A DNA stretch of 64,000 bases from assembly GCF_000423585.1 (NCBI RefSeq), contig NZ_AUIG01000021.1, forward strand, positions 1 to 64,000, in the 5' to 3' direction. Made by a program: the position numbers and the translations under genes. The notes beneath the pieces were generated by a model. That model made no database searches. It saw only the letters and a program-made list of their open reading frames with translations, and had not been told where the DNA came from. Of the stretch, positions 1-64,000 are shown in pieces. The DNA comes from Salinimicrobium xinjiangense DSM 19287. GTDB lineage: Bacteria > Bacteroidota > Bacteroidia > Flavobacteriales > Flavobacteriaceae. Positions within the stretch are counted from its first letter, which is position 1, and each line of letters begins with the position of its first letter.

Positions 1-432
1 CCTGTGGAAGAAAAGCAGCGAAGAAACAATGTAGAAGCCACTATATTTCAGTTTGTGGTAAACATTAGAAATAAAAAAACCAGGTATCGGGGGCTCATCA
101 AGAACCGAATGTGGGCATTTGCCCGCGGAATGTGGATAAATCTAGTGAGGATAGCCAAAAACATGGAGAAAATGTGTCCCTGGAGTCCCGGGAAATCCCA
201 AAACTCTTTATTTTCTGGATTTTTTCACCTTCTAAACATTAAAAATCCTCTGATTTTCTCGTTTATCATAATGCAAATAAGAAACAACAATTTAATCGTC
301 AAATAGTAGCCTCTCAGAGCTTTTCGAAATTAGGCTTTTTAGAGGTGACTCAAGGTTTAAAGTTTAAGGTTCAAGGAATTTAAATTATAAACCGCTTAAA
401 ATCTCAATACTCACTACTCAATTCTCAATACT
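1..432. other. Intergenic region with DnaA-box-like sites and 7-bp tandem repeats
   Basis: I see no convincing gene here. A perfect DnaA-box match (TGTGGATAA) lies at 131-139. Two weaker 7-of-9 matches in the same orientation lie at 3-11 and 54-62. An AT-rich stretch follows at about 235-310. From 350 the sequence becomes degenerate 7-bp tandem repeats, first TCAAGGT/TTAAAGT/TTAAGGT/TCAAGGA (350-377), then CTCAATA/CTCACTA/CTCAATT/CTCAATA (403-430), which run up to the start of trmN6. Confidence 0.5.
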
Positions 433-437
433 ATTTT
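350..437. repeat. Degenerate heptamer tandem repeats
   Basis: There are two short heptamer arrays. One has about four units of the form TYAARGT at 350-377. The other has four units of CTCAATA type at 403-430, followed by CTATTTT. The period is exactly 7 bp with one or two changes per unit. The second array touches the conserved coding start of trmN6. A related heptamer run on the other sequence sense (TTGAATC/TTGAACT-like) lies at about 4455-4480. Confidence 0.7.
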
Positions 438-1143
438 CAGGTTTAAACAATTCACAATTGAACAAGAAAAATGTGCCATGAAAGTCGGAACAGACGGCGT
501 TCTTCTCGGCGCGTGGACTTCTCTTGACCACCATCCTTTTTCTATCCTGGACATTGGAACCGGCACGGGAGTAATTGCCCTTATGCTGGCGCAGCGGAGT
601 CATGCTGAACTCATAGATGCTTTGGAAATTGATGAAGACGCATACGAACAGGCCGTGGAGAATTTTGAGAATAGCGACTGGGGCGACAGGCTCTTTTGTT
701 ATCATGCAGCTTTTGACGAATTTGTGGAGGAGATGCAGGATGAGGAAAAGTACGAGCTTATAGTTTCTAATCCGCCGTTCTATTCTGCCGACTATTCTTC
801 GGGAGATGCGAAGCGGGATCAGGCGCGGTTTGCAGAGGCACTTCCGTTCGAAGAACTTTTAGAAGGTGTATCCCTGCTCCTTTCAAAAAAGGGAAAATTC
901 AACGTGATTATTCCCTATACCGAGGAGGAGAAATTCCGCTACCTGGCTGCTGACCACGGACTCTTTCCACAGCGCATCACCCGCGTTAAGGGAACTCCGG
1001 ATTCAGCAGTAAAAAGAAGTCTGCTGGAAATGTCATTTTTGGAAGGTCAGCCACTGATAGATGAATTGGTCATCGAAACCGCCAGGCATCAATATACGCC
1101 CGAATATATTGAACTCGTGAAGGATTTTTATTTGAAGATGTAG
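433..1143 (+). CDS. trmN6: tRNA1(Val) (adenine(37)-N6)-methyltransferase, non-ATG start
   Basis: This is a SAM-dependent methyltransferase of the YfiC/TrmN6 family, which modifies A37 of tRNA-Val. The SAM-binding glycine motif (LDIGTGTGVIAL) and the N6-amino-methyltransferase motif NPPF (in IVSNPPFY) are both present, and the length is typical. The conserved N-terminal family signature FRFKQFTIEQ followed by CAMKVGTDG is encoded from 436 onward. However, between the upstream in-frame stop (397-399) and the first ATG (478) there is no ATG, GTG or TTG. The ATT at 433 gives exactly the expected MFRFKQF beginning, so I place the start there. Starting at 478 would remove about 15 conserved residues. 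The family call is secure; the start is uncertain. Confidence 0.85.
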   Translation: MFRFKQFTIEQEKCAMKVGTDGVLLGAWTSLDHHPFSILDIGTGTGVIALMLAQRSHAELIDALEIDEDAYEQAVENFENSDWGDRLFCYHAAFDEFVEEMQDEEKYELIVSNPPFYSADYSSGDAKRDQARFAEALPFEELLEGVSLLLSKKGKFNVIIPYTEEEKFRYLAADHGLFPQRITRVKGTPDSAVKRSLLEMSFLEGQPLIDELVIETARHQYTPEYIELVKDFYLKM

Positions 1144-1206
1144 AGCTCTGCAAGTCCTTGATAGTTTTTAACATCCTCAATTTTTGTATCTTTAAAAGAA
1201 AAATCG

Positions 1207-1443
1207 ATGGATTTAGCTGCTGAAAAATTTAAACTTATGGAATGGCTCATCTCGATTGAGGATGAATCTATTGTAAAGAGACTTCAGGAAATAAAGGATG
1301 AAACATCAGTTTCGGGTAAGTCCTACAAAATTTCTGATACGGAAAAGCTTTTTCTTGAAGCCGGTTTAAAAGACCTAAAGGAAGGAAGTGTCTATTCTCA
1401 TAAAGATGTAATGAGAGAGGTAAAAGAAAAATACGGCATTTAA
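1207..1443 (+). CDS. Antitoxin-like small protein (toxin-antitoxin partner)
   Basis: This 78-residue charged protein begins MDLAAEKFKLMEWL and is predicted to be mostly helical. It ends one base before a RelE/ParE-like gene. Small acidic or helical proteins directly upstream of such toxins are usually the cognate antitoxin and autorepressor. I recognise no specific DNA-binding motif. The role is inferred from size, order and spacing. It is a short operon flanked by about 60 bp upstream and a repeat-rich gap downstream. Confidence 0.7.
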   Translation: MDLAAEKFKLMEWLISIEDESIVKRLQEIKDETSVSGKSYKISDTEKLFLEAGLKDLKEGSVYSHKDVMREVKEKYGI

Positions 1444-1444
1444 A

Positions 1445-1759
1445 ATGCAAATCGTCTGGACACGATTAGCCAAGGTCACCTATTTTGAAATTCTGGAAAA
1501 TCTTAAGAAACATTGGACTGCCAAAGAGATCCGTGTTTTTCATCGGCTCACTGAAGAAAATCTTACTCACATTATTTCTGGAAAGACACTACATCCAATA
1601 ATTGATTCCAACTCAGAAATTCGAAGAATTGTTGTTCACCCTAATGTTGCTCTCTTCTATAAAATTCATCACTCAAAAAATGAGTTAATTTTAATTACTT
1701 TCTTCAATAACAGAATGGATCCTAAAATATTGAAAAAGCTACTGAAAACAAATTTGTAG
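1445..1759 (+). CDS. RelE/ParE family toxin
   Basis: This 104-residue basic protein resembles the RelE/ParE superfamily. It has an N-terminal strand of the type IVWTRLAKVTY, a helical middle, a central RRIVVHPNVALFYKI strand pair, and a C-terminal ILITFFNNRMDP strand, which is the classic plasmid-stabilisation toxin layout. Members act as mRNA interferases or gyrase poisons; the sequence alone does not say which. The start codon lies one base after the antitoxin stop, so the pair is translationally coupled. Confidence 0.8.
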   Translation: MQIVWTRLAKVTYFEILENLKKHWTAKEIRVFHRLTEENLTHIISGKTLHPIIDSNSEIRRIVVHPNVALFYKIHHSKNELILITFFNNRMDPKILKKLLKTNL

Positions 1760-1821
1760 ATTTACTAGATTCTTCCTACTTCCGCCACCTCACCTGGAAG
1801 AAATCCAAATCAGAAAATATT

Positions 1822-1895
1822 CGACCCCGAAGGGGTCGCACCTCCAAATCTTTCTTGTTCTATAAACATGTGACCTTTTCCGGGTCAGGACTAGA
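1822..1895. repeat. GACCCC-type palindromic repeat pair
   Basis: A perfect 7-bp stem (CGACCCC / GGGGTCG, loop GAA) lies at 1822-1838. About 35 bp later comes a second, weaker GACC...GGGTC palindrome at about 1871-1887, with TATAAACATGTG between. This is the look of an extragenic palindromic repeat rather than a terminator, since it is followed by no T-run and sits 60 bp after the toxin gene. Confidence 0.55.
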
Positions 1896-1982
1896 CTTTC
1901 CGAAGCACAGTACGTCCAAACTTTTAGTACACAAAAAAATTCTATGGAACTAAGAAAGAATTGCTGAAGCAGTAAAATTAAC

Positions 1983-2059
1983 TCTTTCAGGTTTTAGAAC
2001 CCTGAAAGGGTTAAAGTATATATTCCAGACCTCACAGGTTTTGAAAACCTGTGAGGTCT
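1983..2059. repeat. Tandem palindromes upstream of gcdH (16-bp perfect inverted repeat)
   Basis: At about 1984-2007 there is a palindrome of the form CTTTCAGG-TTTTAGAAC-CCTGAAAG. At 2027-2059 there is a 16-bp perfect inverted repeat with a 1-bp centre: arm AGACCTCACAGGTTTT, centre G, complementary arm. The core ACCTCACAG/CTGTGAGGT recurs at 3336-3368 and 5049-5081, so this is a dispersed palindrome family. It may terminate transcripts in either direction. Confidence 0.75.
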
Positions 2060-2145
2060 TTCTCCTTAATTAAACTTTTTCCCGCTTGCCCCTAATTTCA
2101 GTTTGCTTAAATTTACTCTTCCAGACAAACAATAAACAACTACAA

Positions 2146-3324
2146 ATGAAAGCAGACCAGTTTCAGGCGCCCGATTATTACAATCTCGATGAATTACTTT
2201 CCGACGAACATAAAATGGTACGCGATGCTGCCCGCGAATGGGTCAAGCGGGAGGTATCACCAATTATAGAAGAAGCGGCTCAAAAAGCCGAATTCCCGAA
2301 GCAACTTATAAAAGGCCTTGCCGAAATTGGTGCATTTGGTCCATATATTCCTGAAGAATACGGCGGCGCCGGACTCGACCAGATCTCCTACGGACTCATC
2401 ATGCAGGAGATAGAAAGAGGCGACAGCGGAGTACGTTCCACAGCTTCTGTACAATCTTCACTGGTAATGTATCCTATTTTCAAGTACGGAACAGAAGAAC
2501 AAAAGAAGAAATACCTTCCAAAGCTGGCTTCAGGAGAGATGATGGGCTGCTTCGGACTTACAGAACCCGACCACGGCTCGAATCCCGGCGGGATGACTAC
2601 TAATTTCAAAGACAAGGGAGATTACTACCTGCTTAACGGAGCAAAAATGTGGATCTCAAATGCGACTTTCGCAGATATCGCTATCGTGTGGGCCAAAGAT
2701 GAAGAAGGACGCATTCACGGACTCATTGTAGAACGTGGGATGGAAGGTTTTACAACTCCGGAGACACACAACAAATGGTCCCTGCGCGCCAGTGCAACCG
2801 GCGAACTTGTCTTCAACAACGTGAAAGTCCCCAAGGAAAACCTTATGCCCGAAAAAAGCGGATTGGGTGCACCTCTGGGCTGTCTCGACTCTGCCCGCTA
2901 TGGTATTGCTTGGGGTGCAATTGGCGCTGCAATGGATTGTTATGATACAGCCCTGCGCTATGCAAAAGAAAGAGAGCAATTTGGAAAGCCGATTGCGAGC
3001 TTCCAGCTGCAGCAAAAGAAACTTGCCGAAATGATCACCGAGATCACCAAAGCCCAATTGCTCGCATGGAGACTCGGAGTTATGAGAAATGAAGGCACTG
3101 CCACCTCAGCCCAAATTTCCATGGCCAAGAGAAACAATGTCGCCATGGCGATTAATATTGCAAGAGAAGCCAGACAAATTCTCGGCGGAATGGGAATAAC
3201 AGGGGAATACAGCATCATGCGTCACTCCATGAACCTGGAAAGCGTGATCACCTACGAAGGTACTCATGACATCCACCTGTTGATCACCGGACTGGATATT
3301 ACCGGGATTCCGGCTTTTCAATAA
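2146..3324 (+). CDS. gcdH: Glutaryl-CoA dehydrogenase (acyl-CoA dehydrogenase family)
   Basis: This FAD enzyme oxidises and decarboxylates glutaryl-CoA to crotonyl-CoA in lysine/tryptophan catabolism. At 392 residues it has the full acyl-CoA dehydrogenase fold: GCFGLTEPDHGSNP and KMWISNATFADI in the beta domain, and AREARQILGGMGITGEY plus ESVITYEGTHDIHLLI near the C-terminus, with the catalytic Glu in the YEGT motif. The tail GLDITGIPAFQ is typical of GcdH rather than short-chain enzymes. I chose ATG 2146 (MKADQF) over an upstream TTG (2086), because the preceding 20 residues look untranslated. A palindromic terminator follows at 3336. A degenerate copy of its last 22 codons lies at 4312. Confidence 0.93.
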   Translation: MKADQFQAPDYYNLDELLSDEHKMVRDAAREWVKREVSPIIEEAAQKAEFPKQLIKGLAEIGAFGPYIPEEYGGAGLDQISYGLIMQEIERGDSGVRSTASVQSSLVMYPIFKYGTEEQKKKYLPKLASGEMMGCFGLTEPDHGSNPGGMTTNFKDKGDYYLLNGAKMWISNATFADIAIVWAKDEEGRIHGLIVERGMEGFTTPETHNKWSLRASATGELVFNNVKVPKENLMPEKSGLGAPLGCLDSARYGIAWGAIGAAMDCYDTALRYAKEREQFGKPIASFQLQQKKLAEMITEITKAQLLAWRLGVMRNEGTATSAQISMAKRNNVAMAINIAREARQILGGMGITGEYSIMRHSMNLESVITYEGTHDIHLLITGLDITGIPAFQ

Positions 3325-3335
3325 TAAATATTACC

Positions 3336-3368
3336 AGACCCCACAGGTCTTTGAGACCTGTGAGGTCT
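3336..3368. terminator. Palindromic element/terminator after gcdH
   Basis: The arms AGACCCCACAGGTCT and AGACCTGTGAGGTCT (15 bp, one mismatch) flank a TTG loop, followed by TATTTTAAATT. It lies 12 bp after the gcdH stop and belongs to the same ACCTCACAG palindrome family as 2027-2059. It probably ends the gcdH transcript. Confidence 0.75.
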
Positions 3369-3394
3369 TATTTTAAATTAAACCACGTTGGATA

Positions 3395-4300
3395 ATGTCA
3401 TCCGGAAAACGATTAACAGATGCTTACCAGAATGCATTCCGGATCCCATTCGATGATGATTCAAAGTTTATCATCTTCAGCGATTGTCACCGTGGCAACA
3501 ACAGTTTTGCCGACGACTTTGCAAACAACCGCAACAGCTACTTCCACGCTCTCTCCCATTACTACAGAAATGGTTTTACCTATTGTGAACTGGGGGACGG
3601 GGATGAGCTATGGGAAAACCTGACATTCGAATCCATTTTTGAAGCGCATAAGGATGTTTTCCTGTTAATGAGGATGTTCTTTACAGAAGGCAGGTTGTTT
3701 CGCATTGTTGGAAATCACGATATGGTCTACAGCAATCAGGACTATGTGGAAAAGCATCTCTATACTTACTGCGACACAGGAACAGAAAAAGAGCTTCCGC
3801 TTTTTCCCGGAATTAATTTTCCTGAATCTCTTATACTGGAACATAAAACCACCGGACAGGAAATCTTAATGGTACATGGACACCAGGCAGACTGGCTGCA
3901 TTACTACATGTGGAAAATTGACAGATTTCTTGTAAGGGTACTGTGGAGACAACTGCAGATCTTTGGAATTGGAGATCCTACCAGTCCGGCAAAAAATAAC
4001 ATCGAACTTAACAAGATCGAACGCAGAACCAAAAAATGGATCGTGGAAAATAACGATCAGTTCACTATTACAGGCCACACTCACAGACCCCGGTTTCCGC
4101 GGCCCGGAGAGATCCCGTACTTTAATGATGGCAGCTGTGTACATCCAAGATCTATCACCGGACTGGAAATTGAAGAGGGTGCAATTAGTCTGGTAAAGTG
4201 GCAGGTGGCTATAAATGAAGAAGGATTTCTAAAGGTGATCAGGATAGTTCTTGAAGGACCACAAAAGCTGGCAGCTTACCAAAAGGCCAAACATAAATAA
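3395..4300 (+). CDS. Calcineurin-like metallophosphoesterase
   Basis: This 301-residue metallophosphoesterase shows the metal-binding series in order: IFSDCHRGN (D-x-H), GDGDELWE, GNHD, HGHQAD and GHTHRPR. These are the five motifs of the calcineurin-like fold. No signal peptide is visible, so it is probably cytoplasmic. The substrate is unknown. The sequence is not close to LpxH, the second phosphoesterase in this window (15671-16540). It sits between gcdH and a decayed copy of the gcdH 3' end, which suggests it arrived by a rearrangement or that a neighbouring gene was lost. Confidence 0.85.
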   Translation: MSSGKRLTDAYQNAFRIPFDDDSKFIIFSDCHRGNNSFADDFANNRNSYFHALSHYYRNGFTYCELGDGDELWENLTFESIFEAHKDVFLLMRMFFTEGRLFRIVGNHDMVYSNQDYVEKHLYTYCDTGTEKELPLFPGINFPESLILEHKTTGQEILMVHGHQADWLHYYMWKIDRFLVRVLWRQLQIFGIGDPTSPAKNNIELNKIERRTKKWIVENNDQFTITGHTHRPRFPRPGEIPYFNDGSCVHPRSITGLEIEEGAISLVKWQVAINEEGFLKVIRIVLEGPQKLAAYQKAKHK

Positions 4301-4311
4301 AATAAAAACAG

Positions 4312-4389
4312 GAGGGTACTATTGATGCACAGCTGTTGATCACGGGACTGTATATTACCGGGATACCAGCGTTTCAAGTTAGGTTTTAA
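4312..4389 (+). pseudogene. Remnant of a second gcdH-like 3' end
   Basis: The 66 bases at 4312-4377 match the last 66 coding bases of gcdH (3256-3321) at 53 of 66 positions. They still read in frame as EGTIDAQLLITGLYITGIPAFQ, then VRF and a stop at 4387. No start or upstream acyl-CoA dehydrogenase sequence remains. At least six of the differences are at silent third positions, so this looks like the tail of a diverged paralogue that was deleted, rather than a recent duplication. Confidence 0.8.
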
Positions 4390-4482
4390 TCAAAACTTTA
4401 TCGCTAATCTTTGAAATATTCGCCAAAGCCATAGCTGAAGAATTTGAGCAATTTTGAATCTTGAACTTTGAATCTTAAATTA

Positions 4483-4644
4483 TTACATAAGATCATAACA
4501 AGGGCAGCGTTTACAGCGTTTGCCCTTTTTATATTTTTCACAGCACTCCGTCTTCAGCTCAACCGGCTTTTTTGGGATCACCCCGTCAAGCTTTAGATAA
4601 TCCTTTGATTTCTTTGAATAGAAAATTATGACGTTAAGGATCAT
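4483..4644 (-). CDS. Small cysteine-rich protein (possible metal binder)
   Basis: This short protein of about 53 residues from ATG 4644 ends in a cysteine cluster, TECCEKYKKGKRCKRCPCYDLM: CC, then C-x2-C-x-C, with many lysines. An alternative ATG at 4680 would add 12 residues. It lies 52 bp downstream of the ferredoxin gene on the same strand, at the end of an operon rich in Fe-S proteins. The spacing of Cys suggests metal or Fe-S binding; this is inference. I believe similar small proteins occur in relatives but cannot name a family. Confidence 0.6.
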   Translation of the reverse strand: MILNVIIFYSKKSKDYLKLDGVIPKKPVELKTECCEKYKKGKRCKRCPCYDLM

Positions 4645-4696
4645 ATTACCTGTGAATTTATTACTTCTCAAAAAGGGCAAAAACCAGACCTCTTTT

Positions 4697-5035
4697 TTAA
4701 TCGGCGTTATAGGGAGCTATCTTCACTTCAAGGCCTTCCAGTTCCTTATCTATAGGGATCTGACAACTAAGCCTGCTGTTTTCCTGCACAAAGAATGCCT
4801 GGTCCAGCATATCCTCCTCCTCATAACTTTTTTCGGGCAATAAGTGGTCCTTGTTGAGCATATAACACTGGCAGGAAGCACACATGGCCATGCCTCCGCA
4901 GATCCCTATGGTACCTTCGGGCGCAAGCTCGTGGGTGCGTATGACCTCCATGAGATTCATGTTCATATCTGTAGGCGCATCTACTAAATGAGCCTCTCCT
5001 TCGCGGTCGATTATGGTGATCTTAATATCTGACAT
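4697..5035 (-). CDS. [2Fe-2S] ferredoxin
   Basis: This is a 112-residue plant/adrenodoxin-type ferredoxin. The cluster ligands are visible in CGGMAMCASCQC (three of the four cysteines) with the fourth in RLSCQIPI. The start at 5035 (MSDIKITIID) fits the family; an upstream ATG at 5074 lies inside a palindrome and is rejected. It is the redox partner of the ferredoxin-NADP reductase encoded just upstream (5097-6161). The two genes are separated by a hairpin element (5049-5081) that could uncouple their expression. Confidence 0.9.
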   Translation of the reverse strand: MSDIKITIIDREGEAHLVDAPTDMNMNLMEVIRTHELAPEGTIGICGGMAMCASCQCYMLNKDHLLPEKSYEEEDMLDQAFFVQENSRLSCQIPIDKELEGLEVKIAPYNAD

Positions 5036-5048
5036 TTTAAAAAATGGA

Positions 5049-5081
5049 ACCTCACAGTCCCGACGGTTCGGCACTGTGAGG
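5049..5081. repeat. Intercistronic palindrome of the ACCTCACAG family
   Basis: The arms ACCTCACAGT and ACTGTGAGGT flank a 13-14 base GC-rich centre. This element lies between the reductase stop (5097) and the ferredoxin start (5035). The core matches the palindromes at 2027-2059 and 3336-3368. It may act as a processing or partial termination site. Confidence 0.65.
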
Positions 5082-5096
5082 TCTGGATTTTAAGTA

Positions 5097-6161
5097 TTAA
5101 TTTATACTCTTTACTACTTCTCTCTTAGCTTCCTTTTTGCTGCCGTCGAAACCATTGACCCCACTTACGGTAGTGTATTTCATCACATACTTCTTATCGG
5201 GGAAAATCCGCTGGTAAGCGCTTTGGCACATAATGGCAGCTTCGTGGAAACCACAAAGGATCAACTTTAGTTTCCCGGGATAGGTATTCACATCCCCAAT
5301 TGCATAGATCCCGGGAATGTTCGTTTGGTAATCGTAGCTGTTGTCTACCTTTATCGCATTCTTTTCTATCTCCAGTCCCCAGTTTGCAATAGGTCCCAGC
5401 TTTGGCGAAAGTCCGAAAAGCGGAATGAAATAATCGGTTTCCCTGATCTCTTCTTCGGAAGCCTCTCCTTTATGCCTGATGACTACAGACTCAAGAGTTT
5501 CAGCACCCTTGAGACCTACTACTTCGGCTTCAGTAATAAGATTGATCTTTCCGATCTTAGCGAGTTCAGATACCTTTTCAACGGAATCTAATGCCCCGCG
5601 AAATTCATTTCTTCTGTGGACCAGAGAAACTTCCGAAGCAACTTCAGAAAGATAGATGGCCCAGTCCAGTGCTGAATCTCCTCCGCCTGCAATCACCACA
5701 CGCTTCCCCCGATAATCTTCAGGTTCCCTGATCATATAGGCAACTCCGTTTCTGTTCTCGAATTTTGCGATATTTGGGATAGGCGGCTTACGTGGCTCAA
5801 AACTTCCGAGTCCGCCGGCAATAACCACTACCGGTGCCTGGTGTTTTGTGCCTTCACTGGTCGTCACAATAAAACTGCCATCCTCAAGCTTTTCTATAGT
5901 CTCTGCCCGCTCTCCCAAAGTAAATCCCGGTTCAAAGGGACGTATCTGCTCCATAAGGTTATCTACGAGGTCTCCCGCCAGAATTTCGGGGAAAGCCGGG
6001 ATATCATATATGGGCTTTTTGGGATAGATCTCTGAGCACTGGCCTCCCGGCTGTGGCAAAGCATCTATAAGATGGCACTTGAGTTTTAATAATCCTGCTT
6101 CAAAAACGGCAAAAAGACCCGTAGGCCCCGCACCGATGATCAACATATCTGTTTTAATCAT
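5097..6161 (-). CDS. Ferredoxin--NADP(+) reductase, thioredoxin-reductase-like type
   Basis: This flavoprotein of 354 residues transfers electrons between NADPH and ferredoxin. The FAD site is MLIIGAGPTGLFAVFEAGL near the start, the NADPH site is RVVIAGGGDSALDWAIYL about midway, and the C-terminal FAD contact is IPGIYAIGDVNTYPGKL. The CxxC disulfide of true thioredoxin reductases is missing, which marks the ferredoxin-NADP reductase subgroup seen in Bacteroidota and Firmicutes. It sits upstream of the [2Fe-2S] ferredoxin and downstream of two Fe-S biogenesis genes, all on the minus strand. Confidence 0.9.
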   Translation of the reverse strand: MIKTDMLIIGAGPTGLFAVFEAGLLKLKCHLIDALPQPGGQCSEIYPKKPIYDIPAFPEILAGDLVDNLMEQIRPFEPGFTLGERAETIEKLEDGSFIVTTSEGTKHQAPVVVIAGGLGSFEPRKPPIPNIAKFENRNGVAYMIREPEDYRGKRVVIAGGGDSALDWAIYLSEVASEVSLVHRRNEFRGALDSVEKVSELAKIGKINLITEAEVVGLKGAETLESVVIRHKGEASEEEIRETDYFIPLFGLSPKLGPIANWGLEIEKNAIKVDNSYDYQTNIPGIYAIGDVNTYPGKLKLILCGFHEAAIMCQSAYQRIFPDKKYVMKYTTVSGVNGFDGSKKEAKREVVKSIN

Positions 6162-6191
6162 TACGTTCTTTTTAATAAAGTACTGAAAATG

Positions 6192-6434
6192 CTATTTTTC
6201 GATATTCAGTACTGTTTCAATTTGAGGCACATAGCGTTTGATCGTCATTTCGACACCAGACTTTAAGGTCATAGTATTCACACTACAACCCACGCAGGCG
6301 CCCTGGAGCTGTACCTTCACCAGCCGGTCATCTTCAATACTGATCAGGGAGATATCTCCACCATCATTTCTTAAGAAAGGTCTTATTTCTTCAAGAGCCC
6401 TTTCCACATTTAACCTAACTTCTTCGCTTGTCAT
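6192..6434 (-). CDS. NifU-like Fe-S scaffold domain protein
   Basis: This 80-residue stand-alone NifU C-terminal domain carries the cluster-binding C-x-x-C in GACVGCSVNTMTL. It binds and passes on Fe-S clusters in the cytoplasm. It starts 2 bp after the stop of the Mrp/ApbC gene, so the two are co-translated. The pair probably assembles and delivers clusters, including to the ferredoxin downstream. Confidence 0.92.
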   Translation of the reverse strand: MTSEEVRLNVERALEEIRPFLRNDGGDISLISIEDDRLVKVQLQGACVGCSVNTMTLKSGVEMTIKRYVPQIETVLNIEK

Positions 6435-6436
6435 GA

Positions 6437-7564
6437 CTATTTATTAACTGCACTACAGCCAGCCATAGTGGTGATTTTAATTGCTTCGGTAGGAGGCAAA
6501 CTCTTGTTGCGGTTTACCGTTTCCTGTACCACATTTTGAGTGAGGACTTCAAAAGCTTTAGATAACGGAGTTCCTTCCTGCAGGGCAGCAGGATGTCCAA
6601 TATCTCCCGCCTCTCTTATGCTTTGCACCAGTGGAATTTGTCCAAGGAACGGCACGTTAAGATCTTCGGCAAGCATTTTAGCCCCTTCCCTTCCAAAAAT
6701 GTAATATTTATTATCGGGTAACTCTTCCGGAGTAAAATAAGCCATATTCTCAATGATCCCTAAAACAGGAACATTAATCGTTTCCTGCTGGAACATAGCC
6801 ACCCCCTTGCGTGCATCAGCGAGGGCCACATTTTGAGGCGTACTCACTACCACAGCACCAGTAAGAGGCAGAGACTGCATTATTGAAAGATGGATATCTC
6901 CTGTTCCCGGAGGCAGATCCACTAAAAGGAAATCAAGTTCTCCCCAGGCTGCATCAAAGATCATTTGATTCAAGGCCTTTGCTGCCATTGGTCCTCTCCA
7001 GATCACTGCCTGGTTTGGCTGAGTAAAGAACCCAATAGACAAAAGCTTTACGCCATGGTTTTCTATAGGTTTCATCTTTGACTTACCGTCGATATTTACC
7101 GATAAAGGCTTTTCTGTCTGTACATCAAACATCATCGGCATTGAAGGTCCATAAATATCTGCATCCAAAAGACCCACCTTAAATCCCATTTTTGCGAGGC
7201 TAACAGCAAGATTGGCAGTAACGGTAGATTTTCCTACCCCACCTTTTCCTGATGCCACTGCAACTATATTCCTGATCCCAGGGATGGATTTACCCTTGAT
7301 CTCAGTCTTCTCGGGCGCCTGAACTTTTATGTTTACTTTGACTTTTGCTTTTTGATGTACATGCTCGTGGATAGCCTTCATCACATCTACTTCTGCACGC
7401 TTTTTAATATGAAGCGCAGGTGTAGTAAGCAAAAGGTCCACTACGACCTCATCTCCAAAGGTCATGATATTCTGGACTGCACCACTTTCCACCATGTTTT
7501 TACCTTCTCCAGAAACCGAAATAGTCTCAAGAGCATTCATTATATCTTTTCTGTTAAGTTTCAT
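6437..7564 (-). CDS. apbC: Mrp/ApbC/NBP35-type Fe-S cluster carrier ATPase
   Basis: This 375-residue P-loop ATPase of the MinD/Mrp class has an N-terminal MIP18-like domain (about residues 1-90), then the deviant Walker A SGKGGVGKST, the DADIYGPSMP segment and DLPPGTGD. It hydrolyses ATP while loading and unloading Fe-S clusters onto target proteins. The gene heads an Fe-S/redox operon: apbC, NifU-like, ferredoxin reductase, ferredoxin and the Cys-rich small protein. Confidence 0.92.
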   Translation of the reverse strand: MKLNRKDIMNALETISVSGEGKNMVESGAVQNIMTFGDEVVVDLLLTTPALHIKKRAEVDVMKAIHEHVHQKAKVKVNIKVQAPEKTEIKGKSIPGIRNIVAVASGKGGVGKSTVTANLAVSLAKMGFKVGLLDADIYGPSMPMMFDVQTEKPLSVNIDGKSKMKPIENHGVKLLSIGFFTQPNQAVIWRGPMAAKALNQMIFDAAWGELDFLLVDLPPGTGDIHLSIMQSLPLTGAVVVSTPQNVALADARKGVAMFQQETINVPVLGIIENMAYFTPEELPDNKYYIFGREGAKMLAEDLNVPFLGQIPLVQSIREAGDIGHPAALQEGTPLSKAFEVLTQNVVQETVNRNKSLPPTEAIKITTMAGCSAVNK

Positions 7565-7691
7565 GCTGAATTATTTCTAATTTCCCGAACCTTATATAGA
7601 TTCATTCTAAATGCAAATATAAACGGAAAAGCTAAGAAAAAGAACTTATTAGCCTTTTTTAAGGATCAATAATACTGATTGAACTATAGGC

Positions 7692-8018
7692 TTAGAGTTC
7701 TCCTGAAGGATCCCAGAAATGCTTCTGAAAATCAAGGACCTGATCTTCTTCAACCCTTACTCCTTCTGCTTCCAGAAGTTGTTCCATAAGTCTGGTACCC
7801 GGGAAATGATGTTTTCCGGTAAGGAGCCCTTTTCTGTTCACTACCCGGTGAGCAGGAATATCTTCCATTTTTGAAGCATTATTCATGGCCCATCCTACCA
7901 TTCTTGAACTACCTGCAGATCCAAGATACCTGGCAATTGCACCATAACTGGTCACTCTTCCTTGAGGGATCTGCCTCACCACCTCATAAACTTTATCAAA
8001 AAAAGAAGTTTCGCTCAT
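7692..8018 (-). CDS. Alkyltransferase-like protein (ATL), MGMT family without the catalytic Cys
   Basis: This is a 108-residue DNA-binding domain of the O6-alkylguanine-DNA alkyltransferase family. The HTH (GRVTSYGAIARYLG) and GSSRMVGWAMNN are intact, but the active-site PCHRV motif reads PAHRV, so it cannot accept an alkyl group. Such ATL proteins bind O6-alkylguanine and hand the lesion to nucleotide excision repair. ATG 8018 overlaps the stop of the LysE gene (TGATG), giving translational coupling. A GTG three bases upstream is an alternative start. Confidence 0.9.
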   Translation of the reverse strand: MSETSFFDKVYEVVRQIPQGRVTSYGAIARYLGSAGSSRMVGWAMNNASKMEDIPAHRVVNRKGLLTGKHHFPGTRLMEQLLEAEGVRVEEDQVLDFQKHFWDPSGEL

Positions 8019-8641
8019 CACTGGGTAAAAATCCTGATAAAAGTAATTACCAGCAGCACGAGCATTAGCGCCGCCATGAAATAATTGGAATATTTCACAA
8101 AAAAGGTCCCCTCTGCCTCGATTTTAGCAAAGAAAAGTGCATATAGATAAAGGGTAGTAAAGGTGCCAAGGGAGGCAGCCAGAACAAAGGCTGTATTGTT
8201 GAGCAGATGATATTCAATATCTCCGTTTACGTTCAGCGCAGCCGCAAGAGCAATAAAAAAGGGAACAGGAAAAATGTTGAGGGCACCGATCATTATTCCT
8301 TTAAAAAAACTTTTCACTCCCGATGTGGGTGTCACTTCCACATCCTTCCTTTTTCGCTGAGCCATAATAAGAAAGTAGAACATCATGATAAGGAAGATCA
8401 CAAAACCTGCCCTCAAAAGTATACTGTTGATATAGGTATTATCAAAAATGTAGCGGGCAAGCATAATAGCAATGGCAGCCTGCAGCAAAACCACAACAGA
8501 GGCCCCTAGAGCCATATAAATTCCGCTGGCTTTCCCCCTTTTTAAGCAGGTTTTGGCTACACTCATGTTCACCAGGCCGGGAGGCACAACTCCAAGTAAG
8601 GCTGCAAAATAAGTAATAAGGAAAATTCGGGTTTCCTCCAA
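8018..8641 (-). CDS. LysE family translocator
   Basis: This 207-residue inner-membrane protein has six hydrophobic segments and the LysE/RhtB family opening (LITYFAALLGVVPPGLVNMSVAKTCLK split over the first two helices). Members export amino acids or small metabolites; the substrate is unknown. It lies between trmB and the ATL gene on one strand, with 5 bp to trmB and a 1-bp overlap with ATL, so the three form an operon. Confidence 0.88.
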   Translation of the reverse strand: MEETRIFLITYFAALLGVVPPGLVNMSVAKTCLKRGKASGIYMALGASVVVLLQAAIAIMLARYIFDNTYINSILLRAGFVIFLIMMFYFLIMAQRKRKDVEVTPTSGVKSFFKGIMIGALNIFPVPFFIALAAALNVNGDIEYHLLNNTAFVLAASLGTFTTLYLYALFFAKIEAEGTFFVKYSNYFMAALMLVLLVITFIRIFTQ

Positions 8642-8646
8642 GGCCG

Positions 8647-9321
8647 TTATTTTATTCTAAACTGTATGTAAGTTATAGGTTTTCCCTGCTCAAGATACTG
8701 CTTTTCATAAAATGTCTGTATCCCGGTGACTTCTTTGGGAGAATATTCGTTTTTATACACGTTGTGATTGGCCTGCACCACTTCATGACCTTCACCATGA
8801 AGTAAACCCAGGGTATAGCCATGCATAAATTCGCTATCTGTCTTCAGGTTGACAAGGCCTCCTGGTTTTAATATTTTTTTATATCTCTGCAGGAATTCAG
8901 AGTTGGTCATGCGGTGTTTGGTGCGTTTGTATTTGATCTGAGGATCGGGGAAAGTAATCCAGATCTCATCGACTTCATTTTCATCAAACAAGTAATCAAC
9001 CAATTCTATCTGACTTCTCAAAAATGCCACATTTTGAAGTCCTTCTTCCAATGCAGTTTTTGCACCTCTCCAGAATCTCGCGCCTTTAATATCAATACCA
9101 ATAAAATTTTTATCGGGATAGTTTTGAGCCAGGGCTACACTGTACTCCCCTTTTCCGCAGCCCAGTTCCAGGACAATTGGTTTGCCATTTTTAAAAAAAC
9201 CACTACTCCATTTACCTCTCAGTCGAAAATCTCCTTCCACAACTTCTTCCCGGGTTGGTTGAACCACATTCGAAAAAGTCTCATTTTCTCTAAATCGCTT
9301 TAATTTATTCTTACTTCCCAC
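8647..9321 (-). CDS. trmB: tRNA (guanine(46)-N7)-methyltransferase
   Basis: This 224-residue enzyme makes m7G46 in tRNA variable loops. The SAM site is IVLELGCGKGEYSVALA, followed by the family motifs IGIDIKGARFWRGA and WITFPDPQIKYKRTKHR. I chose the GTG start at 9321, which gives MGSKNKLKRF, the usual beginning of Bacteroidota TrmB. The ATG at 9375 would add 18 unconserved residues and invade the promoter of the divergent glycosyltransferase. It is the first gene of the trmB-lysE-ATL operon. Confidence 0.92.
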   Translation of the reverse strand: MGSKNKLKRFRENETFSNVVQPTREEVVEGDFRLRGKWSSGFFKNGKPIVLELGCGKGEYSVALAQNYPDKNFIGIDIKGARFWRGAKTALEEGLQNVAFLRSQIELVDYLFDENEVDEIWITFPDPQIKYKRTKHRMTNSEFLQRYKKILKPGGLVNLKTDSEFMHGYTLGLLHGEGHEVVQANHNVYKNEYSPKEVTGIQTFYEKQYLEQGKPITYIQFRIK

Positions 9322-9376
9322 CTGAAAATTTAATATTTTGGTAAAATTAAATAAAATCCCCCACAGGCCTTTCATT

Positions 9377-9384
9377 TATATTTG
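9377..9384 (+). promoter_or_regulatory. -7 box TATATTTG in front of the glycosyltransferase
   Basis: This is a perfect match to the Bacteroidota -7 consensus TAnnTTTG only 5 bp before ATG 9389. If used, transcription would start at or beside the start codon, giving a leaderless mRNA. I see no clear -33 TTG at the usual spacing. Confidence 0.5.
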
Positions 9385-9388
9385 TTTT

Positions 9389-10447
9389 ATGCGAAGTAGA
9401 AAGATTCTGGTTGCTCCTATAAACTGGGGTTTGGGGCATGCCACACGCTGCATCCCGCTTATAAAAAAGCTGGAAGAAAAGGGATTTACTCCTGTTATAG
9501 CTTCAGATGGAGCCGCTCTTGAATTGCTTAAAAAAGAGTTTCCAGATTTGAAGGCATTCGAACTGCCTTCCTACAATATCACTTATACCAGTAAGGGCAG
9601 CCTTCTTAAATGGAAGCTTTTGCTCGATACTCCTCACATTCTCAAGAACATTCAGAAAGAAAAAAGAGCTACGAGGATCCTGGTGGAAAAACTGAATCTC
9701 AATGGAATAATTTCAGATAGTAGGTTTGGGGTAAGATACAAACACCTTCCTAATGTGTTTATCACCCATCAGCTCAACGTACTTTCAGGTAATACCACCT
9801 TTTTGAGCAGTCGTCTTCACCAGCAATACATTAGAAAATATGATGAATGCTGGGTTCCCGATGCCCCCGGGAAACCTAATCTCAGCGGTTTCCTTGGTCA
9901 TTCCAAAACAAAAAATGAATCGGTAAAGTATATGGGGATCATAAGCAGATTTCACAAGGAGACGCTACCACAAAAATATGATTATATGGTCCTGCTTTCA
10001 GGGCCTGAGCCGCAAAGAAGTCTGCTGGAAGAAATCCTTTTCAACGAGCTTAAAACATTGTCAGGAAAGATCCTTTTTGTAAGGGGTCTGGTAAACGAGA
10101 ACATACCTTCATTAACAGCTCCCAATATGGATATAAAAAATTACCTTTTTGGGAAGGAACTGGAGCAGGCGATAAACAGCAGCAAAGTTGTTATTTCAAG
10201 ATCGGGTTATACAACTTTAATGGACCTGGCAGTATTACAAAAGAAAGCATTCCTGATCCCAACACCGGGCCAGTTCGAGCAGGAATATCTTGCCGGAAGA
10301 ATGGAGAAATTAGGTTTTGCTCCCTCCTGCAAACAGGATGATTTCAATATTAATAAACTATTGAAGTTAGAAAACTACTCCGGATTAAATGACCCCGGAT
10401 TTATCTGTGACTACTCCCGACTTTTTAGCCTTTTTAAGGGTGAATGA
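9389..10447 (+). CDS. MurG-like glycosyltransferase (GT28-type)
   Basis: This 352-residue GT-B glycosyltransferase has an N-terminal glycine-rich acceptor loop (INWGLGHATRCIPLI) and a C-terminal donor-binding region (VVISRSGYTTLMDLAVL, then IPTPGQFEQEYLA), as in MurG and related enzymes. The acceptor is unknown; cell-envelope or glycolipid synthesis is likely. A distant relative is at 14592-15638. Its 3' end overlaps the 3' end of phoR by 63 bp on the opposite strand. I chose ATG 9389 (MRSRKIL); the extra 17 upstream codons overlap the trmB promoter region. Confidence 0.85.
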   Translation: MRSRKILVAPINWGLGHATRCIPLIKKLEEKGFTPVIASDGAALELLKKEFPDLKAFELPSYNITYTSKGSLLKWKLLLDTPHILKNIQKEKRATRILVEKLNLNGIISDSRFGVRYKHLPNVFITHQLNVLSGNTTFLSSRLHQQYIRKYDECWVPDAPGKPNLSGFLGHSKTKNESVKYMGIISRFHKETLPQKYDYMVLLSGPEPQRSLLEEILFNELKTLSGKILFVRGLVNENIPSLTAPNMDIKNYLFGKELEQAINSSKVVISRSGYTTLMDLAVLQKKAFLIPTPGQFEQEYLAGRMEKLGFAPSCKQDDFNINKLLKLENYSGLNDPGFICDYSRLFSLFKGE

Positions 10448-11461
10448 GAATTCGCTTCCCATTCCGTAGCTACTTTCTACAAAAATCCTTTCCTTATGTG
10501 CTTCAAGCAGGTGCTTTACAATTGCAAGGCCGAGGCCTGAACCTCCTTCTTTCCTCGAACCGCTTTTGTCCACCCGGTAAAACCTCTCAAACAACCTTGG
10601 AATATGCTCTTTTTGGATACCCTCTCCATTATCGCTGATTCTTACAATGATCTTCTTTTTGGAATGATCTTCAATGGAAACCTCTGTAGTGCCGTCATTC
10701 TTTCCATACTTGATGGAATTCACTATAAGGTTTGTTACCACCTGTTGAATTCTTTCTTTATCTGCTCTCACCCAAACCGGAGCATAAGGAGTTTCAAAGC
10801 TTAGTGTGATATTTTTTTTAGCTGCCTTCATTTCTAAAAGGTCAAATACGTTCTGTACCACTTCCACAATATCAAAAGCTTCAGGCTTAAGCCTTAGTTC
10901 GCCTGTCTCCAGCTTTGTGATCATATCCAGGTCCTGCACTATGTAAACCAGGCGCTCTACACCTTTAGCAGCCCTGGCGAGATATTGCTTCCGCACGGTT
11001 TTATCTTTCATTGCCCCATCCAGAAGAGTTTCTATATAACCCTGTACAGTAAATAAGGGAGTCTTGAGTTCGTGAGATATGTTCCCCATAAATTCCTTCC
11101 GATAGGAATCCCTGATCTTGAGCGCCTCTATCTCCAGTTTTTTTCCTTCTGCAAATTTTTGCACCTCCAGGGACAGGCTATTCATATCTGTAGTAACCTG
11201 CTCCGGTTTTAATGGGGTTGCACTGAGCATGCTCACATTCTCGTAGATCTTCTTGATCTTTTTATAGATGAAGAATTCCACCCTGTACTGGATTATTAAA
11301 AAAGAAAATAAAAAGCAGCTAAAAGCATAAAGCAGAAGTGCCCATTCTGAATACGCGTCGTGTAGAATAAGAAAAACTGCAGAGATCCCTGTGAGAAAGA
11401 GCGTAATGTAAATGGAGGTTCTTACCGCAAACTTATATGATCGCTTAAAACCTTTTGCCAT
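10385..11461 (-). CDS. phoR: Sensor histidine kinase, PhoR-like
   Basis: This 358-residue membrane kinase has two N-terminal transmembrane helices (about residues 14-34 and 40-58) with almost no periplasmic loop. A HisKA domain follows with His130 (NISHELKTPL), then the ATPase domain with N, G1 and G2 boxes (NLIVNSIKYG, ISDNGEGI, GGSGLGLAIVKHLL). It starts at the last base of the phoB stop region (TAATG), so the pair is coupled. A short periplasmic loop suggests sensing through partners such as PhoU/Pst. The last 20 or so codons overlap the convergent glycosyltransferase gene. Confidence 0.88.
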   Translation of the reverse strand: MAKGFKRSYKFAVRTSIYITLFLTGISAVFLILHDAYSEWALLLYAFSCFLFSFLIIQYRVEFFIYKKIKKIYENVSMLSATPLKPEQVTTDMNSLSLEVQKFAEGKKLEIEALKIRDSYRKEFMGNISHELKTPLFTVQGYIETLLDGAMKDKTVRKQYLARAAKGVERLVYIVQDLDMITKLETGELRLKPEAFDIVEVVQNVFDLLEMKAAKKNITLSFETPYAPVWVRADKERIQQVVTNLIVNSIKYGKNDGTTEVSIEDHSKKKIIVRISDNGEGIQKEHIPRLFERFYRVDKSGSRKEGGSGLGLAIVKHLLEAHKERIFVESSYGMGSEFSFTLKKAKKSGVVTDKSGVI

Positions 11462-12147
11462 TACTCTACGAATTTATACCCAACACCTTTAATTGTCTGA
11501 ATACTGTTATCACCGATCTTTTCCCGAAGTTTTCTAATATGCACATCAATAGTACGGCCTCCCACCACTACTTCATTACCCCAAACGCGCTCCAGGATCT
11601 CATCGCGCTGAAAAACCCTTCCGGGTTGTGAAGCTAAAAGATACAATAACTCAAACTCCTTGCGCGGAAGAACAATTGTTTCCTCTCCACGGGTCACCTT
11701 ATATTCTTCCCTGCTAATTTCCAGATCTCCTGCTGTAATAATTTCAGATTTAGTTACTCCGTTGTCATTGAGACGTCTTAATAGGGCCTTCACCTTACTC
11801 AACAGGATCTTGGGTTTTATAGGTTTAGTGATGTAATCATCGGCACCCGCATCAAAACCGGCCATTTGAGAATAATCTTCCCCTCTAGCGGTAAGAAAAG
11901 TAATAATAGTATTGGCCAGGTCGGGGTCTTTTCTCATTTGAATACAGGTTTCCATTCCATCCATCTCTGGCATCATTACGTCCAGGATAATCAAAAGAGG
12001 TTTGTGCTTTTTTGCAGCCTTTAAAGCCTCAATTCCATTCTCGGCAGTAGTCACTTTATAACCTTCGGCGGCCAGGTTATAACGAATGATCTCGATGATA
12101 TCGGGTTCATCATCAACCAGCAGGATACAAATGTCGCTTTTTTTCAT
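11461..12147 (-). CDS. phoB: PhoB-like response regulator (OmpR family)
   Basis: This 228-residue two-domain regulator has a receiver with Asp56 (IILDVMMPEMDG) and conserved Lys in YITKPIKP, then a winged-helix DNA-binding domain (EFELLYLLASQPGRVF to GRTIDVHIRKLREKIG). It sits between phoU and phoR, which supports a role in the phosphate-starvation response. No pst transporter genes are in view, so its control of phosphate uptake is inferred from family and neighbours. Confidence 0.9.
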   Translation of the reverse strand: MKKSDICILLVDDEPDIIEIIRYNLAAEGYKVTTAENGIEALKAAKKHKPLLIILDVMMPEMDGMETCIQMRKDPDLANTIITFLTARGEDYSQMAGFDAGADDYITKPIKPKILLSKVKALLRRLNDNGVTKSEIITAGDLEISREEYKVTRGEETIVLPRKEFELLYLLASQPGRVFQRDEILERVWGNEVVVGGRTIDVHIRKLREKIGDNSIQTIKGVGYKFVE

Positions 12148-12246
12148 TTTATTAGGTTCTATTACAAATATCGGTTAAAGAAAATAAAAAACAGCAGGCT
12201 TCTCAAAAGTGTAGAAATTAGATAAAATTTTAAAAAATGGAATTTA

Positions 12247-12918
12247 TCAAATACCAAATTTTTCCTTTTGATGCTTAAGTACCTCTGCTTCTCCGTAAAA
12301 AATTATTTCCTGTGCTATATTGGTTGCCAGGTCTCCCACTCTTTCGAGTTTCTTAATAACAGTAAATAAAAGAAGAAATTGATCAATTAGATTCACATCA
12401 TCCTTAATTGTATTAATTATAATGGAGATCGAATTATTATTGATCTCATTTAAAACCTGCTCCTTTTTAAAGACTTTATGAGCAAGTTGACTGTCGGCAT
12501 CAACATAGGCTTGAAAAATATCTTCGAGCATGGAAAGTGCATATCTGAACATTTCTTCTACTCTGAGTTTATCCAGGAGTTTCTTGGCTGGCACTGTATT
12601 TATTTCTACTGTATACTTTGATATTCCATAAGCGTAATCACCGATTCTTTCCAGATCGAAATTAATTTTTCTGAGTGCCAGTACAAACCTTAAATCACTG
12701 GCAACAGGTTTATGTAAGGCAAGAAATTGTTCGCAATCCCGATCTATTTTCAAATCAAGGGCATTCACCCTATGCTCCATGCGTATCACGTTCTCTGCCA
12801 GCTCCTTGTCAAGGTTAAGAAAGGCTTCTCTGGCATTTGTTAACTGAATAGTGCAGAGGTTGAACATTTCAACACCCGCCTGGTTCAAGGCTTCCTTATT
12901 CTGTATTAAATTTATCAT
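12247..12918 (-). CDS. phoU: Phosphate signalling complex protein PhoU
   Basis: This 223-residue all-helical protein has two PhoU repeats; the metal-binding E/D-rich signatures are seen in LERIGDYAYGI and LERVGDLATNIAQEI. It passes the status of the Pst transporter to PhoR. I start it at ATG 12918, preceded by a strong Shine-Dalgarno run (GGAGGAGGAAAAACT), unusual for this organism; a longer frame from 13017 includes a terminator and is rejected. It is the first gene of phoU-phoB-phoR, 99 bp from phoB. Confidence 0.92.
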   Translation of the reverse strand: MINLIQNKEALNQAGVEMFNLCTIQLTNAREAFLNLDKELAENVIRMEHRVNALDLKIDRDCEQFLALHKPVASDLRFVLALRKINFDLERIGDYAYGISKYTVEINTVPAKKLLDKLRVEEMFRYALSMLEDIFQAYVDADSQLAHKVFKKEQVLNEINNNSISIIINTIKDDVNLIDQFLLLFTVIKKLERVGDLATNIAQEIIFYGEAEVLKHQKEKFGI

Positions 12919-12992
12919 AGTTTTTCCTCCTCCCCAAAAAGTATTATAGTTGAATTCTTTTTCTAATGCCAATATCCAATACAGGTATAAAT

Positions 12993-13019
12993 AAAAAAGG
13001 TTGCCTGGCCAGGGCAACC
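12993..13019 (-). terminator. Terminator after the GH1 operon
   Basis: On the minus strand a GGTTGCC / GGCAACC stem with a 7-base loop is followed by six T. It lies 145 bp past the glycosidase stop and ends the phosphatase-glycosyltransferase-GH1 transcript before phoU. Confidence 0.85.
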
Positions 13020-13164
13020 ATTCTATACCTCAAGTATGAGTTGACAAAAACATAAGAAATATAGATTCACTTAGGTATACTATAAGCAGTACGAAATTAT
13101 CGATTCTCATGCTTTTCAATGTAAACTAAAAATTATCAAATGATTACTGAAGCGTTAGCCCAAA

Positions 13165-14541
13165 TTAGTAATTGTAGTTTTTAAGAAAGTCACGAAACCA
13201 CTTACCAGAAGCTTTAACCGTCCTCTTTTGAGTTTGGAAATCTACATGAACAAGGCCAAAGCGGGGACGGAAACCCTCGGCCCATTCAAAATTATCTGTA
13301 AAAGTCCACACGAAATAGCCTTTGACATTTACTCCTTCACGCTTTGCTCTAAGAACTGCAGCTAAATAATCCTTAAGATATTTGATCCTCCTGCTATCTT
13401 TGATCTCGCCATTCTCGAAAGTATCTTTAAAGGCTGCACCATTTTCGGTAATATACAAGTCTCTGATATTAGCGTAGCCGTCAAATTTCTTCAGCATTTG
13501 GTAAATAGAATGGGGATAAACTTCCCAATTCATTTCGGTTAATTGGACCTGTCTTTTTTCAGCCTTAATATTTCTCGCTTTTATATAAGGAACAAACCAG
13601 GAATGCCTCACAATTTCCCGTGTATAATTTTGTATCCCTACGAAATCAAAATCAAATTTTAATAGCTGCTCATCTCCGGGAAGCTGATACTTTTCAAGTT
13701 TTCTGAGAAATTTCAAATCTTCTAACGGGTATCCCATTCCCAATGCCGGCTCTAAAAATAACCTGTTTACCAGAGCATCTACCCTTTTTGCCGCCAATCT
13801 ATCTTTTCCCCGCAGAGGTTCAATTAAAGAACAGGAAAAATTAGTTCCCACCCTTGCTTTGGGATGGTGATGTTTTATAATTCTTGCTCCTTCTGCCTGA
13901 CATATTGCGGCATGATGAACTGCCGGTAAAAAACTTTTCATACCTCTTTTCCCGGGAGCATGCATTCCCAGAAAATAACCGGCACCCACAAAGACCAGTG
14001 GCTCATTTAAAACCATCCAGTTCTTAACTCTGTCTCCAAAATTTTCTACACAGAGAGTTACATAATCTTTGAACCAAGCAATAATTTCCCTGTTGGCCCA
14101 GCCTCCTTTCTTTTCAAGGGCATGAGGCAAATCCCAGTGATAAAGCGTCACCCATGGCTCTATTTCAAGATCCAGACATTTATTAATAAGCCGGTTGTAA
14201 AAAGCTATTCCTTCTGGACTGGCAGGCCCGTGACCATTAGGTATCATTCGGGGCCAGGAAATAGAAAACCTGAAATTTTTGATATTCAGATCTTTCATTA
14301 AAGAAAGATCTTCTTCGTATCTTAAATAAAAATCACAGGCAACGTTAGCGTTTTGGCTCTGAAATATTTTATCTTTCTTACTGGTAAAGACATCCCAGAT
14401 AGATAAACCTTTGCCACCTGCCCGATGACTGCCTTCTATCTGATAAGCGGCTGTTGATATACCCCATATAAAATCTTCTCCAAAATCCTCCTTTTTGAAA
14501 GATAGAAGTTCCTCCGGCTCCTCGTAATATAAATTGGACAT
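13165..14541 (-). CDS. GH1 family beta-glucosidase/glycosidase
   Basis: This 458-residue TIM-barrel glycosidase contains the GH1 N-terminal signature (FIWGISTAAYQIEG), the acid/base Glu180 in WMVLNEP and the nucleophile Glu366 in LYITENG, plus the GYFVWTFTDNFEWAEG substrate-binding region. No signal peptide is seen, so it acts in the cytoplasm. It is the last gene of a three-gene operon with a glycosyltransferase and an LpxH-like phosphatase. That context suggests turnover or remodelling of a glycoside or glycolipid made by the same operon, rather than plant-sugar use. Confidence 0.92.
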   Translation of the reverse strand: MSNLYYEEPEELLSFKKEDFGEDFIWGISTAAYQIEGSHRAGGKGLSIWDVFTSKKDKIFQSQNANVACDFYLRYEEDLSLMKDLNIKNFRFSISWPRMIPNGHGPASPEGIAFYNRLINKCLDLEIEPWVTLYHWDLPHALEKKGGWANREIIAWFKDYVTLCVENFGDRVKNWMVLNEPLVFVGAGYFLGMHAPGKRGMKSFLPAVHHAAICQAEGARIIKHHHPKARVGTNFSCSLIEPLRGKDRLAAKRVDALVNRLFLEPALGMGYPLEDLKFLRKLEKYQLPGDEQLLKFDFDFVGIQNYTREIVRHSWFVPYIKARNIKAEKRQVQLTEMNWEVYPHSIYQMLKKFDGYANIRDLYITENGAAFKDTFENGEIKDSRRIKYLKDYLAAVLRAKREGVNVKGYFVWTFTDNFEWAEGFRPRFGLVHVDFQTQKRTVKASGKWFRDFLKNYNY

Positions 14542-14591
14542 TACAACCTGGAATTACTAAAGAATAGGTAATACGTATTTTTTTTCGCCAT

Positions 14592-15638
14592 CTATCCAAT
14601 CGAGGATTTCACTTCGCCTATTAAGATTTCATTTACAGCGCTGAGGTTAGACACCAGGTGATCATTTATTAAATCCTCAACTATCTCACTTGTCCTATCG
14701 GGAAAATTTACTGGTACAACCAAATCACTACACAGCCAATCCTGAATACGGCCAACCTGTTTTTTCTTAAGGTTTTTAAGTACAGTAACTCCCAATTCTT
14801 GTAGGGCAGCAGCATTACAATGCTGCTCATATTGATTTTCCATAGGTACTACCAGTAGCTTTTTCTTTAAAAAAAGAGCTTCTGAAGGGGTTTCAAAACC
14901 TGCCCCACAAAGTACACCTGCACTTGAAGCCATACTTTCTAAAAAGGTCTCATTCTGAATGGGACTCAGGCAAATTTTTCCGCAGTGATACACTTTATCA
15001 TTATGTTTCGAAAAAACCTCCCACTTTACATCTTTAAATTTTTCAAGAATTTTTATGATCTTTTTGTCACTATATGATGGGAGGTAAACCGTATAATGGC
15101 CTTTGTTGGTCACTGTGAGGTCACGCACCTGTTTCCTTATTACCGGTGTAAAAGTTTGGTCGTTAAATCTTAAAAAGTGAAAACCATATTTTGCCGTTGC
15201 AGGAGCATAATGTTTCAGGATAAATCTCCCGATTATGTCCCTGTGTTTTGGGAGAGGTGCATTTGGGGAAAGTACTGCACATTGATGACTCAGGGCAATA
15301 CAGGATTGTCTATTGAAAAAACAAGACCAGGCAGAAACAGGTTCAAAATCATTGATCACGATATCGTACTGATCCACCGGAATCTTTTTCATCTCCCTTA
15401 TAAAATCCCATAAATTATTCTTAATAAGGGTCTTCCACAAGTCCACTCCACCCTTCTTTCCGAAAATAAAGCTAAGGCCCTTCATCTGGTATTTTATGTA
15501 ATATGGTAAAGCAATGTCTGCCTGTGTCCCGCTTACTAGAATATCTACTTCCCCCATATTTCGCAGCACAGGAATTATATCTCTGGCCCTGCTTAAATGC
15601 CCGTTTCCTGTTCCCTGAATTGCATATAATATCTTCAT
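14592..15638 (-). CDS. Glycosyltransferase, MurG/UGT-like
   Basis: This 348-residue GT-B type glycosyltransferase has the acceptor loop AIQGTGNGHLSRARDIIPVL at the N-terminus and a donor-binding region SAGVLCGAGFETPSEALFL then VVPMENQYEQHCNAAAL. It is distantly related to the 9389-10447 enzyme. Donor and acceptor are unknown. It sits 50 bp from the GH1 gene and 32 bp from the LpxH-like gene, all one transcript, so the three enzymes probably act on one glycolipid or glycoside. Confidence 0.85.
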   Translation of the reverse strand: MKILYAIQGTGNGHLSRARDIIPVLRNMGEVDILVSGTQADIALPYYIKYQMKGLSFIFGKKGGVDLWKTLIKNNLWDFIREMKKIPVDQYDIVINDFEPVSAWSCFFNRQSCIALSHQCAVLSPNAPLPKHRDIIGRFILKHYAPATAKYGFHFLRFNDQTFTPVIRKQVRDLTVTNKGHYTVYLPSYSDKKIIKILEKFKDVKWEVFSKHNDKVYHCGKICLSPIQNETFLESMASSAGVLCGAGFETPSEALFLKKKLLVVPMENQYEQHCNAAALQELGVTVLKNLKKKQVGRIQDWLCSDLVVPVNFPDRTSEIVEDLINDHLVSNLSAVNEILIGEVKSSIG

Positions 15639-15670
15639 CCTACTTAACTAATAAAAGTGGCTTTAATTTT

Positions 15671-16540
15671 TTACGGCTTTACGAAATTTAATTCGCGTAC
15701 CAGATTTTCAAATAATTCATTACTGTTTATTTTTGAATCCTTAAAAGTTTTAGCCCGGGCGGCCATTACCCTGTGATGATCTTCATGAAAATGATATAGT
15801 TTCCAGCTCCCTTTGTTGTATTCCAGTGAAGTAAGATTTTCTATCCAATCGCCGGAATTGAGATAGATCACTTCGCCTTCCTTGCCTTTAATATTTTTTA
15901 TTACCGGCTGGTGGATATGACCACAAATAACATATTGGTATCCATTGGAAATGGCAATTTCTGCTGCAATTTGTTCAAAGTCGTTTATAAATTTTACCGC
16001 ACTCTTTACACTGTTTTTTATTTTCCTGGAAAGAGATAATTTCCCTCTCCCCATCCTTTCAGAAAAATAATTGCACATCCTGTTGATTAGGATAAGGCTG
16101 TCGTAACCTTTTGCTCCCAACTTTGCCAGCCATTTAGAATTTTGCATAGTAACATCAAAAACATCCCCGTGAAAAATCCAGGTCTTTCTGCCGTCCAGAT
16201 TGAGTACCACCTCATTTACAATTTCAAGGGAACCCATTTCAAAACCAACAAATTTCCTCAACATCTCGTCGTGATTACCGGTGACATAATAGACTTTTAT
16301 ACCCCGGGCCATAAATCCTGTTATACATTTAATGACCTGCATATGTAGATCTGGCCAATAGCTCTTATTAAACTGCCAGATATCAATTATGTCCCCGTTA
16401 AGGATTACTATTTTGGGCTGTATACTTTTAAGATAAGAAACCAGCTCCCCTGCATGACAACCATAGGTGCCCAGGTGAACGTCTGAAATCACGACAACTT
16501 CAACTTTTCGTTTTTTCATCATTTTGAAATATTTTTTCAT
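15671..16540 (-). CDS. LpxH-like metallophosphoesterase (UDP-2,3-diacylglucosamine diphosphatase family)
   Basis: This 289-residue metallophosphoesterase has the motif series VVISDVHLGTYGC, LNGDIIDIWQF, TGNHD, FHGDVFD and CGHIHQP, as in the LpxH-like family. True LpxH cleaves UDP-diacylglucosamine in lipid A synthesis at the inner membrane. I cannot tell whether this is the cell's main LpxH or a specialised paralogue acting with the linked glycosyltransferase and GH1. Starts at Met7 or Met8 are also possible. It is the first gene of the operon. Confidence 0.85.
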   Translation of the reverse strand: MKKYFKMMKKRKVEVVVISDVHLGTYGCHAGELVSYLKSIQPKIVILNGDIIDIWQFNKSYWPDLHMQVIKCITGFMARGIKVYYVTGNHDEMLRKFVGFEMGSLEIVNEVVLNLDGRKTWIFHGDVFDVTMQNSKWLAKLGAKGYDSLILINRMCNYFSERMGRGKLSLSRKIKNSVKSAVKFINDFEQIAAEIAISNGYQYVICGHIHQPVIKNIKGKEGEVIYLNSGDWIENLTSLEYNKGSWKLYHFHEDHHRVMAARAKTFKDSKINSNELFENLVRELNFVKP

Positions 16541-17101
16541 ATAAAGGATTAAAGAAATTAGATCTGTGATGTCTACCGGATGAAAAAAAAGAAGATGAAA
16601 ACGAAAGCGATAAACACAGAATTAAAATTTCCTCAACAAGAAAATTATAATTTTCTCTGTTGCGCCTGAAGGACCCTAAGAACCAATAAAAGAAAAAGGA
16701 GAAAGACAGAACATGGTGATCTTGTGAAAGACCTTGATGCTCGTCAACTATTCGGTTTTTCAATATAAGAGATTTAAGGTTTAGGCAATTTAAAAAGGGA
16801 TTATTACCTCATGGTCACCAGAATATTAAACTGATTTTAAGAATTACACTTTATCAAATAAAAAAAGGGTATAAATTTCTTTACACCCCTGGTTTTGGCT
16901 TAATCAAACAAATCTTACAATTGAAACCGGCCATGGCTTTTAGATTGATCAATTTATTGAAGCAAACCTACTTGAAAAAGCGCGAAATTATATTAAGACA
17001 GTGTGAAGTCATTAATAAGAAAAGCTTTCTCTAAGGAATTAAGAAAGTATTTACGTTAGATAAATATTCCATTCTGTTTATTTCGTTTAGTGGAAATTAG
17101 T
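16541..17101. other. 561-bp gene-free region between marC and the glycosidase operon
   Basis: The region is AT-rich with no credible reading frame. It contains the marC terminator at 16867-16888 and must contain the promoter of the LpxH-like operon near 16545-16700, but I see no clear TAnnTTTG box there. The remainder shows nothing recognisable. Confidence 0.5.
16861..16888 (-). terminator. Terminator after marC
   Basis: The minus strand reads GGGUGUAAA-GAAA-UUUAUACCC, a 9-bp stem with one G-U pair and a stable GAAA tetraloop, followed by seven or more T. It lies about 210 bp beyond the marC stop. Confidence 0.8.
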
Positions 17102-17728
17102 TCAGGTAAGCATTAATACACTTATAACAGCAGAACTTATGTATTCTATCCCAATTGCGATTACAATAAATCCAATAATCCTTGAAATGGCATTTATTCC
17201 CGAAGCACCCAGGAACCTGACAATATAATGCGAGCATTTTAGCATGAGAAAGGTAGCAATACACACGGCAGCTATAGCTAAAACAACAATGATCTTTTGA
17301 GTAAAAAGCTCATATTCGTCATACAACCCAATTAGCAAAGAGATGGAGCCGGGACCTGCGAGCATGGGAATAGCCAAAGGTGTTAATGACACTTCTTCCC
17401 GCTGCAAAGCATCATCTTTCACCCTCTGTTTTTCCATTCCTTTATGTTTAGAAAAGGATCCTGTAAGGAGGGCAAAACCTGAAGCGGCAATAATTAATCC
17501 CCCAGCAATTCTTAAAGATTCGATACTTATTCCAAAAAATTGAAGAACATACTTCCCAAGGAAGAAAGCTATTCCCAGAATAACCATAACATTAATAGAG
17601 GTAAACAGGGAAATCCTGGAGCGTTCATTTAGGGAATGTTCCTGGGTTAAACCTACGAATATGGGCAGTGTACCCAAGAGATTAATTACAGAGAATAAAG
17701 CAGCAAATACAACAATAAATAGTTCCAT
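17102..17728 (-). CDS. MarC family membrane protein
   Basis: This 208-residue integral membrane protein has six hydrophobic helices and the family traits NLLGTLPIFVGLT near the start and PLAIPMLAGPGSISLLIGL in the middle. MarC proteins were once linked to multiple antibiotic resistance, but the function is not settled. It is monocistronic with its own terminator downstream. Confidence 0.9.
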   Translation of the reverse strand: MELFIVVFAALFSVINLLGTLPIFVGLTQEHSLNERSRISLFTSINVMVILGIAFFLGKYVLQFFGISIESLRIAGGLIIAASGFALLTGSFSKHKGMEKQRVKDDALQREEVSLTPLAIPMLAGPGSISLLIGLYDEYELFTQKIIVVLAIAAVCIATFLMLKCSHYIVRFLGASGINAISRIIGFIVIAIGIEYISSAVISVLMLT

Positions 17729-17928
17729 TTTTTTTCTGCAAAAATGGTTCAGCTTTTTAACTCATAATCTACAATTCTATTAATTGTATATTATATAATC
17801 TTAAACACAAAGTCTTCGGGTAAAACTTGTAATTCTATTTTTTTCGCCAAAACCCTGATGAGAGAATTTTTGAGGCATGCCGAACTATATATGAGTTTAA
17901 AACCCAATCCGTAAATTTTTCCAAAAAA

Positions 17929-17954
17929 AAATCGCCGAGTTACCTCAGCGATTT
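17929..17954 (-). terminator. Terminator after the MORN-type gene
   Basis: On the minus strand the arms AAATCGCTGAG and CTCGGCGATTT pair over 11 bp with one U-G, loop GTAA, followed by a run of eight or more T. It lies 23 bp after the stop at 17977. Confidence 0.8.
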
Positions 17955-17976
17955 ATAAATCAATTTTTTGAAAATT

Positions 17977-18339
17977 TTATTTACTTACAAGTCCTTCGTC
18001 TCTTACACGGTGAATTACTGAAGCAATGGCATTGTCCTCAAAATCCACTTCAGAAAGCCTGTCTTCACTCCAGAAGAACCATTTACCTGTTTTAGTACCT
18101 TGGGAATATTTCCCCAGGGCTGTAGTATTTCCTTCTATGTCGTAAGAAATCCATTCTCCATGGAGTTTGCCGTTCTTATATGTTCCTTTTTGGGCTATTT
18201 GCCCATTGTCATGATAAAATGTTGCCTCTATAAGATCTCCTTGTTGACGCAATTCTTTTTTTACATCATTCTCCTGCGCCGTTACCATTCCTCCACTGAA
18301 TATGGCCAAACATAACAGCAGTAGTTTAATTGTTTTCAT
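17977..18339 (-). CDS. Exported MORN/YwqK-type repeat protein
   Basis: This 120-residue protein starts with a signal peptide (MKTIKLLLLCLAIFSGG, cleavage near VTAQ). MORN-like repeats follow: YHDNGQIAQKGTYKNGKLHGEW, then YDIEGNTTALGKYSQGTKTGKW. Such short antitoxin-YwqK-type repeats often form surface or periplasmic interaction modules in Bacteroidota. The start at 18339 excludes 19 residues that would precede the signal peptide. It is divergent from the TonB receptor at 18564. Confidence 0.82.
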   Translation of the reverse strand: MKTIKLLLLCLAIFSGGMVTAQENDVKKELRQQGDLIEATFYHDNGQIAQKGTYKNGKLHGEWISYDIEGNTTALGKYSQGTKTGKWFFWSEDRLSEVDFEDNAIASVIHRVRDEGLVSK

Positions 18340-18563
18340 CTCTGCCTGATTTTGAGTTCTCTCTAAAGATAAGAAAATTTTAGTTTTCCGAAACATTGAG
18401 GTAACATTAAATTAACATTGGCTCCGCAGTTGTCAGTTTTAATAATTCTTGAAATTCTTTTCGCATAATATTCAGATAACCTAGTGGTGATAGTTCTTTA
18501 ATCTGAGATTAACACTACAGTTACATTACACCTCTTTCTTTGCGGCATTGAAATTCGACAAAA

Positions 18564-21356
18564 ATGAAAAGTATTTTAACATTTGCTATAACCGTCCTTT
18601 TCACCATGGCCGTGTATGCGCAAAATCCAGAAACCGGTACTATAGCTGGAAAACTTGCAGATAAGGAAATGCAGGGGGAACCTCTTCCTTTTGCTAACGT
18701 TCTCATTAAAGGAACTACTAAAGGAGCTACTACAGATATGGATGGCCTTTATTCTCTAACTAATCTTGAGCCGGGAACTTACACTGTTGTTTTTAGCTTT
18801 TTAGGATATGAGACTTTAGAAGTGCCAAACGTAGAAGTTGTTGCAAATAAAGTTACAGAAATAAATACAGAACTTGGAAGCAGTGCGGCCTCCCTTGATG
18901 AAGTGATGATTACCACCGTATCCAGAAGAGATTCTGAAGTGGCTCTTTTACTGGATCAGAAAAAAGCAATAGCCATTAAGGAAGGTATTGGAGCCCGTGA
19001 ATTAGCCAAATTGGGCATCTCTGATGCAGCTAAAGCCACAACCCGGATTTCGGGAGTGACCAGCAGTGAAGCATCGGGTGATATTTTCGTAAGAGGATTG
19101 GGTGACCGTTACTTATACACAACACTTAACGGACTTCCCATACCCTCAGACGATGTGGAAAGAAAGAATATAGACCTTGAACTTTTTTCTACCGGCGTGA
19201 TCCAGAGTGTAGCTATTAGCAAGACCTACTCTTCGGGTAGTTCGGCAGACCAGGCTTCAGGTAATATTGATATTACCACCAGGGAATTGGTTGGAAAAGG
19301 TGAACTGAGTTTTGGCGCAGGTGCAGGAATAAACACCAATGTTATAAAAGAGGGAGTGTTTAATAATTTCAAGTCCTCTCCCAACATGGAGAATACAGAT
19401 TTTGGTTTTTATACCGGCGGAAAGGCTTCAGAATATAAATTAATTCACCAGGACTGGAATCCCGGTACTGCCGACTTTCCAATGAATTACAAGTACAACC
19501 TTACAGCCGGAAAAAGGTTTGGACAAAAGCTTGAGGTTTTACTAACTGCGTCGCAAGACGTGGACTATCAATTTACAGAAGGAGTATTTCGGGAATTCCG
19601 CGCTAACTTTGTTACAGATACTATAACAGATGCAACTGTTTATTCCAAAACAGTGAATACAACAGGACTGGCAACTGTTGCCTATGAGCTGGATGCTAAC
19701 AATAAGCTTAGGGCAAATAGCCTTTTCATCAATAAACTTTCAGACAATGTTTACGAAGGCGGAAGAAACCAGGAGGGATTCATTTTTGAAGAAACAGATC
19801 CGGGTGAAGGGCTCTCTCAATTTGTAAGAGATCAAAATACAAAACAAACCCGCCTTTGGGTCAATCAACTACTGGGAGAACACAAGCTGGGAGAAAGAAA
19901 CAACCTGGATTGGGCTGCCGGACTGAACCTTGTAAATGCCGACGAACCGAACCGTATAAGAAATGAGGTCAATTTTAATGACGACGTGGTATATCTTGGA
20001 GATACCGGAGGTTACCAGCAAAGAAAAAGTTACCAGGAAATTGACGACTATGAATTTAACGGGAGGATTCAGGATAGACAGGAAATACTTACAGCCGAAA
20101 ACAGGCAACTTGATCTAAATTTTGGAGGAACTTACAGATACAAAGAAAGAGATTTTATTTCACGTTTTCTTGGATTAATCGAACCTTCCAAAAGAACTTT
20201 GACTCCTTCTTCAATAGACAATCTGGAGGAAGTTTTCTCCGAAGAGAATCTTAATAATGGCACTATTAGTATCAATAATACCCTTCAGGCAGACAGGTAC
20301 AGGGCTAACCTGGAATCGGCCGCAGGATTTGCCACTATTAATTTTGGCCTGGAGAAACTAAATATCAATGCCGGAGTCCGCTACCAAAAGGATGAACTTT
20401 ATGTCGAGTACAACGTGGGGAACATTCCGGGAAGAACTGGCACATCAAATCTTTCCTACAATAATTTTTATCCTGCTGTCAACCTTCGTTATGCGCTAAA
20501 CGACAAATCGAATCTTCGCCTCGCTGCCAGTAAAACCATTACCCTGCCTGAATTTAAAGAAGTAGCTCCTTTCGAGTACGTTTCCCAAACCGGACAGGTC
20601 ACCAGAGGTAATCCTAATCTAGAGGCGTCAACAAATTACAATCTTGATCTTAAATATGAAATCTTTCCTTCTGGTGGAGAATTGTTATCCCTTACCGGAT
20701 TCTACAAAAGAATAGAAGATCCAATTAATCAGGTTCAGGACAGGGGTTCTGCAGGTATCTATTCCTATTTTAATGCGGGAGACCAGGCGAAGATCTATGG
20801 ACTGGAATTGGAAACAAGACTGGAACTAGTAAGAATGGAAAATGGTGCAGCCTATGACTTTAATCTTGGATTTAATGCTTCCCGTATGTGGCACTCACAA
20901 GATCTTAAGGAACTAAGAAATGAAAATGGACAACTCCTCCGCACCTTTAGATATAAAGGTCTTACAGAAACTGGGCTGCAAGGTGCATCGGATTGGATCT
21001 TTAACGGTTCTTTAAACCTGGTTGTCGGCACAGAAAATCCTTTTATGGCAAGTATTGTCGCGAATTATGCTTCAGACAAAATCTTTGCGCTTGGTGCTCC
21101 TGAAAGGCAATCAGACAGTGAAACTTTTTACAATGATGCAATTATTGAAAAAGGTTTTGTAACCCTGGACGCAGTCCTTAGTCAGGATCTGGGAGATCAC
21201 TGGGGTATTAAATTCACCGGAAAAAACCTTCTAAACCCAACAGTAGAAAGAGTACAGGATGTAAGACCCTCTACAACAGGAATAGAAACTACCGAAACAG
21301 TTAGATCTTACACCAGGGGCGCAGTACTGTCGCTGGGAATTAACTACAGCTTTTAA
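18564..21356 (+). CDS. TonB-dependent outer-membrane receptor
   Basis: This 930-residue protein has a signal peptide (residues 1-20), a carboxypeptidase-regulatory-like beta-sandwich (about 25-110, with PFANVLIKGTTKGATTDMDG), a TonB-box-like stretch near DEVMITTVSR, a plug domain (ARELAKLGIS to SGNIDITTRE) and a 22-strand barrel ending in the aromatic SLGINYSF. It imports a ligand across the outer membrane using TonB energy. The ligand is unknown. The partner 43 bp downstream is a large lipoprotein that is not SusD-like, so this is a non-classical receptor-lipoprotein pair. Confidence 0.92.
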   Translation: MKSILTFAITVLFTMAVYAQNPETGTIAGKLADKEMQGEPLPFANVLIKGTTKGATTDMDGLYSLTNLEPGTYTVVFSFLGYETLEVPNVEVVANKVTEINTELGSSAASLDEVMITTVSRRDSEVALLLDQKKAIAIKEGIGARELAKLGISDAAKATTRISGVTSSEASGDIFVRGLGDRYLYTTLNGLPIPSDDVERKNIDLELFSTGVIQSVAISKTYSSGSSADQASGNIDITTRELVGKGELSFGAGAGINTNVIKEGVFNNFKSSPNMENTDFGFYTGGKASEYKLIHQDWNPGTADFPMNYKYNLTAGKRFGQKLEVLLTASQDVDYQFTEGVFREFRANFVTDTITDATVYSKTVNTTGLATVAYELDANNKLRANSLFINKLSDNVYEGGRNQEGFIFEETDPGEGLSQFVRDQNTKQTRLWVNQLLGEHKLGERNNLDWAAGLNLVNADEPNRIRNEVNFNDDVVYLGDTGGYQQRKSYQEIDDYEFNGRIQDRQEILTAENRQLDLNFGGTYRYKERDFISRFLGLIEPSKRTLTPSSIDNLEEVFSEENLNNGTISINNTLQADRYRANLESAAGFATINFGLEKLNINAGVRYQKDELYVEYNVGNIPGRTGTSNLSYNNFYPAVNLRYALNDKSNLRLAASKTITLPEFKEVAPFEYVSQTGQVTRGNPNLEASTNYNLDLKYEIFPSGGELLSLTGFYKRIEDPINQVQDRGSAGIYSYFNAGDQAKIYGLELETRLELVRMENGAAYDFNLGFNASRMWHSQDLKELRNENGQLLRTFRYKGLTETGLQGASDWIFNGSLNLVVGTENPFMASIVANYASDKIFALGAPERQSDSETFYNDAIIEKGFVTLDAVLSQDLGDHWGIKFTGKNLLNPTVERVQDVRPSTTGIETTETVRSYTRGAVLSLGINYSF

Positions 21357-21399
21357 TCTTAACAAACCACTTTAAAATAAATTAATTAAAACAGACACA

Positions 21400-23337
21400 A
21401 TGAAAAAAATGACTAAAAACTTAGCTGTCCTTTTCTTACTATTCAGCGGCTTGATATTTACAGCCTGTAGTGAGGATAACGACCCAATCATCGATAACCC
21501 ACAAGTTGAAAACGATGAATTGAATGGAGAATTAAATGAAAACCTAACTCTTGATCCATCTGTAGAGTATAAACTTACAGGATCCTTTGAAGTACTTGCA
21601 GGTAATACCTTGACCATTCCAGCAGGAACTAAGATTGTGGCCAGTAAAGGCACAGAAGTTTATATAGCCATACATAAGGATGCCGATATAGTAATTAATG
21701 GTACTCAAGGCAATCCGGTTGTAATGAGGTCTGCTAATGGTCAACCCGGAGACTGGGGAGGACTTGTGATCCTTGGAAATGGAATTACTACAGAAGGAGT
21801 TGATGTAACTGCCGAAGTAGGTGGATTTAAATATGGAGGAACGAATAACAGTGACAACTCCGGAACTATTGAATATCTTGTTATTGAAGGCGCAGGAGCT
21901 CAAATAAATGCAGATTCCCAATACAACGGTTTATCCTTATATGCAGTTGGAAGCGGCACTACAATTAATAATGTAGCAATCCTTGATGGTGCCGATGACG
22001 GTATAGAATTCTTTGGAGGTGCAGTATCTGCAACTAATTTATATCTTGAAAACAACGAAGATGACTCAGTGGACTGGACCGAAGGTTGGAATGGTACAAT
22101 TACAAATGTTTATGTACTTCACACTATAGGAGGTTTCTCTACTGCGATTGAGGCCGATGGAGTTAATAACAATCCACAAATCATCAACTTCACTGCTGTT
22201 TCTACAACTGGTGGAACTGCACTACAATTCAAAAAAGAATCGGGCGCTACTTTTGAAGGTCTTTCTTTAACTGGTTATGATACTTCAGTAGATATGCGAG
22301 ATAATGGCCCCCTAGCCAACGTAGTTGTTGAAGGTAATGTAGCAAATCCTGAGGTGAATTATACTATTCCCGCAACTGTTTCTGCAAATGCTTTTACCTG
22401 GATCAATAACAGAAGTAGCGTAGATTCAAATATTCTTCAAGGCACAGTAGATGGAACAGTAACTCTTGATCCTGCTGTAACCTACAACCTTAACTCTTCA
22501 TATATTGTTCAGGATGGAGGTAAACTGGTTATTCCTGCAGGAACAAAGATCGTTGCAAGAGACGGCGGTACAGATGTATATATCGCAGTACTTAAAGGTG
22601 GTATGATCGATATTCAGGGAACTGAAGCAAATCCTGTAGTGATCTCATCTGCCAACGGAAATCCAGGAGACTGGGGTGGACTTACAATAGTTGGAGATGC
22701 CACAACTACTGAAGGTGTTGATGCAGTAGCTGAAGTTGGCGGATTTGTTTACGGGGGTAACAATGATGAGGACAACTCGGGAAGCATAAAGTACCTTGTG
22801 ATTTCAGGAACCGGAGCCCAAATCAATTCTGAATCTCAGTATAACGGCATCTCCTTTTATGCTGTTGGATCTGGCACAACCGTAGAAAATATTGCTGTAC
22901 TCAGTGGAGCTGATGACGGTGTGGAATTTTTTGGAGGAACTGTATCCGCTACCAATCTTTATCTTGAAAATCTTGAAGACGACGCTGTAGACTGGACAGA
23001 AGGCTGGAATGGAACCGTTACCAATGTGTACGTTAACCACACGATAGAAAACTTCTCCACTGCAGTTGAAGCCGATGGTGCTAATGGCGATCCAAAACTG
23101 GTTAACTTTACAGCAATTTCTACTACCGGAGGGACTGCACTACAGTTCAAGAAAGAATCTGGTGCAACTATTACTAACTTATACCTGGAAGGTTACGAAA
23201 AGAATATTGATATGAGAGATGGTGGTCCTTTGGCTAATGTGAAGATAGATGGTGCGATTGCCGTACCGGAGGATGCCTATAACCTCGGATCAAAAGTTGA
23301 TGTTTCAACCTGGACCTGGATTGACGCCGAACTTTAG
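21400..23337 (+). CDS. Surface lipoprotein with two tandem beta-helix-like repeats
   Basis: The 645-residue product begins with a lipoprotein signal peptide (lipobox LIFTAC, Cys about residue 23). The rest is two strongly similar halves of about 290 residues each (roughly 45-335 and 350-640). Each carries IPAGTKIVA, GDWGGL, GVD-AEVGGF-YGG, NGS/YAVGSGTT, DWTEGWNGT, TTGGTALQFKKESGA and MRD-GPLANV in the same order. The short repeating strands suggest a right-handed beta-helix. Being just after a TonB receptor on one transcript suggests surface ligand capture for it. A terminator follows at 23365. The function is not known to me. Confidence 0.85.
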   Translation: MKKMTKNLAVLFLLFSGLIFTACSEDNDPIIDNPQVENDELNGELNENLTLDPSVEYKLTGSFEVLAGNTLTIPAGTKIVASKGTEVYIAIHKDADIVINGTQGNPVVMRSANGQPGDWGGLVILGNGITTEGVDVTAEVGGFKYGGTNNSDNSGTIEYLVIEGAGAQINADSQYNGLSLYAVGSGTTINNVAILDGADDGIEFFGGAVSATNLYLENNEDDSVDWTEGWNGTITNVYVLHTIGGFSTAIEADGVNNNPQIINFTAVSTTGGTALQFKKESGATFEGLSLTGYDTSVDMRDNGPLANVVVEGNVANPEVNYTIPATVSANAFTWINNRSSVDSNILQGTVDGTVTLDPAVTYNLNSSYIVQDGGKLVIPAGTKIVARDGGTDVYIAVLKGGMIDIQGTEANPVVISSANGNPGDWGGLTIVGDATTTEGVDAVAEVGGFVYGGNNDEDNSGSIKYLVISGTGAQINSESQYNGISFYAVGSGTTVENIAVLSGADDGVEFFGGTVSATNLYLENLEDDAVDWTEGWNGTVTNVYVNHTIENFSTAVEADGANGDPKLVNFTAISTTGGTALQFKKESGATITNLYLEGYEKNIDMRDGGPLANVKIDGAIAVPEDAYNLGSKVDVSTWTWIDAEL

Positions 23338-23364
23338 AAATTTTCAGCAATCGCTAAAATTAGA

Positions 23365-23389
23365 AAAGGCTGCCTTAACGGTAGCCTTT
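23365..23389 (+). terminator. Terminator after the duplicated lipoprotein gene
   Basis: The stem AAAGGCTGCC / GGTAGCCTTT (one G-U pair) with a short TTAAC loop is followed by CTTATTTTATT. It lies 28 bp past the stop. Confidence 0.85.
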
Positions 23390-23464
23390 CTTATTTTATT
23401 GCACAAAATGACACTTTAACGTTTCTTCAACTAAAAATTGGTGCGGTTTTTGAAATTTTTATTG

Positions 23465-23472
23465 TAATTTTG
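23465..23472 (+). promoter_or_regulatory. -7 box TAATTTTG
   Basis: This is a match to TAnnTTTG 20 bp before ATG 23492. A TTG at 23438-23440 gives a spacer of 24 bp, slightly long. It is a likely promoter for the T9SS cargo gene, separate from the TonB receptor operon. Confidence 0.5.
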
Positions 23473-23491
23473 ATTTGATACTTAGCTGAAA

Positions 23492-23830
23492 ATGAAACAA
23501 CTCTACTTGTACCCCCTTATGATCATTGGCCTTTTGCTGTTCGCAAATCCGGCCTTTGCGCAGGTATCTCCCGTTGAAACTCCTGTTAAAGAAGTTCCTA
23601 TTGAAGGTCTTTCTATTTTTCCTAATCCTGCTTCTGGACAGAAGGTTTATATTAATACAAAGGATGGAAAAGCTAAAAAAGTAGAGATCTACAATGTACT
23701 GGGAAATGCTATTCTTTCTGCCCAGCTCATTGGAAATGAACTGAATATTTCCACTCTTGAACCCGGGGTTTACATTATGAAGATCCAGGAAGGAAAGAGC
23801 ACTGCTACCCGCAAGCTCGTCGTTCGATAA
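23492..23830 (+). CDS. Minimal T9SS type A sorting-domain protein
   Basis: This 112-residue protein is a signal peptide (residues 1-23, ending FAQ) plus a short linker and a type A T9SS C-terminal domain. The domain shows FPNPASG, VEIYNVLGNAIL and LEPGVYIMKIQEG, and ends with RKLVV. Such domains send proteins through the type IX secretion system, normally attached to a large cargo domain; here there is essentially no cargo. It may be a surface or matrix peptide, or a stray sorting tail. It has its own promoter and terminator context. Confidence 0.85.
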   Translation: MKQLYLYPLMIIGLLLFANPAFAQVSPVETPVKEVPIEGLSIFPNPASGQKVYINTKDGKAKKVEIYNVLGNAILSAQLIGNELNISTLEPGVYIMKIQEGKSTATRKLVVR

Positions 23831-23852
23831 ATATCTCATTTAATTTATTCTT

Positions 23853-23860
23853 TACCTTTG
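23853..23860 (+). promoter_or_regulatory. -7 box TACCTTTG
   Basis: This is a perfect TAnnTTTG match 16 bp before ATG 23877, giving a leader of about 10 nt. There is no good -33 TTG at the standard spacing. Confidence 0.5.
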
Positions 23861-23876
23861 CAGCTTCAACTCCGCT

Positions 23877-24857
23877 ATGAAGCAGCCTAAGGATATATTT
23901 TCCATTACTACTGCCAAAGATTTTGACGCAAAATCTTTGCAGGTGTTCCGGTATCAGTATACTAACAACAAAGTGTACCGAAACTTCTGCGATCTGCTGG
24001 CCCGAAATCCTGAAAACGTACATGTTACTAAAAACATTCCTTTTCTACCCATTAAATTCTTCAAGTCCCATAAGGTAATTTCTTCAGAGGAAAACACAGA
24101 TATTACTTTTACAAGCAGCGGAACTACCGGGCAGCAAACCAGCAAACACTACGTAACTGATCTCTCCTTTTATGAGGAAAGTTTCCTCAGGTGCTTCGGG
24201 ATTTTCTACGGAAGTGTGGAAGACTATGTGGTCCTTGCCATGTTACCTTCCTATCTTGAACGCACAGGATCCTCTTTGATATACATGGTAGAGGATCTAA
24301 TCCGGAGAAGTAAAAAACCTGAGAGCGGATTTCATTTACATGACCTGAATGCGCTGGTTGAAAAAATTAAGTATCTGGAGCAGAGAGGTCAGAAAGTTCT
24401 TCTTATTGGAGTTTCTTTCGCTTTACTCGACCTTGCTGAAACTTACAGCCTGGATCTTAAACATACCATTGTGATGGAAACCGGAGGCATGAAAGGCCGC
24501 AGAAAAGAGATGATCAGGGCTGAACTTCACGAGACCTTAAGGAGAGGATTAGGTGTGGAAAACATCCACAGTGAATATGGAATGACCGAATTACTTTCCC
24601 AGGCATACGCCCTCAAAAATGGCATTTTTGAATGTCCTCCATGGATGAAGCTGCTTATTCGTGATCCCGAAGACGCCCTTAGCTGGCTACCAAACGGGAA
24701 ATCTGGCGGAATTAACGTTATTGATCTTGCCAATATTAACTCCTGCTCTTTTATCGCCACCCAGGATCTGGGAAAGAATCTAGAGGATGGAAAAACAGAG
24801 ATATTAGGCCGTTTCGACAACAGCGACATCCGGGGTTGCAACCTGATGGTTTTTTAA
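23877..24857 (+). CDS. LuxE-like acyl-protein synthetase / acyltransferase
   Basis: This 326-residue protein has an adenylate-forming P-loop (TFTSSGTTGQQTS) and the LuxE/acyl-protein synthetase fold, with HSEYGMTELLSQAYA and a C-terminal GRFDNSDIRGCNL. In luminous bacteria LuxE activates fatty acids; stand-alone homologues in Bacteroidota probably activate a carboxylate for a ligase or lipid pathway. No luxC or luxD is near. It is monocistronic. Confidence 0.8.
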   Translation: MKQPKDIFSITTAKDFDAKSLQVFRYQYTNNKVYRNFCDLLARNPENVHVTKNIPFLPIKFFKSHKVISSEENTDITFTSSGTTGQQTSKHYVTDLSFYEESFLRCFGIFYGSVEDYVVLAMLPSYLERTGSSLIYMVEDLIRRSKKPESGFHLHDLNALVEKIKYLEQRGQKVLLIGVSFALLDLAETYSLDLKHTIVMETGGMKGRRKEMIRAELHETLRRGLGVENIHSEYGMTELLSQAYALKNGIFECPPWMKLLIRDPEDALSWLPNGKSGGINVIDLANINSCSFIATQDLGKNLEDGKTEILGRFDNSDIRGCNLMVF

Positions 24858-24951
24858 CACAAAAATTTTTTTGGTACCTGTAAGGAATTGATTTTCTGCC
24901 GACTTACTGTTCGGTTAGATTATGTTTTCATAATTGGTTGGTTAGTTAGTA

Positions 24952-24980
24952 GCCCCCTTCGCTCTCTAAAGCAAGGGGGC
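24952..24980. terminator. Bidirectional terminator between luxE-like gene and tyrS
   Basis: The stem GCCCCCTT / AAGGGGGC with inner GC/GC pairs and an 8-base loop lies between convergent genes, 95 bp after the luxE-like stop and 10 bp before the tyrS stop. Its tails are only moderately T-rich. Confidence 0.7.
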
Positions 24981-24989
24981 TTACTTATT

Positions 24990-26285
24990 CTATTCAACCC
25001 TTAAAATATAGGTATTCCTCTTTCCTTTATTAATGATCACGTACTTGTTATTAAGCAGGTCCTGAGGTGTGATGACATAATCTTCAGAAACTTTCTCTTT
25101 GTTTACAGAAATAGAATTCTCTTTTAAGGCTCTGCGCGCTTCGCCATTTGAACTCAGGAATTCTGTTTTGGCCGAAAGTGCAGCGATCATATCCAAACCT
25201 GCCTCTACCTCTTCCCTGTCCACTTTAGCTTGTGGCACTCCTTCAAAAACGTCGAGGAAAGTTGCTTCATTCAACTTCTTTAGATCCTGAGCAGTACTTT
25301 TTCCGAATAAAACTTCAGATGCCTGTACAGCATTGTCGTACTCTTCTCTGGAATGTACCATTATTGTGATCTCTTCGGCAAGTTTACGCTGTAACTGCCG
25401 CAGGTGAGGTGCTTCAGCATGTTCTTTTACAAGGTTTTCAATCTCTTCTTTGGAAAGGAAGGTGAAGATCTTGATAAAACGCTCTGCATCCTCGTCACTT
25501 GTATTCAGCCAGTACTGGTAAAATTTATAGGGAGAAGTCCTTTCAGAATCCAGCCAAATGTTTCCTGATTCACTCTTTCCAAATTTGGAACCATCCGCCT
25601 TGGTGATCAGCGGACAGGTGAGAGCGTAACCCTTTCCATCCCCGATTCTGCGAATAAGCTCTGTCCCGGTGGTAATATTTCCCCACTGGTCACTGCCACC
25701 CATTTGCAGGGTACAATCAAGTTCCCTGTAAAGATGTAGGAAATCATAGCCCTGTACCAACTGATAAGTAAATTCAGTAAAAGACATGCCTTCGGAAGCA
25801 TCTGAAGAAAGTCTTTTTTTGACACTCTCCTTGGACATCATATAATTCACTGTAATGTGCTTCCCAACATCCCGAATGAATTCCAGAAAACTGAAATTTT
25901 TCATCCAGTCATAGTTGTTCACCATTACAGCAGCATTCTCCTGGTCACTTTCAAAATCAAGAAATCGGGATAACTGATTTTTTAGGGCATTCTGGTTTTG
26001 CAACAAAGTCGCCTCATCAAGAAGGTTTCTTTCATTAGATTTTCCTGAAGGATCTCCAATCATTCCCGTCGCACCACCTACCAGTGCCACAGGCCGGTGA
26101 CCTGCCTCCTGCAGGTGCTTGAGCATCATTACTCCCACCAGGTGACCTATATGTAGAGAATCGGCAGTTGGATCAATCCCCACATAGGCAGAGCGAAACC
26201 CTTCCATTAGGTGCTCTTCGGTACCGGGCATTACATCATGGATCATCCCTCTCCAGGTCAATTCTTCAACAAAATTCTTTCTCAT
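24990..26285 (-). CDS. tyrS: Tyrosyl-tRNA synthetase
   Basis: This class I aminoacyl-tRNA synthetase charges tRNA-Tyr. The HIGH motif appears as SLHIGHL and KMSKS as [10 protein letters not shown]-terminal S4 RNA-binding domain is present. I chose ATG 26285 (MRKNFVEEL), the usual family beginning; an ATG five codons upstream (26300) is also possible. It is single-gene, facing a divergent epimerase promoter region. Confidence 0.96.
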
Positions 26286-26367
26286 TTTAATACTTTTCAA
26301 ATAAAAACAGCCGTAAAGATACCATAAACCATCATTTTTCCTACCCGCTTTTAACTATATTTACCCC

Positions 26368-27387
26368 ATGATTTTAGTTACCGGAGGCACAGGATTAGTG
26401 GGTTCGCATTTGCTGCTGGATCTTATTTCAGAGGGAAAAAATGTGCGGGCAATATACCGCACTCAGGAAAGTCTTGAGGCTGTAAAAAAGGTTTTCTCCT
26501 ATACACATCCGGAAGCTGAAGCCCTTGAGCTTTTCGATAAAATTGAATGGCAGAAGGCTGATATTACCGATGTACCATCTCTCGCCCCGGCTTTTGAGAA
26601 TGTGGATCTGGTGTACCACTGTGCAGCCATGGTATCTTTCGATACCTCAAAAGATAATGAACTGCGAAAGGTCAACATTGAAGGAACTGCCAACGTGGTC
26701 AACTTTTGCATTAAAAATGAAGTAAAAAAACTTTGTTTTGTTAGTTCCATTGCAACTTTTGACCTCAAACCCGGAGAAAAGGAAATTACCGAAACCTCGT
26801 TCTGGAATAAGGAACTAAACCATAGCATGTACGCCATCACCAAATACGGAGCAGAAATGGAAGTGTGGCGGGCAAGTCAGGAGGGCATCCCCGTTATCAT
26901 AGTTAATCCCGGAGTCATTATTGGCCCAGGTTTCTGGAATAGTGGCAGTGGAAAGATATTTTCAAAAGTAAATTCCGGACTTGATTATCACTTCCCTAAA
27001 ACCACAGGTTTTGTCGGGGTTTGGGATGTGGTAAAAGTCATGCAGCTATTAATGTATTCTTCTGTGAGGAATGAGGAGTTTATTTTAGTATCAGAAAATC
27101 TTTCCTTTAAAAAGGTCTTTGAAATGACCGCAGAAGAACTTGGAAAACCTGCACCCTCTAAAAGGCTAAAAAAATGGATGGTTTTCACCGGCTGGATCTG
27201 GCAGGAGGCTTCCGGGGTATTCTCTAACAGGGAAAAACATCTTGATAGCAGGTCTTCAAAAAGCCTTTTTCAGCACAGCTTTTATTCTGCTGAAAAAATT
27301 AAAGCTGAATTGAATTATAATTTTCAACCTGTGCACCAGGTGATTGAACGTACTTCAAAGATGTTCAAAGAGGAACACACTACCTGA
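26368..27387 (+). CDS. NAD-dependent epimerase/dehydratase (extended SDR)
   Basis: This 339-residue Rossmann protein has the NAD(P) motif LVTGGTGLVGSHLL at the N-terminus and the YxxxK catalytic pair (YAITKYG). The family covers sugar-nucleotide epimerases, dihydroflavonol-type reductases and related enzymes; the substrate cannot be told. Its last 8 bases overlap the convergent DUF4296 gene. The sequence TATATTTA just upstream is a -7-like box. Confidence 0.85.
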   Translation: MILVTGGTGLVGSHLLLDLISEGKNVRAIYRTQESLEAVKKVFSYTHPEAEALELFDKIEWQKADITDVPSLAPAFENVDLVYHCAAMVSFDTSKDNELRKVNIEGTANVVNFCIKNEVKKLCFVSSIATFDLKPGEKEITETSFWNKELNHSMYAITKYGAEMEVWRASQEGIPVIIVNPGVIIGPGFWNSGSGKIFSKVNSGLDYHFPKTTGFVGVWDVVKVMQLLMYSSVRNEEFILVSENLSFKKVFEMTAEELGKPAPSKRLKKWMVFTGWIWQEASGVFSNREKHLDSRSSKSLFQHSFYSAEKIKAELNYNFQPVHQVIERTSKMFKEEHTT

Positions 27388-27886
27388 CGGTATCCTGAAA
27401 AACTTTTCTTTCTCTCTTTCGCGAAACCGGTTGTGGCAGATTAATCAAAATCGTGTCCTGAAGCAGGGAATCGACCTGTCTCTTGTTAAGGGTATCAGAT
27501 TTAATTAGCTTTCTTATTGAATCCTGCCTCTTTTCTTCAACTTCCCTGATGGAATCATACTTCTGCATAAGCGTTTCCAGCCTTACTTTCACCTTGTCAT
27601 AGATCCTTTGGTACTGCTTGTAATTTTCTGCATAATAATTATTACTCCGCACCAGTTGCACGCTGTCTATCCCAAATTTCTCCATAAGGTATGGATAGGG
27701 ATTAATTCCCTTTTCCTCCATAAGAGCCTTGTTATAACTGCGGGCACCGTGAAGCAGGGAGATCTCGGTTAGCACGTCCACCATCTTATTCTCGGGTATG
27801 AGATCGTCAGGTTTGGGGGTGCGGTTAATTTCCTGACAGGAAACAATTACAGAAAAGATAACTATGACTGAGACTATCTTCTTCAT
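27380..27886 (-). CDS. DUF4296 lipoprotein
   Basis: This 168-residue lipoprotein of Bacteroidota family DUF4296 has a lipobox (IFSVIVSC, about residues 10-17). A helical region follows with PDDLIPENKMVDVLTEISLL, the family signature, and a basic, coiled-coil-prone C-terminal half. The function is unknown. I set the start at 27886, giving MKKIVSVIV; a 25-residue longer frame would hide the signal peptide. It lies directly after pyrC (2 bp from its stop), so both are probably on one transcript. Confidence 0.82.
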   Translation of the reverse strand: MKKIVSVIVIFSVIVSCQEINRTPKPDDLIPENKMVDVLTEISLLHGARSYNKALMEEKGINPYPYLMEKFGIDSVQLVRSNNYYAENYKQYQRIYDKVKVRLETLMQKYDSIREVEEKRQDSIRKLIKSDTLNKRQVDSLLQDTILINLPQPVSRKRERKVFQDTVR

Positions 27887-27887
27887 A

Positions 27888-29228
27888 TTAACGGTCAAAC
27901 GTGAGACGTTCGGCTTTGACAAATGAATTAAATTTAAAGTTCCTGTACACCAGGTTTCCATTTACAAAGGTATGGGTCACACGAGATTTAAAGGTGATTC
28001 CTTCAAAGGGGGACCAGCCGCATTTGTATAAGGTATTGCCGGGTTGTACCGCCCAGGGGGCGTTAAGATCCACCAAAACAAGGTCTGCCTTATAACCTTC
28101 CTTTATAAAACCACGTTTTTCAATATCAAACAAAATAGCAGGATTGTGACAGAATTTTTCCACTATTTTTTCAAGACTAATCTTTCCCTGATGATGCATT
28201 TGCAACAAGGCAGGTAAAGCATGCTGTACCAAAGGCCCTCCACTGGGTGCTTTTGTGTAAACATTCTTTTTCTCTTCCTTGGTATGTGGAGCATGATCTG
28301 TAGCCAGAACATCAATTTTGTTTTCTATGAGACCTTTTAGAAGGGCATCCTGATCTTTTTTAGTTTTTACAGCCGGATTCCATTTAATAAAAGTTCCTTT
28401 TTTCTGGTAATCTTCCTCATTAAACCATAGATGGTGAATACAAACTTCTGCTGTGATCTTTTTGTCCTTCAGTGCTTTTTTACTGTCAAAGAGTTTCAAT
28501 TCTTTTGCGGTAGAAAGATGAAATACATGAAGTCTTGCCCCGGTTTTTTTTGCAAGGGCAACTGCCCTTGAAGAAGAAATGTAGCAAGCTTCTTCACTCC
28601 TGATCTTTGGATGCAACTCTATGGGAATATCCTCCCCATAACGCTCTATACATTCCTGAAGATTATTTTGAATTGTCTTCTCATCTTCACAATGAGCTGC
28701 AATTATTACAGGAGATTCTTTAAAGATATTTTCCAGCACCTTCTCATCATCAACAAGCATATTTCCAGTAGAAGATCCGAGAAAAAGCTTAAGGGCCGGG
28801 ACCTTTTTGGGATCTATTTTCCTTATCTCTTCAAGGTTATCATTGGTTCCCCCAAACATAAAACCATAATTGGCATAAGAGGTTTCTTCTGCAATCTTAT
28901 ATTTTTCCTCAAGCAACTCAATGGTAGTGGTTTGAGGCTGGGTATTAGGCATTTCGAAATAAGAGGTGATACCTCCTGCAACTGCAGCCCGGGAACCGGT
29001 CTCAATATTTTCTTTGTGAGTCAATCCCGGCTCCCTGAAATGAACCTGATCATCGATCAAGCCCGGAAAAAGATAATTCCCCTCGGCATCAACTATAGTA
29101 AGATCAGGAGATTTGGCACTAATACTCGTAGCAATCTCTTTTATATATCCTTCCTCAATAAAAACATCCCCTTCGAAGATCTCCCCTTCATTGACAATCT
29201 TTGCATTCTTAATTAAAACCTTCTTCAT
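27888..29228 (-). CDS. pyrC: Dihydroorotase
   Basis: This class I dihydroorotase of 446 residues forms dihydroorotate in pyrimidine synthesis. It shows DDQVHFREPGLTHKE, the lysine in LKLFLGSSTGNM (carboxylated metal bridge), AAHCEDE, HVFHLST and ATDHAPHT. In most class I enzymes the first motif is DxHxH; here it reads D-Q-V-H, so one usual zinc ligand is Gln. The other residues remain, so activity is plausible. It overlaps the downstream glycosyltransferase stop by 1 bp. Confidence 0.92.
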   Translation of the reverse strand: MKKVLIKNAKIVNEGEIFEGDVFIEEGYIKEIATSISAKSPDLTIVDAEGNYLFPGLIDDQVHFREPGLTHKENIETGSRAAVAGGITSYFEMPNTQPQTTTIELLEEKYKIAEETSYANYGFMFGGTNDNLEEIRKIDPKKVPALKLFLGSSTGNMLVDDEKVLENIFKESPVIIAAHCEDEKTIQNNLQECIERYGEDIPIELHPKIRSEEACYISSSRAVALAKKTGARLHVFHLSTAKELKLFDSKKALKDKKITAEVCIHHLWFNEEDYQKKGTFIKWNPAVKTKKDQDALLKGLIENKIDVLATDHAPHTKEEKKNVYTKAPSGGPLVQHALPALLQMHHQGKISLEKIVEKFCHNPAILFDIEKRGFIKEGYKADLVLVDLNAPWAVQPGNTLYKCGWSPFEGITFKSRVTHTFVNGNLVYRNFKFNSFVKAERLTFDR

Positions 29229-29959
29229 TATATTGTCATCTTGTTAAACAAGCTATTAATTTTCATTTTCACTACTCCAAATACCGCCTCCCATATAATG
29301 GAGCCGCTCATTTTGGATGTACCTCTTGTACGGTCGGTAAAAATAACCGGCACTTCCACAATCTTAAATTGAGAAAGATATGCTTTAAACTTCATTTCAA
29401 TTTGAAAAGCATAACCTACAAATTTAATTTTGTCAAGGTGAATTCTTTCCAGGACTTCCCTTTTGTAACATACAAATCCCGCTGTAGTATCTTCTACAGG
29501 CATTGCAGTTATTAACCTCACATACTTCGAGGCCAACCAGGAAAGCAGTACCCTGCTCATTGGCCAGTTTACAACATTCACACCGGTCTTGTAACGGGAA
29601 CCGACTGCGACGTCCGCCCCACCACGACTACAGGCATTATATAGCCGGATAAGATCATTCGGGTTGTGAGAAAAATCGGCATCCATTTGAAAGATGTACC
29701 GGTATTCTCCTTTCAGCACCCACTTAAATCCTTCAATATAGGCCGTACCCAGACCGGATTTCCCTTTGCGCTCTATTAAAAATAATTGATCCTGATAGGT
29801 CGGCTGAAGTGATTTTACAATCTCCGCAGTTTTATCGGGAGAGCTATCATCCACCACCAAAATATGAAAATTGCGCTGGAGAGAAAATACATTCCTGATG
29901 ATCCGCTCAATATTCTCTTTTTCGTTATAGGTGGGTATTATAACGATCCCATCTGGCAT
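29228..29959 (-). CDS. Polyprenol monophosphomannose synthase-like glycosyltransferase (GT2)
   Basis: This 243-residue GT-A enzyme opens with VIIPTYNEKENIERII and shows DDSSPDKTAEIV, FQMDADFSHNP and a C-terminal RTRGTSKMSG, typical of dolichol/polyprenol phosphate mannose synthase-like transferases. It moves a sugar from a nucleotide donor to a lipid phosphate on the cytoplasmic face. The lipid and sugar are unknown. It is upstream of pyrC with a 1-bp overlap, and divergent from the DUF4271-hemD pair. Confidence 0.88.
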   Translation of the reverse strand: MPDGIVIIPTYNEKENIERIIRNVFSLQRNFHILVVDDSSPDKTAEIVKSLQPTYQDQLFLIERKGKSGLGTAYIEGFKWVLKGEYRYIFQMDADFSHNPNDLIRLYNACSRGGADVAVGSRYKTGVNVVNWPMSRVLLSWLASKYVRLITAMPVEDTTAGFVCYKREVLERIHLDKIKFVGYAFQIEMKFKAYLSQFKIVEVPVIFTDRTRGTSKMSGSIIWEAVFGVVKMKINSLFNKMTI

Positions 29960-30036
29960 AAAATACTTTTGGACAAATGTAACTATTTTTAAAGTTTAGG
30001 ATTCAGTTTTAAGATGTCTTTTAATCGTTTATATTT

Positions 30037-30044
30037 TACCTTTG
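30037..30044 (+). promoter_or_regulatory. -7 box TACCTTTG upstream of DUF4271-hemD
   Basis: This is a perfect TAnnTTTG match 16 bp before the TTG start at 30060. It supports a short leader and the choice of TTG as start. Confidence 0.55.
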
Positions 30045-30059
30045 TAGAAAATAAATTTA

Positions 30060-30728
30060 TTGGAAGCTATAGAAAGACACGCAGTTTCACAAGACTGGAT
30101 CACCTTATTAATGGTGCTGGCTTTTGTGTTACTGGTGGTGGCCAAATATGTATTTTCCCAGCGTTTTGCTCACTTCACTATGTTATTTGCCACAGATAAG
30201 TACCTCCTGCTTAAAGGTAAGGATCCTAATCTTTTTCACCCTTTCAATATTGTAATGTTTGCAGTTAATGTAATTTCTGTAGGTTTATTCATCTACATTT
30301 TCTACCTCACCTTTGCAGATCCTTCTCCCGAAAGACCAAAAGTTTTGTTCCTGCGCATTGTAACCGCATATACTGCTTTTGTCCTGCTAAAGTTCTCTCT
30401 CGAAAAAATAATTGCAGATGTCATTTCCGTAAATCAAAGGATGAACTATTACCTGTTTTATAAGCTCAGTTACCGGAATTTCATGTCTCTGATTCTCTTG
30501 CCGGTAGTTATCTTCCTAATCTATGTTTGGCACCCTACCAGTTTAATATTATTCATCATTCTTGGAATTATCCTGCTCATGAATTTTATAACTCTGATAA
30601 GCGTGTTCAGAAAAAACAGCCAGTTTATTTTCAACAATTGGTTTTATTTTATTTTGTATCTTTGCGCACTTGAAATTGGCCCCTATTATATTTTATATAA
30701 GACGGTTACCAGCTTGCAGGGCGAATAA
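30060..30728 (+). CDS. DUF4271 integral membrane protein
   Basis: This 222-residue membrane protein has about six hydrophobic helices of the Bacteroidota family DUF4271. The start is TTG 30060; the next in-frame Met (residue 18) would cut into the first helix. DUF4271 genes are commonly found beside hemD, as here, with a 5-bp gap to it. The function is unknown; a link to heme synthesis or gliding has only been guessed from context. Confidence 0.82.
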   Translation: MEAIERHAVSQDWITLLMVLAFVLLVVAKYVFSQRFAHFTMLFATDKYLLLKGKDPNLFHPFNIVMFAVNVISVGLFIYIFYLTFADPSPERPKVLFLRIVTAYTAFVLLKFSLEKIIADVISVNQRMNYYLFYKLSYRNFMSLILLPVVIFLIYVWHPTSLILFIILGIILLMNFITLISVFRKNSQFIFNNWFYFILYLCALEIGPYYILYKTVTSLQGE

Positions 30729-30739
30729 AAAAAATGTAT

Positions 30740-31492
30740 ATGAAAGTGAAAACAATTTTGGTTTCCCAGCCAGAACCGAAGGTTGAAAATTCTCCTTATT
30801 TTGATCTTGAAGAAAAACAAAAAGTTAAGATAGACTTCATCCCTTTTATTCATGTTGAAGGGGTCTCTTCAAAGGATGTAAGACAACAAAAGGTAGATCT
30901 TTCAAACTATACTGCCATTATACTCACCAGCCGTAACTCTGTAGATCATTTTTTCAGAATTGCCGAAGAAATGAGGTTCAAAGTACCCGATACGCTTAAA
31001 TATTTTTGTCAAAGTGAGGCAGTAGCTTATTACCTGCAGAAGTATGTAGTATATAGAAAGAGAAAGATTTATGTGGGAAAAAGAACATTTGCCGAGCTTT
31101 CTCCTCTTATAAAAAAATATAAAAACGAGAAGTTCCTTTTACCATCCTCAGACATGCTGAAACCGGATGTTCCCAAAACCCTGAACAAGTTAGGAGTGGA
31201 TTGGAAGAAAGCGATATTTTATAAAACCGTAGTCAGTGATCTTTCACATCTTAGGGAGGTATTTTACGATATTCTGGTGTTTTTTAGCCCCAGCGGGATT
31301 AAATCTTTGTTCGAAAACTTTCCTGATTTTAAACAGAAGGATACCAAAATTGCTGTTTTCGGAAATACTACAGTAAAAGCTGCAAAAGAACATGGTCTAG
31401 TAGTAAACATTCAGGCACCAACGCCCGAAACTCCCTCTATGACGATGGCTCTTGAAAAATACATTAAAGAACAAAATAAGAAGGTTCAATAA
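30740..31492 (+). CDS. hemD: Uroporphyrinogen-III synthase
   Basis: This 250-residue two-lobe protein of the HemD family cyclises hydroxymethylbilane in heme synthesis. The family is weakly conserved; SQPEP at the start, LTSRNSVDHFF, the LLPSSD loop, and VFFSPSGIKSLF are recognisable. I chose ATG 30740 (MKVKTIL) over ATG 30734. It follows the DUF4271 gene, and a strong terminator follows at 31513. Confidence 0.88.
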   Translation: MKVKTILVSQPEPKVENSPYFDLEEKQKVKIDFIPFIHVEGVSSKDVRQQKVDLSNYTAIILTSRNSVDHFFRIAEEMRFKVPDTLKYFCQSEAVAYYLQKYVVYRKRKIYVGKRTFAELSPLIKKYKNEKFLLPSSDMLKPDVPKTLNKLGVDWKKAIFYKTVVSDLSHLREVFYDILVFFSPSGIKSLFENFPDFKQKDTKIAVFGNTTVKAAKEHGLVVNIQAPTPETPSMTMALEKYIKEQNKKVQ

Positions 31493-31512
31493 AAGATCTT
31501 CTCATAGAAATA

Positions 31513-31536
31513 AAAAACCGGCAGTTGCCGGTTTTT
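31513..31536. terminator. Bidirectional terminator between hemD and pckA
   Basis: The perfect stem AAAAACCGGCA / TGCCGGTTTTT with a 2-base centre (effectively a 4-base loop) has T-runs on both strands. It lies between convergent genes. Confidence 0.9.
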
Positions 31537-31558
31537 TTTATTGATTACAATACAAGGA

Positions 31559-33160
31559 TTACGAGGCATTTGGTGCGCCCGCCATAATTTCTGCATTTGC
31601 CTGTTTTTCAAATTTCTGAAAATTCTGCTGGAAGGAAGTAGCCAGGGTCTTCGCTTTTCTATCGTAGGCCTCTTTATCTCTCCATGTATTCCGCGGATTC
31701 AAGACCTCAGAAGGCACATTTTCACATTCAAGAGGCATCTGCAAACCAAAAATCGGATGCTCCTGGAATTCTACATTTTCCAGTTTCCCCTCAAGGGCAG
31801 AGGAGATCATTTCTCTGGTATATCTTAACTTCATTCTGGAACCAACACCATAAGGTCCTCCGGTCCATCCGGTATTAACAAGCCATACATTTACATTATT
31901 CTCCTTCATTTTGGCACTTAACATTTCTGCATATTTGGTGGGGTGCAGGGGCATGAATGGTGCTCCAAAACAAGCAGAAAAACTTGGCACCGGTTCATCA
32001 ACTCCGGCTTCTGTTCCGGCTACTTTGGCCGTATATCCACTAATAAAGTGATAGGCTGCCTGGCCCGGGGTAAGTTTACTAATTGGAGGCAATACTCCAA
32101 AAGCATCTGCTGTGAGAAAAAAGATATTCTTCGGATTCTCCCCTATAGAGGGCTCCTGTATGTTGTCAATGTGATAAATGGGGTAACTCACCCTTGTATT
32201 TTGAGTGATATCGGTGTTTTCAAAATCCACTTCTCCATTATTATCAAGGATGACATTTTCCAGAATGGCTCCCGGTCTTATTGCCCGAAAGATATCCGGT
32301 TCATTTTCTTCGGTAAGATTGATCACCTTAGCATAACAACCCCCTTCAAAATTAAATACCCGGTTTTCTTTAGTCCATCCATGCTCATCATCCCCTATTA
32401 GCTTTCTCTCAGGATCTGCCGAAAGGGTTGTTTTCCCTGTACCCGATAAACCGAAAAAAATAGCTGTATCTCCATCCTCTCCCACATTGGCAGAACAGTG
32501 CATGGGTAAGGTGTTCTTATCTACCGGAAGGATAAAGTTCAAGGCAGAAAAAATTCCTTTCTTGATTTCTCCTGTATATCCTGTACCTCCTATTAAAGCG
32601 ATCTTTTTAGTGAAGTTCAATATGGCGAAGTTGTGCTGCCGAGTTCCATCTACTTCAGGATCTGCTTTAAAACCTGGGGCATTGACCACCAGCCAGTCCT
32701 CTTTGAAATTATCCAGCTCGTTATCCTCTGGACGAAGGAACATATTATAGGCAAATAAATTTGACCATGGATATTCGTTGATCACCCTGATGTTTAGTCT
32801 GTAGTCATCATCTGCACATGCATAGGAGTCACGTGCGAAGACTTCTTTGCCCGACAGATAGTCTGTGACTTTTTCATAAAGAGCATCAAATTTTCCCGGA
32901 TCAAAAGGGATATTGATATCTCCCCACCAGACCCTGTCTTTGGTAATATCATCCTCTACTATGAACCTGTCCTTGGGAGATCTTCCTGTAAATTCTCCTG
33001 TATTGACAGCCAAAGCCCCCGAAGAAGCTTCTACTCCCTGTCCTTTTTCAATTGTGATCTCATGTAGCTCCTGTGGAGAGAGTTGATAATGGATTTCTGC
33101 ATTAGTAATACCATACTGCTCCAGCGCAATCGTTTTCGTAAGTCGTTTTTTAGCCAACAT
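31559..33160 (-). CDS. pckA: Phosphoenolpyruvate carboxykinase (ATP)
   Basis: This 533-residue gluconeogenic enzyme converts oxaloacetate and ATP to PEP. It contains the kinase-1a P-loop GLSGTGKTTLSADP, the metal-binding LIGDDEHGW, TGEFTGRSPKDRFIV near the N-terminus and a conserved NTGWTGGPYGVG. Length and order match ATP-type PckA. A TACTTTTG -7 box (33194-33201, minus) is 34 bp upstream. Confidence 0.96.
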   Translation of the reverse strand: MLAKKRLTKTIALEQYGITNAEIHYQLSPQELHEITIEKGQGVEASSGALAVNTGEFTGRSPKDRFIVEDDITKDRVWWGDINIPFDPGKFDALYEKVTDYLSGKEVFARDSYACADDDYRLNIRVINEYPWSNLFAYNMFLRPEDNELDNFKEDWLVVNAPGFKADPEVDGTRQHNFAILNFTKKIALIGGTGYTGEIKKGIFSALNFILPVDKNTLPMHCSANVGEDGDTAIFFGLSGTGKTTLSADPERKLIGDDEHGWTKENRVFNFEGGCYAKVINLTEENEPDIFRAIRPGAILENVILDNNGEVDFENTDITQNTRVSYPIYHIDNIQEPSIGENPKNIFFLTADAFGVLPPISKLTPGQAAYHFISGYTAKVAGTEAGVDEPVPSFSACFGAPFMPLHPTKYAEMLSAKMKENNVNVWLVNTGWTGGPYGVGSRMKLRYTREMISSALEGKLENVEFQEHPIFGLQMPLECENVPSEVLNPRNTWRDKEAYDRKAKTLATSFQQNFQKFEKQANAEIMAGAPNAS

Positions 33161-33193
33161 AAAAAGTTTAGTTGTGTGGTTTGTTTAGGGGAA

Positions 33194-33201
33194 CAAAAGT
33201 A
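33194..33201 (-). promoter_or_regulatory. -7 box TACTTTTG upstream of pckA
   Basis: The minus strand carries a perfect TAnnTTTG about 34 bp before the pckA ATG. A -33 TTG is not evident. The predicted leader is about 25 nt. Confidence 0.5.
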
Positions 33202-33238
33202 GAAAAACTTAGAAAGAAACAGCGGGAGCTATTTTCTT

Positions 33239-33628
33239 TTATTTCTTTTTTAACTTAAAGAAGCTGATTAGTAACACAATCCATGCGAAAATCATCAACA
33301 TTCCTCCAACAGGTGTTATAAGGGCAATTACCCGAAAATCAAATGAAGTGAGGCTATTAGTGGCTAAAAGGTAAATTGAACCGGAAAAAAACAACACCCC
33401 AAAAACTGTTAAGTAGAAGCAAATTTTTTTAACTTTTTCTGAGGCTACAGGTAGTCCTCCCAAAAACAGAAGAAATAAAGCATTGTACATCTGGTATTTA
33501 ACTCCTGTTTCAAAAGTTTCTAAACTTTCCAGGCCTATTGCTGATTTTAAACCATGAGCAGCAAATGCTCCAAATATAATTGCTGTTACCCCAAATATTC
33601 CGCCGGCTATTAATAAGCTCCTGTTCAT
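33239..33628 (-). CDS. DUF423 membrane protein
   Basis: This 129-residue small membrane protein has four hydrophobic helices of the DUF423/YgdD family, with the signature ITGAFGAHGLK here as IIFGAFAAHGLK near the start. The function is not established. It is single-gene, divergent from the saccharopine dehydrogenase gene. Confidence 0.88.
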   Translation of the reverse strand: MNRSLLIAGGIFGVTAIIFGAFAAHGLKSAIGLESLETFETGVKYQMYNALFLLFLGGLPVASEKVKKICFYLTVFGVLFFSGSIYLLATNSLTSFDFRVIALITPVGGMLMIFAWIVLLISFFKLKKK

Positions 33629-33707
33629 AGTATAATTTTTAAAGACGCCTCCAATTAATTACATTCGTTATCCAAACAATTAACAAACATACTCAAAGTT
33701 TAGCCTT

Positions 33708-35081
33708 ATGCGCAAAATTCTTATCATAGGTGCGGGGAAATCCACATCTGTCCTCATTGAATATTTATTACAAAAATCTGAAAGCGAAAACATCGAGATC
33801 ATCATCGGAGATCTCATTGTGGAAAACGCCCGGAAACTTGCAGGAGAACATCGCAGGGCAAGAGCGATGCAACTGGATATTTTTGAGAAAAACGAAAGAG
33901 AACAGGCTGTTCAGGATGCCGATCTTGTAATATCCATGCTTCCGGCAAGATTTCACATAGAAGTAGCCAAAGACTGTCTAAGGTTTGGGCGGAATATGGT
34001 TACAGCTTCTTATGTGAGTGATGAAATGCAGCAACTGGATGAGGAGGTTAGGAAGAAAGGTCTGGTATTTATGAACGAGATAGGGGTAGATCCGGGAATA
34101 GATCATATGAGTGCAATGAAGGTTATTGACCGTATTCGTCAACAGGGCGGAAAAATGCTGCTTTTCGAATCTTTTACCGGCGGACTGGTTGCTCCCGAAA
34201 GTGATACGAATCTCTGGAACTATAAATTTACCTGGAATCCCAGAAACGTAGTAGTTGGGGGACAAGGGGGCGTAGCGAAATTTTTACAGGAGGGGAAGTT
34301 CAAATATATCCCATACAACCGTCTCTTTAGAAGGACCGAATTTCTGGAGGTTAAGAAGTATGGGAAATTTGAGGTCTATGCCAACAGGAATTCTCTCAAA
34401 TATAAAAGCATATACGGACTCGATGATATCCTCACATTATATCGTGGAACTATACGGCGGGTAGGCTTCAGCCGTGCATGGAATATGTTTGTGCAACTGG
34501 GGATGACAGATGACAGTTACACCATGGAAAATTCCGAAGAGATGAGCTACCGTGATTTTGTCAATTCCTTTCTTCCATATTCCCCTACAGATTCAGTAGA
34601 ATTAAAATTCAGACACAACCTCAAAATAGATCAGGATGACATCATGTGGGATAAACTTCTGGAACTTGATATTTTCAATCCGGATAAGAAAGTTGGTCTA
34701 AAAAACGCGACCCCGGCAGAGATCCTGCAGAAGATATTAATGGAAAAATGGACCCTTTCTCCCGAAGACAAAGACATGATCGTTATGTATCACAAATTTG
34801 GCTACGAGATCAATGGGGAACAAAAACAAATTGATTCCACCATGGTACATATCGGAGAGGATCAAACCCGCACTGCTATGGCACGAACAGTAGGATTACC
34901 TGTAGGTATAGCAGCGCTAAAGATCCTTAACGGCACAATTTCTACCCCGGGAGTACAAATTCCTATCACAAAAGAGATTTATGACCCTATCCTGAAGGAA
35001 CTGGAAGAGAATGGAATTTCCTTTAAGGAAGAAAAAAAAGAATACCTGGGATACAACCCTTTTGGAGAGGTAGGGAATTAA
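33708..35081 (+). CDS. Saccharopine dehydrogenase family protein
   Basis: This 457-residue Rossmann-fold dehydrogenase has the NAD(P) motif ILIIGAGKSTSVLIEYLL at the N-terminus, a DADLVISMLP region and the long C-terminal catalytic domain. In bacteria such enzymes work in lysine breakdown via saccharopine/aminoadipate semialdehyde. With gcdH in the same window a lysine-degradation role is attractive, but the loci are 30 kb apart, so this is inference. Confidence 0.88.
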   Translation: MRKILIIGAGKSTSVLIEYLLQKSESENIEIIIGDLIVENARKLAGEHRRARAMQLDIFEKNEREQAVQDADLVISMLPARFHIEVAKDCLRFGRNMVTASYVSDEMQQLDEEVRKKGLVFMNEIGVDPGIDHMSAMKVIDRIRQQGGKMLLFESFTGGLVAPESDTNLWNYKFTWNPRNVVVGGQGGVAKFLQEGKFKYIPYNRLFRRTEFLEVKKYGKFEVYANRNSLKYKSIYGLDDILTLYRGTIRRVGFSRAWNMFVQLGMTDDSYTMENSEEMSYRDFVNSFLPYSPTDSVELKFRHNLKIDQDDIMWDKLLELDIFNPDKKVGLKNATPAEILQKILMEKWTLSPEDKDMIVMYHKFGYEINGEQKQIDSTMVHIGEDQTRTAMARTVGLPVGIAALKILNGTISTPGVQIPITKEIYDPILKELEENGISFKEEKKEYLGYNPFGEVGN

Positions 35082-35137
35082 TATTCAGGCACCTGTAACT
35101 GATCCTTATCAGGTTCTGAGAGTTTTTACTTTTATTA

Positions 35138-35169
35138 TTTGGAACAATTCTGAATAAGATATACATTTG
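35138..35169 (+). promoter_or_regulatory. Full Bacteroidota promoter TTTG-N20-TACATTTG
   Basis: The -33 box TTTG at 35138-35141 and the -7 box TACATTTG at 35162-35169, with a 20-bp spacer, match the consensus closely. The start codon at 35178 is only 8 bp downstream, so the mRNA would be nearly leaderless. Confidence 0.7.
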
Positions 35170-35177
35170 TCGGCAGA

Positions 35178-35489
35178 ATGAATCTGCTGTACAAGTCATA
35201 TTATTTTGCCTCCTACCAATGTGATCACAGTCGTAGTTTTTACATCGACTTTGGCCACAAACAGGTTAAACTTAGCTTTTGCCAGCTCCTGGCCATAAGG
35301 CAAAAGGTGCAGGCGATCGATTTATCCTCTCACTTTGACAAGGACCTTAATTACAGCGGAATTGAAATCCTAAGCCTTTGTAACCGGGAACATTTGTTTG
35401 TATTTGATACTTTACAGGTGATCGATCTTAAGCAACTCCTCAAAGCCACTTTTGGTGTCCTGGAACTCAATTCCCTGGTAGCTCATTAA
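35178..35489 (+). CDS. Hypothetical 103-residue protein before ferritin
   Basis: I do not recognise a specific family. The protein begins MNLLYKSYYFASYQCDHSRSF and has alternating hydrophobic strands, a lone Cys pair region (YQCDH, SFCQL, SLCNRE) and no signal peptide. It has a near-perfect promoter and lies 85 bp upstream of ferritin on the same strand. It looks like a real conserved gene of this lineage. An iron-related role is only a guess from position. Confidence 0.65.
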   Translation: MNLLYKSYYFASYQCDHSRSFYIDFGHKQVKLSFCQLLAIRQKVQAIDLSSHFDKDLNYSGIEILSLCNREHLFVFDTLQVIDLKQLLKATFGVLELNSLVAH

Positions 35490-35574
35490 ACTCTTCTTGA
35501 TTTAGATTAATTATAAATTTCTTCGCAATCGGGGAAAGCTGTTTTCTTTTCGTACTTTTAAAAAAAGAACGAAC

Positions 35575-36087
35575 ATGAAAGATATTGTAAGACAGAAAAT
35601 AGGAATTAATGTAGATGTTATGGACCTGCTTAATGAGCAGATTTCCAAAGAGGCACATTCTGCAGCAGTGTATCTAGCCATGGCCTCATGGTGTGATCAT
35701 AACGGACTGGTGTATAGTGCAGAGTTCTTCTACAAACAATCGGCCGAAGAACGGGAGCACATGCTTAAGATATTTAAGTTCATCAATGAAAACGGCGGCA
35801 CTGCGTATTCTCCCGAGGTGAGTAACATAAATCATGAATACAATTCCCTTCAGGAAATCTTTGAAACTGCGCTGGACCAGGAGATACAGATCACAAAATC
35901 CATCAACAATATAGTTACCAAATGTCGGAAAGTACAGGATTATGGATCTGAAAACTTTCTACAGTGGTTCGTGAAGGAACAAATGGAGGAAGAAAACCAG
36001 TTCCGAAGAATCCTTGAGATGTTCGATCTTATGGGTACCGATGGTATTGCACTGAAACTTATTGACGAACGTATTAAACACGAGTAA
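35575..36087 (+). CDS. ftnA: Non-heme ferritin
   Basis: This 170-residue four-helix ferritin stores iron. The di-iron ferroxidase residues are visible in NEQISKEAHSAAVYLAMASWC, SAEEREHMLKIFKF and WFVKEQMEEENQFRRIL. It is cytoplasmic and assembles as a 24-mer cage. The strong bidirectional terminator at 36104 follows. Confidence 0.95.
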   Translation: MKDIVRQKIGINVDVMDLLNEQISKEAHSAAVYLAMASWCDHNGLVYSAEFFYKQSAEEREHMLKIFKFINENGGTAYSPEVSNINHEYNSLQEIFETALDQEIQITKSINNIVTKCRKVQDYGSENFLQWFVKEQMEEENQFRRILEMFDLMGTDGIALKLIDERIKHE

Positions 36088-36103
36088 TCTACCTCCCGTT
36101 GAA

Positions 36104-36139
36104 AACTAAAAAGGACGCCGTTTGGCGTCCTTTTTAGTT
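36104..36139. terminator. Bidirectional terminator between ferritin and the zinc peptidase
   Basis: A perfect 16-bp inverted repeat (AACTAAAAAGGACGCC and its complement) with loop GTTT and T/A runs on both sides lies between convergent genes. Confidence 0.92.
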
Positions 36140-36157
36140 TGCTTAAGTTTTCCATTT

Positions 36158-36850
36158 TTAGTCTCTTCCCAAATAGATACTCAGAAAGTAGAGTAAGGTA
36201 GCAAGAGAACCAATTGCAGCCACCACATAAGTACGGGCAGCCCATTTAAGAGAATCTTCTGCAGCTTTATGTTCCTGGGAATTCAGCATATTTTCTGTCT
36301 CCAGCCAAACAAGTGCTCTTTTACTGGCATCGTATTCTACAGGAAGAGTAATAAAGCTGAATAAAGTACCCATTGCATATAGAATAATTCCTATGAGCAA
36401 TACGGTTTGTCCCACCCCTACCGACACCATCGTCATAAGGATCAAACCTCCAAAGATCGCCCACTGGGAGAACTGTGAAGCCACCTGTACCACCGGCACT
36501 AACTGACTTCTCATTTGCAGCCAGCTATAAGCATTGGCATGTTGAATGGCGTGTCCTACTTCATGAGCTGCCACTGCAGCTGCTGCCGCATTTCTTTGAG
36601 TATATACTGCTTCACTCAGATTAACTGTTTTCTTAGAAGGGTTATAATGATCTGTCAACTGCCCGGCGGTGGAAATCACCTTAACATCATTGATCCCATT
36701 ATCCCTAAGCATTTTTTCGGCAATCTCACGACCACTCATCCCGTTTTGCAGGTGCACCTTTGAATAGTGCTTGAATTTGCTCTTTAATTTATTACTAACA
36801 TAAAGACTCACTACAAAGATGAGTCCGGCGATGATATAATATCCCATCAT
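36158..36850 (-). CDS. Zinc membrane metallopeptidase, YugP-like
   Basis: This 230-residue membrane protein of the YugP/Zn_peptidase_2 family has the zinc site AAHEVGHAIQH with glutamate after the first His, flanked by four hydrophobic helices. It is predicted to be an inner-membrane peptidase. The substrate is unknown. Confidence 0.88.
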   Translation of the reverse strand: MMGYYIIAGLIFVVSLYVSNKLKSKFKHYSKVHLQNGMSGREIAEKMLRDNGINDVKVISTAGQLTDHYNPSKKTVNLSEAVYTQRNAAAAAVAAHEVGHAIQHANAYSWLQMRSQLVPVVQVASQFSQWAIFGGLILMTMVSVGVGQTVLLIGIILYAMGTLFSFITLPVEYDASKRALVWLETENMLNSQEHKAAEDSLKWAARTYVVAAIGSLATLLYFLSIYLGRD

Positions 36851-36964
36851 AGTTTTAAAAATTATTTTGTTGAAACTCTAATAACAAAAATTCGGCCAAT
36901 TTACATTTTTTTCTGAAACTGCAACTTTGTCCTATCCCGCTGCTGCTGCGACTTCAGGAAAAAA

Positions 36965-39796
36965 TTAGCCAACAATATTTACGATCTTGCCCGGCACAAT
37001 GATTACCTTCTTAGGCTCCCTGCCATTCAACTGCTGCTGCGTCTTCTCATGAGCCATCACCGTCTTCTCGATCTCCTCCTTACTCATGTCTAATCTTAAT
37101 TCCAGAGTGAAACGCATTTTCCCATTAAATGAAATAGGGTATTCCTTGGTGCTTTCTATAAGATATTTTTCCTCGTATACAGGATATGCTGCCGTTGTGA
37201 CCGAACTGTCATGCCCCAGCTTCTGCCAAAGTTCTTCTGCAATATGTGGTGCATAAGGTGCAATAAGAACAACCAGCGGTTCTAAAACCTCCCGAAAATT
37301 GCATTTTTGAACCGAAAGTTCATTGACGCATATCATAAATGTACTGACAGAAGTATTAAAGCTAAAATTCTCAATATCCTCTGTCACCTTTTTAATAGTC
37401 TTGTGCAGCGTTTTTAGAGAATCGACTGAAGCTTTTCCATCACTCACTTCAAAATTATTGTCATGGTCGTGATAGAGGTTCCAGAGTTTCTTCAGGAAGT
37501 TGTGGACACCTGTGATCCCGGCCGTATTCCAGGGTTTTGCCTGCTCCAGCGGACCAAGGAACATCTCGTACATTCTTAGGGTATCGGCTCCATAATCCTC
37601 ACAAATATCATCGGGATTCACCACATTGTACTTGGATTTGGACATTTTTTCGACTTCGCGTCCAACGATATATTGACCGTTTTCAGTGATAAACTCAGCA
37701 TCGGCAAATTCGGGCCTCCACTTTTTAAAAGCTTCTATATCCAGTTCATCTGAAGCGTTGACCATAGACACATCTGCATGTATTGCCTGCACGTTATGAG
37801 CTTCAGACATTTTTTTGGAAACGAATTTATTCTCCCCTTCCAGCCTGTAGACAAAAGCACTGGTTCCCAGGATCATCCCCTGATTGATCAGCTTTTTAAA
37901 TGGTTCCTCAACAGTCAAAAAGCCTCTGTCAGTAAGGAATTTCGTCCAGAATCTGGAATAAAGCAGGTGTCCGGTGGCATGTTCGCTTCCGCCAATATAC
38001 AGGTCCACATTTTCCCAGTATTGCAGCGCTTTTTCAGAAGCAAATTGCTCCTCATTATGCGGATCCATATATCTGAAGAGATACCACGAGCTTCCTGCCC
38101 ATCCCGGCATGGTGTTCAATTCCAGCGGATACACAGTTTTATGGTCAATCTTTGAATTTTCAACCACCTCATTCTTTTCTTTATCCCAGGCCCAATCTGT
38201 TGCATTTCCTAAAGGCGGTTCTCCTGTTTCTGTAGGTAAATATTTTTCTACTTCGGGAAGACGCAACGGTAAATGCTCTTTTTCGATCATCTGCGGAAGT
38301 CCGTTCACGTAATAAACCGGAAATGGTTCTCCCCAATATCTCTGGCGGCTAAAAACCGCATCTCTCAATCTATAGTTCGTTTTTCCTTTCCCCTGCCCGA
38401 TCTTCTCCAGCTCTAAAATGGCTTTTTGAAGGGCTGCTTTATATTCAAGGCCGTCAAGGAAATCTGAATTCGCGATCACAGTTCCTTCCTTACCTGAATA
38501 GGCTTCTTCAGAAATATCAACATCCTGAAATATATTCCTGATTGGAAGATCAAAATGCTTTGCAAATTCGTAATCTCTCTGATCCCCACATGGAACTGCC
38601 ATCACGGCTCCTGTCCCATAGCCCGCCAATACATAATCTCCAATCCAGATTGGCACCGGCTCTTTAGTAAAAGGATGCTCGGCATAAGCCCCGGTAAATA
38701 CTCCGCTAATGGTCTTGACATCGGCCATTCTTTCACGCTCGCTCCTTTTGGCCGTAGCTTCGACATACGCCTCCACCTCATCTTTATGCTCGGCCGTAGT
38801 GATCTTCTCCACCAGCTCATGCTCCGGCGCAAGGGTCATAAAAGTGACTCCGTAGATCGTGTCCGGACGCGTAGTAAAAACAGGTATCCACGCATCTTTA
38901 TCATTAATCCTTATTCCTTTAACCTTAAACCTTACAGATGCTCCCACAGATTTCCCGATCCAGTTGCGCTGACTCTCTTTTAGACTTTCGGTCCAGTCGA
39001 TAGTATTTAGCCCTTGGAGCAGTCGCTCTGAATAAGCTGAGATACGCATGCTCCACTGGGTCATTTTTTTCCTGATCACCGGATATCCTCCTCTTTCTGA
39101 AACTCCGTTGACGATCTCGTCGTTGGCAAGCACAGTCCCCAGTTGATGGCACCAGTTTACTTCAGATTCGGCCAGGTAAGTCAATCTGTATTTTAGTAGT
39201 TGTTTTTGTTTTTCTTCAGAAGAGAAGCTGTTCCATTGAGACGAACTGAACTGCTCCACATCATCATCGCAGGCTGCGTTCACGCCACTATTGCCTTCTG
39301 CAGCAAAGATCTCTTCAAGTTCAGATATTGGTCTGGCTCTTTCAGAATTATGATCGTACCAGGATTCAAAGAGTTGGATAAATATCCACTGCGTCCATTT
39401 ATAATAGTCAGGTTCACTGGTACGCACTTCCCGGCTCCAGTCAAATGAGAATCCAATCTGGTCCAGCTGCTCGCGGTAACGATTGATATTAGCTTCTGTA
39501 GTAACAGCCGGATGTTGCCCTGTCTGGATCGCATATTGCTCTGCAGGTAGCCCAAAGCTGTCATAACCCTGCGGATGCAACACATTAAAACCCTTATGTC
39601 TTTTAAATCGGGCGTAAATGTCACTGGCAATGTATCCAAGGGGATGCCCTACGTGCAATCCTGCTCCCGACGGATAGGGAAACATATCGAGCACGTAATA
39701 TTTTGGTTTATCAGAATTATTTTCGGCTTTGAAGGTCTGGTTTTTTGCCCAGTACTCCTGCCACTTTTTTTCAATTTGATTGAAGTTGTACCTCAT
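36965..39796 (-). CDS. leuS: Leucyl-tRNA synthetase
   Basis: This 943-residue class I synthetase charges tRNA-Leu. HIGH appears as GLHVGHPLGY and KMSKS as EKMSKSKYNVV, with the large CP1 editing domain between (TTRPDTIYGVTF, GTGAVMAVPCGD). A Bacteroidota-type insert (about residues 150-210, acidic) is present. Single gene. Confidence 0.97.
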   Translation of the reverse strand: MRYNFNQIEKKWQEYWAKNQTFKAENNSDKPKYYVLDMFPYPSGAGLHVGHPLGYIASDIYARFKRHKGFNVLHPQGYDSFGLPAEQYAIQTGQHPAVTTEANINRYREQLDQIGFSFDWSREVRTSEPDYYKWTQWIFIQLFESWYDHNSERARPISELEEIFAAEGNSGVNAACDDDVEQFSSSQWNSFSSEEKQKQLLKYRLTYLAESEVNWCHQLGTVLANDEIVNGVSERGGYPVIRKKMTQWSMRISAYSERLLQGLNTIDWTESLKESQRNWIGKSVGASVRFKVKGIRINDKDAWIPVFTTRPDTIYGVTFMTLAPEHELVEKITTAEHKDEVEAYVEATAKRSERERMADVKTISGVFTGAYAEHPFTKEPVPIWIGDYVLAGYGTGAVMAVPCGDQRDYEFAKHFDLPIRNIFQDVDISEEAYSGKEGTVIANSDFLDGLEYKAALQKAILELEKIGQGKGKTNYRLRDAVFSRQRYWGEPFPVYYVNGLPQMIEKEHLPLRLPEVEKYLPTETGEPPLGNATDWAWDKEKNEVVENSKIDHKTVYPLELNTMPGWAGSSWYLFRYMDPHNEEQFASEKALQYWENVDLYIGGSEHATGHLLYSRFWTKFLTDRGFLTVEEPFKKLINQGMILGTSAFVYRLEGENKFVSKKMSEAHNVQAIHADVSMVNASDELDIEAFKKWRPEFADAEFITENGQYIVGREVEKMSKSKYNVVNPDDICEDYGADTLRMYEMFLGPLEQAKPWNTAGITGVHNFLKKLWNLYHDHDNNFEVSDGKASVDSLKTLHKTIKKVTEDIENFSFNTSVSTFMICVNELSVQKCNFREVLEPLVVLIAPYAPHIAEELWQKLGHDSSVTTAAYPVYEEKYLIESTKEYPISFNGKMRFTLELRLDMSKEEIEKTVMAHEKTQQQLNGREPKKVIIVPGKIVNIVG

Positions 39797-39948
39797 TTTA
39801 ATGATTCAGCGTCACAATTTTACAAGTCCGGAAACCTTCCGGAGAAGCGCAAAAATACGTTTAATGTACGAAAGTGAAAAGTTTGATCGTTTTAAAGAAA
39901 GGGATTGATTTACTTTCTTATTTTTACACAAATTTATGCAGCCGTCCT

Positions 39949-40827
39949 ATGAGTTCATCTTTTGAAAAGTATCAAAAAAGACGTCTTATTTCTTCTTATT
40001 TTTCGGTCGTGATCAGCATAGCGCTGGTCCTTTTTCTACTCGGATCACTGGGGCTTTTGGTGCTCAACACCAAAAAGATTGCCGATCATTTTAAGGAGCA
40101 GATCGCTCTTACCATATACCTGAAGGATACCGCTAAGGAGGTGGAGATCAACCAGCTCAACAAAAGCCTTGCTTTAGCTGAATACACCAAATCCACCACC
40201 TATGTAACCAAAGAAGAAGCGGCAGAAGCACACAGCAAGGAAATTGGAGAAGATTTTATGGAATTTCTGGGTTATAATCCACTGCAGAATTCCATAGACG
40301 TATATCTAAAAGCCGACTATATTACCTCGGGTGAGGTTGATACAATTGCAGAAGAATTAATGGCAAAAAGTTTTGTGGATGAAGTGGTATATGACAAGCC
40401 ACTTATTTCCCTGCTTAATGAAAATGTTACTAAAATAAGTTTTTGGATCCTGGCCATAAGTGCGGTATTTACTTTTATTGCTGTGCTGTTGATCAATAGT
40501 TCCATCCGCCTGTCCGTATATTCTAAGAGGTTTATAATTAAAACCATGCAGATGGTAGGAGCCACGAAGAGATTTATTCGGAAACCCTTTATCTGGAAAA
40601 GTGTGAAACTGGGAATGATTGGAGCCCTTCTGGCTTTGATAGGCATGGGAATTGTTCTTTACTATATGGACAAAAGCTTCCCGGAACTGGCACTCTTAAA
40701 TGACATAGGTCTTTTAGCCGGGTTATTTATTGGTGTATTCCTTTTAGGAATTATAATTACCTGGTTAAGTACCTTTTTTGCCACCCAAAGATTCCTGAAC
40801 CTGAAAACCGACGAGTTATACTATTAG
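39949..40827 (+). CDS. ftsX: Cell division ABC permease-like protein FtsX
   Basis: This 292-residue membrane protein has an N-terminal helix, a large extracytoplasmic domain and three C-terminal helices in the FtsX arrangement (SSIRLSVYSKRFIIKTMQMVGATKRFIRKPF). With FtsE it controls peptidoglycan hydrolases during division. I chose ATG 39949 (MSSSFEKYQKRR), the family beginning. ftsE is not adjacent. It heads a cluster with DUF3098, uppP and truB. Confidence 0.92.
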   Translation: MSSSFEKYQKRRLISSYFSVVISIALVLFLLGSLGLLVLNTKKIADHFKEQIALTIYLKDTAKEVEINQLNKSLALAEYTKSTTYVTKEEAAEAHSKEIGEDFMEFLGYNPLQNSIDVYLKADYITSGEVDTIAEELMAKSFVDEVVYDKPLISLLNENVTKISFWILAISAVFTFIAVLLINSSIRLSVYSKRFIIKTMQMVGATKRFIRKPFIWKSVKLGMIGALLALIGMGIVLYYMDKSFPELALLNDIGLLAGLFIGVFLLGIIITWLSTFFATQRFLNLKTDELYY

Positions 40828-40946
40828 ATGAGCCACGGATGCACAGATAATTTTAGGGAGACTCCGGAATTATTAAAGATGCCTGAAAAATACTATTTTT
40901 GAAACCCAAAGACCTCTATATATCTGCGGCAATTAATTGATATTAA

Positions 40947-41201
40947 ATGAACAAGAATAAAAAGCCTTTACACAAGCAGGATCTTAATTTCGTATTTGGA
41001 AAGAAGAACTATGTAGTTATGGGAATTGGTCTCGCTTTTATTGCTCTGGGTTTTATACTCATGGCCGGAGGCGGGAGTGACGATCCCAATGTTTTTAACG
41101 AAGAAATTTATAATTTTAGAAGAATTCGCCTTGCACCTACCCTGGTACTCATTGGTTTTGCCATTGAAGTTTACGCAATCCTACTTAACCCCCGAAAATA
41201 A
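40947..41201 (+). CDS. DUF3098 membrane protein
   Basis: This 84-residue protein with two hydrophobic helices and the signature LNFVFGKKNYVVMGIGL is typical of Bacteroidota DUF3098. It sits between ftsX and uppP, an order commonly seen in this phylum. It ends 3 bp before uppP. The function is unknown. Confidence 0.85.
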   Translation: MNKNKKPLHKQDLNFVFGKKNYVVMGIGLAFIALGFILMAGGGSDDPNVFNEEIYNFRRIRLAPTLVLIGFAIEVYAILLNPRK

Positions 41202-41204
41202 TTA

Positions 41205-42005
41205 ATGGAAGTTGTTGATGCCGTGTTCCTTGGAATCATCCAGGGACTTACTGAATTTTTACCTGTTTCATCCAGCGGACACCTGGAAATTGGAAAAGCT
41301 TTATTAGGAGATAAGAGCATTCCCGAGGAGTCTTTGATGATCACCGTGGTTCTGCACTTTGCTACCGCTCTTAGTACTATGCTGGTCTTTAGAAAAGATG
41401 TAGCCGAGATCTTTCGTGGCCTGTTCTCCTTTAAGTGGAATGAAGAAACAAGATTTTCGATAAAAATCATCTTATCTATGATACCGGCTGTTATTGTAGG
41501 TGTCATGTTTGAAGAAGAATTAGAGACTCTCTTTGGTGGAGAACTTACTTTTGTCGGCTTCATGCTTTTAATCACTGCATTACTGCTTTGGTTGGCCGAT
41601 AAAGCAAAACATACAGGAAAACCAGTGAGTTATAAAGATAGTATTGTGATAGGAGTGGCACAGGCCATTGCAATTCTTCCGGGGATTTCCCGAAGTGGAG
41701 CAACAATTTCCACTTCAGTGTTGCTGGGAAATGATAAAGGAAAAGCTGCCCGATTCTCTTTCCTTATGGTAGTACCGCTTATTCTGGGAAAAATAGCCAA
41801 GGATATTTTAAGTGGGGATCTTGCAAATTCAACTGTAGAACCCATGCCTCTTTTGGCAGGTTTTATTGCTGCTTTCATAGCCGGCTATGCCGCCTGTACC
41901 TGGATGATTTCGCTTGTGCGTAAAAGTAAACTTTCCTATTTCGCTATTTACTGTTTTATTGTTGGTACAATTGCTATTTCTTACGAATATTTCTTTGCAA
42001 CTTAG
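41205..42005 (+). CDS. uppP: Undecaprenyl-diphosphatase
   Basis: This 266-residue inner-membrane enzyme recycles undecaprenyl carrier for cell-wall synthesis. It contains the BacA motifs GLTEFLPVSSSGH and PGISRSGATIS with the catalytic Glu in the first, and about seven to eight helices. It is coupled to DUF3098 upstream and truB downstream (3-bp gaps). Confidence 0.95.
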   Translation: MEVVDAVFLGIIQGLTEFLPVSSSGHLEIGKALLGDKSIPEESLMITVVLHFATALSTMLVFRKDVAEIFRGLFSFKWNEETRFSIKIILSMIPAVIVGVMFEEELETLFGGELTFVGFMLLITALLLWLADKAKHTGKPVSYKDSIVIGVAQAIAILPGISRSGATISTSVLLGNDKGKAARFSFLMVVPLILGKIAKDILSGDLANSTVEPMPLLAGFIAAFIAGYAACTWMISLVRKSKLSYFAIYCFIVGTIAISYEYFFAT

Positions 42006-42008
42006 ATA

Positions 42009-42713
42009 ATGACTGAAGAAGACTTTAAGGCCGGACAAATACTCCTTTTTGACAAGCCGCTGGAATGGACCTCATTCCAACTGGTTAATAAGGTGAGATG
42101 GCTAATAAAAACAAACTTCAGGATTAAAAAGATTAAAGTTGGCCATGCGGGAACATTAGATCCTTTAGCTTCGGGATTACTCATCCTTTGCACCGGGAAA
42201 TCGACAAAACTTATTGAAAGTCTTCAGGGACAGGAAAAAGAATACACCGGTACTTTTACACTCGGTGCTACCACTCCTTCCTACGACATGGAAACCGAAG
42301 TGGACCAGACCTATCCTACAGATCACCTGACGGAAGAGAAAATTCATCAGGCAACAGCAGCTTTCTCAGGAGATATCCAGCAGCGGCCACCTGTGTTTTC
42401 AGCTTTAAAGAAAGACGGAAAACGGCTGTATGAATACGCCCGAAGCGGAGAAGAAGTAGAGATTCCTACCCGGGAAGTAAATATTTCAGAATTCGAGATC
42501 ACGAAGATCGATCTTCCAAAAGTGCATTTTAGAGTATCATGCAGCAAAGGAACCTATATTCGAAGTCTCGCGCATGACTTCGGAAAGGAGCTCGGCAGTG
42601 GAGCATATCTGTCCTCACTTCGCCGCACCCGGATAGGAGAGTATAAAGTTGAAAACGCATTAACAGTAGATTCTTTCGTAAATGAGTATCTTTCCCCGGA
42701 GGAAGAGACTTAA
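42009..42713 (+). CDS. truB: tRNA pseudouridine(55) synthase
   Basis: This 234-residue enzyme makes pseudouridine 55 in tRNA. The catalytic Asp lies in HAGTLDPLASGLL, and RPPVFSALKKDGKRLYEYAR and CSKGTYIRSLAHDFG are conserved. It lies between uppP and the TonB-like gene. Confidence 0.95.
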   Translation: MTEEDFKAGQILLFDKPLEWTSFQLVNKVRWLIKTNFRIKKIKVGHAGTLDPLASGLLILCTGKSTKLIESLQGQEKEYTGTFTLGATTPSYDMETEVDQTYPTDHLTEEKIHQATAAFSGDIQQRPPVFSALKKDGKRLYEYARSGEEVEIPTREVNISEFEITKIDLPKVHFRVSCSKGTYIRSLAHDFGKELGSGAYLSSLRRTRIGEYKVENALTVDSFVNEYLSPEEET

Positions 42714-42715
42714 CA

Positions 42716-43444
42716 ATGGATTTTTTTGACCAACATAAGGCACTGATCATTACCATCCTTATCTTTTCGATATTGATCCTGTCCATGTACAACATCAATA
42801 TCTCCAATGAATCCAAAAAGATAAGAGAAACTCTTATTGAGCTTAATGACCTCCGACCCGAACCTGCTCCCGAAGAACAACAACCAGAACCCGAAGAGAC
42901 CGAACCTCCTGCCCCGCAACCTCAGCAACCAAATTTCGAAACCCACAGAGCTTATAATCAGAACCAGCAGGAGAGCCAGAAAAACCTGGAGTCCAGGCTG
43001 GATGAGATCTTCCAGAAGAATGCAGCCAAACAGGACGCTTCAGAAGAGGAATCTACTGAACCTGCAAAGGGAGACGTAGCGCTCAACAATAACAGAACAC
43101 GGGAGCGACAAAAAGCTTCTGAAGGAGATAACAGCACTAAAAAGACCTCTGTAACGCCGGGAACCATGAGAAGTAGTTCTATTTCTTTTTCTCTCCTGGG
43201 TCGCACGGCGGTAGATATTCCAAATCCTATTTACACCTGTGACAGGCGGGGCCGGGTGGTGGTGAATATAACAGTGAATGCGGCAGGAGATGTCGTGAGA
43301 ACTTCAATTAATAAAAATGCATCTTCCACAAGTAATCAGTGTCTTACAGACATGGCCCTGGAATATGCAGCCGGAGCAAAATTTTCCAGGCTGGCCGGCA
43401 GGGATTCCCAGCCCGGCACTATAACTTATAATTTTCAGAATTAA
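42716..43444 (+). CDS. TonB-like energy transducer
   Basis: This 242-residue protein has an N-terminal membrane anchor (about residues 8-28), a Pro/Glu/Gln-rich periplasmic linker (PEPAPEEQQPEPEE and further) and a small C-terminal domain. That domain (PIYTCDRRGRVVVNITVNAAGDV) resembles the TonB C-terminal fold. It may energise outer-membrane receptors, but no exbB or exbD is linked. It follows truB by 2 bp, and its stop overlaps the tag start (TAATG). Confidence 0.72.
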   Translation: MDFFDQHKALIITILIFSILILSMYNINISNESKKIRETLIELNDLRPEPAPEEQQPEPEETEPPAPQPQQPNFETHRAYNQNQQESQKNLESRLDEIFQKNAAKQDASEEESTEPAKGDVALNNNRTRERQKASEGDNSTKKTSVTPGTMRSSSISFSLLGRTAVDIPNPIYTCDRRGRVVVNITVNAAGDVVRTSINKNASSTSNQCLTDMALEYAAGAKFSRLAGRDSQPGTITYNFQN

Positions 43445-44019
43445 TGGAAGAAAAGATCCGTTGTGGCTGGTGCGTGGGTGATCCCCTTTACGAAACTTAT
43501 CACGACCGGGAATGGGGAGTGCCTTTAAAAGATGATGTCTCAATTTTTGAGTTTTTGATCCTGGAAACTTTTCAGGCCGGACTGAGCTGGATCACCATTC
43601 TTCGGAAAAGAGAAAACTTTAGAAAGGCCTTTGATAACTTCGATTATCTAAAGATCTCAAATTATCCAGAAGCCAAAGTTACCGAACTAAGGCAGGACAG
43701 CGGCATCATAAGAAATGGCGCTAAAATTCGTGCGGCGATCACCAATGCCCGGGCTTTTATGAAGGTGCAGCAGGAATTCGGAAGTTTTTCTAATTATATT
43801 TGGAGCTTTGTTGATGCAAAACCTCTACAGAATGACTGGCATCATTTAAAGGAGGTGCCCGCCACCACTCCTGTAAGTGAAGCTTTAAGTAAAGACCTTA
43901 AGAAGAGAGGATTTAAATTTGTGGGACCTACTGTAGTATACGCGCATATGCAGGCTACGGGAATGGTGAATGATCATATCACCCAATGCTTCAGGCATAG
44001 GGAAGTTAAAAAACTATAA
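43444..44019 (+). CDS. tag: DNA-3-methyladenine glycosylase I
   Basis: This 191-residue Tag glycosylase removes 3-methyladenine from DNA. It shows the family zinc/active-site motifs CGWC near the start, YHDREWGVP and GFKFVGPTVVYAHMQATGMVNDH near the end, with conserved Cys and His ligands. It completes the ftsX-to-tag cluster. Confidence 0.95.
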   Translation: MEEKIRCGWCVGDPLYETYHDREWGVPLKDDVSIFEFLILETFQAGLSWITILRKRENFRKAFDNFDYLKISNYPEAKVTELRQDSGIIRNGAKIRAAITNARAFMKVQQEFGSFSNYIWSFVDAKPLQNDWHHLKEVPATTPVSEALSKDLKKRGFKFVGPTVVYAHMQATGMVNDHITQCFRHREVKKL

Positions 44020-44029
44020 ACTTCAAAAT

Positions 44030-44722
44030 ATGATGTTTCAAAAATGGCATATTTCGCTACTCTTCCTAGCGGTGTTATTCCTGGGAAACAGCAGAATTGC
44101 TCTGGCTCAGTCTACTCCCCGTTCGCTCCTGTGGGAACCGGAATTTGATATCACACTGCCTTCAGATAACTCCTGGGAATTTACTTTTGGACTTGCCAAC
44201 AGATACCTGTTCCAAAGTGATTTGAACGATGAGCGGATCCTCGAGGACGATCAACAGCATTTCGAACTCAATCAATTTACCACTTACAAAACAAGCAGCA
44301 ATGCTGCATTTAGTTTAGGCTTCAGGTACAGATTCCGGGAAATTTTTGAGGGTAGCAGGCAAGATGAATTCAGGATCATCGAACAATTCACCTATAAACA
44401 TCGCGGCACTTTTCTAACTCCGGCACATCGAATAAGATTTGAACAGCGTTTTAGAGAACTTACTATTTACAGGTTACGCTACAGAATAGGTATTGCTCAA
44501 CCTCTTAACGAGGATTTTGGACTCAGCTTTTCTACTGAATTCCTTTATAGTATGGTAAAAGATCTTAGGCCGGAAACAGATCAACGTTTCACGCTCAAAA
44601 TTGGAAATTCTTCCTTTAGAAATCTGGATCTAAGTGCAGGGGTTGAATTACGACGGGAGGATTATACAGGAGCGCCTTCAAGTGAGATCTATATTCTTAG
44701 CAGCGCCAGTATCCAGCTTTAA
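44030..44722 (+). CDS. DUF2490 outer-membrane beta-barrel protein (copy 1)
   Basis: This 230-residue exported protein has a signal peptide (residues 1-26, ending ALAQ). It has about ten amphipathic strands with RFEQRFRELTIYRLRYRIGIAQPL and an end in SASIQL, the DUF2490 barrel family. The start at 44030 follows the tag stop by 10 bp. It is a paralogue of 45516-46217. Its last 4 bases overlap the convergent aat gene. The function is unknown. Confidence 0.85.
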   Translation: MMFQKWHISLLFLAVLFLGNSRIALAQSTPRSLLWEPEFDITLPSDNSWEFTFGLANRYLFQSDLNDERILEDDQQHFELNQFTTYKTSSNAAFSLGFRYRFREIFEGSRQDEFRIIEQFTYKHRGTFLTPAHRIRFEQRFRELTIYRLRYRIGIAQPLNEDFGLSFSTEFLYSMVKDLRPETDQRFTLKIGNSSFRNLDLSAGVELRREDYTGAPSSEIYILSSASIQL

Positions 44723-45357
44723 CCAAGGTATTCAAGAAAGACACTGCGGGGGATCTCACCGGCACCCAGGCTTTCAAGGTGTTCTGTATATATCTGGCAG
44801 TCTATTAATTTCACTCCTTCTTTTTCCAATTTTTTGACCAGGGAAATGAATCCGTATTTTGATGCATTGCTGACCTTTGTAAACATGCTTTCCCCACAGA
44901 AAATTTTCTTTTCTTCCAGATAGATTCCGTAGAGACCACCCACCAGAACCTCTTCCTGCCAAACTTCTACAGATCTTGCAACCCCTATTTTGTGAAGATC
45001 GAGATAAGCTTCTTTCATCTCAGAAGTGATCCAGGTTCCAGGTTGTCCCTCCCGTTTCATTGTTGCGCAGTTTTGCATTACTTCTTCAAAAGCTTCATTA
45101 AATGTCACTTCAAAAGCATCTCTTTTCAGAAGTTGTTTCATGCTTTTGGAGATCTTCAGGTTTTCGGGAAACAAGACCATCCGGGGATCGGGGCTCCACC
45201 AGAGAATAGGCTGAGAGCTGTCATACCATGGAAATATTCCGCAGGAATAGGCTCTGAGAAGCCTTTCAGGAGAAAGATCGCCACCATAGGCCAAAAGACC
45301 TTCTTCAGTCGCAGTCTCCACGGGAGGAAAATCGTCTTTTGGAGTAAGAAATTTCAA
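44719..45357 (-). CDS. aat: Leucyl/phenylalanyl-tRNA--protein transferase
   Basis: This 212-residue transferase adds Leu or Phe to proteins with N-terminal Arg/Lys for ClpAP degradation. It contains the GLLAYGGDLSPERLLRAYSCGIFPW and SPDPRMVLFP block and GGLYGIYLEEKKIFCGESMF. It is wedged between two DUF2490 paralogues on the opposite strand. Confidence 0.93.
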   Translation of the reverse strand: MKFLTPKDDFPPVETATEEGLLAYGGDLSPERLLRAYSCGIFPWYDSSQPILWWSPDPRMVLFPENLKISKSMKQLLKRDAFEVTFNEAFEEVMQNCATMKREGQPGTWITSEMKEAYLDLHKIGVARSVEVWQEEVLVGGLYGIYLEEKKIFCGESMFTKVSNASKYGFISLVKKLEKEGVKLIDCQIYTEHLESLGAGEIPRSVFLEYLG

Positions 45358-45515
45358 AAGCAGGTTTTTTTTCAGAAGTAAAAATAAAATAAAAATAGAA
45401 TGCAGAACTCTTTACCCATCTAAGCTGTTAAGAAAATGACAATCCAAACTAATCCGGCTTTCAACCGTTACATTTTAATTAAATTGAGAATAAGACCCAA
45501 TGAGACTATTTTTTA

Positions 45516-46217
45516 ATGATCCAAAAAGCTAAAAAATCTTATTCTTCTTCGACATATTTACTCCTTTTTACCTTCCTGTTATTTTATCTTCCCCTGCATT
45601 CCCAGGATACACATGCACTTTTACTGGAACCGGTCGTACGGGTGGTAATAAATGATACGGATAGCTGGTCCTATTCTTTCGGAGTGGCACATCGGGGCAT
45701 TCTGCTCGAAACCTATGATAAAAAAAGGATAAATGGATATAATACCGAGCACCTGGAGTTCAATCATTATACCCGGTATAGAATTTCCGGGAGTTCAGCT
45801 GTGGCCCTGAGATTCAGGTACAGGATCAACACCTGGTTCAATGAGAGTCGTACTAACGAGCAAAGGATCATTCAGGAGTACCTTTTGGTTCCGGGAAGTT
45901 CATTCCTCAACCTCTGGCACCGGGCGAGATTTGAACAAAGATTTGTAGATGATTTTACCATCTTTAGAGGCAGGTACAGGATCGGAATAACACAAGCGCT
46001 ATCTCAGGAATTTTCTATAGGTGCTTCTACCGAAGCCCTCTACAGCCTGTCTTCAAAACTTAAACCCCAGCCCGAACAGCGTTTCATGCTAAGCCTTGAA
46101 AATACTTCTATCGATGATCTGGATCTAAATGTGGGGTTGGAATACAGATTGGACAATTACATAAGAGATCCGGTGAGACACACATTCATTTATACGTCGG
46201 CCACTATTTACCTTTAG
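45516..46217 (+). CDS. DUF2490 outer-membrane beta-barrel protein (copy 2)
   Basis: This 233-residue exported protein has a signal peptide (about residues 1-30) and the same strand pattern as copy 1: RFEQRFVDDFTIFRGRYRIGITQAL and a C-terminal SATIYL. The two paralogues flank aat, so an ancestral tandem pair may have been split. A bidirectional terminator follows at 46244. Confidence 0.85.
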   Translation: MIQKAKKSYSSSTYLLLFTFLLFYLPLHSQDTHALLLEPVVRVVINDTDSWSYSFGVAHRGILLETYDKKRINGYNTEHLEFNHYTRYRISGSSAVALRFRYRINTWFNESRTNEQRIIQEYLLVPGSSFLNLWHRARFEQRFVDDFTIFRGRYRIGITQALSQEFSIGASTEALYSLSSKLKPQPEQRFMLSLENTSIDDLDLNVGLEYRLDNYIRDPVRHTFIYTSATIYL

Positions 46218-46243
46218 ACCATTTTACCTGTTAAAGTTAAAAA

Positions 46244-46265
46244 CCCCGGAACTTTCGATCCGGGG
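46244..46265. terminator. Bidirectional terminator
   Basis: The stem CCCCGGA / TCCGGGG with an 8-base loop is flanked by AAAAA and CTTTT on the two sides. It lies between the convergent DUF2490 and DUF3127 genes. Confidence 0.85.
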
Positions 46266-46288
46266 CTTTTAAAATATATTTGATTTCC

Positions 46289-46660
46289 TTAGAATGGAAG
46301 ATCGTCGTAATCTTCTTCATTAAGATCACTTGCAGGCGCAAACTGATCTGCCGGAGGTACCGCACCACCACCCTGAGGCTGGGCTGCAAGATTTTCTATT
46401 CTCCATCCCTGGATAGAATTGAAGTATTTAGTCTCTCCCTGTGGATTTACCCATTCCCGTCCACGAAGGTTCACCCCTATCTTAACAGGTTGTCCTACAG
46501 CGAAGTTATTTAAAAGGTCACATTTGTCCTGCACAAACTCTACAAGTATGTGTTGTGGATACTGCTCCTCTGTAGTTACCACTACCTCTCTTTTTCTAAA
46601 CCCATTACTTCCAAAGGTCTGGGTTTGACCTATCATTTTAATTTTTCCTTGTACTTCCAT
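46289..46660 (-). CDS. DUF3127 protein with SSB-like acidic tail
   Basis: This 123-residue protein of Bacteroidota family DUF3127 is predicted to be an OB-fold, with VTTEEQYPQHILVEFVQDKCDLL and GREWVNPQGETKYFNSIQGWRI. It is followed by a Gln/Pro-rich linker and the terminal NEEDYDDLPF. The last residues strongly resemble the SSB C-terminal tip that recruits DNA-repair partners. It probably binds nucleic acid; the role is inferred. It is immediately downstream of the flavin reductase gene (1 bp). Confidence 0.83.
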   Translation of the reverse strand: MEVQGKIKMIGQTQTFGSNGFRKREVVVTTEEQYPQHILVEFVQDKCDLLNNFAVGQPVKIGVNLRGREWVNPQGETKYFNSIQGWRIENLAAQPQGGGAVPPADQFAPASDLNEEDYDDLPF

Positions 46661-46661
46661 A

Positions 46662-47540
46662 TCACACGTTTTTTGCTAATAATATTTTCCAGGCTGTCCC
46701 CGGGTCATCGTTCTCTAAATATTTTTTGGCTTTCAAATGAATTTTCTCCTCATCATTATTTTTAATTAATTCTGAAAGCTCGCTGTTTCCGTTCAATAGA
46801 TCTTTCACTTCCTGAGCAGTCGGCAACTTCTCAACATTTCCAAGTCTGCCCAGATCATTTCCGGAAAGATACCTGCTGTTTCGAATGTCTTCGGCAATAG
46901 AGTCAATTCCAATACCTAATGTCTGCAAAGGCTTGGGCACCTGAAACATACCGGGAGTTGCCCTGGTGTACCAGTTGCCTCCCATTCTCGCTACAAGATC
47001 AATTTTGTGCTGATCAATATAGCCTTTTTCATCTAAAATATCTTCCTGAATATGCATTTTTAGCACCTCACAAATAACAAGATTTCCTGCACCGCCTTCG
47101 CCCCCTAATTCTACTATTTCATTGATCCTGCATTCAAAATGCACCGGAGACTCCTTTACACGAAAAGGTCTCACAATGTCTGACCTCATCATGGTGAGGC
47201 CGGCCTTTTTAAATTCATTTACTCCTTCGGCATATTCTGTACTGGAAAGCGATACCTGCTGCACAATGTCGTAATTCACCACATTGATCACTACTTCTTC
47301 CGTAGCTTTCGCATTATTATAGGTGTGCTTTACAGTATTATCTCTTCCACGACGCGCAGGAGAAAAAATCAATATGGGTGGGTTAGCACTAAAAACATTA
47401 AAAAAACTAAAGGGCGACAGGTTAGGCCTTCCCTGCCCATCAATAGTGCTGGCAAAAGCAATAGGTCGTGGACCAACAGCTCCCAGCAGGTATTGATGCA
47501 TTTGGGCAACAGGAATTTCTTTTGGATCTATGCTAAGCAT
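46662..47540 (-). CDS. Flavin reductase family protein (FMN-binding)
   Basis: This 292-residue protein of the flavin reductase-like FMN-binding family has a split-barrel core with GAVGPRPIAFASTI, NLSPFSFFNVFSANPP and HFECRINEIVELGG. It probably binds FMN and reduces a substrate with NAD(P)H. The start at ATG 47540 (MLSIDPKEIP) fits; a longer frame overlaps the kinase promoter. Operon partner is the DUF3127 gene. Confidence 0.85.
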   Translation of the reverse strand: MLSIDPKEIPVAQMHQYLLGAVGPRPIAFASTIDGQGRPNLSPFSFFNVFSANPPILIFSPARRGRDNTVKHTYNNAKATEEVVINVVNYDIVQQVSLSSTEYAEGVNEFKKAGLTMMRSDIVRPFRVKESPVHFECRINEIVELGGEGGAGNLVICEVLKMHIQEDILDEKGYIDQHKIDLVARMGGNWYTRATPGMFQVPKPLQTLGIGIDSIAEDIRNSRYLSGNDLGRLGNVEKLPTAQEVKDLLNGNSELSELIKNNDEEKIHLKAKKYLENDDPGTAWKILLAKNV

Positions 47541-47652
47541 TTTCAAGATTTTGGCAAAGGTAACGAAACAGCTTAAGAGATGAAAAATACCCTGCACAAT
47601 ATTAATTTCCTTAAAACGCTTATATTTAATCACAATTAAAGTACTGCCCTAC

Positions 47653-48813
47653 ATGAGGTTTTCAGACAAACGAAACTTTCGCCGCTGGTTTATTACAATT
47701 TCCTCCCTCATCATTATTATGCTCATTGTCTGGAATGCAGTTGCCTTTTTTCAGCGGATCAAGGAAGAGGAAAGACAAAAAATGAATATCTGGGCATCTG
47801 CCCAGGTTTATCTGGACCAGGTGGATACAGATACTGGCCTTGATCTTTATCTCGAGATCATCAACAGTAACTCGAGTATACCTACCATTCTGGTAGACGA
47901 GAATGGAAAAATAGTGGACGCCATCAACATTCCAACCGAGATCACAGAAAACGAGGAAAGGCTTTCAGATTATCTTCAGGGGCTAAAAAGCACTAACGAA
48001 CCTATAGAAATGGATTTGGGCGAAGGTCGTATCAACCAGGTATTTTACGGTAACTCACCCATGCTTACCAAGCTTAAATATTATCCTCTGGCGCTCATTT
48101 TAATTATCATCCTTTTTATTGCAGTAGTATATTTCTTTTACAAGACCACAAAAACCAGCGAACAGAATAAATTGTGGGCAGGTATGGCCAAAGAAACTGC
48201 CCACCAGATAGGCACCCCACTTTCCTCTCTCATTGGCTGGACAGAAATTCTTAAGACAGAAAATGTAAATTCAACCTACATTACCGAAATTGAAAAAGAT
48301 GTAGACAGGCTTCGGACTATCACAGAACGCTTTTCCAAAATAGGATCTTCCCCCACCCTTGAACCTGAAGATATTGTGGAAAGAACCGGGGAATCATTTG
48401 AATATCTCAGGGCCAGAAGCTCAAAACTGATAAAATTCAGCCTTAACATGCCCGATGAAAGGATAATGGTAAATATGAATGCCCAACTTTATAGTTGGAC
48501 CATCGAGAATCTTGTGCGAAATGCCATCGATGCCATGAAGGGGAAAGGAGATCTGGAGATAAAAATGAAACACGATTCTAAAAATGTGTACATCCTTATA
48601 AGTGACACAGGAAAAGGAATCCCTAAAAGTAAATTCAAACAGATCTTTGAACCCGGATACACTACCAAGAAAAGAGGCTGGGGACTTGGTTTGTCACTCG
48701 CACGCAGGATCATCGAAAAATATCATCAGGGCCGGATTAGAGTGTTAAAAAGTGAGATCAACAAAGGAACTACTATTGAGATCCTGTTACACAAGGCTAA
48801 TATTGTTGCATAA
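47653..48813 (+). CDS. Orphan sensor histidine kinase
   Basis: This 386-residue membrane kinase has TM1 about residues 13-34, a periplasmic domain of about 110 residues, TM2 about 145-163, HisKA with His184 in ETAHQIGTPLSSLIGW, and an ATPase domain with NLVRNAIDAM, ISDTGKGIP and RGWGLGLSLARRI. No response regulator is adjacent, so its partner is elsewhere. Its last 17 bases overlap the convergent thioesterase gene. Confidence 0.9.
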   Translation: MRFSDKRNFRRWFITISSLIIIMLIVWNAVAFFQRIKEEERQKMNIWASAQVYLDQVDTDTGLDLYLEIINSNSSIPTILVDENGKIVDAINIPTEITENEERLSDYLQGLKSTNEPIEMDLGEGRINQVFYGNSPMLTKLKYYPLALILIIILFIAVVYFFYKTTKTSEQNKLWAGMAKETAHQIGTPLSSLIGWTEILKTENVNSTYITEIEKDVDRLRTITERFSKIGSSPTLEPEDIVERTGESFEYLRARSSKLIKFSLNMPDERIMVNMNAQLYSWTIENLVRNAIDAMKGKGDLEIKMKHDSKNVYILISDTGKGIPKSKFKQIFEPGYTTKKRGWGLGLSLARRIIEKYHQGRIRVLKSEINKGTTIEILLHKANIVA

Positions 48814-49207
48814 CCTCTTTTAACTGCGACGGAATTGGCAGCGCCTTATCTTCACTGAAATCAAAGAAAACAGCAATATCCCTACCTTCAGCACAAACTT
48901 CTCCCATTTCATTCAGGATTACCTGGTCCAGGCCAAAGCTACTGTTTTTGATATACGCCAATTTGGTTTTCACTGTAGCTGTTCCTGGATAAAACAGTGA
49001 TTTTTTAAAATCACAGTGCGTGGAAACAAGGATAGCTCCCTTGTTAGATTCAGAAAATAATTTAGCGAGCCCCGTTGCCTCCCAAAAATTCACCCTGCCC
49101 GATTGCAAAAACCTGATAAAGGTGAGATTATTGACATGCCGGTACATATCGAGGTCGCTAAAATCTATCCGCAGGTCGAGTGAAAGCTTATAATCATCTA
49201 AATTCAC
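48797..49207 (-). CDS. Acyl-CoA thioesterase, 4HBT hotdog family
   Basis: This 136-residue single hotdog-fold protein has RIDFSDLDMYRHVNNLTFIRFLQSGRVNFWE. The Asp/His-Asn context matches the 4HBT/YbgC-type active site. It hydrolyses acyl-CoA or acyl-ACP esters; the chain length is unknown. It overlaps the HIT gene start by 4 bp on the same strand. Confidence 0.88.
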   Translation of the reverse strand: MNLDDYKLSLDLRIDFSDLDMYRHVNNLTFIRFLQSGRVNFWEATGLAKLFSESNKGAILVSTHCDFKKSLFYPGTATVKTKLAYIKNSSFGLDQVILNEMGEVCAEGRDIAVFFDFSEDKALPIPSQLKEVMQQY

Positions 49208-49596
49208 CCGATCTTATTTTTAATGTCCTCTGCAATTTGACTGAATTCTTCTTCAGAAAAAGAAAGGCTTTGGCCAAAATTCATATCTCCCATGCTGTTA
49301 AGGGGAATAAGATGTACATGCACGTGGGGTACTTCCAGCCCCACCACAGCCATTCCTACTCTTTTGCAGGAAACGGCCTTTTCAAGTCCTTTAGCCACCT
49401 TTCGGGAGAACGCCATGAGGCCCATATATGTTTCCTCATCCAGATCAAAGATCTTGTTAACCTCTTCTTTAGGAATACAGAGGGTATGCCCTTTAGCATT
49501 AGGCCTGATATCTAAAAAAGCCAGAAATTTTTCATCTTCAGCAACCTTATAAGCGGGAATTTCCCCGTTGATTATTTTGGTAAATATTGTTGACAT
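49204..49596 (-). CDS. HIT family nucleotide-binding hydrolase
   Basis: This 130-residue histidine-triad protein has IFTKIINGEIPAYKV at the start and the triad HVHVHLIP. HIT proteins hydrolyse AMP-lysine, Ap4A or similar nucleotides. It is followed by the thioesterase in one transcript. Confidence 0.93.
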   Translation of the reverse strand: MSTIFTKIINGEIPAYKVAEDEKFLAFLDIRPNAKGHTLCIPKEEVNKIFDLDEETYMGLMAFSRKVAKGLEKAVSCKRVGMAVVGLEVPHVHVHLIPLNSMGDMNFGQSLSFSEEEFSQIAEDIKNKIG

Positions 49597-49698
49597 AGTT
49601 TAATTTTTAAAGCAACAAGTTAACATTTTAAGCTAAAGCTCAGGCATAAAAAAATCCTTTCCGCAGAAAGGATCCTTCAAAAAAGCATTTTAGGCAGC

Positions 49699-50175
49699 CT
49701 AGTCACGTGTGATCTCCAGGATCTCAAATTTCATTGTCCCCGCAGGCACATTGATTTCTGCCACCTCACCAACTTTCTTTCCAAGAAGACTTTTTCCGAT
49801 AGGACTATCAACAGATATTTTACCGGCTTTAAGATCGGCTTCACTTTGGGCTACAAGTTTGTATTTTACTTCTGTTCCATTGGTAAGGTTCTTAATTCTC
49901 ACTGTAGAATGAACAAGGGCTTTAGAAGTATCCAATTGGGACTCATCAATTAGCCGGGCGTTAGAGTAAACTTCTTCCATTTTTGAAATTTTCATTTCAA
50001 GAAGTCCCTGGGCTTCCTTAGCTGCATCATATTCTGCATTTTCACTAAGATCTCCCTTATCACGGGCTTCGGCAATAGCCTGAGAAGCCTTTGGCCGCTC
50101 AACATCCCTTAATCGGTTAAGTTCGTCCCTTAATTTCTTTAGGCCTTCTGCGGTATAATATGATACTTTACTCAT
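49699..50175 (-). CDS. greA: Transcription elongation factor GreA
   Basis: This 158-residue factor rescues backtracked RNA polymerase. It has an N-terminal coiled-coil with the acidic tip GDLSENAEYDAAKEAQ, and a C-terminal FKBP-like domain (ESPIGKSLLGKKVGE-type segment). Its promoter (50229-50259) and leader hairpin (50202-50225) are described separately and suggest self-regulation by attenuation. Confidence 0.95.
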   Translation of the reverse strand: MSKVSYYTAEGLKKLRDELNRLRDVERPKASQAIAEARDKGDLSENAEYDAAKEAQGLLEMKISKMEEVYSNARLIDESQLDTSKALVHSTVRIKNLTNGTEVKYKLVAQSEADLKAGKISVDSPIGKSLLGKKVGEVAEINVPAGTMKFEILEITRD

Positions 50176-50198
50176 AATTTCATCGTTTATATAAATAG

Positions 50199-50225
50199 AA
50201 AAAATCCCATTCGCCGACGGGATTT
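50199..50225 (-). terminator. Terminator-like hairpin in the greA leader
   Basis: On the minus strand the arms AAATCCC and GGGATTT with a 10-base loop are followed by TTTTTT. It starts just after the predicted greA transcription start and ends about 25 bp before the ATG. No upstream minus-strand gene needs it, since the neighbouring gene is divergent. It is therefore a leader attenuator candidate, comparable to the known terminator in the E. coli greA leader. Confidence 0.7.
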
Positions 50226-50228
50226 ACA

Positions 50229-50259
50229 CAAATATAGTAAATTAAAATATCCAGTACAA
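50229..50259 (-). promoter_or_regulatory. greA promoter TTG-N20-TATATTTG
   Basis: On the minus strand a -33 TTG (50257-50259) and a perfect -7 TATATTTG (50229-50236) are separated by 20 bp. The predicted transcript begins at about 50223-50226, immediately at the hairpin. Confidence 0.75.
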
Positions 50260-50270
50260 TTAGAATCACG

Positions 50271-50278
50271 TAGCTTTG
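50271..50278 (+). promoter_or_regulatory. -7 box TAGCTTTG for the Rieske-like lipoprotein
   Basis: This is a perfect TAnnTTTG match 12 bp before ATG 50291. The -33 box is weak. Confidence 0.5.
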
Positions 50279-50290
50279 GCAAAACCTGAT

Positions 50291-50716
50291 ATGAAGCATA
50301 TTTTACCTCTTTTACTCCTGGTCTTAACCTGTTTGGCATGCTCATCTGACGATGACCTGCGTCAGAACCCATACCTTCCTAACCTGAATTTCTCGGTTAA
50401 TATGGATCTAAGCCTGCCGGAATACAACCAACTTAATTTTCCGGGAAATAAATATATCACCAGAAATTACGGAATAAATGGAATTGTCATTTTTAATTTA
50501 AACAACGATCAATACCTAGCTTTTGAACTTACAGATCCAAATCATGTCCCCCAGGCCTGTTCGAGCCTTACGGTAAACGGTACTGAAGCAAGCTGCTCCT
50601 GCGACGGAAATAAATACGACATCATCACGGGACAGCAAATTGCAGGGGAGGGAACTTACACTCTTAAGCCTTACCGCACCCGCAGAACAGGAAATGTATT
50701 GCAGATCTCGAATTAA
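50291..50716 (+). CDS. Lipoprotein with degenerate Rieske-like domain
   Basis: This 141-residue lipoprotein has a lipobox (VLTCLAC, about residues 11-17). The mature part resembles small Rieske-type domains of Bacteroidota (DGNKYDIITGQQIAGEGTYTLKPY at the end). However, the usual C-x-H and C-x2-H ligands are only partly kept: HVPQAC, then ASCSC, with no second histidine. Cluster binding is doubtful. ATG 50291 gives a clean signal peptide; a TTG at 50276 is less likely. Confidence 0.7.
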   Translation: MKHILPLLLLVLTCLACSSDDDLRQNPYLPNLNFSVNMDLSLPEYNQLNFPGNKYITRNYGINGIVIFNLNNDQYLAFELTDPNHVPQACSSLTVNGTEASCSCDGNKYDIITGQQIAGEGTYTLKPYRTRRTGNVLQISN

Positions 50717-50776
50717 GACATTAAAAAGAAAAGGCATTTGAGGAGAGGTTCCTAAAATGCCTTTTTTGAATCTTCT

Positions 50777-53134
50777 TTAGAATTTCAGGGTCATCCCTAC
50801 CAGGAAATTTCGGGTGGCCTGCGGATAATATCCTGCACCATCATAGGTCACCCCTTCATAATCGTAAGTGTAGTAGTACCCGTTAGACACATATTCTTCA
50901 CTAAATATGTTATTGATAAGGCCTGTAAGAACCACTTCCTTAAACACAGGTGCCGATCTCCAGGTGTACTGCACATTAAAGTCATTTACAAAATAGCTGT
51001 CCAGACGCGCTTCTTCATTCTGCAGGTTACTCATATACTGCTCTCCCACATATTTTGTAAGGAATTTAAGCTCCAGCCCATCAACGGGCCTGTATTCAAG
51101 AATATTTCCGGCCACTACTCCCGGAGAATATGAGATATCTGTTTTACCAAAGCTTTGCAGTTCTCCATCCCAGCTTGCGAACCAGTCATCATTTTTATTC
51201 CGGCTGATTGCGACATTAGGTCTCCAGCTGAATTTTGGATGTAATACTACTACGGCATCCAATTCAAGACCCAGCCTGTAGCTGTTCCCGCTGTTTCTCC
51301 TTATGGGGGCCCCCACATCATTCAGCTCTCCCGTAAGCACCAGCTGATTGCGGTAGTCCATATAATACAGGTTTGAATTAAGCTGAAAGTTCCCCGACAA
51401 AAATCTCCAGCCCAATTCATAATCATTCAGCTCCTCGGGTTCTGGATTTCCCGCTTCATAATCTGTACGGTTTGGCTCCCGGTGTGCCCTGGCAAATGAA
51501 AAATAGAGCCTGTTGTTTTCTGAAAATTTATAGGTCAGTCCGGCTTTAGGATTGAAGAACGTATGTGTGTCATCAACAATAAAAGGAATATTTTCTTCCT
51601 CCACCCCGTCAACTTCATAATGTATCCTTCTTAACTGAAGATCTCCATAAAGGCTAAGTGCTTCTGAAACTGCCACGGTTGCCTTCCCATACACATTAAA
51701 ATCACTTTTTTGAGATGAGTTGTCGTAATAACGCTGCAATGGCAAACTGGGCGCAAAACGGGTATAAATGATTTCTCCAAAATGGTCTCCTTCATAGTTA
51801 TTCCAGGCGCCACCAAGAATTAGCTCCAGATTATCTGTATCATATTGCACATTAAAAGTGGTTCCGTAGAAATCATTGACCAGCCATTTTTGGGTAACCA
51901 GGTCACTTCGGGTGATTTCCTCACCATTAGCTACAAATGGTTCCAGCCCATATTGGGTGAGTCTACGATTTGCCCGGTAGGACTCATAAAATCCTCTTCC
52001 ATAGGTATAATGAAGGGCAAGGTTGGATGACCAGCCGCCACCATACCTCTCATTCCACAGTAACTGGAAATGATCCTGCTTATAATCATCAACATGATTG
52101 TCGTAAAACTGTAAATTCCCATCGTTGTCTTCATAAGCCCCGGCAGGATTAAATCTCCGGTTTTCCTGTAGTTGATCTGCATCTATCCCATCCCAGGCCT
52201 GGTAAGTTACTTCGCTTCCGCCAAAGGTGAGGGCTTTTATCAAACTGGTTTCTCCCACGTAAGATCCCTGGAAGAAATAAGATTTTAAATCTGAAGAGGC
52301 ACGATCTATATATCCGTCACTTTTGATCACAGAGGCTCTTCCGGAGAATTCCCAGTGGTCATCAAAAATTCCGGTGCTGAATTTAACAGTGTGCTTTCGG
52401 GTATTATAGGATCCAAAACTGTTAGCAATCTCTGCAGAAGGAGCATAGTTATATCTGTCAGTTAGTATATTCAGACTTGCTCCAAATGCGCCGGCCCCGT
52501 TTGTTGAGGTTCCCACCCCTCGTTGCAGCTGAAGGTCTTCAACAGATGACGCGAAATCTCCCAGGTTGACCCAGAAGGTTCCCTGGCTTTCGGCATCATT
52601 ATAGGGAACTCCGTTGATGGTGACATTAATTCCCCGGGCTTCTGTACCTCTTACCCTGATGCTGCTATAACCAATTCCCGCACCGGCGTCGCTGGTAGTA
52701 ACCACATTAGGCATATATTGCATTAAAGTAGGAATGTCCTGTCCCAGGTTGCGATCCTCGATCTCCTCATTGGTAAGATTGCTGTAGGTAATGGGAGAGG
52801 CTGCAGTTACACGAACTGCTGAAAGAAATACCTCATCCAGCACTTCCTGTGCATCGCTCATGTCAACATTGAGTACAAGATCTTCAGAGAGGTCAATCCT
52901 TATTCTCTTTTGGTTCCCGAAAGAAAAAATAAGATGATGTACTCCCTCTTTCAACTGAAGCTCATAATTACCCTGAGCATTGGTTTGAGTAAAGCGGGAA
53001 CTGCCATCGGGTCGTACGAGCACACCGGCAAGAGGCGTTCCGCCATCTGTCACTGTTCCCGACACCTGGAATTCCTGTGAATAACCGCTACCTGCGGCAA
53101 GTAAAAAACTGAAAATTAAGAAAACATGTTTCAT
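50777..53134 (-). CDS. TonB-dependent receptor, predicted thiamine transporter
   Basis: This 785-residue outer-membrane receptor has a signal peptide (residues 1-20), a carboxypeptidase-like domain (about 22-100), a TonB-box-like EVFLSAVRVTAASP segment, a plug (LGQDIPTLMQYMPNVV to GAFGASLNIL) and a beta-barrel ending in FLVGMTLKF. The start at 53134 (MKHVFLIFSFLL) is chosen over a longer frame. Its leader carries a clear TPP riboswitch with a terminator, so its ligand is very likely thiamine or a precursor. That logic is established for TPP-regulated TonB receptors in Bacteroidota. It is single-gene and the terminal gene of its transcript. Confidence 0.92.
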   Translation of the reverse strand: MKHVFLIFSFLLAAGSGYSQEFQVSGTVTDGGTPLAGVLVRPDGSSRFTQTNAQGNYELQLKEGVHHLIFSFGNQKRIRIDLSEDLVLNVDMSDAQEVLDEVFLSAVRVTAASPITYSNLTNEEIEDRNLGQDIPTLMQYMPNVVTTSDAGAGIGYSSIRVRGTEARGINVTINGVPYNDAESQGTFWVNLGDFASSVEDLQLQRGVGTSTNGAGAFGASLNILTDRYNYAPSAEIANSFGSYNTRKHTVKFSTGIFDDHWEFSGRASVIKSDGYIDRASSDLKSYFFQGSYVGETSLIKALTFGGSEVTYQAWDGIDADQLQENRRFNPAGAYEDNDGNLQFYDNHVDDYKQDHFQLLWNERYGGGWSSNLALHYTYGRGFYESYRANRRLTQYGLEPFVANGEEITRSDLVTQKWLVNDFYGTTFNVQYDTDNLELILGGAWNNYEGDHFGEIIYTRFAPSLPLQRYYDNSSQKSDFNVYGKATVAVSEALSLYGDLQLRRIHYEVDGVEEENIPFIVDDTHTFFNPKAGLTYKFSENNRLYFSFARAHREPNRTDYEAGNPEPEELNDYELGWRFLSGNFQLNSNLYYMDYRNQLVLTGELNDVGAPIRRNSGNSYRLGLELDAVVVLHPKFSWRPNVAISRNKNDDWFASWDGELQSFGKTDISYSPGVVAGNILEYRPVDGLELKFLTKYVGEQYMSNLQNEEARLDSYFVNDFNVQYTWRSAPVFKEVVLTGLINNIFSEEYVSNGYYYTYDYEGVTYDGAGYYPQATRNFLVGMTLKF

Positions 53135-53193
53135 TCGTAAAAAATGGTTACGAATAAAAGGGGCTGTTATTCCTGTTGTTATAAAATAAAAAA

Positions 53194-53221
53194 TCCTGAT
53201 AACCATTAGCGGTTAACAGGA
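53194..53221 (-). terminator. Expression-platform terminator of the TPP riboswitch
   Basis: On the minus strand the arms TCCTGTTAACC and GGTTATCAGGA pair over 11 bp with one mismatch around a GCTAAT loop, followed by TTTTTTATTTTAT. It lies 60 bp before the receptor ATG and after the aptamer, so ligand binding would stop transcription. Confidence 0.85.
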
Positions 53222-53249
53222 GTGCTATACTTGCAAGATGCTGTTTTTG

Positions 53250-53345
53250 CATCTTTCCCTTGGCAGCATTACCTGCCCAGGTTCTTTGGGTATGATCTCA
53301 GCTTCCTACGGCTTTCACCGAAGTAGGCACCCCTTTGAGACGCGG
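53250..53345 (-). promoter_or_regulatory. TPP riboswitch (THI element)
   Basis: Read on the minus strand, the leader has the conserved TPP aptamer blocks in order: AAAGGGGTGCC (53326-53336), GCTGAGAT (53295-53302), ACCC then AGAACCTG (53275-53290), and CAGGTAATGCTG then AAGGGA (53255-53275). Stems P2 and P3 can form around these. The promoter -7 box TACCTTTG (53346-53353, minus) directly precedes it, and a terminator follows. It controls the TonB receptor at 50777-53134. Confidence 0.95.
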
Positions 53346-53353
53346 CAAAGGTA
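53346..53353 (-). promoter_or_regulatory. -7 box TACCTTTG for the riboswitch-receptor transcript
   Basis: This is a perfect TAnnTTTG match on the minus strand. The predicted start near 53340 would place the 5' end at the aptamer. There is no good -33 TTG at the standard distance. Confidence 0.6.
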
Positions 53354-53430
53354 AGAGCTTTTTTTTGATTTAACCTAATTTTTGAAGGTTTGGAAAAGAA
53401 AGCTTTTAATTTTACAGAATCAGGTTAATT

Positions 53431-55845
53431 ATGGCTAAGAAAAGGTCTTCTATAACGTTCACGGTATTTGCCGGTTATCTTCTACTTACGGTTCTTATGG
53501 GACTTGCGGTATGGTTTATTTATAATCAGGTAATTGATTATGCAAGCATGACCGGAAGAAGTGCCTCCGGAAATCAAAAACTCCTGCTGGTGGGAGATGC
53601 TGCCACCAAATTATATGAAGCGGAAAGCCTTAGCCGCCAGTTGATCCAAACCGGAGATATCGAGGGGCTGGATACTTATACACAAAAAATAGATTCTATT
53701 AAGACTACCCTGGCTTCCCTCCAAAATTTTCGCACTGATAGTTCCCTGGACCAGGAGATTGACAGTATCAACGTGCTTTTATCCCGTAAAACTGAAAACC
53801 TCAAGGAACTTCTCGAACTTAGAGCATTGGGAGAGACCGAGAGTTATTATGCCCGCGTACTGAATGAACTGCAAAGGGTAGATGAAAATTTCGAAAGAAG
53901 AAATTACGAGCAGCGTTTCAAGGACTTACAACCTCATCAACGCCAGCTGCTAATAAAACTGCTTCAATATTCAGATGCCGAAAACCCGGAACCTCCCGGG
54001 ATCACTATAGATTCCCTGGTCAATTCGGTTAAAACAGTTTTGAGTCAGCTGGAGACGAGGGAAAGAAGATACAGGGCTGCTCTCAGAGCACAGGAAGATC
54101 AGCTGCTGGCAAATGAAGTGGAATTAAACAGTAGATTGAGAATCCTTTTTTCAACCCTGGAAACAGAAGAGAGACTTGCCTCTCTTGACCAGGTAGCAGC
54201 CTGGCAGAATACAGTAGAAGAAACCTCACGGATCATAGGATTTCTTGGAGCCGCCAGTCTCATTGTAATTCTCACTTTTGTTTTTCTCGTTACCCAGGAT
54301 GTAATAAAAAGTCAGCGTTACCGTAAGGAACTTGAAGCAGCAAAAACTTATGCCGAATCCCTGCTCTCCAGCCGGGAACAATTTATGAATACTGTTACAC
54401 ACGACCTTAGATCCCCTCTAAACTCTGTAATTGGCTATACGGGTTTGCTAGAAAAGAGTGGACTGAACAAATCACAGAACCGTTACCTGCGGCAGCTCAA
54501 GAAATCTTCAGATTACCTGTTACACCTCGTAAACGACCTGCTGGACCTCTCGCGACTTGAAGCCGGAAAAATGTCTATTGAGGAGCTGGCCTTCAATCCG
54601 AAGAATTTGATCGAGGAAACAGTTGAAAATGCAGTACCTCCCGAAAAGCCGCGGGAAGTAGAGGTAATCACAGAAGTAGCTAATGAACTGGATAGACCAG
54701 TGATCACAGACCCTTTCAGGATCAAACAGATCCTCACAAATCTGGTAAGTAATGCCTGTAAATTTACACCCGAAGGCAGTGTGAAGGTGCGGGCCTGGCT
54801 GCGGGAGTCGAAACATAATCCTGTGCTATGTATTGAAGTAAAAGACACCGGTATTGGAATTTCCGAATCCAGGAAAGAACGTGTTTTTGAAGAATTTTCA
54901 CAGGAGGACAACAGCATTGAGAAACGCTATGGAGGTACAGGTCTCGGATTGGCAATCAGCAAAAAATTAACTGATCTTTTACAGGGAAGGATCAGCCTTG
55001 AAAGTGAACCCGGAAAAGGCAGCACCTTCCTGCTGGAAATTCCTGTGGATTATGCAGCCCAGAACGAAACACCCGGTCCCGGCACAGCTGTACAGATAAA
55101 GGATCCGGAGAAACTCAGTGTCTTAATAGTCGATGATGAACCGGCTCAACTGGGACTCTTAAAAGAACTCATCAGGAGTACAGGCATGTCATTTCGCACT
55201 GCAAAAAATGGCAGGGAGGCGCTTGAGAAGCTAAAGAATGCAGAAGCAGACCTTGTGCTTACAGACATTCAGATGCCTAAGATGGATGGATTCGAGCTTC
55301 TGAGAAAAATCAATGATGATCCCAAATTACAACACCTGCCTGTAGTTGCGCTTTCGGGGCAGCCTAACATAAGTCCTGCAGAATACCTCAAAATGGGATT
55401 TCGCGGTAGCCTTTTAAAACCTTATTCCTCGCAGAAATTACTGCAGATCATTGGGGATCTGCTCAACATAAAATTAGCCAATGTAGCCGCTCCCGCTCCT
55501 GTTTCCAAAGATCCGGACAAAGATTACAGCCTTAATGAAATAAGAAATTTTGCAGGAGATGATACTGAAGCCATGGATGCCATTCTTACCGCTTTTATAG
55601 AAAGCACCAGGTCAAATCTTCTGGCGCTGGAACTTGCCCATAAAAAAGCTGAAAAAAAGAAGATTTCTGCCGTTGCTCATAAGATGCTACCAATGTTCAG
55701 GCAACTACAAGTCCCGCATATAATAAGCAAACTAGCTGTTCTGGAAACTGCTGAAAGCAAAAAACAGCAAGAAGTTAATGTGAAGCAGCTTATTGGAGAG
55801 ATAAACAATCTGCTAACGCAATTACAAAAGGAAATTAAAGCTTGA
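53431..55845 (+). CDS. Hybrid sensor histidine kinase with receiver and Hpt domains
   Basis: The 804-residue kinase has TM1 about residues 10-32, a periplasmic coiled-coil-rich sensor of about 235 residues, and TM2 about 269-290. HisKA follows with His324 (TVTHDLRSPLNSVIG), then an ATPase domain (NLVSNACKFTPEG, GGTGLGLAISKKL), a receiver with Asp612 (LTDIQMPKMDG) and an Hpt domain with His750 (VAHKML). It is a full His-Asp-His phosphorelay module. It converges on a sigma-54 response regulator gene with an 11-bp overlap; together they are a likely four-step relay. Confidence 0.92.
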   Translation: MAKKRSSITFTVFAGYLLLTVLMGLAVWFIYNQVIDYASMTGRSASGNQKLLLVGDAATKLYEAESLSRQLIQTGDIEGLDTYTQKIDSIKTTLASLQNFRTDSSLDQEIDSINVLLSRKTENLKELLELRALGETESYYARVLNELQRVDENFERRNYEQRFKDLQPHQRQLLIKLLQYSDAENPEPPGITIDSLVNSVKTVLSQLETRERRYRAALRAQEDQLLANEVELNSRLRILFSTLETEERLASLDQVAAWQNTVEETSRIIGFLGAASLIVILTFVFLVTQDVIKSQRYRKELEAAKTYAESLLSSREQFMNTVTHDLRSPLNSVIGYTGLLEKSGLNKSQNRYLRQLKKSSDYLLHLVNDLLDLSRLEAGKMSIEELAFNPKNLIEETVENAVPPEKPREVEVITEVANELDRPVITDPFRIKQILTNLVSNACKFTPEGSVKVRAWLRESKHNPVLCIEVKDTGIGISESRKERVFEEFSQEDNSIEKRYGGTGLGLAISKKLTDLLQGRISLESEPGKGSTFLLEIPVDYAAQNETPGPGTAVQIKDPEKLSVLIVDDEPAQLGLLKELIRSTGMSFRTAKNGREALEKLKNAEADLVLTDIQMPKMDGFELLRKINDDPKLQHLPVVALSGQPNISPAEYLKMGFRGSLLKPYSSQKLLQIIGDLLNIKLANVAAPAPVSKDPDKDYSLNEIRNFAGDDTEAMDAILTAFIESTRSNLLALELAHKKAEKKKISAVAHKMLPMFRQLQVPHIISKLAVLETAESKKQQEVNVKQLIGEINNLLTQLQKEIKA

Positions 55846-57178
55846 TCCCGTACTGCTTCAGTTTATTGTAAAGTGTTTTCCTGTCGATGGAAAGCATTCG
55901 TGCAGCTTTACTTTTATTACCGTGGGTTTTTTCCAGAGCATCAAGGATCAGTTCCTGTTCATTTTTACTCTTGAAAAGGCTAAAGTGTTGCTCTTCTTTC
56001 TGTTCTTCCCTGGCAGCAAGAACTTCGGCAGGCAAACAGGTGGAAGAGATGTATTCTGTTTCAGAAAGAAGCACCGCCCTTTTTACCACATTTTTAAGCT
56101 CCCTAAGATTTCCCGGCCAGTGATAAGACTTAAATGCAGCTATGGTTTTTTCAGAAAACCCGGTTATATCTTTTTCAAGTTCCTTATTGGCACTATCAAG
56201 AAAGTAATTTGCAAAGATCATTAGATCTTCATCCCTGTCTTTAAGAGAAGGTACTTTTATAGAAAATTCATTCAGCCGGTGATAGAGATCTTCCCTGAAT
56301 TCACCTTTTTTAACCAAAGCGAACAGGTCCTCATTTGTTGCTGCAATTACCCGAATGTTTACATTGATCTCTTCATTACTCCCCACCGGCTTCACCTTAC
56401 GCTCCTGCAGAGCACGTAACAGCTGCACCTGCAATTCGTAATTAAGGTTTCCTATTTCGTCCAGGAATATCGTACCACCATTAGCCGCTTCGAAATGCCC
56501 GGTTTTATTATTTACCGCTCCGGTAAATGAGCCTTTAACATGCCCAAAAAATTCACTTGATGCCAACTCCCTGGGAATGGCGCCGCAATCTACTGCGATA
56601 AATGGAGCAGAATTTCTTTTACTCTTATCGTGAATACTTTTTGCGATCTGCTCCTTTCCTGTTCCACTCTCTCCCATTATGAGAACAGACATATTGGTAG
56701 GAGCGACAAGCTCGATATAATTATTCAGTTTTGCAGAAGCCTCGCTTCCTCCTTTGATATAAGTATCTTCTATTTTTGTCGGCTGTGCTTTGGCAGTTCT
56801 TACCGCAGGTACATTCCCTTCATCCTGCAAGGCCTCATTAATAGCTTTCATGATTACCTCAGGATGGAATGGCTTGGCGATATAATCTAAAGCCCCTTCC
56901 TTGATCGCATTTACAGCCATACTTATTTCGGCGTAGCTGGTCATCATGATCACCCCGGTTCTTTCACCTTTTTTATTTATTGCCTGCAGGATTTCCAGCC
57001 CCTCCTTGTCGGGAAGACGTACATCAGAAATTACCACATCATATTTCTTTTTCGCTACAAGATTTAGTGCTTCTGTTGCAGTGTATACAGCATCTACTTC
57101 ACAGTCTTTTTTGACCAGAAAGGTTTTGAGCATGGTGCAAAATGCCACATCATCTTCAACTAAAAGAATTTTAGCCAT
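55835..57178 (-). CDS. Sigma-54-dependent NtrC-type response regulator
   Basis: This 447-residue activator has a receiver with Asp52 (VVISDVRLPDKEG), an AAA+ domain with Walker A GESGTGKEQIAKSI, the sigma-54 contact loop GSFTGA (Ser for the usual Ala), Walker B FLDEIGNL, and a Fis-type HTH at the end (NKSKAARMLSIDRKTLYNKL). It activates transcription from sigma-54 promoters after phosphorylation, probably by the converging hybrid kinase. Its upstream leader holds a structured RNA region and a terminator at 57245-57275. Confidence 0.93.
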   Translation of the reverse strand: MAKILLVEDDVAFCTMLKTFLVKKDCEVDAVYTATEALNLVAKKKYDVVISDVRLPDKEGLEILQAINKKGERTGVIMMTSYAEISMAVNAIKEGALDYIAKPFHPEVIMKAINEALQDEGNVPAVRTAKAQPTKIEDTYIKGGSEASAKLNNYIELVAPTNMSVLIMGESGTGKEQIAKSIHDKSKRNSAPFIAVDCGAIPRELASSEFFGHVKGSFTGAVNNKTGHFEAANGGTIFLDEIGNLNYELQVQLLRALQERKVKPVGSNEEINVNIRVIAATNEDLFALVKKGEFREDLYHRLNEFSIKVPSLKDRDEDLMIFANYFLDSANKELEKDITGFSEKTIAAFKSYHWPGNLRELKNVVKRAVLLSETEYISSTCLPAEVLAAREEQKEEQHFSLFKSKNEQELILDALEKTHGNKSKAARMLSIDRKTLYNKLKQYGIKL

Positions 57179-57241
57179 AGGGTGTTAGAAATTATTGACA
57201 AAATTAGAGTTTTATGCCCCTTAAAAACCAAAAATAAGCAT

Positions 57242-57420
57242 AAAAAAAGGGAGCTATAAAAAATAGCTCCCTTTTCGACAATTTTCCCTTTTGGGTAAAA
57301 TATCCTCCGTTTTACAGTTCACCGGTATTGCTCTCCTGTTGGTGAAAAACAATTAATCTAACACATGTCCCGACGGTGATACTGCCACCAGGAGTCGGTT
57401 TCTCCTAGTTAGGGTGTACA
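57242..57420 (-). ncRNA. Candidate structured RNA upstream of the sigma-54 regulator
   Basis: Read on the minus strand, this 180-base stretch folds into a series of hairpins. One (57370-57398) has a CCGAC/GTCGG stem with inner GGTG/CACC. A second (57318-57346) has TTCACC/GGTGAA with a loop containing AGGAG. Two mutually exclusive hairpins share GTAAAA (57295-57315 and 57281-57301), and a terminator (57245-57275) follows. GGAG motifs recur in loops (near 57331, 57303, 57402). I recognise no named RNA family. Confidence 0.45.
57245..57275 (-). terminator. Strong terminator upstream of the sigma-54 regulator gene
   Basis: A perfect 13-bp stem (AAAAGGGAGCTAT / ATAGCTCCCTTTT) with a 5-base loop is followed on the minus strand by seven T. 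It ends a minus-strand transcript from the PepSY-like gene or a separate small RNA. Confidence 0.88.
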
Positions 57421-57429
57421 ATCTAAAGA

Positions 57430-57786
57430 CTACTTCTCATCGTAAGCCTTATCTTTCTTTTTGTCTTTATCAATCCAGTTTCCCTGGGCATCTGCATAAA
57501 GCTCTTTTTCCTCCCCTTCGGCAGTAGTTACCTTAAGTTTGAATTTTTGTTCTCCTTCATGTTCCTTTACATGAGCTTCTGCGATTGTAGCACCGGCAAA
57601 GTCACGTTCTACGGCCTGTTGTACCTCAGCAGGTAATTCCTGAATTTCAATTTGCCTGAAATCATCCTGTACTCGCTGTTCTACAGTTGCATCAACTTCA
57701 ACCTGTGCTACCTCCTGGGCGGAAATGGTTTGAGCTGAAAATAACATTGCTGATGCTGCTACTACGCTAAGACATATCTTTTTCAT
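57430..57786 (-). CDS. Exported PepSY-like protein
   Basis: This 118-residue exported protein has a signal peptide (residues 1-23, ending TISAQ) and a PepSY-like domain (LPAEVQQAVERDF to KLKVTTAEGEEKELYADAQGNWI), ending in a Lys/Asp-rich tail. PepSY-like proteins of Bacteroidota are periplasmic and of unknown role. It lies upstream of the structured RNA region, on the same strand as the sigma-54 activator. Confidence 0.8.
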   Translation of the reverse strand: MKKICLSVVAASAMLFSAQTISAQEVAQVEVDATVEQRVQDDFRQIEIQELPAEVQQAVERDFAGATIAEAHVKEHEGEQKFKLKVTTAEGEEKELYADAQGNWIDKDKKKDKAYDEK

Positions 57787-57977
57787 AGTTCTAAGTTTTA
57801 AAAGTTTAATTTGTTTTAGTTCGTTTGTTTGAGAATACTATTGGAAAAAGTGAGCCATTTTTTCACCTTTACATTCAAACCCCTGTAAAACAAAGGGATT
57901 AACTTTTATTTTAGAAATGAAAATGCGTAGAACGGGAAATCTTTTCCCCAGATTTATGTAGAAATTTTCCCCAGATC

Positions 57978-58382
57978 TTACTCTTTTAAAGGATCTTTTC
58001 GGGAAGATTTCTTTTTTGAAAGCTTCTTTTTCTCCCTTAGCCGCTTCAGTTTTGCAGCTTTTGAAGGTTTAGTTTTCTTTCGGGGCTTAGGTTTTTTAAG
58101 AGACTCTTTAATAAGATCAAGAAATCTTTGAGTGACAATTTCTTTATTCTTGTGCTGACTTCTGGATTCGTCACATTGAAGAATAAGTTCCCCGGAATTG
58201 GTAATACGGGACTGGAGTTTCCCGGCAATTCTCTCTTTTTCTTCTTCAGAAAGCCCGAGGGAATCCTGAAGCATAAAGTGGAGCTCGACCTTAGAGGCAA
58301 CCTTATTCACATTTTGTCCTCCTGCACCCGAACTCCTTACCGCTTTATAATCAGCTTCCTGTATGAGCTGTTTTTCATCCAC
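57978..58382 (-). CDS. arfB: Peptidyl-tRNA hydrolase ArfB (ribosome rescue)
   Basis: This 134-residue release-factor-like protein has the GGQ motif in SSGAGGQNVNKVASKVEL and a long Lys-rich C-terminal tail that enters the empty mRNA channel. It frees stalled ribosomes by hydrolysing peptidyl-tRNA. The start is GTG 58382, directly after the stop of the DUF4301 gene. It is the last gene of the seven-gene minus-strand operon. Confidence 0.92.
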   Translation of the reverse strand: MDEKQLIQEADYKAVRSSGAGGQNVNKVASKVELHFMLQDSLGLSEEEKERIAGKLQSRITNSGELILQCDESRSQHKNKEIVTQRFLDLIKESLKKPKPRKKTKPSKAAKLKRLREKKKLSKKKSSRKDPLKE

Positions 58383-59933
58383 TTATTTTACCTGATGTGA
58401 AGGTTTAAGAAGATCTGCCACTGTTTTTACCGGATTGAAGGTTTCAACCGGAACTTCAACAAACACAGTATTCCATCCAGCCATAGCTCCATTCCACAGG
58501 CCGGGAAGTTCAAGGGCTTTTAGTTCTTTTCCGTCTTTTGTTTTACCGGCAATAAAGCTGGTTTCCTCGTCTATAAATTCTGAAAGATCAAATTTTTCTC
58601 CCATGTAGTTTTTAAAAGAACTAACTATGTCTACCGGATTAAAATGCGTGGCCTCCTGTGCAATTTTACTTTGCTGATAGTTTTCGTGGTCTATTTGAGA
58701 ACTTTCTACAATCTGAAGAGATATCTCTCCATTTTTATGAGTGACCCAGAAAGGACCACCTCCGGGCTCTCCCTCGTTTTTCACCATTCCACAAACTCTG
58801 ATGGGACGGTTAAGGAGTTTTTTTATAGTAGCTGTTTTCTCCTCTTTTTGAAGTTCGTCAAAATTTATACTTAAACCGGCATTGAGTTCCTCCTGAAGAA
58901 AATGCACCATTTGCTGAAGTTGCTCATCCCGGGTTTCAGTTTCAAGCTCCTTCAAATATTTAAAACTCTTCTCCTGTAGTCCAAGCAACTTACCGGCTAA
59001 CATCCTCTTATAGGATGCCAAGAGTTCCCGATTGCGCGGAGTAACCACGTTGTCAATATTTTTGATAAAAACGAGGTCCGCATCCTGGTCGTTCAGGTTC
59101 CTGATCAATGCCCCATGCCCACCGGGCCTGAAAAATATTTCGCCGTTTTCATCCCTGAAAGGTTCATTTTCCTTTGTAACCGCAACAGTATCGGTTTTTG
59201 GATCCTGGTATGAATAGGTGACCTCAAAATTATGCCCGGTTTCTTTCTGAAGCCGTGGCACCACCTCTTTAACCTCCTGTTCAAATTTTTCCCTGTGCTC
59301 TTCAGAAACTGTGAAATGTACACGCACCTTCTTATTGGAGGCAGCATAATCTACAGCCTCTACGAGATGCTCTTCCACGGCAGTAGCAAGATGATCTCCA
59401 TATTTGTGGAACGGCACCAGTCCCTTTGGCTGGTCACCCAGGTTGAGACCATCTTCCTCAAGCATATATTTCACAAAAAGGTAATTCTTTTGATCTTCAG
59501 AAAGATTCTCAAAGTCTTTTTCTGTCCGGGAAATTCTTTCTATTAAGCTTTCATAAAATGGGAGATCTTTTATCCTGCCAAAAAACACTTCAAGGTTTCT
59601 GTCATTTTTACGGTCGATATAGTCTTCTAAAGAATCATTACCGGGATCAAATTCCCTGAGCAGGTTGTAGAATGCCTTAAACATTCGGGTGGCGGCACCC
59701 GAGGCAGGAACAAATTTGATTATTCCCAAACCATCCCTGCGGGAGTCGTAATACTCTGAAAGTTTTTTACGGTCATCTTCAGAAATGACCTGAATTCCGT
59801 TTTTTACGGTGGCCGCCTCCCTGATATTGACCACTACATTGCCTCTTCTAAAAATTTCTATTTGCTGTTGTACTTTTTCGGGAGTGATTCCTTTTTTTTG
59901 GATCTGTGAGATATCCTTTTCGCTAAAGTTCAA
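58383..59933 (-). CDS. DUF4301 protein
   Basis: This 516-residue cytoplasmic protein belongs to Bacteroidota family DUF4301. It has the motif IKFVPASGAATRMFKAF near residue 95, GGHGALIRNLND about midway and GEPGGGPFWVTH in the C-terminal half. These glycine-rich loops suggest nucleotide or phosphate binding. The function is unknown. It overlaps the NadR-like kinase by 11 bp upstream and touches arfB downstream, so it is in the same operon. Confidence 0.85.
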   Translation of the reverse strand: MNFSEKDISQIQKKGITPEKVQQQIEIFRRGNVVVNIREAATVKNGIQVISEDDRKKLSEYYDSRRDGLGIIKFVPASGAATRMFKAFYNLLREFDPGNDSLEDYIDRKNDRNLEVFFGRIKDLPFYESLIERISRTEKDFENLSEDQKNYLFVKYMLEEDGLNLGDQPKGLVPFHKYGDHLATAVEEHLVEAVDYAASNKKVRVHFTVSEEHREKFEQEVKEVVPRLQKETGHNFEVTYSYQDPKTDTVAVTKENEPFRDENGEIFFRPGGHGALIRNLNDQDADLVFIKNIDNVVTPRNRELLASYKRMLAGKLLGLQEKSFKYLKELETETRDEQLQQMVHFLQEELNAGLSINFDELQKEEKTATIKKLLNRPIRVCGMVKNEGEPGGGPFWVTHKNGEISLQIVESSQIDHENYQQSKIAQEATHFNPVDIVSSFKNYMGEKFDLSEFIDEETSFIAGKTKDGKELKALELPGLWNGAMAGWNTVFVEVPVETFNPVKTVADLLKPSHQVK

Positions 59934-60501
59934 TTTGTTTATTTTTTAATTCGTCAATAATCCTGATAGCTGCCTGAAACCGCTGTTGCAGGTTTCCACG
60001 CAACACCCGGTAGGGCAAATCATTTTCATCAAGGGTATTTTTGAATCTGGCAAACATCATATCCCGCTGCAGGGGCCGGTCGCGCAGATCGTCTTCAACC
60101 CAGGGAACGTCAATATACGTTAAAAAATAGAGATCATATTGAGCCTTTAACGCATGTTTAAGAAGTAAAGGTTCTACAAATTCGTTGTAGTAAGCCTTGG
60201 AATAAACCACCAGTTCCAGAAGATTGGTATCGCAAAAAAGGAGCTCGTTAGCCACTGCTGCTTCTTTGTTCTCAAGACTCATCTGCCCCTTTGCAATGTG
60301 CATTAGATCATGAGGTTCACAGGCTTTTCTTTCCTCATCCCACTTTAGCTGCAGGTACTCCCGCATATATTCGGGTACCCACCGGGTTTCATAGTGTTTT
60401 GCCAGCATTCTTGCCAGAGTGGTTTTCCCCGTGGATTCGGGACCAAAAAGCACAATTTTTAAGAGGTCACGTGACCGCCGCTGCTCAAGCTCTTCTTCCA
60501 T
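59923..60501 (-). CDS. NadR-like ATPase / nucleoside kinase
   Basis: This 192-residue P-loop kinase has the NadR C-terminal domain pattern: VLFGPESTGKTTLARML, RWVPEYMREYLQ, and a lid region DVPWVEDDLRDRPLQRD. NadR domains phosphorylate nicotinamide riboside. The gene overlaps the Pnu transporter by 43 bp, so transport and phosphorylation are coupled in a metabolic trap. Given the linked thiamine-binding-like protein, thiamine as substrate is also possible. Confidence 0.85.
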   Translation of the reverse strand: MEEELEQRRSRDLLKIVLFGPESTGKTTLARMLAKHYETRWVPEYMREYLQLKWDEERKACEPHDLMHIAKGQMSLENKEAAVANELLFCDTNLLELVVYSKAYYNEFVEPLLLKHALKAQYDLYFLTYIDVPWVEDDLRDRPLQRDMMFARFKNTLDENDLPYRVLRGNLQQRFQAAIRIIDELKNKQIEL

Positions 60502-61094
60502 GTTTTATATCCATAAACTGCTATAATTGTAAAAAGCAGGTATTGAAAACTTGTAAATGTAAGACCCTTATAGAAGTATAGCGGAACAGAAATAATGTCT
60601 CCCACGATCCAGTAGATCCAGTTTTCAAGTTTTTTCTTTGCCATTAACCACATTCCAACAAAGAAAATTGCGGTGGTTACAGTATCAACATATGCAGTCC
60701 AGTTATCCCACTTGTCAAAATAATCATAGACCCCAAAAGTGAACAGCAATGTAAGCACAAAAATTAAGAGGCTCCAAAAATGCTCTTTTTGAGTAGCCTT
60801 TGTTATGGGAATAAAATGAATGGCGTCAACCTTCCTTGTCCATACATACCATCCATAAATGCTCATGCTAAAGTAGTAGAAGTTGATCATCATGTCTCCC
60901 AGGAGTTCCCATTGCCACAGGAGGTAAACAAATATTGCCGTACTTATTATACCCGTGGGATAGACCAGGATATTTTCCTGTTTCGAGAACCAGACAGAAA
61001 GAAAGCCGAAGATCACCGCAATGATCTCCAGGATAATAAAAAGTGTAGGATAATCTGAATACTGTTGAAAAAAGAAATCAAAAATCGGCTGCAT
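60459..61094 (-). CDS. Pnu-type vitamin transporter (PnuC/PnuT family)
   Basis: This 211-residue inner-membrane protein has about seven helices of the PnuC family, with FGFLSVWFSKQENILVYP near the start and ENWIYWIVGDIISVPLYFYKG late. PnuC carries nicotinamide riboside by facilitated diffusion and PnuT carries thiamine. The binding motif here has Asp (W-x3-D) where PnuC usually has Asn; as I recall, this fits PnuT. A thiamine-binding-like protein overlaps it upstream and a kinase overlaps it downstream. No TPP riboswitch is upstream of this operon. Confidence 0.88.
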   Translation of the reverse strand: MQPIFDFFFQQYSDYPTLFIILEIIAVIFGFLSVWFSKQENILVYPTGIISTAIFVYLLWQWELLGDMMINFYYFSMSIYGWYVWTRKVDAIHFIPITKATQKEHFWSLLIFVLTLLFTFGVYDYFDKWDNWTAYVDTVTTAIFFVGMWLMAKKKLENWIYWIVGDIISVPLYFYKGLTFTSFQYLLFTIIAVYGYKTWKKSLSSGGHVTS

Positions 61095-61338
61095 AGTCGC
61101 TTCTGTTTCCTTTCACAATTTTCATACTTAGCAACACATGATCTGAAGCCTGAAAAGTTTCTTTTACTTCTTCCGTAAGGAATTCCATCACCTTATCATA
61201 TTCACCATACACCTGGGTGCTCAGCGGATTTTCCATTACCGTTAATCCCGAACTTCGGAGTTTCTTAATAAAAGCTTTGATAGGTGCTTCAAAGTCATCC
61301 TGAAGCGGAGTGAGCGCAAGTTCTACAGAAATTTGCAT
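61078..61338 (-). CDS. Thiamine-binding-like protein (DUF77/MTH1187-YkoF family)
   Basis: This 86-residue ferredoxin-fold protein of the MTH1187/YkoF family has ISVELALTPL at the start, STQVYGEYDKVMEFLTE in the middle and LLSMKIVKGN at the end. YkoF of Bacillus binds thiamine and HMP. I chose ATG 61338; the longer frame to 61461 overlaps the upstream gene and has no conserved residues. It overlaps the Pnu transporter by 17 bp, supporting a shared thiamine-related role. Confidence 0.82.
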   Translation of the reverse strand: MQISVELALTPLQDDFEAPIKAFIKKLRSSGLTVMENPLSTQVYGEYDKVMEFLTEEVKETFQASDHVLLSMKIVKGNRSDYAADF

Positions 61339-61423
61339 GTTTTTAGTTTTTGTCTCCTCAAAATTAGGAAGATTAGGACGTAAAAAAGGACTTTTTGGAA
61401 AATTTTGCTCCTTCTGAAGGATT

Positions 61424-62131
61424 TTACAGGAAAAATGAACCGTTTTCGAAGGCTGTACCAATTACTACCATTGCCGCACCTGCTTTATATGCCGCCTCCA
61501 ATTGATGAGTATTTTTTATTCCTCCACCCACAACTACCGGAAGTCCTGTGGCCTCTTTGACCGCTTTTATAATTCCGGGAGCAACAGGATTTATGGCGCC
61601 GCTACCGGCCTCGAGGTAGATAAGCTGTTTCCCGGAAAACTTTCCTGCCAGGGCTGTATCTACTATTACCTGCGGCTCATTTTGGCAAAGCGGTTTAGTG
61701 CCGCTCACTTTTTGTACCGCACATACCTTTCCCCCATCAATGAGAAGATAGGCCGTGGGTATTACTTCCAGCTGAGTGCTGCGTATTACCGGGACCGACC
61801 GCAGCTGCTGACCAATCAGATATTCTGGATTTCTTCCCGATAACAGGCTTAGAAAGAGTAAAGCATCTGCCGCAGCCGATATTTGTTGATGGTCACCGGG
61901 AAACAAAACAACCGGAAGACCGGTTTCAGCCTTGACTGAAACAACACAGGACTGAAGCTCTTCTGCAGTAGCAGTGCTGCCGCCAATAAAAATATGGGTT
62001 GTTATCGCAGGGATCTTCCGTAGAAACTCTTTTGTGCTTTGGCGATCAAATTTTTCAGGATCAATAAGAACTGCGAGCATTTTTATGCCTTCCGTTGCTT
62101 TTCCTTTAATATCCTGTAGCACCATCTCCAT
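61424..62131 (-). CDS. Geranylgeranylglyceryl phosphate synthase-like protein (PcrB/GGGPS family)
   Basis: This 235-residue TIM barrel of the GGGPS/PcrB family has MLAVLIDPEKFD, IFIGGSTATAEEL, YLEAGSGAINPV and VVVGGGIKNTHQLEAAYKAGA. Such enzymes join a prenyl diphosphate to glycerol-1-phosphate. Flavobacterial members are known to be active, but the end lipid in bacteria is unclear. It starts on the last base of the Sfp-like gene stop (1-bp overlap). Confidence 0.9.
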   Translation of the reverse strand: MEMVLQDIKGKATEGIKMLAVLIDPEKFDRQSTKEFLRKIPAITTHIFIGGSTATAEELQSCVVSVKAETGLPVVLFPGDHQQISAAADALLFLSLLSGRNPEYLIGQQLRSVPVIRSTQLEVIPTAYLLIDGGKVCAVQKVSGTKPLCQNEPQVIVDTALAGKFSGKQLIYLEAGSGAINPVAPGIIKAVKEATGLPVVVGGGIKNTHQLEAAYKAGAAMVVIGTAFENGSFFL

Positions 62132-62775
62132 TAAGAAGGTGTATCCATTTTTTTCAAGGTATATACACAGGTAAAACCTTCAAATTCCAGGAATTCAAAT
62201 TCATACCAGCTCGTTTTGCCGTTAAAGGTGATCTTACCCGTAGTTCGGTTTTGATCAAAATCGAAGTCGGTGATATTAATATGCTGCAAAAAGCTCACTT
62301 TCGGCTGCGCATATAGTTTGTAAACGGCCTCTTTTGCCCCCCATACAATAGTGAGTTTTCTAATAAGAGCATCAAAATTTGCAAGAGTACGATATTCTTC
62401 AATGGGAGTGAATTTATGCGCGATCAACAGGATCTTATCCCTTTGTTTTTCAATGTCTATCCCCACTTCCCGATCGCTAATGATAATTCCGGAAAAATTA
62501 AAGGAATGAGTAATGGAAATACATTTACCGTCCCTGAGGTGAGGTTTTCCCGCCTCATCATAGTAGAGGTCATGATCTGTATATCCCGCTTCGGCCAGCA
62601 GGTGTCTTACGCTCATAAAACCCCGCCTGTGGAGTTCGCTTTTCATGCCGTCCACTCTTTTCCTGCAGTGTGGAGTCAAATCAATCCCATCACTCAGACT
62701 CTCCAATGACTCTTCTATCTTCCAAATGAGGACATTAGTTGCAGGATTTATTGTTATTCTTTTGTAAAGGGGCAT
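62131..62775 (-). CDS. 4'-phosphopantetheinyl transferase, Sfp type
   Basis: This 214-residue Sfp-family enzyme attaches phosphopantetheine to carrier proteins. It contains SITHSFNFSG, VGIDIEKQRDKI (with the metal-binding Asp and Glu) and WGAKEAVYKLY. It is the first gene of the seven-gene minus-strand operon, with a -7 box TATATTTG (62824-62831, minus) upstream. Confidence 0.9.
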   Translation of the reverse strand: MPLYKRITINPATNVLIWKIEESLESLSDGIDLTPHCRKRVDGMKSELHRRGFMSVRHLLAEAGYTDHDLYYDEAGKPHLRDGKCISITHSFNFSGIIISDREVGIDIEKQRDKILLIAHKFTPIEEYRTLANFDALIRKLTIVWGAKEAVYKLYAQPKVSFLQHINITDFDFDQNRTTGKITFNGKTSWYEFEFLEFEGFTCVYTLKKMDTPS

Positions 62776-62796
62776 AAAAAACTCTTAGATATTCTG

Positions 62797-62804
62797 TACT
62801 TTTG
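62797..62804 (+). promoter_or_regulatory. ahcY -7 box TACTTTTG
   Basis: This is a perfect TAnnTTTG match 32 bp before the ahcY start. It overlaps the divergent promoter zone of the Sfp-like operon, whose -7 box lies at 62824-62831, so the two promoters may compete. Confidence 0.55.
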
Positions 62805-62823
62805 CACTTCTTAAAACTGTAAT

Positions 62824-62831
62824 CAAATATA
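62824..62831 (-). promoter_or_regulatory. -7 box TATATTTG for the Sfp-GGGPS-Pnu operon
   Basis: This is a perfect TAnnTTTG match on the minus strand, 48 bp before the Sfp-like ATG. It sits inside the predicted leader of ahcY, so the two transcription units overlap at their 5' ends. Confidence 0.5.
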
Positions 62832-62836
62832 ACAAT

Positions 62837-64000
62837 ATGTCAACGAAAACGGTACCTTATACCAAGTATAAAGTTAAAGATATTTCCCTTGCAGACTGGG
62901 GGAGAAAAGAAATAGAACTGGCCGAGGCCGAAATGCCGGGTCTTATGTCACTGCGTGAGGAATATGGAGCAGAGCAGCCTTTAAAGGGTGCAAGAATCGC
63001 AGGATGCCTTCACATGACCATCCAAACTGCAGTTTTAATTGAAACTTTGGTCGCTCTTGGAGCAGAAGTCACCTGGAGTTCATGCAATATTTTCTCTACA
63101 CAGGATCAGGCTGCAGCTGCAATTGCTGCTGCGGGTATTCCGGTGTATGCCTGGAAAGGAATGACCGCCGAAGAGTTTGACTGGTGTATAGAGCAAACCC
63201 TTTTCTTTGGAGAAGAGCGTAAGCCACTTAACATGATCCTTGATGATGGAGGTGACCTTACTAATATGGTACTGGATAAATATCCTGAACTGGCCGAAGG
63301 AATTAAAGGTCTTTCCGAAGAAACCACTACCGGAGTGCACAGGCTTTATGAGCGCATGAAAAATGGAACGCTTCCAATGCCTGCGATCAATGTTAACGAT
63401 TCTGTGACCAAGTCTAAATTCGATAATAAGTACGGTTGTAGAGAGAGTGCTGTTGATGCGATTCGTCGCGCTACAGATGTGATGCTCGCCGGAAAGAGAG
63501 TTGTAGTATGTGGTTATGGAGACGTAGGTAAAGGTACTGCTGCTTCCTTTAGAGGAGCAGGTTCTATCGTGACCGTTACAGAAATTGATCCTATTTGTGC
63601 CTTACAGGCTGCAATGGACGGGTTTGAAGTTAAAAAACTTGAAACTGTTCTTCCAAAAGCAGACATCGTGATCACCACTACAGGCAATAAAGATATAGTT
63701 CGCGCAGAACATTTTAAGGCCATGAAGGATAAGACCATTGTCGCCAACATTGGCCATTTCGATAACGAAATCCAGGTAGCCTGGTTAAATGAAAACTACG
63801 GGAACACTAAAAATGAGATCAAACCTCAGGTAGATAAATATACTATCGATGGTAAGGATATTATTCTTTTGGCTGAAGGCCGCCTTGTAAACCTTGGCTG
63901 CGCTACAGGACACCCAAGTTTTGTAATGAGTAATTCCTTTACGAACCAGACTTTAGCTCAAATCGAACTATGGAAGAATACAGATCAATATGAGAATAAG
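62837..64000 (+). CDS. ahcY: Adenosylhomocysteinase (partial, runs off the window)
   Basis: An open frame of 388 codons from ATG 62837 continues past the end. The product hydrolyses S-adenosylhomocysteine to adenosine and homocysteine. The active-site [29 protein letters not shown] (catalytic Lys and Asp) and the NAD site [21 protein letters not shown] are present, and [14 protein letters not shown] near the end. About 50 C-terminal residues, including the terminal NAD-contacting Lys-x-x-Tyr, lie outside. The start and family are certain. Confidence 0.96.

Follow-up and report, generated by a model that had tools for sequence, protein, structure and literature searches.

A NadR-type kinase beside a PnuT-like transporter is a likely thiamine kinase in Salinimicrobium xinjiangense and related Bacteroidia

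Introduction

Which vitamin is imported and phosphorylated when the gene for a NadR-like kinase overlaps that for a Pnu-family transporter? This question is raised by a 64,000-nucleotide stretch of the Salinimicrobium xinjiangense DSM 19287 genome (positions 1 to 64,000 of contig NZ_AUIG01000021.1), referred to here as the window. The original prediction described the locus as an uptake-and-phosphorylation trap and left the choice between nicotinamide riboside (NR) and thiamine open. We conclude that thiamine is favored over NR by a transporter tree, a riboswitch survey, and the distribution of the kinase and thiamine pyrophosphokinase (TPK) across genomes. The vitamin of the system is thus most likely thiamine, although this substrate is inferred from sequence data.

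Results

Gene order at the transporter-kinase locus

Three overlapping genes on the minus strand encode a Thiamine_BP/YkoF-type protein (61078..61338; 86 aa from its ATG; PF01910), a PnuT-like inner-membrane transporter of the Pnu family (60459..61094; 211 aa), and a NadR-ribosylnicotinamide-kinase-like P-loop kinase (59923..60501; 192 aa), which we propose to be a thiamine kinase. The predicted overlaps of 17 bp (binding protein and transporter) and 43 bp (transporter and kinase) are exact, and the reading frames lie where they had been placed. The string contains a fourth gene that had gone unmentioned, a DUF4301 gene (58383..59933, minus strand; 516 aa; PF14134, 1.8e-214), which overlaps the kinase gene by 11 bp and is last in the string. 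In the ORF list, the binding-protein frame begins at an upstream TTG and spans 127 aa, compared to 86 aa from the ATG. A TAnnTTTG-like -7 box is discernible by eye 5' of the binding-protein gene, and we make no claim for it.

The gene layout is not due to chance, because the same order recurs across 80 named loci, which were the 80 best matches among 567 relatives and therefore lean to close relatives. Among these best 80, the kinase adjoins the transporter in 79, the transporter adjoins the binding-protein gene in 66 (55 of these share the exact 17-bp overlap), and a DUF4301 gene comes after the string in 67. The lone "non-adjacent" transporter belongs to locus L139, whose kinase was given a distant upstream start by mechanical ORF calling.

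The 86-aa protein matches Thiamine_BP PF01910 (32.5 bits, cut-off 24.9; E 8.5e-8) and PDB entry 2ibo (E 1.7e-4), and falls below the cut-off of TIGR00106 (20.8 against 54.7 bits). Inspection by eye revealed no signal peptide. This protein is probably a cytoplasmic binder of thiamine, with both binding and role being inferred.

A TPP riboswitch precedes a TonB-dependent receptor gene 7 kb away

A TPP riboswitch aptamer (53239..53344, minus strand) precedes the gene for an OMthi-like TonB-dependent receptor (50777..53206, minus strand; a start at 53134 was judged likelier). Its RF00059 score of 35.2 bits (E 1.9e-5) is below the gathering threshold of 54.3, and the match is absent when that threshold is applied. 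It aligns to the full model (1-105) with the core elements CUGAGA, ACCC, GAACCU, and UAAU, and no other TPP riboswitch in the genome matches at E <= 0.001. The predicted TPP-controlled receptor 7 kb away was thereby borne out, albeit with a sub-threshold score. An Rfam search of the window detected no riboswitch 5' of the transporter-kinase string, and the riboswitch controls the receptor only. The receptor is 42% identical over 732 aligned columns to that of a Bacteroides finegoldii riboswitch-receptor-pnuT-TPK operon, whose riboswitch scores over the cut-off, and is putatively an OMthi-like thiamine receptor.

At E <= 0.05, a TPP riboswitch was found somewhere in 119 of 120 genomes of the family set, and 38 of the 120 contain one over the Rfam gathering threshold. 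The kinase is present in 115 of these genomes, after removal of weak second matches (G149:C13 and G203:C2). In at least 89 of the 115, kinase and riboswitch lie within 12 kb on one contig (among the riboswitches listed); in every such case the two share a strand and the kinase lies upstream of the riboswitch. For the other 26, none of the listed riboswitches falls within that distance (7 of these genomes have none listed at all), in part because of draft assemblies and weak riboswitches without a listed place. Thus, the linkage to TPP riboswitches that the original prediction proposed to survey was found, but the riboswitch follows the kinase and precedes the receptor instead of preceding the string.

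In the class set (149 genomes), physical linkage is weaker. A riboswitch is listed within 10 kb of at least 27 kinases, in each case downstream and on the kinase's own strand; some weak riboswitches are absent from those listed, and their kinases were therefore counted as unlinked. Within 1.5 kb of 106 Pnu places, we found the kinase at 64, TPK at 3, and neither at 39, and at least 20 of the 64 kinase-linked places have a listed riboswitch within 10 kb. Three of 109 Pnu rows had been dropped (G078:C3, a 35-bit fragment; G072, an only match, and G115:C13, both below cut-off). Genome G146 has a TPP riboswitch 24 bp upstream of a pnu-kinase pair.

The transporter groups with PnuT of TPK operons

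The transporter matches Pfam NMN_transporter (PF04973, 8.1e-56) and is 31% identical to the Pnu protein of the B. finegoldii TPK operon, compared to 24% for E. coli PnuC. It also passes the NCBI PnuC model TIGR01528 (105.4 against 42.5 bits), which may well take in PnuT too. Trees were built from the best 30 or fewer matches per search (62 transporters and 55 kinases from Bacteroidia, with Flavobacteriaceae contributing 33 of each), with duplicate loci L013, L025, L069, and L070 dropped. As NR references, we used PnuC and NadR of E. coli plus the corresponding pairs of four phages, whose NR type rests on annotation and gene pairing; for the Aeromonas phage, the transporter carries the annotation "hypothetical protein" and passes PF04973.

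The window transporter was observed in a 43-row clade with four TPK-adjacent Pnu proteins (support 96/84), and the NR references fall outside this clade. Grouping with PnuC would have counted against the thiamine reading; the protein groups instead with the PnuT of TPK operons, although the branch separating the NR references is weak (74/95). Several kinase-adjacent transporters from other families sit outside the clade, near the unresolved base. The tree implies at least three swaps of partner between kinase and TPK, with 58 of 68 rows labeled; this count left out G101 and G065 (which have both enzymes), unlabeled rows, and the NR references.

The Asp predicted at the W-x3-D position is present (W162-IVG-D166; residues 162-166, 60597..60611, minus strand), and all 5 NR-type references have Asn there. 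As a clue to thiamine the residue is supportive and no more than that. We rejected it as a clean marker, because Asn stands at this position in 5 of the 54 transporters next to a kinase and in 1 of the 4 next to TPK. From its sequence, the window transporter is most likely PnuT-like, with thiamine transport itself being inferred.

The kinase is a stand-alone protein of the NadR type

An RNK-type P-loop kinase domain is evident from Pfam, a NadR profile, and the fold. The protein matches AAA_28 (1.9e-42) and aligns to only the C-terminal kinase part of TIGR01526 (165-318 of 325; 97.7 bits, cut-off 341), and its NCBIfam matches are to NadR or generic ATPases. An AlphaFold2 model built from alignment A1 (28 kinases; mean pLDDT 94.8) has NadR 8x7f as its top PDB match (TMq 0.84) and Z scores of 20.4-22.8 to NadR structures. 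The proteins that rank highest among its matches are NadR and thymidylate, deoxycytidine, and adenylate kinases. The nearest solved relatives are thus NadR proteins, which act on NR, an observation that runs against a thiamine substrate.

Pfam matched only AAA_28 and other P-loop families in the 192-aa protein and did not find an NMN adenylyltransferase domain, a domain that it recognizes in E. coli NadR and 3 of 4 phage NadR proteins. The kinase is therefore stand-alone, unlike bifunctional NadR. Neither a TPK catalytic domain (PF04263) nor an APH/choline-kinase-type domain was matched by Pfam at E <= 0.01. Residues E44, R47, D91, W134, D137, and R140 and a Walker A motif (GPESTGKT in the window kinase; residues 20-27; 60421..60444, minus strand) are shared with all five NadR references. 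By contrast, Walker A P21 is found in 53 of the 55 kinases from Bacteroidia and in none of the five references, D131 in 55/55 and 2/5, and P143 in 52/55 and 1/5, respectively. Q73 and G169 were discarded as signature residues, being present in some NadR references as well.

In the kinase tree, the 33 Flavobacteriaceae kinases form one clade (100/99). The five NadR references do not lie on one side of any branch, and L015 and L154 are joined as long branches; we therefore set this tree aside as a guide to function. Class kinases L015 and L031 fall among the NadR references; some distant class matches may therefore be NR or other kinases.

Complementary distribution of the kinase and TPK across genomes

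A profile search of the window genome did not detect TPK (PF04263), and ThiE was likewise not detected; the genome encodes one ThiL (G000:C18) and one Pnu protein. ThiE and TPK are both absent from 82 of the 120 family genomes, of which 81 carry the kinase, and ThiL is present in 79 of these 81. Kinase and TPK occur together in 5 of the 120. ThiE was scored here as a PF02581 match over cut-off (36 genomes); a tally of 37 adds G173, which reaches the cut-off only together with its in-frame neighbors.

We observed a complementary pattern in the class set, where the kinase is present in 75 of 149 genomes. Of 99 genomes with Pnu, 73 have the kinase only, 22 TPK only, 2 both, and 2 neither (Fisher p 1.3e-17, in a set of related genomes and many drafts). 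Collapsing to 45 families gave 29 kinase-only, 12 TPK-only, 2 mixed, and 2 with neither. None of the 50 genomes without Pnu has the kinase. Among the 93 class genomes without ThiE, 66 have the kinase, 21 TPK, and 6 neither, and ThiE is present in 42 of the 48 with neither kinase nor TPK. Class-set ThiE was counted only above 100 bits (56 genomes), which excluded G037, G051, and G088 (60-76 bits) as TenI-like. Second kinase fragments in G008 and G053 were dropped, and two TPK pieces of G057 were joined into one. Coordinates and genome lists for the gene and riboswitch counts were compiled by hand.

ThiL is retained in all 66 kinase-only and all 21 TPK-only class genomes without ThiE. We rejected this retention as evidence for a TMP product; the choice between TMP and TPP is left undecided by it, because TPK-only genomes keep ThiL as well.

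Discussion

In our model, the TonB receptor under TPP-riboswitch control would import thiamine across the outer membrane, and the PnuT-like transporter would equilibrate it across the inner membrane, with the direction of flux being inferred. The NadR-type kinase would then phosphorylate thiamine, trapping it as TMP (substrate and product are both inferred), and ThiL, encoded elsewhere, would convert TMP to TPP, which may feed back on the riboswitch. The kinase would thus substitute for Tnr3/TPK, the thiamine pyrophosphokinase encoded in the Bacteroides operon. The predicted trap is supported by the PnuT grouping, the riboswitch linkage, and the replacement of TPK by the kinase. We hold it to be highly probable, in the absence of any biochemistry, that a NadR-type kinase forming TMP for completion by ThiL retains thiamine brought in by PnuT.

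The transporter and kinase could instead be a PnuC-RNK pair that traps NR for NAD synthesis beside thiamine genes by coincidence. The NadR kinase domains closest to the kinase in structure, the passing score to the PnuC model, and the neighboring NadR and Pnu-family genes in the four phages examined are compatible with this. However, coincidence leaves unexplained why the kinase replaces TPK and occurs in genomes lacking ThiE, and the linkage to a TPP riboswitch and receptor, the PnuT grouping, and the missing adenylyltransferase domain all oppose it; we rejected NR as the main reading and consider it very unlikely. Nor can another thiamine kinase encoded elsewhere, for example of the ThiK/APH type, be discounted by our genome counts, which cover kinase, TPK, ThiE, ThiL, and Pnu and leave APH-fold ThiK outside their scope. 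A different role for the window kinase would leave its complementary distribution with TPK unexplained, however, and we give this possibility very little weight.

Thiamine-related context alone would also fit a kinase acting on a precursor or breakdown product (HMP, HET, or aminopyrimidine). This seems extremely improbable, since the two halves of thiamine cannot be joined by the known route when ThiE is absent, and 81 of the 82 family genomes without ThiE and TPK carry the kinase. If the substrate is thiamine, the kinase might be a P-loop thiamine pyrophosphokinase that forms TPP in one step as a full equivalent of TPK, which its distribution would allow and ThiL retention does not contradict. 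NadR-type P-loop kinases transfer one phosphate, however, as do the thymidylate, deoxycytidine, and adenylate kinases that the model otherwise resembles, making one-step synthesis unlikely. DUF4301, whose AlphaFold2 model (alignment A2, 19 proteins; mean pLDDT 90.6) has a UDP-sugar pyrophosphorylase-like fold, is fused to the kinase in some relatives and genera, as Pfam confirmed for L085. It is conceivable, and in our judgment very doubtful, that the two make up an enzyme that activates thiamine in two steps, with DUF4301 turning TMP into TPP or a nucleotidyl-thiamine compound without need of ThiL.

If thiamine phosphorylation by the NadR-type kinase is correct, a thiamine-phosphorylating enzyme would be added from a family other than TPK and ThiK, and the gap between imported thiamine and TPP would be closed in many Bacteroidia. 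The literature searched describes no NadR-type thiamine kinase. Because the PnuC model claims the transporter and NCBIfam matches the kinase to NadR or generic ATPases, automated pipelines may assign such thiamine genes to NAD salvage, as has happened with the transporter of the B. finegoldii thiamine operon; this would matter for surveys of vitamin B1 auxotrophy.

The same reaction, thiamine phosphorylation, is proposed for the window kinase as for ThiK (YcfN), a thiamine kinase of the APH fold, and for TPK/ThiN. The window kinase belongs to a different family, matching neither TPK_catalytic nor APH. ThiK and ThiN are named as salvage enzymes in PMC6593275. Another close counterpart of the window kinase is the ribosylnicotinamide kinase domain of NadR, as in E. 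coli, H. influenzae, L. lactis, and phages. Compared to PnuC (4qtn and the E. coli protein), the window transporter is of the same PF04973 family and size but has W-x3-D in place of W-x3-N and falls outside the NR group in the tree. The closest known system is the OMthi-pnuT-tnr3 thiamine uptake operon of gut Bacteroides, as described in PMC5613172, of which the B. finegoldii copy is our locus L153. The two share a TPP riboswitch before a TonB receptor, a Pnu transporter, and an adjoining thiamine-phosphorylating enzyme (proposed in the window). In contrast to that operon, the window has a NadR-type P-loop kinase instead of Tnr3/TPK, adds the Thiamine_BP gene and DUF4301, and places its riboswitch after the transporter-kinase string and before the receptor.

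Distribution of the NadR-like kinase and enzymes of thiamine metabolism

ThiL is present in the genome of S. xinjiangense DSM 19287, in which neither thiamine pyrophosphokinase (TPK) nor ThiE was found. Thus, none of the known enzymes searched for, which included TPK and ThiE but not ThiK-type thiamine kinases, would convert imported thiamine into thiamine monophosphate (TMP) or TPP. Both ThiE and TPK are missing from 82 of 120 Flavobacteriaceae genomes, and 81 of these 82 encode the 192-residue NadR-like P-loop kinase; the remaining one (G227) is a draft of 81% completeness. ThiL is found in 79 of the 81. TPK occurs in 3 of the 5 family genomes without the kinase compared to 5 of the 115 with it (p = 0.0019). 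In the Bacteroidia set, 99 of 149 genomes encode a Pnu transporter over the cut-off, with the kinase only (73), TPK only (22), both (2) or neither (2) (p = 1.3e-17), and 0 of the 50 genomes without Pnu contain the kinase. Counting by family, which lessened the effect of kinship on this split, gave 29 kinase-only, 12 TPK-only, 2 mixed, and 2 neither among 45 families. Similarly, the 93 class genomes without ThiE divide into 66 with the kinase, 21 with TPK, and 6 with neither, and ThiE is present in 42 of the 48 class genomes that have neither kinase nor TPK. On the transporter tree, kinase and TPK have replaced each other as partner on at least three occasions. We conclude that kinase and TPK are distributed like two unrelated enzymes that perform one job with a common transporter, which favors thiamine as the vitamin; the whole case is comparative and is drawn from related genomes, many of them drafts.

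Gene order and TPP riboswitch linkage

Four overlapping minus-strand genes encode, in order, a Thiamine_BP-like protein (61078-61338), the Pnu transporter (60459-61094), the kinase (59923-60501), and a DUF4301 protein (58383-59933). The overlaps of 17 bp (Thiamine_BP/transporter) and 43 bp (transporter/kinase) in the original prediction are borne out by the ORF coordinates, and kinase and DUF4301 genes overlap by 11 bp. Gene order was compared across 80 named loci found with the kinase as query (best 80 of 567 relatives, the closest named ones being Salinimicrobium sediminis at 80% and S. catena at 63% identity). Kinase and transporter genes are neighbors in 79 of these loci. The Thiamine_BP gene sits next to the transporter gene in 66, of which 55 show an overlap of exactly 17 bp. 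DUF4301 comes after the kinase in 67, and 73 have a same-strand downstream receptor that matches that of the window (E ≤ 1e-5).

A TPP riboswitch (53239-53344, minus strand; 35.2 bits, E 1.9e-5) lies beyond the gene string, ≈6.6 kb from the kinase, followed by a TonB-dependent receptor gene (50777-53206, minus strand). It is missing from a default Rfam scan because its score is under the gathering threshold of 54.3, and a genome-wide search detected no second TPP riboswitch at E ≤ 0.001. Linkage of TPP riboswitches to homologous operons, which had been proposed for survey, was found in the family set, where 89 of 115 kinase-bearing genomes have, among the matches listed, a riboswitch within 12 kb of the kinase on the same contig; but the riboswitch follows the kinase and precedes the receptor. 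All 89 are on the kinase strand and downstream, which implies that the riboswitch belongs to the receptor and not to the transporter-kinase string. The link is looser in the class set, where the kinase is within 1.5 kb of Pnu at 64 of 106 Pnu places and a riboswitch within 10 kb at 20 of these 64. Again, all 27 class-set kinases with a riboswitch within 10 kb have it downstream on the same strand; one genome (G146) has a second riboswitch 24 bp before its pnu-kinase pair.

The kinase-riboswitch distance is ≈2 kb in many relatives compared to 6.6 kb here, suggesting that genes were inserted or lost. The intervening region (53431-58382) contains ORFs named by eye only: release-factor-like (57978-58382), small (57430-57786), response-regulator-like (55835-57178), and, on the opposite strand, hybrid histidine-kinase-like (53431-55845).

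Properties of the kinase and its predicted product

Judged by its sequence and modeled fold, the kinase corresponds to the NR-kinase domain of NadR, NR being nicotinamide riboside. The AlphaFold2 model (mean pLDDT 94.8) best matches solved NadR 8x7f (TM-score 0.84; VIA-align Z 22.8, rmsd 2.4 over 181 residues), compared to Z ≈16 for thymidylate and deoxycytidine kinases. Pfam detected no NMN adenylyltransferase domain in the window kinase; it found this domain in E. coli NadR and three of four phage NadR proteins, and not in the fourth. Three residues are candidate, untested specificity marks: P21 in the Walker A loop (53/55 Bacteroidia kinases versus 0/5 NadR references), D131 (55/55 versus 2/5), and P143 (52/55 versus 1/5). 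In the kinase tree, two distant class kinases (L015 and L031) are interspersed with the NadR references; a few such proteins may have other substrates. In phage records, 714 have a PnuC-like gene (15 matches labeled Prevotella phage) and 650 a kinase relative; among the matches listed, 9 of 12 kinase relatives carry the name NadR, NMN adenylyltransferase, or a transcription regulator of this type, and the others are hypothetical or unclear.

Known enzymes of this kinase fold transfer one phosphate, and on this basis we infer, without an assay, that the product is TMP. Retention of ThiL does not decide between TMP and TPP, because ThiL is likewise present in all 21 of the TPK-only class genomes that lack ThiE.

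DUF4301 and the kinase form a single open frame in 3 of the 80 loci (best 80 of 567), two from Croceivirga and one from a MAG (L085:9001-11097, L086:9001-11088, and L105:3665-5827), and Pfam confirmed both domains in L085. Long frames at the kinase suggest more fusions in G065, G101, G151, and G154. The best PDB match of the DUF4301 model is UDP-glucose pyrophosphorylase (E 5.9e-10, TMq 0.44). DUF4301 was mentioned in a single rumen proteome in the open-licence text accessible to us.

Within the accessible portions of open-licence literature, including thiamine kinase and salvage, PnuT, and Tnr3 topics, we found no description of a NadR-type thiamine kinase. An earlier prediction elsewhere is possible, as RegPrecise and SEED were outside the scope of this search. 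A vitamin-gene survey across gut genomes (PMC6593275) assigns thiamine salvage to ThiK, ThiM, and ThiN.

The transporter and comparison with Bacteroides thiamine operons

The window transporter is PnuT-like, with 31% identity to the Pnu protein of a Bacteroides finegoldii operon and 24% to E. coli PnuC. A 68-protein Pnu tree places it in one clade of 43 rows (96/84) with all four TPK-adjacent transporters. The NR references, namely E. coli PnuC plus four phage proteins from Pnu genes beside NadR (five in all, each matching PF04973), lie outside, as do several kinase-adjacent transporters of other families near an unresolved base. Grouping with PnuC, which would have refuted a thiamine function, was therefore not observed, although the branch separating the NR references is not strong (74/95).

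The Asp of the W-x3-D motif, previously taken as a clue to thiamine, is conserved in the B. finegoldii Pnu and in 55 of 62 Bacteroidia transporters, a count that includes 49 of the 54 encoded next to the kinase, and is Asn in 5/5 NR references. The motif thus points to thiamine but is not a clean marker. Asn occurs in 7 of the 62 transporters (L023, L024, L045, L051, L063, L064, and L067), and L023 and L051 also lose the Trp. ThiE is present in five of the seven Asn-bearing genomes (G080, G107, G134, G181, and G207; not G210 and G006) compared to 8 of 29 Asp-bearing Flavobacteriaceae rows; the motif may be relaxed in organisms that synthesize thiamine de novo, a suggestion that rests on small numbers.

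The B. finegoldii operon consists of a riboswitch (63.9 bits, over the Rfam threshold), a receptor, Pnu, and an annotated thiamine diphosphokinase, and its receptor is 42% identical to the window receptor over 732 columns. The full operon is on an 86-kb record labeled as a plasmid (L153, NZ_OY725919.1), which calls the transporter a "nicotinamide riboside transporter," a misleading automatic annotation. For the related OMthi-pnuT-tnr3 operon of gut Bacteroides, the published account (PMC5613172) reports that single deletion of OMthi or pnuT in B. thetaiotaomicron leaves growth unaffected, and that growth at low thiamine is impaired by deletion of both, or of either one together with thiamine biosynthesis.
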